Shown one piece after another: positions 1-21,906 of a stretch of DNA of 21,906 nt. Under the pieces are notes generated by a model. The model was not told where the DNA came from. It ran no database searches and worked only from the letters and a program-made list of their open reading frames with translations. The number at the start of each line of letters is the position of its first letter. The stretch's first letter is position 1. The DNA lies in IMG/VR virus record IMGVR_UViG_3300032278_000130, positions 1-21,906 of that record; one strand, written 5' to 3'. The stretch is from a virus. Made by a program: the position numbers and the translations under genes.

Positions 1-5
1 GAGTC

Positions 6-1595
6 ATGGCTGACATCCAACGCCGGTTCCCTGCCACCAAGGTTTCCAACTGGACCTCAGGGGCGTTCGGAACTCCGGCAGCCCTGCCGGGCGCGCCGTC
101 CGAGGTCGTGGGAACGGCGGGCAACACCCAGGTCACTTTGACTTGGACAGCGGGAGCCGAGAACAACGGGACGATCTCCGGCTACAAGGTCGAGAAAAAC
201 TCCGGGTCGTGGTCGGACGTAACCGCCGACACCGGCTCGGCTTCGACCTCGTACACGGTGACCAGTCTGACCAACGGCACCGCGTACACCTTCCGAGTGT
301 CGGCCATCAACGAGGTCGGCACCGGTGACGCTTCGTCGGCTTCGTCGGCGGTCACTCCGCTCACGGTGCCCGGAGCGCCGGGCAGCCTTAGCGCGGCGGC
401 GGTCAGCGATTCGTCGGTGGCGAGCCTGTCGTGGTCTGCTCCGGGGACTCCGGGCGGGTCGGCCATCGTCGGCTATTCGATCAAGCGTGACTCCACGGAG
501 ATCGTCTACGACACGGGTGACACGACGACTTCGTACAAAGACGGCGAGAGTGCTTTCTCGTCGCCTTACACCTACTACGTCGCAGCGGTCAACGCTGCTG
601 GGCAGAGCGCCTATTCGCCGGGGGCTTCGGTAACAACCGACGCTCCGGGTGCGCCCCCACCGTTCTCGGCTTCGGGAGGTACAACCGGAAGCCACGGGTC
701 GTATTCCGTTCATCGCTTCACTTCGTCGGGGACTTTCACGGTAACTGCCGGGCAGAAGGATGTTGACCTGATGATTATTTCAGGGGGCGGCGGTGGAGCA
801 GGGGGCGACCAATACGGCTACCAGTGGGGAGCAGGGGGCGGGGGTGGCGGTCTACTTGTCATCCCTCTCAGCGTTTCATCGACAGGCGGGCCAGCAGGTA
901 ACGGCGTCTACCCCGTGACTATTGGCGCTGGCGGTACTGCCGGAGCAGGCGGTTCGTACACTCCTGCTCCCACCCGAGCCGGTGGGATCGGCGGTTCGTC
1001 GGGGTTCAGCGGTGTGAACTTCATCATCGGTGGTGGAGGGGGGGCTGGTAACTGCACGCCTAGAACTCCGGCAGCGGGCTACATGCTCGGCTGGGACGGG
1101 GCTTGCGGAGGCGGGGGCACTTGGTACATACCTCATCACGGGTATTACGGCTACGACGGCCCAGCGGCATACGGTCTGCCAAGCGGCGGTGGTGGTGGTG
1201 GCGGGGGAATGGGCGGCGCAGGGCGAGGCGGTCCTCCGACCAGCGGAGCGGTTGACCCGGCGGGAAGTTTCGGAACCGGCGGCGCAGGTTTGGCGAACAG
1301 CCACTCAACCGGAAGTCCGATCCTCTATTGCGGTGGCGGCGCAGGTTCCTGTGAGGGGCCGTTGTTGCCCAACATCCACTACAACATCGGCGGTCCCGGC
1401 GGGGGCGGTCGCTCAGGCGACTGTGGGCCGGGTAGCCCAGGGCCGACCACCCCGCGACCGGTTACCGCAGGTACCGCAGGGTCAACAAACCTCGGCGGTG
1501 GCGGGGGAGGCGGTGGCCCCGGAGCGCCAACCGCCGCCGCTCAACCCGGCGGGGCAGGCGGCTCCGGGTTTGTAGTCGTGAGGTATCCGACCTGA
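6..1595 (+). CDS. Tail fibre / adhesin with two FN3 domains and a glycine-rich C-terminal domain
   Basis: 529 aa. Residues about 28-118 and 120-212 are two fibronectin type III domains (each starts PGAP, has the LTWTAG/LSWSAP strand, the GY.V/GYSI strand and ends in a VTPL/VTTD strand). Residues about 218-529 form a glycine-rich domain that opens with VHRFTSSGTFTVTAG, runs through many GGGGG blocks and closes with GGSGFVVVRYP. That layout is typical of phage and bacterial glycine-rich domains (Gly_rich_2 type) at the tips of fibres or adhesins. I infer a virion fibre or receptor-binding protein exposed to the host surface. The ATG at 6 is preceded by only five bases, so the ribosome site cannot be judged and an upstream in-frame start is not excluded. 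The next gene starts in a TGATG overlap, so the two are co-translated. The fold class is fairly certain; the exact virion position is inferred. Confidence 0.8.
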   Translation: MADIQRRFPATKVSNWTSGAFGTPAALPGAPSEVVGTAGNTQVTLTWTAGAENNGTISGYKVEKNSGSWSDVTADTGSASTSYTVTSLTNGTAYTFRVSAINEVGTGDASSASSAVTPLTVPGAPGSLSAAAVSDSSVASLSWSAPGTPGGSAIVGYSIKRDSTEIVYDTGDTTTSYKDGESAFSSPYTYYVAAVNAAGQSAYSPGASVTTDAPGAPPPFSASGGTTGSHGSYSVHRFTSSGTFTVTAGQKDVDLMIISGGGGGAGGDQYGYQWGAGGGGGGLLVIPLSVSSTGGPAGNGVYPVTIGAGGTAGAGGSYTPAPTRAGGIGGSSGFSGVNFIIGGGGGAGNCTPRTPAAGYMLGWDGACGGGGTWYIPHHGYYGYDGPAAYGLPSGGGGGGGGMGGAGRGGPPTSGAVDPAGSFGTGGAGLANSHSTGSPILYCGGGAGSCEGPLLPNIHYNIGGPGGGGRSGDCGPGSPGPTTPRPVTAGTAGSTNLGGGGGGGGPGAPTAAAQPGGAGGSGFVVVRYPT

Positions 1596-2062
1596 TGGCT
1601 CACTTCGCGCAGATCAACTCCGACAATGTGGTCGTCAATGTCCTCGTCGTGGCTGACGAGGAACTGTTCGACGCCCGGTTCAGCAACAACGAGAGCGAAG
1701 CGAAAGGCGTCGCCTTCCTTGAGGCAACCTTCGGGGATGAGGTGCCTACTGGTACCTACTGGAAGCAAACCTCATACAACACGATCAACGGGTTCCACCC
1801 CGAGGACAGACCGCTTCGCTTGAACATGGCTCACATCGGTTGGGTCTACGACGCAGCCCGTGACGCCTTCTACGATCCGGTGGTGCCGAAGGGGTACAGC
1901 ATCGACGCCGACGGTCGCGCCCAACCACCGACACCACCTCCCGCCGACGGCGACCACTATTGGGATGAAGAAACAGAAAGTTGGTTGCCCCAGATCCACC
2001 CGGAGGGCTACGAGTTCGAGCCGGGCGCTACCCGCCATGAGGGTGAATGGGTACCTGGATGA
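1595..2062 (+). CDS. Conserved small phage protein (MAHFAQ family), probable virion-associated
   Basis: 155 aa. The N-terminus MAHFAQINSDNVVVNVLVV matches a small protein class often seen in aquatic phages (MAHFAxxxxxxVVxxVxVV), usually near tail-fibre genes. The C-terminal part has a proline-rich stretch and a WDEETESWLP segment, also typical of that class. No enzymatic motif is visible and the biochemical role is unknown. It overlaps the fibre gene by one base (TGATG) and the following oxygenase gene by four bases (ATGA), so it sits within a coupled fibre operon. I infer a fibre accessory or chaperone-like role from position only. Confidence 0.65.
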   Translation: MAHFAQINSDNVVVNVLVVADEELFDARFSNNESEAKGVAFLEATFGDEVPTGTYWKQTSYNTINGFHPEDRPLRLNMAHIGWVYDAARDAFYDPVVPKGYSIDADGRAQPPTPPPADGDHYWDEETESWLPQIHPEGYEFEPGATRHEGEWVPG

Positions 2063-2661
2063 CCGACACGCTTACTTCTGCCGTAGACACCCTCAGTCCG
2101 GTGTGGATCGACCGTTTCGTGTGCCAGTATCAGATGACCGAAACGACCTGCTGCCCTGAGTCGATTATGAACGCGAACCGGTCGCTTCGTTGGAACCAGT
2201 CTCTCACGACGAGCGGTAAGGATCTCTACTCACGGGACTCCGACCAACTCCACTTTCTCGCTGAGTCGCCCCCGGTTGAACACGAACCCATCCTCGCCTT
2301 CGCCCAGGAGTCTTTGGATCATTACGTCGGCGAACGAAAGCACGCCGGAAACGTGCCCCGGTTCGGAATGGTCGAGGGATACAACGTCTTGAGATACAGG
2401 CCGGGCGAGGCGTACCACGGCGTCCACTCCGACGGAGGCCCCGGAGAACTCGGAGGTCGCCACCTGACGTTCAGCATGTTCCTCAACACTTGCCCCAGCG
2501 GTGGCGAGTTGGAGTTCTCCGAGCAGGACATCAAGGTCGCCCCCGTCGAAGGGCGCGGGGTGATCTTCCCGGCAGCGTGGACTCACGCCCATCGGAGCCT
2601 TCCGACGGTCGTGGATCGGTACGTTTTCAACATCTTCTACGGCTTCGTGCCCGAACAATGA
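2059..2661 (+). CDS. 2OG-Fe(II) oxygenase (prolyl-4-hydroxylase-like)
   Basis: 200 aa from the ATG at 2059. This start overlaps the previous stop as ATGA and has GAGGGTGA about 13 nt upstream; an in-frame ATG at 2047 sits directly on that purine run and is less likely. The jelly-roll core carries the iron triad H123-x-D125 (YHGVHSDGG) and H178 (WTHAHRS), with R187 (DRY) as the likely 2-oxoglutarate binder. The GGELEF strand and FPAAWTHAHR are typical of P4Hc-type dioxygenases. The family uses Fe(II), O2 and 2-oxoglutarate to hydroxylate proteins or small molecules. The substrate is unknown; next to fibre genes, a virion protein or host surface component is plausible. It is followed at once by a second oxygenase. 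Family assignment is confident; function is not. Confidence 0.85.
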   Translation: MTDTLTSAVDTLSPVWIDRFVCQYQMTETTCCPESIMNANRSLRWNQSLTTSGKDLYSRDSDQLHFLAESPPVEHEPILAFAQESLDHYVGERKHAGNVPRFGMVEGYNVLRYRPGEAYHGVHSDGGPGELGGRHLTFSMFLNTCPSGGELEFSEQDIKVAPVEGRGVIFPAAWTHAHRSLPTVVDRYVFNIFYGFVPEQ

Positions 2662-3311
2662 AACTGGCCCGCTGGCAGGCTCCCGCCGAAGGCGACTACT
2701 ACACGATCGTCCCGTCGGGTATCTCGGCCACCGACTTGGACTTCGTAATCCGGTACGCCCTGTGGGTCGAGGACGCTATCCGGCTCAACGGCCAAGACCA
2801 GTTGATCCTTCAGAACCACCGTTGGGAAACCATCCACCAAAACTCCGACGCAGACGACAGGCAGACGGGCACCTTCAACGACAACCAGTCTCCGGGCATC
2901 CTGTCGAAATACAAAGACGCTGTGATGAACTTCCTCCACGCTCAAATGCTTCCGGTGATGACGGAGGCTGTCGGGTTTGATCTCCTCCCGACCTACACCT
3001 ACTTCCGGGTCTACCGGGACGGGGCGATTCTTGAAAGTCACGTTGATCGGGCGGCGTGCGAGGTTTCGGCATCGCTTCTCATCGGGACGAGCAGCGACGT
3101 TATTTGGCCTCTTTGGATCGACGGAGAGGAGATCACACAGAAGCCCGGCGACTTGATTATCTACCGGGGTTGTGACACCCCTCATTGGCGAGCGCCCCTA
3201 CAAGCGCCATACGAGTTCTACCAAGTTCAGGCGTTTCTCCATTACGTCGACGCAAACGGCCCGTACACGATGTGTTCCTCGGACGCTTTCCGACCTGAGG
3301 AAATAGGATAG
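2658..3311 (+). CDS. Second 2OG-Fe(II) oxygenase-like protein
   Basis: 217 aa from the ATG at 2658 (ATGA overlap with the previous stop). The open frame extends upstream to 2490, but that part lies inside the first oxygenase in another frame and is discarded. The iron-binding pattern is H128-V-D130 (LESHVDR) and H176 (TPHWRAP), with GDLIIYRGCDTPHWR and YQVQAFLHYVD matching a dioxygenase subfamily recurrent in marine and freshwater phages. It is not a close copy of its neighbour: spacing and motif flanks differ, so this looks like two independent families rather than a tandem duplication. Role and substrate are unknown. It ends ten bases before the next gene, which has its own strong ribosome site. 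Confidence 0.8.
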   Translation: MKLARWQAPAEGDYYTIVPSGISATDLDFVIRYALWVEDAIRLNGQDQLILQNHRWETIHQNSDADDRQTGTFNDNQSPGILSKYKDAVMNFLHAQMLPVMTEAVGFDLLPTYTYFRVYRDGAILESHVDRAACEVSASLLIGTSSDVIWPLWIDGEEITQKPGDLIIYRGCDTPHWRAPLQAPYEFYQVQAFLHYVDANGPYTMCSSDAFRPEEIG

Positions 3312-3321
3312 GAGGGCCAGC

Positions 3322-3609
3322 ATGAGCAGAGCCAGAGCCAGCGCATCCGACTTCGGGGTCGTGAAGGGCGACGAGGCGCTCACCGTGTCGAGTACCGCCG
3401 TGCCCCTCGCCTCGGTCCCCGCGGGGGCGTTGAATGCCCTGGTCACCAACGGGGCCGAACCTGTCCGGGTCCGGTGGGGCACCCCCACGGCTTCGGTGGG
3501 TCACTATCTGAACCCCTACTCAGTTCTCGACCTCTATTCGTCGATGGCAAGTGTGAAGTTCATCGCCGTGTCGTCCGACTCGGTGATCCATGTGACCTAC
3601 TTCGGATAG
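3322..3609 (+). CDS. Small putative structural protein, unknown function
   Basis: 95 aa, preceded by a strong ribosome binding site (AGGAGG about 7 nt before the ATG). It has a beta-rich pattern (ALTVSSTAVPLASV, VRVRWGTP, VKFIAVSSDSVIHVTYF) with no cysteine and no signal or membrane segment. That pattern resembles small phage proteins that decorate capsids or fibres, but I cannot name a family. It lies between oxygenase and fibre-like genes, in the late operon. The stop-plus-ribosome-site arrangement (ATAGGAGG) recurs before the next gene, so both are translated independently rather than by overlap coupling. Confidence 0.65.
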   Translation: MSRARASASDFGVVKGDEALTVSSTAVPLASVPAGALNALVTNGAEPVRVRWGTPTASVGHYLNPYSVLDLYSSMASVKFIAVSSDSVIHVTYFG

Positions 3610-3618
3610 GAGGCAGCC

Positions 3619-4002
3619 ATGCCGAGCCGTATCTCACAGCGCGTCGAGCAGGTCTCCACCGGGGACATCACGGCGGTGTCCACCTCGAACGGCATCCAAG
3701 GCGGGGGGACTTCCGGGGCGCTTTCTTTGACGCTCGATACGGCGGCGAAGGGCGACGTCTTGGCGGGAACCGGCAGCAACACCGCTCAGGTGCTCAGCGT
3801 CGGGACCGACACCTACGTCCTGACCGCCGACTCGGGAGAAACCACCGGGCTGATCTGGGCCGCGCCGACGACCGGCGATGTCACCGGGGTCACAGCGGGA
3901 ACGGCGGTGAGCGTGTCGTCGCCTACCGGCCCCGTTCCCACCGTCAACGTGGTTCTCGATCACGCCGGTCTACTGCTCGCCACTCAAGTCTTCTCCGGCT
4001 AG
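3619..4002 (+). CDS. Putative tail-fibre segment / virion surface protein
   Basis: 127 aa with a good AGGAGG ribosome site. The protein is built from Gly/Thr/Ser/Val-rich strands such as GDITAVSTSNGIQGGGTSG, GDVLAGTGSNT and GDVTGVTAGTAVSVSS. These D-I/V-T-x-V-x-x-G units are typical of the shaft or tip region of phage fibres, where repeats of the form GDITGVTAGxGLxGGGTSG are common. There is no enzymatic motif. It directly precedes the endolysin gene and may be the last structural gene of the fibre module. Confident that it is a gene; fibre role is inferred from composition. Confidence 0.7.
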   Translation: MPSRISQRVEQVSTGDITAVSTSNGIQGGGTSGALSLTLDTAAKGDVLAGTGSNTAQVLSVGTDTYVLTADSGETTGLIWAAPTTGDVTGVTAGTAVSVSSPTGPVPTVNVVLDHAGLLLATQVFSG

Positions 4003-4006
4003 AGGC

Positions 4007-4012
4007 TAGGCT
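4007..4012 (+). promoter_or_regulatory. Possible -10 element upstream of the endolysin gene
   Basis: TAGGCT fits the actinobacterial TANNNT -10 pattern and lies 15-18 nt before the endolysin start. The same hexamer precedes the gene at 20203. No convincing -35 is visible, so this is a weak candidate for a separate lysis-cassette promoter. Confidence 0.25.
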
Positions 4013-4029
4013 CCGTCGGTGAGGCGATG

Positions 4030-4767
4030 ATGGACATCCCAACAACTAAGAGCACCGTTCACCTGGACCTGCTCCACCCGAGGTTCGTCAAGCGGTTGGA
4101 GGCGTTCTTCTCCGACACCAGGATCAAGAACCGGGTGCGGGTCTCCTCGGCCTGTAGATCGCTAGCCCAGCAGCAACATTTCTTCAACCTCTACCGTTCT
4201 GGAAAAGGAAACTTGGCCGCTGACCCCCGACGGCGTTTCGGTCCTAAGGGTCTCGACGGGCAGGGTATCTGGCGAGGCTCATGGCACATGGAACAGGCCG
4301 ACGGCTTCTGCTACGCCGTGGATCTGGCCCAGGTGTCGAAGTCCCTCTCCAAGCCGGACATCAACACGATCGCCACGTCTTATGGCGTGGTGCCAACCAT
4401 CAAGGCAAGAGAGTGGTGGCACCACCAACCGAGAGCCGGGGTCGACTGGTTCGATGCTCCGGCCTTGCGCGGCGAAGCGGTGGAACTACCCGACGCCCCG
4501 GAGCCGAAGATGGACTGGGCCGGGATCGTCGCCGCGATCAACGCCCAGAAGGCCGAGGTGGCACGCAAGCCGCTGACGCGAGGGTCCAGGGGTGGGGCGG
4601 TCAAGACCGCGCAGTCGAGACTCGGCGCACTCGGGTTCGACTGCGGATCTCCTGACGGCATCTTTGGCCGTAAGACCGCTTCGGCGGTCAAGCAGTTCCA
4701 ACGAAAGCGGGGAATCACCCCGACAGGTAGCGTGAACGTCGAGACTTTCGACGCGTTGTTCCGATGA
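4030..4767 (+). CDS. Endolysin: M15-type D-Ala-D-Ala peptidase plus peptidoglycan-binding domain
   Basis: 245 aa from the ATG at 4030; an ATG at 4027 is in frame but too close to the GGTGAGG ribosome site. Residues about 10-135 are a VanY/M15 metallopeptidase: SSACRSLAQQQ (residues 39-49) is the substrate-side motif, and zinc ligands are likely H86 (GSWHMEQ), D98 (YAVDLA) and H131 (REWWH). After a linker, residues about 182-244 are a PG_binding_1 domain (LTRGSRGGAVKTAQSRLGAL, DGIFGRKTASAVKQFQ). The enzyme should cleave peptide cross-links in the host wall at the end of infection. There is no signal peptide, so release through a holin is expected; a holin-like gene follows two genes later. Family assignment is strong, cleavage specificity is not known. 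Confidence 0.88.
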   Translation: MDIPTTKSTVHLDLLHPRFVKRLEAFFSDTRIKNRVRVSSACRSLAQQQHFFNLYRSGKGNLAADPRRRFGPKGLDGQGIWRGSWHMEQADGFCYAVDLAQVSKSLSKPDINTIATSYGVVPTIKAREWWHHQPRAGVDWFDAPALRGEAVELPDAPEPKMDWAGIVAAINAQKAEVARKPLTRGSRGGAVKTAQSRLGALGFDCGSPDGIFGRKTASAVKQFQRKRGITPTGSVNVETFDALFR

Positions 4768-4778
4768 GGAGGTAAGAG

Positions 4779-5138
4779 ATGTCGTTCTTGCTCGACTACA
4801 AGAGGGCCGATCGGGTACCGACGGTACTTGTCCAGCAGGCGTTGTCGGCCCAGGGCTACACCCCCGGGCCTGCCGACGGTCACTTTGGCCTTCAGACCCT
4901 CCGAGCCGTGACGGCTTTCCAGACCGCTCACGACCTGACTCCGACGGGTGCCGTCGATGAGGGCTTGTACACCTCGATCGTTACGGGCAAGAAACCACAC
5001 AAGGCCAAGGCCGAGGCCCCGGCGAAGGCCCCGGCTGAGAAGAAGCCCGCTGCGAAACCAGCGGCCAAGTCGACGGCGGCGAAGAAACCAGCCGCCAAGA
5101 AGGCCCCGGCTAAGAAGCCCGCGGCCAAGAAGGAGTGA
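4779..5138 (+). CDS. Peptidoglycan-binding protein with histone-H1-like Lys/Ala/Pro tail
   Basis: 119 aa, excellent ribosome site (GAGGAGG). Residues about 5-68 form a single PG_binding_1 domain (VLVQQALSAQGYTPGPADG, FGLQTLRAVTAFQ). From about residue 70 to the end the protein is almost only K, A, P and E, in AKKPA/AKAPA repeats like bacterial histone-H1-like proteins and basic wall-associated tails. There is no catalytic domain. It sits between endolysin and holin, so it probably helps lysis. The polycation could bind teichoic acid or other anionic wall polymers, or DNA. It could also be a targeting subunit for the endolysin, whose own binding domain is of the same family. Domain call is firm; the job is inferred. 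Confidence 0.8.
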   Translation: MSFLLDYKRADRVPTVLVQQALSAQGYTPGPADGHFGLQTLRAVTAFQTAHDLTPTGAVDEGLYTSIVTGKKPHKAKAEAPAKAPAEKKPAAKPAAKSTAAKKPAAKKAPAKKPAAKKE

Positions 5139-5140
5139 CC

Positions 5141-5410
5141 ATGAAACTCGACCTCGACCAGATCCGCGATGTCGCAGAACGCGCCCTGTCCACGTATGTC
5201 CAAAGCGTGGTCGGCCTCTGGGTCGCCGGGACCATGACCGACCTGAGCCTCTCGGCGGTCAAGGTGCTCCTGGTGGCAGCAGCCCCGGGTGCCCTGTCGA
5301 TCATCAAGGGCTATGTGTCAAGTGTGTTACCGATCGGTGACAAGTCAGCGTCGATGGTAGCGATGGGCAAGCCCGCCGGTTCCGAGGCCGACTCGGGTAT
5401 GTACGACTGA
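5141..5410 (+). CDS. Small membrane protein, probable holin
   Basis: 89 aa from the ATG at 5141 with AGGAG 5 nt upstream; a GTG at 5135 overlapping the previous stop is the alternative. Two hydrophobic stretches (about residues 16-33, STYVQSVVGLWVAGTM, and 36-58, LSAVKVLLVAAAPGALSIIKGY) are preceded by an amphipathic, charged N-terminus (MKLDLDQIRDVAERAL) and followed by a short hydrophilic tail. This resembles r1t-type two-segment holins, which often begin with an xxAERTxxTFVQ segment. It follows endolysin and accessory lysin genes directly. I infer that it permeabilises the membrane to release the endolysin. Confidence 0.7.
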   Translation: MKLDLDQIRDVAERALSTYVQSVVGLWVAGTMTDLSLSAVKVLLVAAAPGALSIIKGYVSSVLPIGDKSASMVAMGKPAGSEADSGMYD

Positions 5411-5411
5411 G

Positions 5412-6728
5412 ATGTCCCTCACCGACGACGTCGCCAAGGCCCACCCATCCTCGACCGATCTCCATGAGGTCGGGTCGACCGGGCTGGTCCAGTACGGCGG
5501 CGAAGTCCGTGAAGACTTCCTCCGGCAACTCCAAGGCAAACGGGGCTACGCCACCTACCGGGAGATGTCCGACAACCACCCGGTTGTGGGGGCGATCCTC
5601 TACTCGATCGAGATGCTGGTCCGGGGCGTCGAATGGACGGTGACGCCCTCCGACCCGAACGACCAGCGGGCCGTGGACGAGGCGACATTCGTGTCGACCT
5701 GTATGACCGACATGAGCCATTCCTGGCCGGACACCCTGTCGTCGATTCTGTCGATGCTCACCTTCGGCTACTCGTACAACGAGATCGTCTACAAGCGTCG
5801 GCTCGGGGCTGAACGGGACAAGTCGTCGGAGAAATCGGACTACAACGACGGACGCTACGGGTGGCGCAAGTGGCCCATCCGCGACCAGTCGACGATCACC
5901 CGGTGGAAGTTCGACGACGCCGGGGGGATCGACGGAGCCTGGCAGTTGGACACCAACTCGGGGTCCGGCGAGGTGTTCCTCCCGATCCAGAAGTGCCTCC
6001 TGTTCCGCACGACGACGAAGCGAAACAACCCGCAGGGCCGGTCGATCCTCCGCAACGCCTTTGTCCCGTGGTATTTCCAGAAGCGCATCGCTGAGATCGA
6101 AGCCATCGGTATTGAGCGTGATTTAGCGGGCATGCCTGTCGCCCTGGTCCCGCCCCACCTCCTCAGTGACAACGCGACCAGCCAGGAGACCTCGGCGCTG
6201 ACCGAGATCAAGCGGATCGTCCGCAACATCCGACGGGACGAGCAGGAGGGCATCGTCTTCCCGTTGGCCTACGACCCGGACACGAAGCAGTTGGCCTACG
6301 ACCTGAAACTCCTCTCGACCGGTGGGCGACGGCAGTTTGATACCAACGCAATCATCGCCCGCTACGACGCCCGCATAGCGATGTCGTGCCTCGCCGACTT
6401 CATCCTCCTGGGCCACGACAAGGTCGGAACCCAGGCCTTGTCGGTTTCCAAGATTCAACTGTTTGCCGACGCGTTGGAGACCTGGGTGGCCGGTATCGCA
6501 GATGTCATCAACACCCACGCGGTGCCCAGGCTGATGCGCCTCAACGGCGTGGAGCCGTCGCTGTACCCGAAGTTGGACTACTCGACGCCACGCCAGGTCG
6601 ACATCTCGGTCATCGCCGACTACGTCTCCAAGTTGACCGGGGCCGGGGCGATCCTCCCCGACGAAGCCCTGGGCGAGCATCTGCGCTCCATCGCAGGGCT
6701 TCCGCAGGAGGAATCCGAGGCGGTCTGA
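5412..6728 (+). CDS. Portal protein (Mu gp29-like / DUF935 type)
   Basis: 438 aa. Diagnostic segments are YATYREMSDNHPVVGAILYS, VRGVEWTVTPSD, SILSMLTFGYSYNEIVYKRR, then KCLLFRTTTKRNNPQGRSIL and PWYFQKRIAEIEAIGIERDL, and near the end HDKVGTQALSVSKIQLFADAL. These match the portal family related to Mu gp29, which forms the dodecameric ring at the capsid vertex through which DNA is packaged and ejected. The gene follows the holin by one base and its stop overlaps the MuF start (TGATG). Portal followed by MuF and a protease is the usual head order; a terminase gene directly upstream is normal but is absent here, where lysis genes take its place. Confidence 0.88.
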   Translation: MSLTDDVAKAHPSSTDLHEVGSTGLVQYGGEVREDFLRQLQGKRGYATYREMSDNHPVVGAILYSIEMLVRGVEWTVTPSDPNDQRAVDEATFVSTCMTDMSHSWPDTLSSILSMLTFGYSYNEIVYKRRLGAERDKSSEKSDYNDGRYGWRKWPIRDQSTITRWKFDDAGGIDGAWQLDTNSGSGEVFLPIQKCLLFRTTTKRNNPQGRSILRNAFVPWYFQKRIAEIEAIGIERDLAGMPVALVPPHLLSDNATSQETSALTEIKRIVRNIRRDEQEGIVFPLAYDPDTKQLAYDLKLLSTGGRRQFDTNAIIARYDARIAMSCLADFILLGHDKVGTQALSVSKIQLFADALETWVAGIADVINTHAVPRLMRLNGVEPSLYPKLDYSTPRQVDISVIADYVSKLTGAGAILPDEALGEHLRSIAGLPQEESEAV

Positions 6729-9184
6729 TGCCCGGGACAGTACGGGTCGGTAGGCCGAACCGTATCCGGCACATTCCTCTGTCCTGGCCGGTGGCCAAGG
6801 CGAGGTCCAACCACCAACCCAAGTTCCGTCCGGTTGGCGACGCCAAACTCCGAGGGCGGGAGCAGAGCGTGGGACGGGTCATGGAGGAGATGTTCTCCGC
6901 TATGCCGTCGCCGGAGGGGTGGATCAACGGGCGCATGACCTCAGGCGAATACCTGACCCGCGCCAAGCGGGTCGCCGAGCCTTATGTCACGGAGATCGCC
7001 GAGATCCTTCAACCCACGTTCAACGAGGCTGCGATCATGGGCCAGGACCGGATCAGAGCCAGCGTCAACGAACAACTGAAACGGCTCGGGAGTCGGCTTC
7101 GCCTCACCGACGCCAAGGGTGAGGTCACCAAGCGCCGCCGGGTCGAGGAGGTCGGGATTGAACACCTCGAACGCCACCCGCAGAGCCGGTGGGCACCGAT
7201 AGGGGAGGAGGCGTTCGACACCGTCAACGCCGCTTCGGTCGAGTACGCCGAGTTCCGTTCCGGCACCCTGGTCACCGGCATGTTGGAGGAACAGCAGCGG
7301 GTGGTGCGTGACCTGATCGGCGAGTCGTTCACCACCGCCCAGACGTTCGAGACAGGCCGCAGCGTCGTCGGGTTGACCTCCCAGCAGACCGCCTCGGCGT
7401 TGCTCGAAATGCTCGACGAGATGTCACCGTCGACTCCGCTGGCCCGCAACCTGGCGTCGTTCCGTGGCGTCAACGCCCACGGTCTGACCCATCCCTGGGA
7501 GCGGGCGGTGGCCCGGTTCGCCGAACGGGAAGCCGACGCCCTGGCCGCTCGGGGGATAACCGGGGCGAAGGCCTACGGCAAGGTCCAGGCCAAGAGCCAA
7601 CGCTACGCCAACAAACTACGCCGGTCGCGTTCCCGCATGATCTCCCGCACCGAGATCAAGCGTGCCCAGGTCCAGGGGCAACTATCGTCGATGCGCCAGG
7701 CGGTCGACGACGGGTTGGCCGACCCTAGGACCGCCGGGAAGAAGTGGATCACCGGGGCGACCGATGTGTGCCCGATGTGCTCGGACCTCGGGTTCAGCAA
7801 GGCGATCCTGCTCGACCAGTCGTTCCACGGGGTTGGTGATGGCCCTCCGGCCCATCCGAACTGCCGGTGCGACCTCGACTTCACCCACGACATCAAGACC
7901 GCTCCCATCCCACGCGGTGCTGGCGACCCGAACTTCCGACCGGGCACCCCAGAGAATCCGATCACCTGGGAGTTCCCGTCGGGGTTCAAGACCCAGCCGT
8001 CGATCACCACTACGTTCAAGCCGCCAGGGTGGAAGCCGCCGCCGTCCATCCCGATCACCCCCCAGCCGCCAACCGTTCAGGCACCAGCGGGTCAGAAACC
8101 TGGCCCGCAGGCCGCCTACGACGACCCGCCTCCGCTGCCGAGCGCCAACAAACCTTCCTCGCCGCACACCGTCGCCGACGACATCAACTATCCCAACAGC
8201 AAGCAGTACCGGGAAGCGGTCACGCCGGTCGTCCAGCGGCTGGACGAGGTGCTTGTCCCGCCCGCACCGATCAGGGGCAAGACGACCAACATTCTGATCA
8301 AGAAGAAGAAGCCGGGGAAGCACGGCCCGGAGGGCACATTCGGGCCGTTCAAGTCGGGTCCGAAACCCAGAAGGCCGTCGTATCCCACGAGGCCGAGCCG
8401 CTATTTCAGAGACGCAGATACAGGTGAGCGTTACCTGCTCCCCGAAGACGAGTACGCCCGGCTCGTCATCAAGTACGAGGACGATGTGGCCAAGTACAAC
8501 CAGGCGATCGAAGACTGGAAGATCCGCTACGACGCGTGGCTCGACGACGAGGGGGTCGCACAGATCACGATTCAAGACGACCCCTCGAAGATGAAGAGTC
8601 TGGGTTTCCGGCAGAACACCTTTGCCCACGAGTACGGGCACCGGCTCGACATTGTGGTCGACCCCGATGCGACATCTGTCTGGACAGGCACCACGTTCCG
8701 CACCGACGACATGATGAGGGTAGCCCGCAAGATCGTGAAGGACGGGGGGGCTGCCGACGTCCTGTCCATCCCCGTGTCGGCGATGCCCGCCGAGCATCAA
8801 GTGTTGTGGGGGTTCTTCCTGGAAGCGACCAACTCCCAGGCGGCCCGCCGGATCATCCAGTACCACATGGCCCGAGCCAGGGCGTACCCGTCCCTCGGAG
8901 CGGATGTCCTTCAGCGCCTCGAAGAGCAAGCCCAGTACTACATCGACTACTGCCTGGGCGCGGACGAACTGTGGGCGCGGGCCTTCAACCAGTGGTTCGC
9001 CACCCGGCACGGAACCGCAGTGATGATCGAGGACATGGCTATCCAGGCCAGCGGGTCGATGGCCACCAGCGCCGGACCAGGCGAGGCGATCTGGAATGGG
9101 TTTCAATGGAGGCAGGACGAGTTCGACGAAATCATCGCACCCTTGGTCGAGAAGATCCTGCGAGCGAGAGGAAACATCCTGTGA
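6728..9184 (+). CDS. MuF-type minor head protein fused to a C-terminal HExxH metallopeptidase-like domain
   Basis: 818 aa from the ATG at 6728 (TGATG overlap); the open frame continues upstream but only as a shadow of the portal gene. The MuF core is at about residues 290-390: SRTEIKRAQ (306-314), CPMC (C348, C351), then PPAHPNCRC (C379, C381). Residues about 400-490 are a Pro-rich linker. Residues about 600-760 contain FAHEYGHRLD with H634-E635-x-x-H638, followed 109 residues later by ADELWARAFNQW with E747, the pattern of zincin-like metallopeptidases (two His and a distal Glu). MuF proteins are injected or internal head proteins, and several carry C-terminal enzymatic or toxin domains. This one could cut a host or capsid protein. 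The MuF call is strong and the metallopeptidase call good. Confidence 0.85.
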   Translation: MPGTVRVGRPNRIRHIPLSWPVAKARSNHQPKFRPVGDAKLRGREQSVGRVMEEMFSAMPSPEGWINGRMTSGEYLTRAKRVAEPYVTEIAEILQPTFNEAAIMGQDRIRASVNEQLKRLGSRLRLTDAKGEVTKRRRVEEVGIEHLERHPQSRWAPIGEEAFDTVNAASVEYAEFRSGTLVTGMLEEQQRVVRDLIGESFTTAQTFETGRSVVGLTSQQTASALLEMLDEMSPSTPLARNLASFRGVNAHGLTHPWERAVARFAEREADALAARGITGAKAYGKVQAKSQRYANKLRRSRSRMISRTEIKRAQVQGQLSSMRQAVDDGLADPRTAGKKWITGATDVCPMCSDLGFSKAILLDQSFHGVGDGPPAHPNCRCDLDFTHDIKTAPIPRGAGDPNFRPGTPENPITWEFPSGFKTQPSITTTFKPPGWKPPPSIPITPQPPTVQAPAGQKPGPQAAYDDPPPLPSANKPSSPHTVADDINYPNSKQYREAVTPVVQRLDEVLVPPAPIRGKTTNILIKKKKPGKHGPEGTFGPFKSGPKPRRPSYPTRPSRYFRDADTGERYLLPEDEYARLVIKYEDDVAKYNQAIEDWKIRYDAWLDDEGVAQITIQDDPSKMKSLGFRQNTFAHEYGHRLDIVVDPDATSVWTGTTFRTDDMMRVARKIVKDGGAADVLSIPVSAMPAEHQVLWGFFLEATNSQAARRIIQYHMARARAYPSLGADVLQRLEEQAQYYIDYCLGADELWARAFNQWFATRHGTAVMIEDMAIQASGSMATSAGPGEAIWNGFQWRQDEFDEIIAPLVEKILRARGNIL

Positions 9185-9378
9185 GTGACATGGAACCACC
9201 GTTCGAGGAAGTAGCCGCAGCGGAGGGCATGAGGTTTGATCTGGTCCTCAACGCGGACGGCACCCCCAAGTGGGGTGAGGCCAACCGCGACTACGTCGAC
9301 CTGCTCATAGCCCGGCAGGGGTTCCCCGTCCGAGGCGAGGACACCGACACGGCCGATGAGTTAGAGTCCCCAGCATGA
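9181..9378 (+). CDS. Small protein between MuF and protease genes, unknown function
   Basis: 65 aa from a GTG at 9181 that overlaps the MuF stop as GTGA, with AGAGGA about 9 nt upstream; an ATG at 9190 is possible but too far from that site. Acidic protein (MEPPFEEVAAAEG, GEDTDTADELESPA) with a short central segment MRFDLVLNADGTPKWGEANRDYVDLLIARQG. No recognised family. Its stop overlaps the start of the XkdF-like gene (ATGA). Coupling on both sides supports it as a real gene; an assembly or scaffold accessory role is only inferred from position. Confidence 0.7.
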   Translation: MSDMEPPFEEVAAAEGMRFDLVLNADGTPKWGEANRDYVDLLIARQGFPVRGEDTDTADELESPA

Positions 9379-10820
9379 CTAACCTTGTCGACGCCTATGG
9401 CGAAGTGGTCACCAAAGCCGAGATGAAGACCGATGACGGGTTGGAATACCCGGCCAAGGCCTACGCCTATGTTGGCGACCCCGATGTGGTTTCCACATGG
9501 AAGTTGCGGCTCTGGGAGACACCCGAACTGAAAGAAACCCGGCGGCAGATCGGCATGGCCGTGGCCGCTCTCGGGCCAGGGGGTTTCCGAGGCAACCGGG
9601 TTCAGATCCCAGCCGATGATCGAGCAGCCGTCAAACGGCGGGTGCTCAACGCCTGGCTGAAAGTCTGGCCCGACAAGGAACGCGCCGACGCGCCGCGTGT
9701 CCTCCTGTCGACCAACCGGGTGACCCACACGGCGACTGATGCGCGTCAGACGATGATGGAGCGGCTGTACGAGGGCCACGGGCAGAAGACGGCGGCTGCC
9801 GATCGGCGGCAGCAGTTCTTGAGTGACGGGGAGGTACACCCCGCGGCCAACCTGAACGAGCAGACCGAGGTCGAGGCCGCCGGTTACGACGAGTGGGAGA
9901 AGGACCACGACTACGGCGACACCGCCGGTGGCCAGGACGCCATGACGCACCTGCTGATGGCGTACCGGTTGATGATCGACCACCCGGAGTGCGAGCCGCT
10001 CCTCGCTCCACTCATGGAGATCATCCACGCCAAGCAGGAGTTGATGACGGAGGTGATGGAGCCTGAGGTTCCGCTGGTGCTCATCGAGGAGCAGAAAGAC
10101 ATCCGTGAGGAGGGTGGGCAGTTCTGCGTCTACTCGACGAACGGGCGGGCGTTTGGGTGTTACGCCTCGGCCGATGAAGCCCGGAACCGGCTAGAGCAGA
10201 TCGAACAGTTCCGAACCGAGCGGGTGGCGTCGGCGTCGACCGAACAACTCGCCGCCGACCACGACCACCTCCACGCCATGACGCGGGTGGCCGAACCTCA
10301 TGTGATCGTTCACAACCTCATCGAGGAAGAACTGGAATCCCGTGGTGTCGCCCCGCCGTATCTCCTGGGCGACGTCGAAGACAAGTTGGCGATGATCGGC
10401 ACCCAGATGGGTGGGCTGCTGCCGCTGGCGAAGCAGGCCGAGCACCGGTACACCCTCGGCCCCGTCTACGTCCCCGACATGGAGGATGCCCACGGGGAGT
10501 TCACCGACCCGGACACGCTTCAGAAGGCGCTGTGGGATTGGGTCCGCAAGGACGACCGGCGCATCTTCATCCAGCACTCTGACAAGGTGGCGGGCGAGAT
10601 GGTCGAGGCCTTGACTTGGCCGTTCCCCATCGAAGCCGACATGGAGGTGCCGGACCAGGGTGTCACCAAGCAGGTCTTCCCCGCCAACACGCCGTTCCTG
10701 GGTGTGGTGTGGGAGCCGTGGGCGTGGGACTTGGTCAAGGCTGGGGAGTTGCGGGGTTACTCGATCGGTGGGCGTGCCCGCCGGGTCGAAGCGGATCTCC
10801 CCCAGGCTGCTCTCGTTTGA
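9375..10820 (+). CDS. XkdF-like putative serine protease / prohead maturation protein
   Basis: 481 aa. The C-terminal part (about residues 361-475) has the XkdF pattern: GPVYVPDMEDAHGEFTDP, KDDRRIFIQHSD, WPFPIEADM, then FLGVVWEPWAWDLVKAGELR and GYSIGGRARRVE. XkdF proteins are predicted proteases of phage heads (first known from the PBSX element) that process scaffold or capsid. The N-terminal third (LGPGGFRGNRVQIPADDRAAVKRRV) looks like the small motif before Mu-type protease domains. The middle has QFCVYSTNGRAFGCYASADEARNRLEQI-like sequence seen in other XkdF-containing proteins. It is the last rightward gene before the leftward block. A major capsid gene would be expected next but is not there. 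Confidence 0.82.
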   Translation: MTNLVDAYGEVVTKAEMKTDDGLEYPAKAYAYVGDPDVVSTWKLRLWETPELKETRRQIGMAVAALGPGGFRGNRVQIPADDRAAVKRRVLNAWLKVWPDKERADAPRVLLSTNRVTHTATDARQTMMERLYEGHGQKTAAADRRQQFLSDGEVHPAANLNEQTEVEAAGYDEWEKDHDYGDTAGGQDAMTHLLMAYRLMIDHPECEPLLAPLMEIIHAKQELMTEVMEPEVPLVLIEEQKDIREEGGQFCVYSTNGRAFGCYASADEARNRLEQIEQFRTERVASASTEQLAADHDHLHAMTRVAEPHVIVHNLIEEELESRGVAPPYLLGDVEDKLAMIGTQMGGLLPLAKQAEHRYTLGPVYVPDMEDAHGEFTDPDTLQKALWDWVRKDDRRIFIQHSDKVAGEMVEALTWPFPIEADMEVPDQGVTKQVFPANTPFLGVVWEPWAWDLVKAGELRGYSIGGRARRVEADLPQAALV

Positions 10821-10831
10821 CGCCTCCCAGG

Positions 10832-10933
10832 CCCACAGAGGGGCGATCTGGGGGGATTCCAGGGTAGTTCCGCAGGGTTATGCCATCCCCGGAGTGGCTC
10901 GCCTTAGAACGGCGTTATGCGGGCCGGGGGATC
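10832..10933 (+). repeat. Structured intergenic element, copy A (inverted partner of 14457-14558)
   Basis: Lies between convergent genes and starts 11 nt after the XkdF stop. Reading this copy on the plus strand against 14558-14457 on the minus strand gives an ungapped 102-nt alignment with 68 identities. Both copies fit one fold: an outer 6-bp stem (CCCACA with TGCGGG, one mismatch here), a 4x4 internal loop, an 8-bp stem (GGCGATCT with AGAACGGC, two mismatches here) and an inner stem (GGGGAT with ATCCCC). Both share an unpaired CAGGGTTAT block. It may act as a terminator, a structured RNA or a recombination site; none is proven. Confidence 0.65.
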
Positions 10934-10935
10934 GG

Positions 10936-11193
10936 TCAGGAAGGTTCGTCTTCCGAGGGGCCGAACGTCGCCGGGAACTCGACGACCTCGCCCTGGGCGG
11001 CGAGCGGAACGGGCACCTCGATCTCGGACAGGGTGAGTGGCACCTCGTCGACGTCGATGAGCATGATCCCGGTCCCGCCGATGAACGGCGACTCGACGGC
11101 CCCCATCGTGGTCAACACAGCGGGCAGGAGTTCCGCTGGTTCGTCGACGTTCATGTCGGCCACGATGAAAGTCAGGCGGCGGTAGACAGTCAT
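10936..11193 (-). CDS. Small conserved-type protein, unknown function
   Basis: 85 aa from the ATG at 11193, which overlaps the upstream stop (ATGA type). The longer open frame upstream is discarded because it lies over the neighbouring gene. The protein begins MTVYRRLTFIVADMNVDEPAE and ends in an acidic tail (FGPSEDEPS). The pattern of alternating hydrophobic residues suggests a compact alpha/beta fold. No cysteine cluster, membrane segment or enzyme motif is visible. It is the last gene of the leftward operon, so it is distal and probably weakly expressed. Function unknown. Confidence 0.7.
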   Translation of the reverse strand: MTVYRRLTFIVADMNVDEPAELLPAVLTTMGAVESPFIGGTGIMLIDVDEVPLTLSEIEVPVPLAAQGEVVEFPATFGPSEDEPS

Positions 11194-11525
11194 TGACTGT
11201 CGTCCGATGAAAGGCCCGGGCGACCCAGGGCACCCCGGATCGCCTCGGCAACGTGCCGGATGATCTCGGCGGGGACTGAGCCGTGCCTGCCGAACTTCTC
11301 GGCGACGTAGCGCGTGGTCAGTGTCCCGTTCTTCGCCATGACATAGGTCTGGCCGATCGGATCGGTGGGCAGCCACACCGTGACCACGCAGTATTCCTCG
11401 GCCGAGCCGCCGCCCATGAACCCGTCGTGGGGGAGATCGGCGACCAGAACCGAGTACCGCCAGCCGTCGCCAGGTTGGATCTCATGGACGAGGGGTAGTC
11501 CCACCTGGCCGTTGTTGGCGCTCAT
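11190..11525 (-). CDS. Hypothetical protein of the leftward operon
   Basis: 111 aa from the ATG at 11525 (overlap with the previous stop). Sequence opens MSANNGQVGLPLVHEIQPGD, has a beta-rich middle (WRYSVLVADLPHDGF, EEYCVVTVWLP) and a helical C-terminus (AEIIRHVAEAIRGAL). No family recognised. The frame is kept through tight coupling with both neighbours and has no competing start with a better ribosome site. Function unknown. Confidence 0.7.
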   Translation of the reverse strand: MSANNGQVGLPLVHEIQPGDGWRYSVLVADLPHDGFMGGGSAEEYCVVTVWLPTDPIGQTYVMAKNGTLTTRYVAEKFGRHGSVPAEIIRHVAEAIRGALGRPGLSSDDSQ

Positions 11526-11734
11526 CGGTTGATCACCGGCATGATCGTGTCGAGCACCTGGGCGGTGGCTTTGAGGGAATAGTCGTTGACCAGCCGCTCG
11601 GCTTCGGCCCGGCTGATCTGTTCGGCCTGCTCGGCCTCGACCAAGGGGCGCAGTTCGCAGCAGCACTCCAACTGGCCGTCGTCGTCGTAACAGGTCGCCT
11701 TGTGGGCGACCTCGGGTGGGCGGTTGACATTCAT
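11522..11734 (-). CDS. Small Cys-containing helical protein, unknown function
   Basis: 70 aa from the ATG at 11734. The N-terminal half has four cysteines close together (KATCYDDDGQLECCCELRP), possibly a metal site or disulphide knot. The second half is a charged helix (AEQAEQISRAEAERLVNDYS). It is coupled by 4-nt overlaps to genes on both sides. No recognised family. The cysteine cluster is the only functional hint. Confidence 0.68.
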   Translation of the reverse strand: MNVNRPPEVAHKATCYDDDGQLECCCELRPLVEAEQAEQISRAEAERLVNDYSLKATAQVLDTIMPVINR

Positions 11735-11889
11735 GGCATCTCCGTTTCGTCGGTCAGATAGTAGGGGCCGAGTGGGTCACTGTCGTACCTGTCGACCCGG
11801 CCCCGGAGCCACCAGCCGAACCCGGCCAGGGCGACCGGCGCGATGATGAACTGCCACAGCGGGTTCGTCATGTAGAGGACGGCGATCAC
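11731..11889 (-). CDS. 52-aa single-pass membrane peptide
   Basis: Read from a GTG at 11889 that overlaps the previous stop as GTGA, ending in an ATGA overlap with the next gene. The protein is VIAVLYMTNPLWQFIIAPVA, continuing LAGFGWWLRGRVDRYDSDPL and a short acidic tail. Residues about 10-28 form one hydrophobic segment rich in aromatic residues, followed by RGR, so the C-terminus is likely cytoplasmic. No family recognised. It fills exactly the gap between two coupled genes, which supports it as real. A role at the host membrane is possible. Confidence 0.65.
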   Translation of the reverse strand: MIAVLYMTNPLWQFIIAPVALAGFGWWLRGRVDRYDSDPLGPYYLTDETEMP

Positions 11890-12335
11890 GACGCCACCTT
11901 CTCAGGCTGGAAGATCGGACGGTTGACTTCCAGCACCTCGGCGAGGATGCCGTCGTACCGTTCGGACCTGTCGGCCCAGCCGAACGGCTCGGGGGTTCTC
12001 CGAGAACGCCCACCGGGTTCATGGATGCGCCGGGCGATCGTCCAGCCGTACTGCTTGAAGTCGACGACGTAGGTGCCGTTGTCCCCGTTGTCGGTGTCCA
12101 GGGTCCGGCACTTGCCGATCCCGAGGCTTAGGGTGCCGCCGAACCAGTTGCCGATGATCTGGCACAGGCGGGCGACTCCGTAGTCGTCGGGCCGGACGCC
12201 CAGTTGCTTTGCTGCGTCGAGGAAGGCGGTGACCGAATCCGGTCCACCGTTCCAGTGGAGGTAGATCCCGACCGAGTCGGGCTGGACCGTGTTCCAGTTC
12301 TCCTCCTGAAATGCTATTACTGCTCTGTTACCCAT
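11886..12335 (-). CDS. Conserved phage protein beginning MGNRAVIAF, unknown function
   Basis: 149 aa from the ATG at 12335, overlapping the previous gene by 8 nt. The N-terminus MGNRAVIAFQEENWN, the segment GIYLHWNGGPDSVTAFLDAA and DDYGVARLCQIIGNWFGGTLSLGIG match a widespread phage and bacterial protein type. I recall it as conserved but uncharacterised. No catalytic motif can be named with confidence. It is the best conserved of the small genes in the leftward operon, so it may be useful for finding related phages. Confidence 0.75.
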   Translation of the reverse strand: MGNRAVIAFQEENWNTVQPDSVGIYLHWNGGPDSVTAFLDAAKQLGVRPDDYGVARLCQIIGNWFGGTLSLGIGKCRTLDTDNGDNGTYVVDFKQYGWTIARRIHEPGGRSRRTPEPFGWADRSERYDGILAEVLEVNRPIFQPEKVAS

Positions 12336-12639
12336 GATGGGCCTCCAGTCTCGTTGTGGCTATCAGGTGGTGGTATTCGATAATCGTCTGGTGTCGCCAC
12401 GACTCGCCGTCGAGGTCGAGGCCCAGGGCCAGGAAGCCCCGGTGGACGTTGCGGCGCATCTTCTTCAGGATCGCCCCGACTTGACGCTCGGTGGCCCTGT
12501 GGGTCTGGTAGAAGCCCCTCATGTAGTGCCGGTACCCGTATGCCCAGAAGTAGGCGTGGCCCTTGTAGTCGACGGTGCCGACCCGGGCCTCGTCGTCGCG
12601 CAGGTATTGGAACTCGTCGGTGACGGTGGTGGTGCTCAT
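12328..12639 (-). CDS. Basic, aromatic-rich hypothetical protein
   Basis: 103 aa from the ATG at 12639 (ATGA overlap with the previous gene). It begins MSTTTVTDEFQYLRDDEARV, then has an aromatic stretch HAYFWAYGYRHYMRGFYQTHR and a basic helix GAILKKMRRNVHRGFLAL. Basic character and helices would allow nucleic acid binding, but no defined motif is visible. Function unknown. Confidence 0.68.
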   Translation of the reverse strand: MSTTTVTDEFQYLRDDEARVGTVDYKGHAYFWAYGYRHYMRGFYQTHRATERQVGAILKKMRRNVHRGFLALGLDLDGESWRHQTIIEYHHLIATTRLEAHHG

Positions 12640-13361
12640 GCTTTCACCAGATCCTCGCCCGCCCAGGGGGTTTCGGTGCGGGCGCTGAACGCCGCGTAGT
12701 AACGCTGGCGATCGGCGGGGCTGAACTGCCACAGGCCTCGATCTTCCAACTTGTAGTGGTCGCGGGAGCAGGAACCGATGGACTCGGTACAGCCGTTCTC
12801 GTCCATCGGGGTGACGATGTAGACCTGTTCGCCGTCGTGGATGATGGCCACCGTCACCGGGTTCTCCCCGAGTGGCCCGGTGACCGTCACCAAGGTTGGT
12901 TCCGGGGAGGGGATGGTCGAGGCGTCGATGTCGTATTCCTCGCCGCGCTGGGTGTTGAGGTATTCGGCGTGCTTTGACTCCGGCCGGTTGCGGATGAACT
13001 CGATGCCCTCAGGCGTCGTGTCGAGGGAAGTCAGGTAGAAGAAGTCGTCGAGAACCTTGACGATCGCTTCGTGTCGCTTCCCGTTGTAGCAGATGATCAT
13101 GCCGGGTTCGAGGGCGTTAGCCCCGACCTTGACGGTGTCGACGATCGACAACGTGGTGGAGGTGCTGCGCTCGACCCAAGTCCGGGCCTGGGCCAAGGTG
13201 TCGAAGCAGGCGCCGGAGCCGTCCAGTAGTTGGACCTCGTAGCAGAGGCGCGTCCCATAGCGGTCGACGCTTGGCTTTAGGTGGCCGACCTGCTTGCTGT
13301 CGACGGTGATCGGGCGGTCGAACCGAGGATCGCCCCGGTGGATGACTGCGTTGGTTTTCAT
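12636..13361 (-). CDS. Hypothetical protein, 241 aa, with its own strong ribosome site
   Basis: Start chosen at the ATG at 13361, which has AAAGGAG about 9 nt upstream (MKTNAVIHRGDPRFDRP). An in-frame ATG at 13451 overlaps the preceding stop (TGATG) and would add 30 Thr/Ser-rich residues; I consider it less likely but not excluded. The protein has an N-terminal segment VDSKQVGHLKPSVDRYGTRL followed by SGACFDTLAQARTWVE, a middle YNGKRHEAIVKVLDDFFYLT and a C-terminal part VTVAIIHDGEQVYIVTPMD. These look like beta-strand repeats. No family recognised. It is the longest gene of the leftward block. Confidence 0.68.
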   Translation of the reverse strand: MKTNAVIHRGDPRFDRPITVDSKQVGHLKPSVDRYGTRLCYEVQLLDGSGACFDTLAQARTWVERSTSTTLSIVDTVKVGANALEPGMIICYNGKRHEAIVKVLDDFFYLTSLDTTPEGIEFIRNRPESKHAEYLNTQRGEEYDIDASTIPSPEPTLVTVTGPLGENPVTVAIIHDGEQVYIVTPMDENGCTESIGSCSRDHYKLEDRGLWQFSPADRQRYYAAFSARTETPWAGEDLVKA

Positions 13362-13450
13362 AATGGCTTTCTCCTTTGTTGTTGTTCCCATCGTCACCGT
13401 CGAGGACTCGAACCTCGATGTCTGCCTGTCGGCGGTGGTGCGGTCGGTCA

Positions 13451-13696
13451 TCAGACGACCTCCTGACCGGCGTCGGTGAGTTCGACGTTCTCGTTGGGCC
13501 GCACGAAGGCGAGGACAGTCTGGCCGTCGTTGAGGTTCGTGTGGTCGCCGAGGCGTCGCCCGTGGAACAGGTCGCTCGGCTGCGTGGCCCTCTCGGGGTC
13601 TGTCCCGATGACGACGATGGTGGTCCCGTCGCCGTCGGCCTGCCACTGTGCGAGGCGCACGAAAGCGTCGAAGTGGGTGCGGGTGATGTCGTTCAT
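13451..13696 (-). CDS. Small hypothetical protein
   Basis: 81 aa from the ATG at 13696, in a TAATG overlap with the upstream gene. Sequence starts MNDITRTHFDAFVRLAQWQA and continues with GTTIVVIGTDPERA and HTNLNDGQTVLAFVRPNE. It looks like a small alpha/beta protein. No catalytic or metal-binding motif is visible. Coupling to its upstream neighbour supports it being translated. Function unknown. Confidence 0.66.
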   Translation of the reverse strand: MNDITRTHFDAFVRLAQWQADGDGTTIVVIGTDPERATQPSDLFHGRRLGDHTNLNDGQTVLAFVRPNENVELTDAGQEVV

Positions 13697-14064
13697 TACT
13701 TGACCTCCGTGTTGTTCGGGCAGGTGGTGACGAGGAAGTGCGGGAAAGCCTCGGCGATTCGGTTACGGACCACGTTGGCGAGGAACCAGCGACCAGTCCG
13801 CTTGCTCTTGGTGTAGGCCACCTGCCCGTGACATGCCGCGCACCGGAAGATGGAGGCGTTACCGGCCTGCGAGATGACCCGCTTGCCCGAGTCTGTCGTC
13901 CAGATTTGGACCGTGACGCCCTGGCGCTCCGCGAAGCACGAGTTGCAGGTGGTGACCCACTGGCCGTCACGGCTCTTGTGGAGGATGTCCGTTAGTTCGC
14001 CGCAGAACTGGCACGGCTTCATGCCGTGCTTGGCTACCTGCGGGAAGTAGGTGATGGTGCTCAT
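13696..14064 (-). CDS. Zinc-finger-type protein with four CxxC/Cys motifs
   Basis: 122 aa from the ATG at 14064, overlapping the previous stop (ATGA). Cysteine pairs at CQFC, CNSC and CAAC plus a late C (VTTCPNN) suggest one or two zinc ribbons: CQFCGELTD...CNSCFAE is a classical treble-clef/ribbon spacing, and FRCAACHG begins a second. The rest is basic and aromatic (YTKSKRTGRWFLANVVRNR). Probably binds nucleic acid or acts as an adaptor. Family unknown, zinc binding is inferred from the cysteine spacing. Confidence 0.72.
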   Translation of the reverse strand: MSTITYFPQVAKHGMKPCQFCGELTDILHKSRDGQWVTTCNSCFAERQGVTVQIWTTDSGKRVISQAGNASIFRCAACHGQVAYTKSKRTGRWFLANVVRNRIAEAFPHFLVTTCPNNTEVK

Positions 14065-14396
14065 GCTGCCTCCTCGGCTTCTAGTTCGTCCCAGGTCTTG
14101 AAGACGATGTGGCTGGTGCCCCGCTCGATCGCGTGGACCAGGTTCTTGCCCGTCGAGTGGCTGATGATGCCCTCGTCGGTCTGGATCTCGAAGGTGCCTG
14201 CCCGGTGGCTGCCCCGCCCGCAGACCGTCGCTGCCAGGGCGATGATCTCGGCGAGGCCCATGTCCCGGTCGAGGTGGGTCGAGAACTCGTGGACGTTGAA
14301 CGTGGCGAGGCGGTTGCTCTCGGCCTTCTTGAAGAAGTCGACCCGGCCGCCAGCGGCGAAGATCGGGTTCTGGTCCTGGTGGTGGTCCTCGCGCAT
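14061..14396 (-). CDS. First gene of the ten-gene cassette, hypothetical protein
   Basis: 111 aa from the ATG at 14396. A strong -10 hexamer ends 6 nt before this ATG, so the transcript probably starts at or next to the start codon and the gene would be leaderless. The frame is open further upstream to 14495, but that would run through the promoter. The protein reads MREDHHQDQNPIFAAGGRVD, then FFKKAESNRLATFNVHEFST and a C-terminal GTSHIVFKTWDELEAEEAA. A HEFSTHLDRDMGLAE segment is suggestive of a folded helical core. No family recognised. Confidence 0.7.
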   Translation of the reverse strand: MREDHHQDQNPIFAAGGRVDFFKKAESNRLATFNVHEFSTHLDRDMGLAEIIALAATVCGRGSHRAGTFEIQTDEGIISHSTGKNLVHAIERGTSHIVFKTWDELEAEEAA

Positions 14397-14402
14397 GCCT
14401 GG

Positions 14403-14432
14403 ATCATAGGGGGGCCTAGGGACAAGGGGCAA
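14403..14432 (-). promoter_or_regulatory. Leaderless promoter of the gene starting at 14396
   Basis: On the minus strand, TATGAT (14408-14403) is a near-consensus -10, with TTGCCC (14432-14427) as -35 at 18-bp spacing. Six bases separate the -10 from the ATG, so transcription should start at the start codon. The spacer holds a C-rich motif shared with the promoter at 15812-15840. Confidence 0.65.
14409..14425. promoter_or_regulatory. Shared G-run / CTAGGG promoter motif, copy 1
   Basis: Plus-strand GGGGGGCCTAGGGACAA matches 15 of 17 positions with 15824-15840. Both lie inside leftward promoters, here immediately next to the -10. A common operator for one repressor or activator is the simplest reading. 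Confidence 0.5.
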
Positions 14433-14456
14433 GTCAATCCACGGGATTCGGCGAGG

Positions 14457-14558
14457 GATCGCCCCACCCGCAGAGGGGCGCTCTACGGCGATCACCCTGG
14501 GCGGGGGGATAACCCTGTCAAACCAGGCCAGAAGCGCCCCAGAGCGCCGTTATGCGGG
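14457..14558 (-). repeat. Structured intergenic element, copy B (inverted partner of 10832-10933)
   Basis: On the minus strand it starts 12 nt after the stop of the gene ending at 14571. The fold is complete here: CCCGCA pairs with TGCGGG, then a 4x4 internal loop, then GGCGCTCT pairs perfectly with AGAGCGCC, then an inner stem GGGCG with CGCCC. Ungapped identity to copy A is 68/102, with one inner base pair switched from G-C to C-G. The interval from here to copy A holds exactly ten leftward genes and their promoter. Confidence 0.68.
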
Positions 14559-14570
14559 TCTCCGGGGCTG

Positions 14571-15092
14571 TCAGCCATCAGCCACCACCATGCCCGGCGA
14601 TTGGCGGCTGCTGCCGAAACCCTCCGGCAGGTCGTAAGCCACGTTGCGTCCGTAGTCCATGCCCAACTTGACGCCCCGCTTCCGCATCGGGGCCTTGCCC
14701 GCTGGATAGACGTAGAGCCAATACTCGTTGGCCGTGTCGACCAGTCGACCCTCGGCGGGGAACAGTTGGACCGCTTCACGGTCGGCTCCCACCACCTCGT
14801 CCTTGATCTGTTGGAGGTGCCGCCAGGGGACGTGCGGCGTGCGGTTGTGGTTGTGGACTGCCAACTCGACGAACCCGTCCCGGCTGCCGTCGAGGAGGTG
14901 GACGTTGACCGTGTAGCGGTCGTTGCCCCAGGTCTCGTCGGAGATGAGTTGGTCGAGGGCTTCGTCACCGATGTCGGGGAACTTGGCCCGGACCATCTCG
15001 GCGACCTCGGCTCGCTTCTCCTCGCGGTACCACTCGGGGTCTTTGACCAACGGCTGCCAGACCTTCTTCGGGGTCGGCTTCTTCTTGCTCAT
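14571..15092 (-). CDS. Conserved phage protein (DUF7694-like), unknown function
   Basis: 173 aa from the ATG at 15092 (ATGA overlap). The N-terminus is Lys/Pro-rich (MSKKKPTPKKVWQPLVKDPE), then a helical part. The C-terminal half carries DGSRDGFVELAVHNHNRTPH, WRHLQQIKDEVVG and AVQLFPAEGRLVDTANEYWL. I recognise the last as the hallmark of a small domain found in many phages and actinobacteria (x-AVELYPAESRLVDTANQYHLW), catalogued as a domain of unknown function. The biochemical role is not known. It ends 12 nt before the structured element copy B. Confidence 0.75.
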   Translation of the reverse strand: MSKKKPTPKKVWQPLVKDPEWYREEKRAEVAEMVRAKFPDIGDEALDQLISDETWGNDRYTVNVHLLDGSRDGFVELAVHNHNRTPHVPWRHLQQIKDEVVGADREAVQLFPAEGRLVDTANEYWLYVYPAGKAPMRKRGVKLGMDYGRNVAYDLPEGFGSSRQSPGMVVADG

Positions 15093-15328
15093 GTGGTCGC
15101 CTCCTCCGGGTCGTGTTCGAGGTTGTCGATCACATCCCGCATCAGGCCACGGAGCGTCTCGGTGATCTCCGCATACCAGATGTCGTAGGCGACGCCGTCG
15201 TCCTCGACGGGGACTCTCTCGAACTTGTGCTCCAAGAGGTAGGCCTTGACGTAGGCCTGGGTGTCGGGGTCGTCGACTAGCAGTTGCGACAGTCGACGAA
15301 CCACCTCGTCTCGCTGGGTGGTGCTCAT
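15089..15328 (-). CDS. Small acidic hypothetical protein after whiB
   Basis: 79 aa from the ATG at 15328, which overlaps the whiB stop (ATGA). The longer frame to 15451 lies over whiB and is discarded. The protein is acidic and helical (MSTTQRDEVVRRLSQLLVDD, IWYAEITETLRGLMRDVIDN, LEHDPEEATT). No motif or family recognised. Tight coupling to whiB makes co-regulation certain if the operon is transcribed; a functional link is only a guess. Confidence 0.7.
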   Translation of the reverse strand: MSTTQRDEVVRRLSQLLVDDPDTQAYVKAYLLEHKFERVPVEDDGVAYDIWYAEITETLRGLMRDVIDNLEHDPEEATT

Positions 15329-15609
15329 GCTGCTTCTTCCTTCCTGCGTCGGGCCTCGACCCGGCGCTGCTTTGTGGTTAGACCTCCCCAGATGCCGAAC
15401 CGCTCCTTTGTCTCGATCGCATGACCGAGGCAGTCGGAGCGGACCGGGCACCCGGCACAGATCACTTTGGCTTCGTTGCCTGACTCGCCGTGGTCGATGA
15501 AGAACAGCGACGGGTCAGCGTCGGCGCAGGCTGCGTCGACCGCCCAGGGGGTCGGGACGAGGTCGCGCAAACCGACCCCGTCGATGAGTTGGTTGTCGGA
15601 GGCGGCCAT
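15325..15609 (-). CDS. whiB: WhiB-family Fe-S transcriptional regulator
   Basis: 94 aa from the ATG at 15609, in a TAATG overlap with the upstream zinc-ribbon gene. The four cluster-binding cysteines are C28 (DAACAD), C51, C54 (VICAGCPVRSDC) and C60, giving the C-x22-C-x2-C-x5-C pattern of the family. G72-I-W-G-G76 is the conserved turn that contacts the sigma factor, and the basic tail (KQRRVEARRRKEE) matches the usual DNA-binding end. WhiB proteins carry a 4Fe-4S cluster and bind the housekeeping sigma factor to redirect host transcription. In phages of mycobacteria, homologues are known to interfere with host whiB genes. It sits second in the leftward operon, so it is probably made early. 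This is the best single marker of an actinobacterial host. Confidence 0.9.
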   Translation of the reverse strand: MAASDNQLIDGVGLRDLVPTPWAVDAACADADPSLFFIDHGESGNEAKVICAGCPVRSDCLGHAIETKERFGIWGGLTTKQRRVEARRRKEEAA

Positions 15610-15779
15610 TATCGGTCGTCCTCGACTTCGGCGTCGCAGATCGGGCAAGCGCCGTTATCGCGTCGAAGCATCCTGCGCCCGATGTACCAGGAACAGGAGC
15701 GGCAGCGGACAACGCCACGCAGGTGCCGGTTGTCGGTTCTCGGCCTCGGGAGGTCGAGCGGGTCGTGAATGGTGGTCAT
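15609..15779 (-). CDS. 56-aa zinc-ribbon protein, first gene of the leftward operon
   Basis: Read from the ATG at 15779, with a strong AGAGGAG ribosome site. The protein is MTTIHDPLDLPRPRTDNRHL, then a C26-x2-C29 and C45-x2-C48 pair (CRSC and CPIC) separated by a basic, aromatic stretch (SWYIGRRMLRRDNGA). This spacing is that of a zinc ribbon. Its stop shares a base with the whiB start. I infer a nucleic-acid or polymerase-binding adaptor, co-expressed with WhiB. No exact family can be named. Confidence 0.72.
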   Translation of the reverse strand: MTTIHDPLDLPRPRTDNRHLRGVVRCRSCSWYIGRRMLRRDNGACPICDAEVEDDR

Positions 15780-15811
15780 GGAATCTCCTCTCGGTTGTAC
15801 CCATCCCCACC

Positions 15812-15840
15812 AGTTTACCAGATGGGGGGGCTAGGGATAA
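15812..15840 (-). promoter_or_regulatory. Promoter of the leftward operon
   Basis: On the minus strand, TTATCC (15840-15835) and TAAACT (15817-15812) are separated by 17 bp. The start codon of the zinc-ribbon gene follows about 32 nt later with a good ribosome site. The -35 is weak, so an activator or repressor is likely to matter. Confidence 0.5.
15824..15840. promoter_or_regulatory. Shared G-run / CTAGGG promoter motif, copy 2
   Basis: Plus-strand GGGGGGGCTAGGGATAA, 15/17 identical to 14409-14425. Here it spans the -35 and most of the spacer, so a bound protein would block polymerase. Confidence 0.5.
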
Positions 15841-15910
15841 ATCGCACCTACCCCGGCCAAGTCTCGACCTGGGCGTTTGCTCCCGATCGGGCCGTGTTTG
15901 CCCTGGTCAA

Positions 15911-15933
15911 GAAATCTTTGGAGAAATCTTTGG
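15911..15933. repeat. Tandem 12-bp direct repeat, candidate operator
   Basis: GAAATCTTTGGA followed directly by GAAATCTTTGG. The unit is AT-rich against a GC-rich background and lies in the divergent promoter region. It is a candidate operator or iteron-like binding site. Confidence 0.5.
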
Positions 15934-16039
15934 CGGCTCGCCCTGGGTGACCCCCGAACAGGACCGTCACAGGGGGTGGTTAGGGTTACTCTTGAACCGG
16001 TGGTCGTTTCGACCAGCCAACCCGAGACAAGGAGATCCA

Positions 16040-16528
16040 GTGGACCCCTACGAAGCAGCCGAAGAAATCGAAGCGTTGTCCGAGTCGCTTCTCGACGCCC
16101 CGGAGGTGGGCCTCGCCGATCTGATCAAGATGGCGAACCTCCTTGATAACGCCAACCGCAACATCCGAGCAGCGACCTCGGCGGTCAAGACCCGAGCCGC
16201 TCTGGAAATGGAAGACCAGGGTGAGCAACGGGTTGTTCTCGACGACGGCATCGTCGCTGAACGCACCGGCAACTGGAAGCGGGTCGACATCGACCGGGAA
16301 GCCCTGGTGAAGTTCGTCGACCATGCGGCCCAGCGGGAAGACCTGCGGATCGACAAGGCCACCGGAGCGATGCGCTCATCCGATGAGGTGGCGCTGGACC
16401 TCCACAAGCGGTGCTTCCGGCCCGAGCCGAGATGGACCGAACTGAAGAAGGTCGGCGTCGACGAGGATGAGTATTGTCGCCGCGAGTGGCAGGCGTCCAT
16501 CAAGATCATCACTGCGCGGAGGGTCTGA
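16040..16528 (+). CDS. Protein of unknown function upstream of recT
   Basis: 162 aa from a GTG at 16040 with AAGGAG 5 nt upstream; the frame is open further left but the sequence there is non-coding. It starts VDPYEAAEEIEALSESLLDA and has a helical N-terminal half (ADLIKMANLLDNANRNIRAA), then LDDGIVAERTGNWKRVDIDR, EALVKFVDHAAQREDL and a C-terminal WTELKKVGVDEDEYCRREWQ. Proteins of this pattern recur next to RecT or resolvase genes in actinophages, as far as I recall, without a known function. No nuclease motif is visible. Its stop overlaps the recT start, so it may be a partner of RecT. Confidence 0.75.
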   Translation: MDPYEAAEEIEALSESLLDAPEVGLADLIKMANLLDNANRNIRAATSAVKTRAALEMEDQGEQRVVLDDGIVAERTGNWKRVDIDREALVKFVDHAAQREDLRIDKATGAMRSSDEVALDLHKRCFRPEPRWTELKKVGVDEDEYCRREWQASIKIITARRV

Positions 16529-17253
16529 TGAGCACCGATCTACTCCCGATGTCCGAGGCCGCGTCGTTCGACCTCATCGTGCGCCAGGCTGATGTACTGG
16601 CCAACTCGACGATCATCCCCAGCGCCTACCGCAAGAAGGCAGCCGACATCGTGGCTGCTGGTCTGGCGGGACGGGCCTACGGTTGGGATGCCGTCACCTC
16701 GATGCGCCAGTTCCATGTCATCGAAGGCACCGCCACCATGCGACCCGAGTCGATGCTCGGCCTCGTCCGGCAGGCAGGCCACTCGGTCACCGTCGAGGTC
16801 AACCCGGACGGGGCGGTCGCCCACGGCACCCGGGCCGACACGGGCGACGAGCACTCAGCGTCGTTCACGATGAGCGACGCCAAGGCTGCGGGGCTGGCCG
16901 ACAAGCGCAACTGGAAGCAATACCAGGACGCCATGTTGACTTGGCGGGCCGTGGCGAAGTTGTGCCGTGTCCTATTCCCCGACGTTGTACTGGGGGCCGG
17001 TTACGTCCCCGAGGAACTCGGAGCCGAGGTCGACGCCCAGGGCGACATCATCGAAGCCGAGATTGTCGACGACGACCTGATGCCGGTGGCTGAAGCCAAG
17101 CACGCCGTCCTCGACGCGGTGGGTGGTGACATGGAGCAGGCGAAAGACGTTTGGGCCGACACCTTCGGAGACAACATCCCGAACCGAACCGCTGTTGCTG
17201 AACTACTGGAGGGCCTATCATCAGTAGCCCCGCTTGACTCTGATGGGCAGTAG
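16528..17253 (+). CDS. recT: RecT-family single-strand annealing recombinase
   Basis: 241 aa from the ATG at 16528 (TGATG overlap). Typical RecT segments are visible: IPSAYRKKAADIVAAGLAGR, AYGWDAVTSMRQFHVIEGTA, MRPESMLGLVRQAGHSV, then ADTGDEHSASFTMSDAKAAG and NWKQYQDAMLTWRAVAKLCR followed by LFPDVVLGAGYVPEEL. The family anneals complementary single strands during phage replication and recombination. A partner exonuclease (RecE, lambda Exo or YqaJ type) is usual but is not visible in this window. It ends in a 78-nt gap that holds a strong hairpin. Confidence 0.87.
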   Translation: MSTDLLPMSEAASFDLIVRQADVLANSTIIPSAYRKKAADIVAAGLAGRAYGWDAVTSMRQFHVIEGTATMRPESMLGLVRQAGHSVTVEVNPDGAVAHGTRADTGDEHSASFTMSDAKAAGLADKRNWKQYQDAMLTWRAVAKLCRVLFPDVVLGAGYVPEELGAEVDAQGDIIEAEIVDDDLMPVAEAKHAVLDAVGGDMEQAKDVWADTFGDNIPNRTAVAELLEGLSSVAPLDSDGQ

Positions 17254-17263
17254 TTGAATCGCA

Positions 17264-17301
17264 GCCGGGACGGCGGTGAGAGAAAGACCCGCCGTCCCGG
17301 C
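17264..17301 (+). terminator. Strong hairpin downstream of recT
   Basis: GCCGGGACGGCGG (17264-17276) and CCGCCGTCCCGGC (17289-17301) are perfectly complementary over 13 bp with a 12-nt loop. No U-run follows, so it may be a GC-type terminator or attenuator, or protect the recT transcript. It lies 30 nt before the next gene. Confidence 0.6.
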
Positions 17302-17330
17302 CGCAACGGGAATGAGGAAGGGAGTCCTCG

Positions 17331-18140
17331 ATGAACAAACCTAGCCGACTGCGCCGACGATGGCTGAAGAACGAGGTGGTCGTCTTCCCGACGGTTGTCC
17401 TGGCCGAGCGACTATCCCCAACCGCTCTACGCCTGTGGATAGCCCTGGCCCAGTTTGCCAACGACGAGCGTCAATGTTGGCCGTCGAGGCGGCGGCTCTT
17501 GGAGATGATGCCCGAGGGCACGGCCCGCGCGACTCTACGTCGGGCACGGCGGGAGTTGGAAGATGCCCACCTTCTCGAAGTGGAGCGCCGGACCGACGAT
17601 AAGACGGGACGCGAAACCACCCCGCTTTACACCCTTCTCGTCCCGGTGGGGGAGGGGGACGAAACGGTCCCCCACGGGGAGGATGAAACGGGCCTCCTCC
17701 GAGGGGGTCGAAATGGGCCTCCCTTGAACCTAACCAATGAACTTGAACAGAAAGAAGAAGGGCAAACCGATGAGGTTCGGATCATCTTCGACGCTTGGAC
17801 TGAATCGACGGGCCGCAAGCGATCCAAGTTGGACGACAAGCGGCGGCGGTTGATTCGGCGCTCGCTCGAACAGTTCCCTGTCGAGGATCTACTCGACGCG
17901 GTAGTCGGCTGGCGTCACGAGCCGTTCTACTGTGGCGAGAATGACCGGGGCCGCACGTTCAACGACCTGGGGCTGCTGCTCCGCGACGCCGAGCACATCG
18001 AGCGGTTCCGCGACCTGGCTCGCCGCGAAGCGACGACCGTCGAGCCGGTCAACCCGAACGAACGGCGGGACTCCGACGGGGTAGTGACCCACCGGTTCTA
18101 CTCGGGCACCGGGTGGACGACGATGAACGACTTAGGCTGA
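17331..18140 (+). CDS. Replication initiator-like protein (winged helix + DnaD-like C-terminus)
   Basis: 269 aa, ribosome site GGAAGGGAG upstream. Residues about 20-105 form a winged helix-turn-helix (ERLSPTALRLWIALAQFAND, WPSRRRLLEMMPEGTARATL, RRARRELEDAHLLEVERR). A charged, low-complexity linker (about 110-145) follows, and residues about 150-235 (IIFDAWTESTGRKRSKLDDK, RRRLIRRSLEQFPVEDLLDA, FYCGENDRGRTFNDLGLLLR) match the C-terminal helper part of phage replication proteins related to lambda O or DnaD. It probably binds the origin and loads the host helicase. It stands next to recT and three genes before the HNH gene. The fold call is good, the origin is not seen. Confidence 0.78.
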   Translation: MNKPSRLRRRWLKNEVVVFPTVVLAERLSPTALRLWIALAQFANDERQCWPSRRRLLEMMPEGTARATLRRARRELEDAHLLEVERRTDDKTGRETTPLYTLLVPVGEGDETVPHGEDETGLLRGGRNGPPLNLTNELEQKEEGQTDEVRIIFDAWTESTGRKRSKLDDKRRRLIRRSLEQFPVEDLLDAVVGWRHEPFYCGENDRGRTFNDLGLLLRDAEHIERFRDLARREATTVEPVNPNERRDSDGVVTHRFYSGTGWTTMNDLG

Positions 18141-18859
18141 TGATCTACCGGATTGTGGCCTGCGGAATCGGGTCGGCACTCGTCCTCGCCGGAGCCTGTA
18201 ACCAGCCTGACGTCGATCCCCAGACAGCCCCTCTGACGGTTTCCACAACCGTTGCGCCCCTGCCATCCGTAACGACGACAACAGCCCCACCGGTTCCCAG
18301 GCCCGCACAGATCACCCTTGCCCCACCGACTGCGACCGTCCCAGCCGTTACCCAGCGCCAGTACCCGATGTATGAGCGAAGCCCCGAGGTCGTCGAACTA
18401 CAGATGGTGCTCGACCTGAAATCCGTCGACGGCGTGTACGGGCCGAAGACTCGCCGCGCCCATGTCGCCTATCTCGGCGGGCCGTTGGTCGCCCTGTCGG
18501 TGTTCTACCCTGAGTTCGACAACCTCGACACGGGGTCAGCATTGGCCCGGCCTTCCCTCGGTGAACTCGTCCGGCGGCACTTCCGACCCGTCGACCACCC
18601 GTGGGCGTTGCGCGTCGCGTTCTGCGAGTCGAGCGCCCAGCCCTCGGACGTCTCCTCGGTGGAGGTCTCGTCTGCCCTCGCCCTGGGTTGGTTCCAGCAC
18701 CTGGCCAAGTTCTGGACCGACCGGTCGGCGGCAGCGGGGTGGTCCGGCCATCATCCGTTCCACGGCGAGGCGAACGTCGCTGTCGCTGCCTGGTTGTTCT
18801 ACGAGGGCGGCGGCGAGCGGCATTGGAATCCGAGCCGAACCTGTTGGGAGGAAGAATGA
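18140..18859 (+). CDS. Lipoprotein with peptidoglycan-binding-like and lysozyme/transglycosylase-like domains
   Basis: 239 aa from the ATG at 18140 (TGATG overlap). MIYRIVACGIGSALVLAGAC is a lipoprotein signal with C20 as lipidated residue. A Thr/Pro-rich spacer follows (residues about 25-72). Residues about 76-115 resemble a PG_binding_1 half (RSPEVVELQMVLDLKSVDG, VYGPKTRRA). Residues about 150-239 resemble a lysozyme-like/SLT fold: WALRVAFCESSAQ with E163 as candidate catalytic acid, ALGWFQHLAKFW and VAVAAWLFYEGGGERHWNPS. A cell-surface anchored muramidase-like protein inside a replication module is unusual. It might modify the wall or block superinfection. Fold and signal are seen; role is inferred. 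Confidence 0.8.
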   Translation: MIYRIVACGIGSALVLAGACNQPDVDPQTAPLTVSTTVAPLPSVTTTTAPPVPRPAQITLAPPTATVPAVTQRQYPMYERSPEVVELQMVLDLKSVDGVYGPKTRRAHVAYLGGPLVALSVFYPEFDNLDTGSALARPSLGELVRRHFRPVDHPWALRVAFCESSAQPSDVSSVEVSSALALGWFQHLAKFWTDRSAAAGWSGHHPFHGEANVAVAAWLFYEGGGERHWNPSRTCWEEE

Positions 18860-19014
18860 CCGAGTGGAAGGTCACCAAACTACCGAAGGCGATCCCCGAG
18901 GGACGCGACGAACAGGGACACCTCCTCCGACCTGTGGTGGGGACCGCGTACAAGCGACGCATCAAGCGCCGGATGAAACGCAACCGCAGGCCGAAGGATA
19001 GGAGGCGACCGTGA
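18856..19014 (+). CDS. 52-aa highly basic peptide
   Basis: Starts at the ATG at 18856 (ATGA overlap with the lipoprotein stop; GGGAGGAAG upstream) and ends in a GTGA overlap with the next gene. Sequence is MTEWKVTKLPKAIPEGRDEQ, then a C-terminal half almost purely Arg/Lys (YKRRIKRRMKRNRRPKDRRR). No family recognised. The net charge suggests nucleic-acid or membrane binding. It is locked between the two exported-protein genes by overlaps, so it probably belongs with them. Confidence 0.72.
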   Translation: MTEWKVTKLPKAIPEGRDEQGHLLRPVVGTAYKRRIKRRMKRNRRPKDRRRP

Positions 19015-19733
19015 GACGACTGCTGTACGCGGCCTTCGTGGCCGTGCTGGTACTAACCCTGTGGACAATCCGGCCAGCGGGAGCCGACCACGACCAGGTC
19101 TACGCTCCATGTGACCCGAACGACGAGCGTCCGTGGCAAGAACAGATTTGGTACATCGACTACCAGACCGGTGACATGCTCCGATACGACGACCCCTGGT
19201 GGGCCGTGAAACCGTGGCCGCACCTGATGACCAACTGGGGCCACCAATGCGCGCTAGGAGCGAGCGGCGTTTGGCAGGCCGCGCCGATAGATCCGCTACC
19301 GCACCCGCCGACGCACACGACCGAGACTCGGCCCCCAACCGGCACGACGACCACGACGACGACGACAACCACAGTCACGCCGACGACCACTACAACTCAG
19401 GCTCCGGTTACCACGACAACCGTGGAACCCACGACCACGACCACTCAGCCGCCCGCCCCTACCACCACTACGACCATCCCAATAGATCCCGAACCGGAAC
19501 CACCGGAGGACGAACCGCAACCACTTCCCGAGGTCGTCGTGCCCGACGGCTACGACCTGTGGGACGCCGAGTACGAGGGCTGGCCGTTCGAGCAGACGGT
19601 CATCCTGCTGGAGGACCGGTACCCGCCTGGTACACCCGGCAAGGTTCATTTCCGTCTGTCGGCTGCTGTCGAGTTCCTGCGGGGGGGCGGGATGATCGGT
19701 GGCCTCGACTTCCTCTGGGACAGCAACGGTTAG
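19011..19733 (+). CDS. Secreted Thr-rich linker protein
   Basis: 240 aa from a GTG at 19011 (GTGA overlap). The N-terminus VRRLLYAAFVAVLVLTLWTI plus RPAGADHD is a Sec signal peptide with likely cleavage after AGA. The mature N-terminal domain (about 27-100) is Trp-rich (WYIDYQTGDMLRYDDPWWAV). Residues about 103-160 are long runs of T, P and V, a mucin-like flexible linker. The C-terminal domain (about 175-240) reads VPDGYDLWDAEYEGWPFEQT and VHFRLSAAVEFLRGGGMIGG. Thr-rich linkers of this kind are common in secreted proteins of Acidimicrobiia and are often glycosylated in actinobacteria. No catalytic motif is seen. It likely acts outside the cell together with the neighbouring lipoprotein. Confidence 0.75.
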   Translation: MRRLLYAAFVAVLVLTLWTIRPAGADHDQVYAPCDPNDERPWQEQIWYIDYQTGDMLRYDDPWWAVKPWPHLMTNWGHQCALGASGVWQAAPIDPLPHPPTHTTETRPPTGTTTTTTTTTTVTPTTTTTQAPVTTTTVEPTTTTTQPPAPTTTTTIPIDPEPEPPEDEPQPLPEVVVPDGYDLWDAEYEGWPFEQTVILLEDRYPPGTPGKVHFRLSAAVEFLRGGGMIGGLDFLWDSNG

Positions 19734-20162
19734 ATGAAGCGCACCCCGCTGAATCGTAAGACACCGCTGCGGTCGCGCAGCCAACTGAAACGCAAGACCC
19801 GCCTCCGGTCGAGAAGCAAGAAACGGCAGCGCGACGCGGGGCAACGTCGGGTCATGGTTCGTGATGAACTGGCCCGGCGGGAACTGTGTGAGGCAGGGGC
19901 GCGGATCTACCAGCACCGGTTGGAGACCCACGGGAGGGCGAACGCCGACCGCCTCAACACCCACGCCTATCGGTGCGGTGGGTTGGCCGTCGACCTCCAT
20001 GAACCGCTGACCAGGGCCAGGGGCGGCTCGATCCTCGACCCGGCGAACACGGTGGCCGTGTGCCGGGCCTGTCACGATTGGATTCACGACAACCCGACCT
20101 CGGCAACCAAGGTCGGGCTGCTCAAGTCTGCTCCCATCGGGGGCAGTTTCCGGTTCTTCTAG
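19734..20162 (+). CDS. HNH endonuclease
   Basis: 142 aa. The N-terminus is strongly basic (MKRTPLNRKTPLRSRSQLKR). The HNH core is at about residues 78-122: YRCGGLAVDLHEPLTRARGG, SILDPANTVAVCRACHDWIH. The His after D (DLHEP), the Asn (PANT) and the last His of HDWIH give the H-N-H pattern; the CxxC (CRAC) and preceding C would hold a structural zinc. This subtype, starting MKRTPL, recurs in phage replication regions. It may nick or cut DNA during replication or packaging, or be a free-standing homing-type nuclease. It starts directly after the preceding TAG. Confidence 0.83.
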   Translation: MKRTPLNRKTPLRSRSQLKRKTRLRSRSKKRQRDAGQRRVMVRDELARRELCEAGARIYQHRLETHGRANADRLNTHAYRCGGLAVDLHEPLTRARGGSILDPANTVAVCRACHDWIHDNPTSATKVGLLKSAPIGGSFRFF

Positions 20163-20166
20163 GAGA

Positions 20167-20184
20167 CCCAGGGCTGGGCCTGGG
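20167..20184 (+). terminator. Small hairpin after the HNH gene
   Basis: CCCAGG (20167-20172) and CCTGGG (20179-20184) with a 6-nt loop. No U-run. It is followed at once by a possible -10, so it may separate two transcription units. Confidence 0.35.
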
Positions 20185-20190
20185 AGCGGT

Positions 20191-20196
20191 TAGGCT
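20191..20196 (+). promoter_or_regulatory. Possible -10 of a leaderless promoter
   Basis: TAGGCT followed by six bases and an ATG at 20203, the same geometry as at 14403-14396. No clear -35. AGGGGG in the six-base gap could instead serve as ribosome site for the ATG at 20209. Confidence 0.4.
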
Positions 20197-20202
20197 AGGG
20201 GG

Positions 20203-20586
20203 ATGTCAATGGTACAAGCCGAGACGGTGACCCTCGAAGACAACACCCGGCCCTGGACGGCCAACGCGGAGCGCCGCTGGCACCACATGAAACGCGCGCA
20301 AGAAGTCGGCGAAGCCCGCAAACGCTGGTACTGGCTGGCCCGCTTGGCGAAGACACCGCTGTATGAGCGGGTCATCATCGAGGCCACCCCGCTCCAGAAG
20401 AACCGACGGTGGGAAGCCGATGTGGCGGCCTGCTACCCGACTGTCAAGGCGGCGATCGACGGGCTGGTCGACGCTGGCGTGTTGGGGGGCGACAGCCCTG
20501 CTCATGTCCGCAAGATCATCTTCAACGCCCCACAGACGGCCACCACCGAAGGGCTGCGGTTGAAGATCACCCCGGACGAGTTATGA
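20203..20586 (+). CDS. RusA-like Holliday junction resolvase, possibly degenerate
   Basis: 127 aa from the ATG at 20203; an in-frame ATG at 20209 is a good alternative with AGGGGG 6 nt upstream. The C-terminal half shows the RusA-like pattern of actinophages: EADVAACYPTVKAAIDGLVD, AGVLGGDSPAHVRKIIFNAP and ending LRLKI. The Lys of PTVKAA and one Asp of ADVAAC are kept, but the second Asp or Asn (usually DxDN) is Ala and the DD of GVLPDD is GD. RusA proteins resolve branched DNA as dimers. Activity may be reduced or lost here. Context with HNH, SSB and RecT fits recombination. Confidence 0.65.
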   Translation: MSMVQAETVTLEDNTRPWTANAERRWHHMKRAQEVGEARKRWYWLARLAKTPLYERVIIEATPLQKNRRWEADVAACYPTVKAAIDGLVDAGVLGGDSPAHVRKIIFNAPQTATTEGLRLKITPDEL

Positions 20587-20804
20587 ACGAGCCGTTTTCC
20601 GAGGAGGTGAAGCAAGCCAACCTGGCTCAGATCCTCGATCTGAAACGCCGGTTGGCAGAGCGAGACTTCAGCGAGGTCGAAGACCTCGACGAGGAGGGGG
20701 AGGTCGTCGACATGGTCGAGGCCAAACGCCAGGCGTATGAGGACAAGTTCGGATCAGCACACCCGGTGCTGGCCCCACCAAGCCGCCGAGACATCGACGG
20801 CTAA
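20583..20804 (+). CDS. Small acidic helical protein, unknown function
   Basis: 73 aa from the ATG at 20583 (ATGA overlap with the previous stop). It begins MNEPFSEEVKQANLAQILDL and has an acidic helical middle (AERDFSEVEDLDEEGEVVDM). No family recognised; a likely coiled coil or acidic adaptor. It ends 21 nt before ssb. Confidence 0.68.
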   Translation: MNEPFSEEVKQANLAQILDLKRRLAERDFSEVEDLDEEGEVVDMVEAKRQAYEDKFGSAHPVLAPPSRRDIDG

Positions 20805-20825
20805 CCAGAGAAAGAGACACGACAG

Positions 20826-21230
20826 ATGGCATTTGACAACACCGTGACCCTTGTGGGCAACATGACCCGCGACCCGGAACTCAGGTACACCGCCAACGGG
20901 GTTCCCGTGGCGAGTTTCGGCTTGGCCTGGAACCGCAAAGACAAAGACGACCAGGACATCGCATCGTTCTTCGATGTGACCTGCTGGCGTGATCTCGCCG
21001 AGCATGTCGCCGAATCCCTGGGCAAAGGAACCAGGGTCGTGGTCTACGGCCGTATCGAACAGGACACTTGGGAGAACAGCGACGGCGAGAAGCGATCCAA
21101 GGTCAAGGTCGTGGCCGAGGAAATCGCCCCGTCCCTGAGGTGGGCGACCGCCACCGTCGAGAAGACTTCTACCGGGGCGAAGAAGGGTGCCATCGACGCT
21201 GACGTTCCACCGGAGGGGGAGCCGTTCTGA
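20826..21230 (+). CDS. ssb: Single-stranded DNA-binding protein
   Basis: 134 aa. The OB-fold is clear: MAFDNTVTLVGNMTRDPELR, YTANGVPVASFGLAWNRK, IASFFDVTCWRDLAEHVAES, LGKGTRVVVYGRIEQDTWE, then KVKVVAEEIAPSLRWATATV. The C-terminal tip ends DVPPEGEPF, a short acidic end with the terminal PF used by SSB proteins to recruit partner enzymes. It coats single-stranded DNA during phage replication and cooperates with RecT. Its stop overlaps the next start (TGATG). Confidence 0.93.
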   Translation: MAFDNTVTLVGNMTRDPELRYTANGVPVASFGLAWNRKDKDDQDIASFFDVTCWRDLAEHVAESLGKGTRVVVYGRIEQDTWENSDGEKRSKVKVVAEEIAPSLRWATATVEKTSTGAKKGAIDADVPPEGEPF

Positions 21231-21595
21231 TGCCCGCCGGGCCAATCGTCCAGGGCGAGGTCGAGGAACTGCTGTTCCGACTCGGTGCCCAACTCGAAGA
21301 AGGAACCGAGAACTACGAGAAGTTGGCCGAGGAACGTGCCGTGGCCGAAGCCGATTACAAGGAACGGTACTGGACCGCCCTGGTGCGGATCGTCGACTCG
21401 GCGACCGGCAACGGCCCACGGTGGACGGCAGCGCAGAAAGAAGCCCGGGCGGGGCTGATGGCCAAGGAAGAACAGCGACGGTTCAAGTTGTTGGAGGCCC
21501 GAGAGAAGGCCGCCCAGCAGTCGCTCATCACCATCCGGGCACGGATGGATTCACTACGAACAGTCTCGGCCAACGTCCGAGCGATGGGAGGCTAA
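21230..21595 (+). CDS. Coiled-coil hypothetical protein downstream of ssb
   Basis: 121 aa from the ATG at 21230. Almost all helical and charged (EGTENYEKLAEERAVAEADY, AKEEQRRFKLLEAREKAAQQ), ending in LITIRARMDSLRTVSANVRA. This layout is common among small phage proteins next to recombination or ssb genes, but I cannot name a function. The C-terminal SLRTVSANVR segment resembles the end of other phage coiled-coil proteins in that position. Confidence 0.7.
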   Translation: MPAGPIVQGEVEELLFRLGAQLEEGTENYEKLAEERAVAEADYKERYWTALVRIVDSATGNGPRWTAAQKEARAGLMAKEEQRRFKLLEAREKAAQQSLITIRARMDSLRTVSANVRAMGG

Positions 21596-21826
21596 GTGGA
21601 ACCCAAGACCACCACTACCGAAGCCCTGGTGGGCGAAGCCCAACGCCTCACCCAGGAGTTGCGCGATTATCAGGAGGGGATGGCCAACACGGGGCGGGTC
21701 AGGCGTGCCCTCTGGCAGGTGCTCAACGACCGGGGCATCTCCCAGAAGCGCATCGCCGACGCCTGCGGGGTGGTCGAGCACACTGTCTACACCGAACTAC
21801 GCAAACATCGGGAGGCCGCAGCATGA
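21596..21826 (+). CDS. Small helix-turn-helix protein
   Basis: 76 aa from a GTG at 21596, directly after the preceding TAA. The C-terminal 40 residues (VRRALWQVLNDRGISQKRIA, DACGVVEHTVYTELRKHREA) form a helix-turn-helix with the usual ISQKRIADACGV turn. The N-terminal half is a charged helix (VGEAQRLTQELRDYQEGMAN). Probably a small DNA-binding regulator. It overlaps the next gene by 4 nt. Confidence 0.72.
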   Translation: MEPKTTTTEALVGEAQRLTQELRDYQEGMANTGRVRRALWQVLNDRGISQKRIADACGVVEHTVYTELRKHREAAA

Positions 21827-21906
21827 AGGAGTGGATCAGCAACATCGCCAACGGCGACGGGGAAACCGTTTCGGTCACCGTCGGCCCGCCTCCCGACCCG
21901 CCACCC
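21823..21906 (+). CDS. Partial CDS, cut by the window end
   Basis: The ATG at 21823 overlaps the previous stop (ATGA). Only 28 residues are in the window: MKEWISNIANGDGETVSVTV followed by GPPPDPPP. No family can be named. Confidence 0.6.
   Translation, partial: MKEWISNIANGDGETVSVTVGPPPDPPP

Follow-up and report, generated by a model that had tools for sequence, protein, structure and literature searches.

Related quasi-palindromes at gene ends around a ten-gene leftward operon in a probable actinobacteriophage

The window analysed here, a linear virus record of 21.9 kb, carries two intergenic quasi-palindromes of 92 nt, c1 and c2, which on the evidence of their alignment are homologous beyond doubt. 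The reading we favour, and to which we give about an even chance of being correct, is that they are diverged copies of a phage-specific 3'-end hairpin (~92-100 bp), serving as transcript-end or processing signals that punctuate a moron-like ten-gene operon. We infer that c1 and c2 most likely function at transcript ends and that they may travel with gene modules. Two related intergenic palindromes at operon ends are in themselves fairly ordinary, and we regard the finding as real and as explained mostly by known kinds of arrangement, namely punctuating elements around a moron-like cassette.

Layout of the window and relationship of the two elements

The rightward genes of the window run from tail fibre and lysis through portal (phrog_113) and head morphogenesis to an XkdF/RNA-ligase-like protein that ends at 10820. 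Leftward genes, including those of a WhiB-like regulator and a DUF7694 protein, span 15779 down to 10936, and from ~16 kb onwards there are rightward genes for replication (RecT-like, O-like, SSB). The closest relatives are metagenomic fragments with portal identity of up to 92%; by portal, the nearest cultured relatives are Arthrobacter phages (47%). Because of the WhiB-like gene and these Arthrobacter phage relatives, the host is probably an actinobacterium. The features discussed below are as follows.

9375..10820, plus strand: XkdF-type protease/RNA-ligase-like gene, last of the rightward structural run (PHROGs 14859, 1530 and 3017; relatives)
10832..10923, minus strand: element c1, 92-nt quasi-palindrome (alignment, shuffles, homologue in the viral contig L083, and covariance model R1 at 92.7 bits, a self-inclusive score as R1 was built from c1)
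10936..14396, minus strand: leftward operon of ten small genes, of which nearly all match no known family (open reading frames)
14403..14432, minus strand: promoter-like site, TTGCCC, 18 nt, TATGAT (consensus scan and sequence)
14467..14558, minus strand by its ends, oriented as c1: element c2, 92-nt quasi-palindrome (alignment, L083 homologue, R1, folding)
14571..15779, minus strand: further leftward genes outside the bracket, encoding the DUF7694 protein, the WhiB-like protein and others (open reading frames, family matches)
5412..14570, no strand assigned: block of portal, head morphogenesis, XkdF-like gene, c1, ten genes and c2 (absent in the relative L109)

The ten leftward reading frames are tightly packed, and searches of their proteins against PHROGs, Pfam and NCBIfam were blank except for a weak Lar-like match at 13696-14064. 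The promoter-like site falls in the gap that separates c2 from the first of these genes. It matches the consensus at 9 of 12 positions, one such site being found where 0.5 were expected in shuffles, and 6 nt separate its -10 hexamer from the ATG at 14396, a spacing that resembles that for a leaderless mRNA. The ten leftward genes of the original prediction stand, with a promoter-like site at 14432-14403, while the claim that the elements bracket the leftward genes needs correction; four more of these (14571-15779) lie beyond c2 and the leftward run does not stop there. As had also been remarked, no recombinase is visible inside: none was matched among the cassette and neighbouring proteins tested.

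The minus strand of c1 reads CCCGCATAACG...CCCCTCTGTGGG. The element lies 12 nt past the stop codon of the leftward gene 10936-11196 and 11 nt past that of the convergent rightward gene 9375-10820; c2 lies 12 nt past the stop codon of the leftward gene 14571-15092. The spacing of 11-12 nt after a stop codon noted earlier was therefore confirmed. Likewise, the gap-free match of 10832-10933 (plus) with 14558-14457 (minus) at 68 of 102 positions was reproduced, and the local alignment score of 38 compares with a maximum of 19 among 2000 dinucleotide-shuffled pairs. The copies are only ~67% alike. Apart from c1 and c2 against each other or themselves in other orientations, nothing in the window exceeds 50/102.

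The orientation of this homology is mixed. Aligned directly, the outer 18 nt of the arms match at 16/18 and 16/18 (32/36), against 13/18 and 13/18 (26/36) when inverted. Conversely, for the 56-nt interior the inverted alignment reaches a score of 16 and the direct one -2. Both orientations align because each copy is near-palindromic. A stretch of 40 nt including the leftward stop codon is also a direct repeat (73%), and weak similarity extends into the flanks on both sides of the elements. The inverted pair originally described is accordingly upheld for the interior and rejected for the outer arms; judged from these alignments, c1 and c2 do not form a plain inverted repeat enclosing an invertible cassette, only the interior being inverted.

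That c1 and c2 are inverted recombination sites at which the ten genes flip, as had been suggested, would explain the gap-free inverted alignment. It also draws on two of the ten genes, which in the relatives L022 and L057 have homologues near terS that face the other way with respect to the portal gene. These homologues, however, also stand at a different location, so that simple inversion cannot connect the two states. With ends that are direct, leftward genes that go on outside c2 and no recombinase among the proteins tested, we consider an invertible cassette highly unlikely.

A third copy and the boundaries of exchanged modules

When 2.9 million viral contigs were scanned with a pattern requiring both ends of the element, a single additional contig matched, at L083:9794-9886. 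The L083 copy aligns directly with both c1 (35.5 direct, 18 inverted) and c2 (39.5 direct, 19.5 inverted), again at odds with an inverted pair. In a common orientation, on the minus strand, all three copies read TGA, then 12, 12 or 26 nt, then CCCGCATAACG ... CCCCTCTGYGGG, the gene upstream being 10936-11196 for c1, 14571-15092 for c2 and terL for L083 (26 nt). The direct alignment together with the position of the stop codon in the three copies identifies them as probable 3'-end elements of leftward genes and not as a mirror-image pair.

The element is rare. Four other end patterns in the viral contigs and one in genome contigs yielded no other clear member; the remaining pattern matches in both sets, on inspection, lacked the opposite arm or were coding-like sequence. 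BLASTN of the region, c2 and L083 against phages returned nothing useful. No further clear member emerged from the covariance-model search for more homologues that had been proposed, in which R1 was applied to 47 loci and 35 whole records. Among Rfam covariance models, c1 and c2 were unmatched up to E=1 and L083, L014 and L010 up to E=0.5. Clear members thus number three only (c1, c2 and L083) among everything searched.

A dyad scan across relatives for unusually long inverted repeats ranked c2 and L119 high and c1 not, with counts above threshold only ~2x those of shuffles. Hairpins at the end of terS are candidate homologues that scored 18-21 bits with the profile e3 in L005, L008 and L004 and ~14 bits in L010, shuffles reaching at most 9.9. 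In the terS-end hairpins of L004, L005, L006, L008 and L010 the 5' arm is the natural acidic TerS tail, and the same tail occurs in relatives without such a hairpin. If those of L005 and L010 were homologous to the elements, their sense relative to the gene would be opposite, which would count against the transcript-end reading.

We then compared gene order around the elements. At the 3' end of the XkdF-like gene, relatives hold differing leftward cassettes. In L024, L016 and L020 a gap and then a gene for a small membrane protein (HL) come next, whereas in L014 a leftward block of ~2.2 kb lies between the XkdF-like gene and HL, which marks the position as a probable cassette site. The right neighbour of this site in the window differs from the HL of those relatives. 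L083 has terL, then the element, then HL, and portal to XkdF is missing. In L109 the homologue of 14571-15092 faces a holin-like gene across a short gap, and everything from portal to c2 (5412-14570, 9.1 kb) is missing. In L106 leftward genes continue past an 85%-identical homologue of 14571-15092 with no element, which is absent after this homologue in L107, L108 and L109 as well. The elements thus appear, from these comparisons, to sit at joints of exchanged modules that are also operon ends, the two roles being inseparable here.

These arrangements raise the possibility that the elements are module-joint sequences, that is, short shared boundaries at which modules are exchanged through recombination, homologous or illegitimate, with an RNA role, if any, being secondary. 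In favour, c2 forms the right edge of the block absent in L109, the L083 element occupies the terL|HL junction, between whose genes relatives have portal to XkdF, and c1 lies at the right end of this same portal-XkdF block. There is also a precedent in Cluster O mycobacteriophages, where single genes are flanked by direct repeats of 17 and 24 bp, explained by recombination (PMC4351075). Operon ends and module ends coincide anyway, however; the holin|portal junction (5410/5412) has no element, and copies ~67% alike would be poor substrates for homologous recombination. We regard a module joint as possible, if unlikely.

Alternatively, each element might be a MITE-like, 92-bp non-autonomous transposon with imperfect ~24-bp terminal inverted repeats, moved by a host transposase. 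Such an origin would fit ends that are conserved around a variable interior, the imperfect terminal inverted repeats (~24 nt) of c1, c2 and L083, the conserved asymmetry of their ends (GAGG left, GTTA right), and positions that differ between phages, as in the four relatives without the element after the 14571 homologue. However, the flanks of c1 and c2 show no target-site duplication and only CCT/CCT was found at L083; weak similarity runs into both flanks, the copies are highly diverged, and single-end scans found no autonomous partner. We judge a transposon of this kind rather improbable. As no transposase or recombinase was found either among the proteins tested, the earlier suggestion that the elements are the ends of a mobile cassette is not supported for transposon ends; it survives, weakly, in the location of the elements at the edges of modules which in relatives are missing or stand elsewhere.

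Folding, conserved arms and the ends of transcripts

The shuffled-sequence control gave different results for the two copies. On the plus strand, c2 was the most stable of the 1902 92-nt windows of the contig and on the minus strand it was among the top five, far beyond its shuffles with z of ~-4.7 on both strands. By contrast, c1 (z of ~+0.2 to +0.3 on both strands) folded no better than shuffles and ranked far from the top. RNAalifold on c1, c2 and L083 returned one long interrupted hairpin of 30 pairs, in which 88.9% of the 90 cells (30 pairs, three sequences) pair, exceeding 498 of 500 shuffles. In c1, A.C and G.G mismatches interrupt this common pairing register. The common fold originally predicted is therefore retained as a shared register and not as a stable structure of c1.

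Covariation, claimed in the original prediction for an inner pair, proved weak: 3 of the 30 pairs change on both sides, all within the inner helix, and 13 of the 19 outer-arm pairs never vary among the three homologues. The outer 18 nt of both arms are nearly invariant in three diverged copies whose interior has diverged. The constraint on the ends looks to concern sequence as well as, or more than, structure, and the conserved, non-covarying outer arms suggest recognition of a specific sequence no less than of a structure. Given that c1 lacks a stable fold and that only three clear members exist among all sequences searched, we do not consider a new structured RNA class to be demonstrated.

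The relative L014 (85% portal identity) carries its own element pair, A and B, of ~88 nt and unrelated in sequence to c1 and c2. A lies directly at the terS stop codon and B between the XkdF-like gene and a leftward gene that faces it, at the stop of that leftward gene. A against B scores 30 inverted and 14.5 direct; as the genes are on opposite strands, this inverted match gives A and B the same sense with respect to the gene upstream of each. A forms a long hairpin (z of -1.8 to -2.6) and B folds no better than shuffles.

In L014, as in the window, it is the copy between the XkdF-like gene and the leftward gene converging on it that lacks a stable fold.

Alternatively, the elements might be functionless relics, two related palindromes between genes that a duplication left behind and that selection does not maintain. 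In favour, c1 folds like its shuffles and very few homologues were found. The outer 18 nt of the arms, however, stayed nearly invariant while the interior diverged, and an analogous pair occupies the same place in L014. Relics consequently seem to us quite improbable.

The transcript-end reading, which we favour, is supported by the shared orientation of the three clear members, each of which comes after a stop codon, by the L014 pair as an independent case, by the rank of c2 as first of 1902 windows, by the promoter-like site between c2 and the ten genes, and by the variable gene order after the XkdF-like gene and the missing block in L109; against it, c1 and L014 B fold no better than shuffles. 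The description of the elements as terminator-like or structured 3'-end elements thus remains plausible by position, by the stability of c2 and by recurrence at gene ends in L083 and L014. No U-tract follows any of the three copies on either strand and a consensus terminator scan found none at c1 or c2; mycobacterial RNA polymerase is reported, in the title of reference 18 of PMC4351075, to need a U-tract. Plain intrinsic termination is disfavoured because the U-tract is missing, while RNase III-type processing or end protection stays compatible because neither would need one.

In the mechanism we propose, c2 would end or cut the transcript of the upstream four-gene WhiB/DUF7694 unit, and c1 would end or cut the ten-gene transcript, parting that unit from the convergent structural genes. 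As RNA, the elements would fold into a long, irregular hairpin that is strong in c2 and has decayed in c1, and the transcript end would arise by termination or by RNase III-type processing with end protection. With a putative promoter of its own, the ten-gene unit would act independently, as a moron-like cassette at a junction where modules vary. The interior flip between c1 and c2 is most readily explained by polymerase template switching between the inverted-repeat arms.

A broader conjecture, to which we attach a low probability, is that phages of this group each carry their own small family of paired quasi-palindromes, alike within a genome but different between genomes and with flipping spacers, that would determine where modules join and transcripts end, as a combined recombination-and-termination boundary element. 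If the favoured reading holds, these phages would delimit exchangeable blocks by palindromes that are recognisable and particular to each genome, cassette boundaries would be easier to locate in metagenomic phages, and c1, c2, L083 and L014 A and B would form a natural set for the study of transcript ending in high-GC actinobacteria without a U-tract.

Comparison with known systems

RNase III processing hairpins of T7-type phages are long, irregular and intercistronic, with internal loops. The window elements are likewise long irregular intercistronic hairpins with internal loops, but the fold of c1 is weak and sequence is conserved at the ends.

Integron attC sites are imperfect inverted repeats of ~60-140 nt with conserved ends and a variable interior, placed just past a stop codon; an unpaired spacer separates outer and inner stems, and RYYYAAC/GTTRRRY boxes are paired. 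In length range, conserved ends, variable interior, stop-codon position and unpaired spacer, c1 and c2 resemble them. In contrast to attC, the paired boxes are absent (the left end is GCAGAGG and the right end GTTATGC), TAAC faces CCTC in a loop, no integron integrase was seen, and two sites surround ten genes. Ideas of attC, dif-like and packaging sites were dropped as defining features were missing or evidence was lacking.

MITEs and REP/ERIC-type sequences are short intergenic palindromes, found close to stop codons and bounded by imperfect terminal inverted repeats, a description that also suits c1 and c2. The latter differ in that no target-site duplication, high-copy near-identical family or transposase partner was found.

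Template switching between inverted-repeat arms homogenises the arms and inverts spacers (PMC8604942). As in those cases, arms are kept and the spacer is inverted between copies, and the arms of c2 are nearly perfect; the spacer here is 56 nt, however, compared with 2-5 bp there.

Factor-independent terminators of Cluster O actinobacteriophages are, like the window elements, stem-loops at operon ends, with stems of 12-18 bp followed by T-rich tracts (PMC4351075). Unlike these, c1 and c2 are ~92 nt long with an irregular stem, no T-tract and conserved end sequences.

Morons are coding regions with a flanking promoter and terminator, inserted between genes that are adjacent in related phages (PMC4378225). 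The window differs in having ten genes instead of one, in flanking elements that are homologous to each other, in termination that is only inferred, and in that no closely related empty site was found for its cassette. As in morons, the ten leftward genes have their own promoter-like site and 3' hairpin element, and the cassette lies between genes whose neighbours differ in relatives, with another block at the same gene end in L014.

Hairpins at the ends of terS and XkdF-like genes

Long hairpins were found in other virus contigs at the following sites:

3' end of terS, including the stop codon, in L004, L005, L006, L008 and L010: hairpin of about 100 nt
L119, about 8740-8835, 3' of the XkdF-like gene: long hairpin of 95 nt

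The terS-end hairpins show weak similarity to the window's homologous quasi-palindromes, c1 and c2, and to their homologue in phage contig L083; in L005 and L010 they folded with z-scores of -4 to -5 on the plus strand. The L119 hairpin (z -4.8 on the plus strand, -6.8 on the minus) occupies a site equivalent to that of c1 and is unrelated in sequence.

The terL-portal interval and a GC-rich dyad

L025, 5065-6197, and also L012: apparently non-coding terL-portal stretch of about 1.1 kb
Window, 17254-17330: GC-rich perfect 13-bp dyad, arms GCCGGGACGGCGG...CCGCCGTCCCGGC

Many imperfect repeats and hairpins fill the terL-portal stretch, including a 129-nt unit repeated at 77%. Although it also contains GTAGCTCAG-like pieces, Rfam and tRNA searches of this stretch returned no match; possibly it encodes a large structured RNA.

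The dyad, located between the RecT-like gene and a replication gene, gives the window's strongest folding signal (z about -7.6). It bears no relation to c1/c2.

Features within the ten-gene operon

13696-14064, minus strand: small Cys-rich protein
13362-13450, minus strand: CGAGGTTCGAGTCCTCG, a sequence resembling a tRNA T-arm, in the intergenic stretch that precedes gene 12636-13361

The small protein has a weak match, E=0.0015 and thus short of the cut-off, to PF14354, the restriction-alleviation protein Lar. ARAGORN detected no tRNA; the T-arm-like sequence may be what is left of one, or else an attP-like core.
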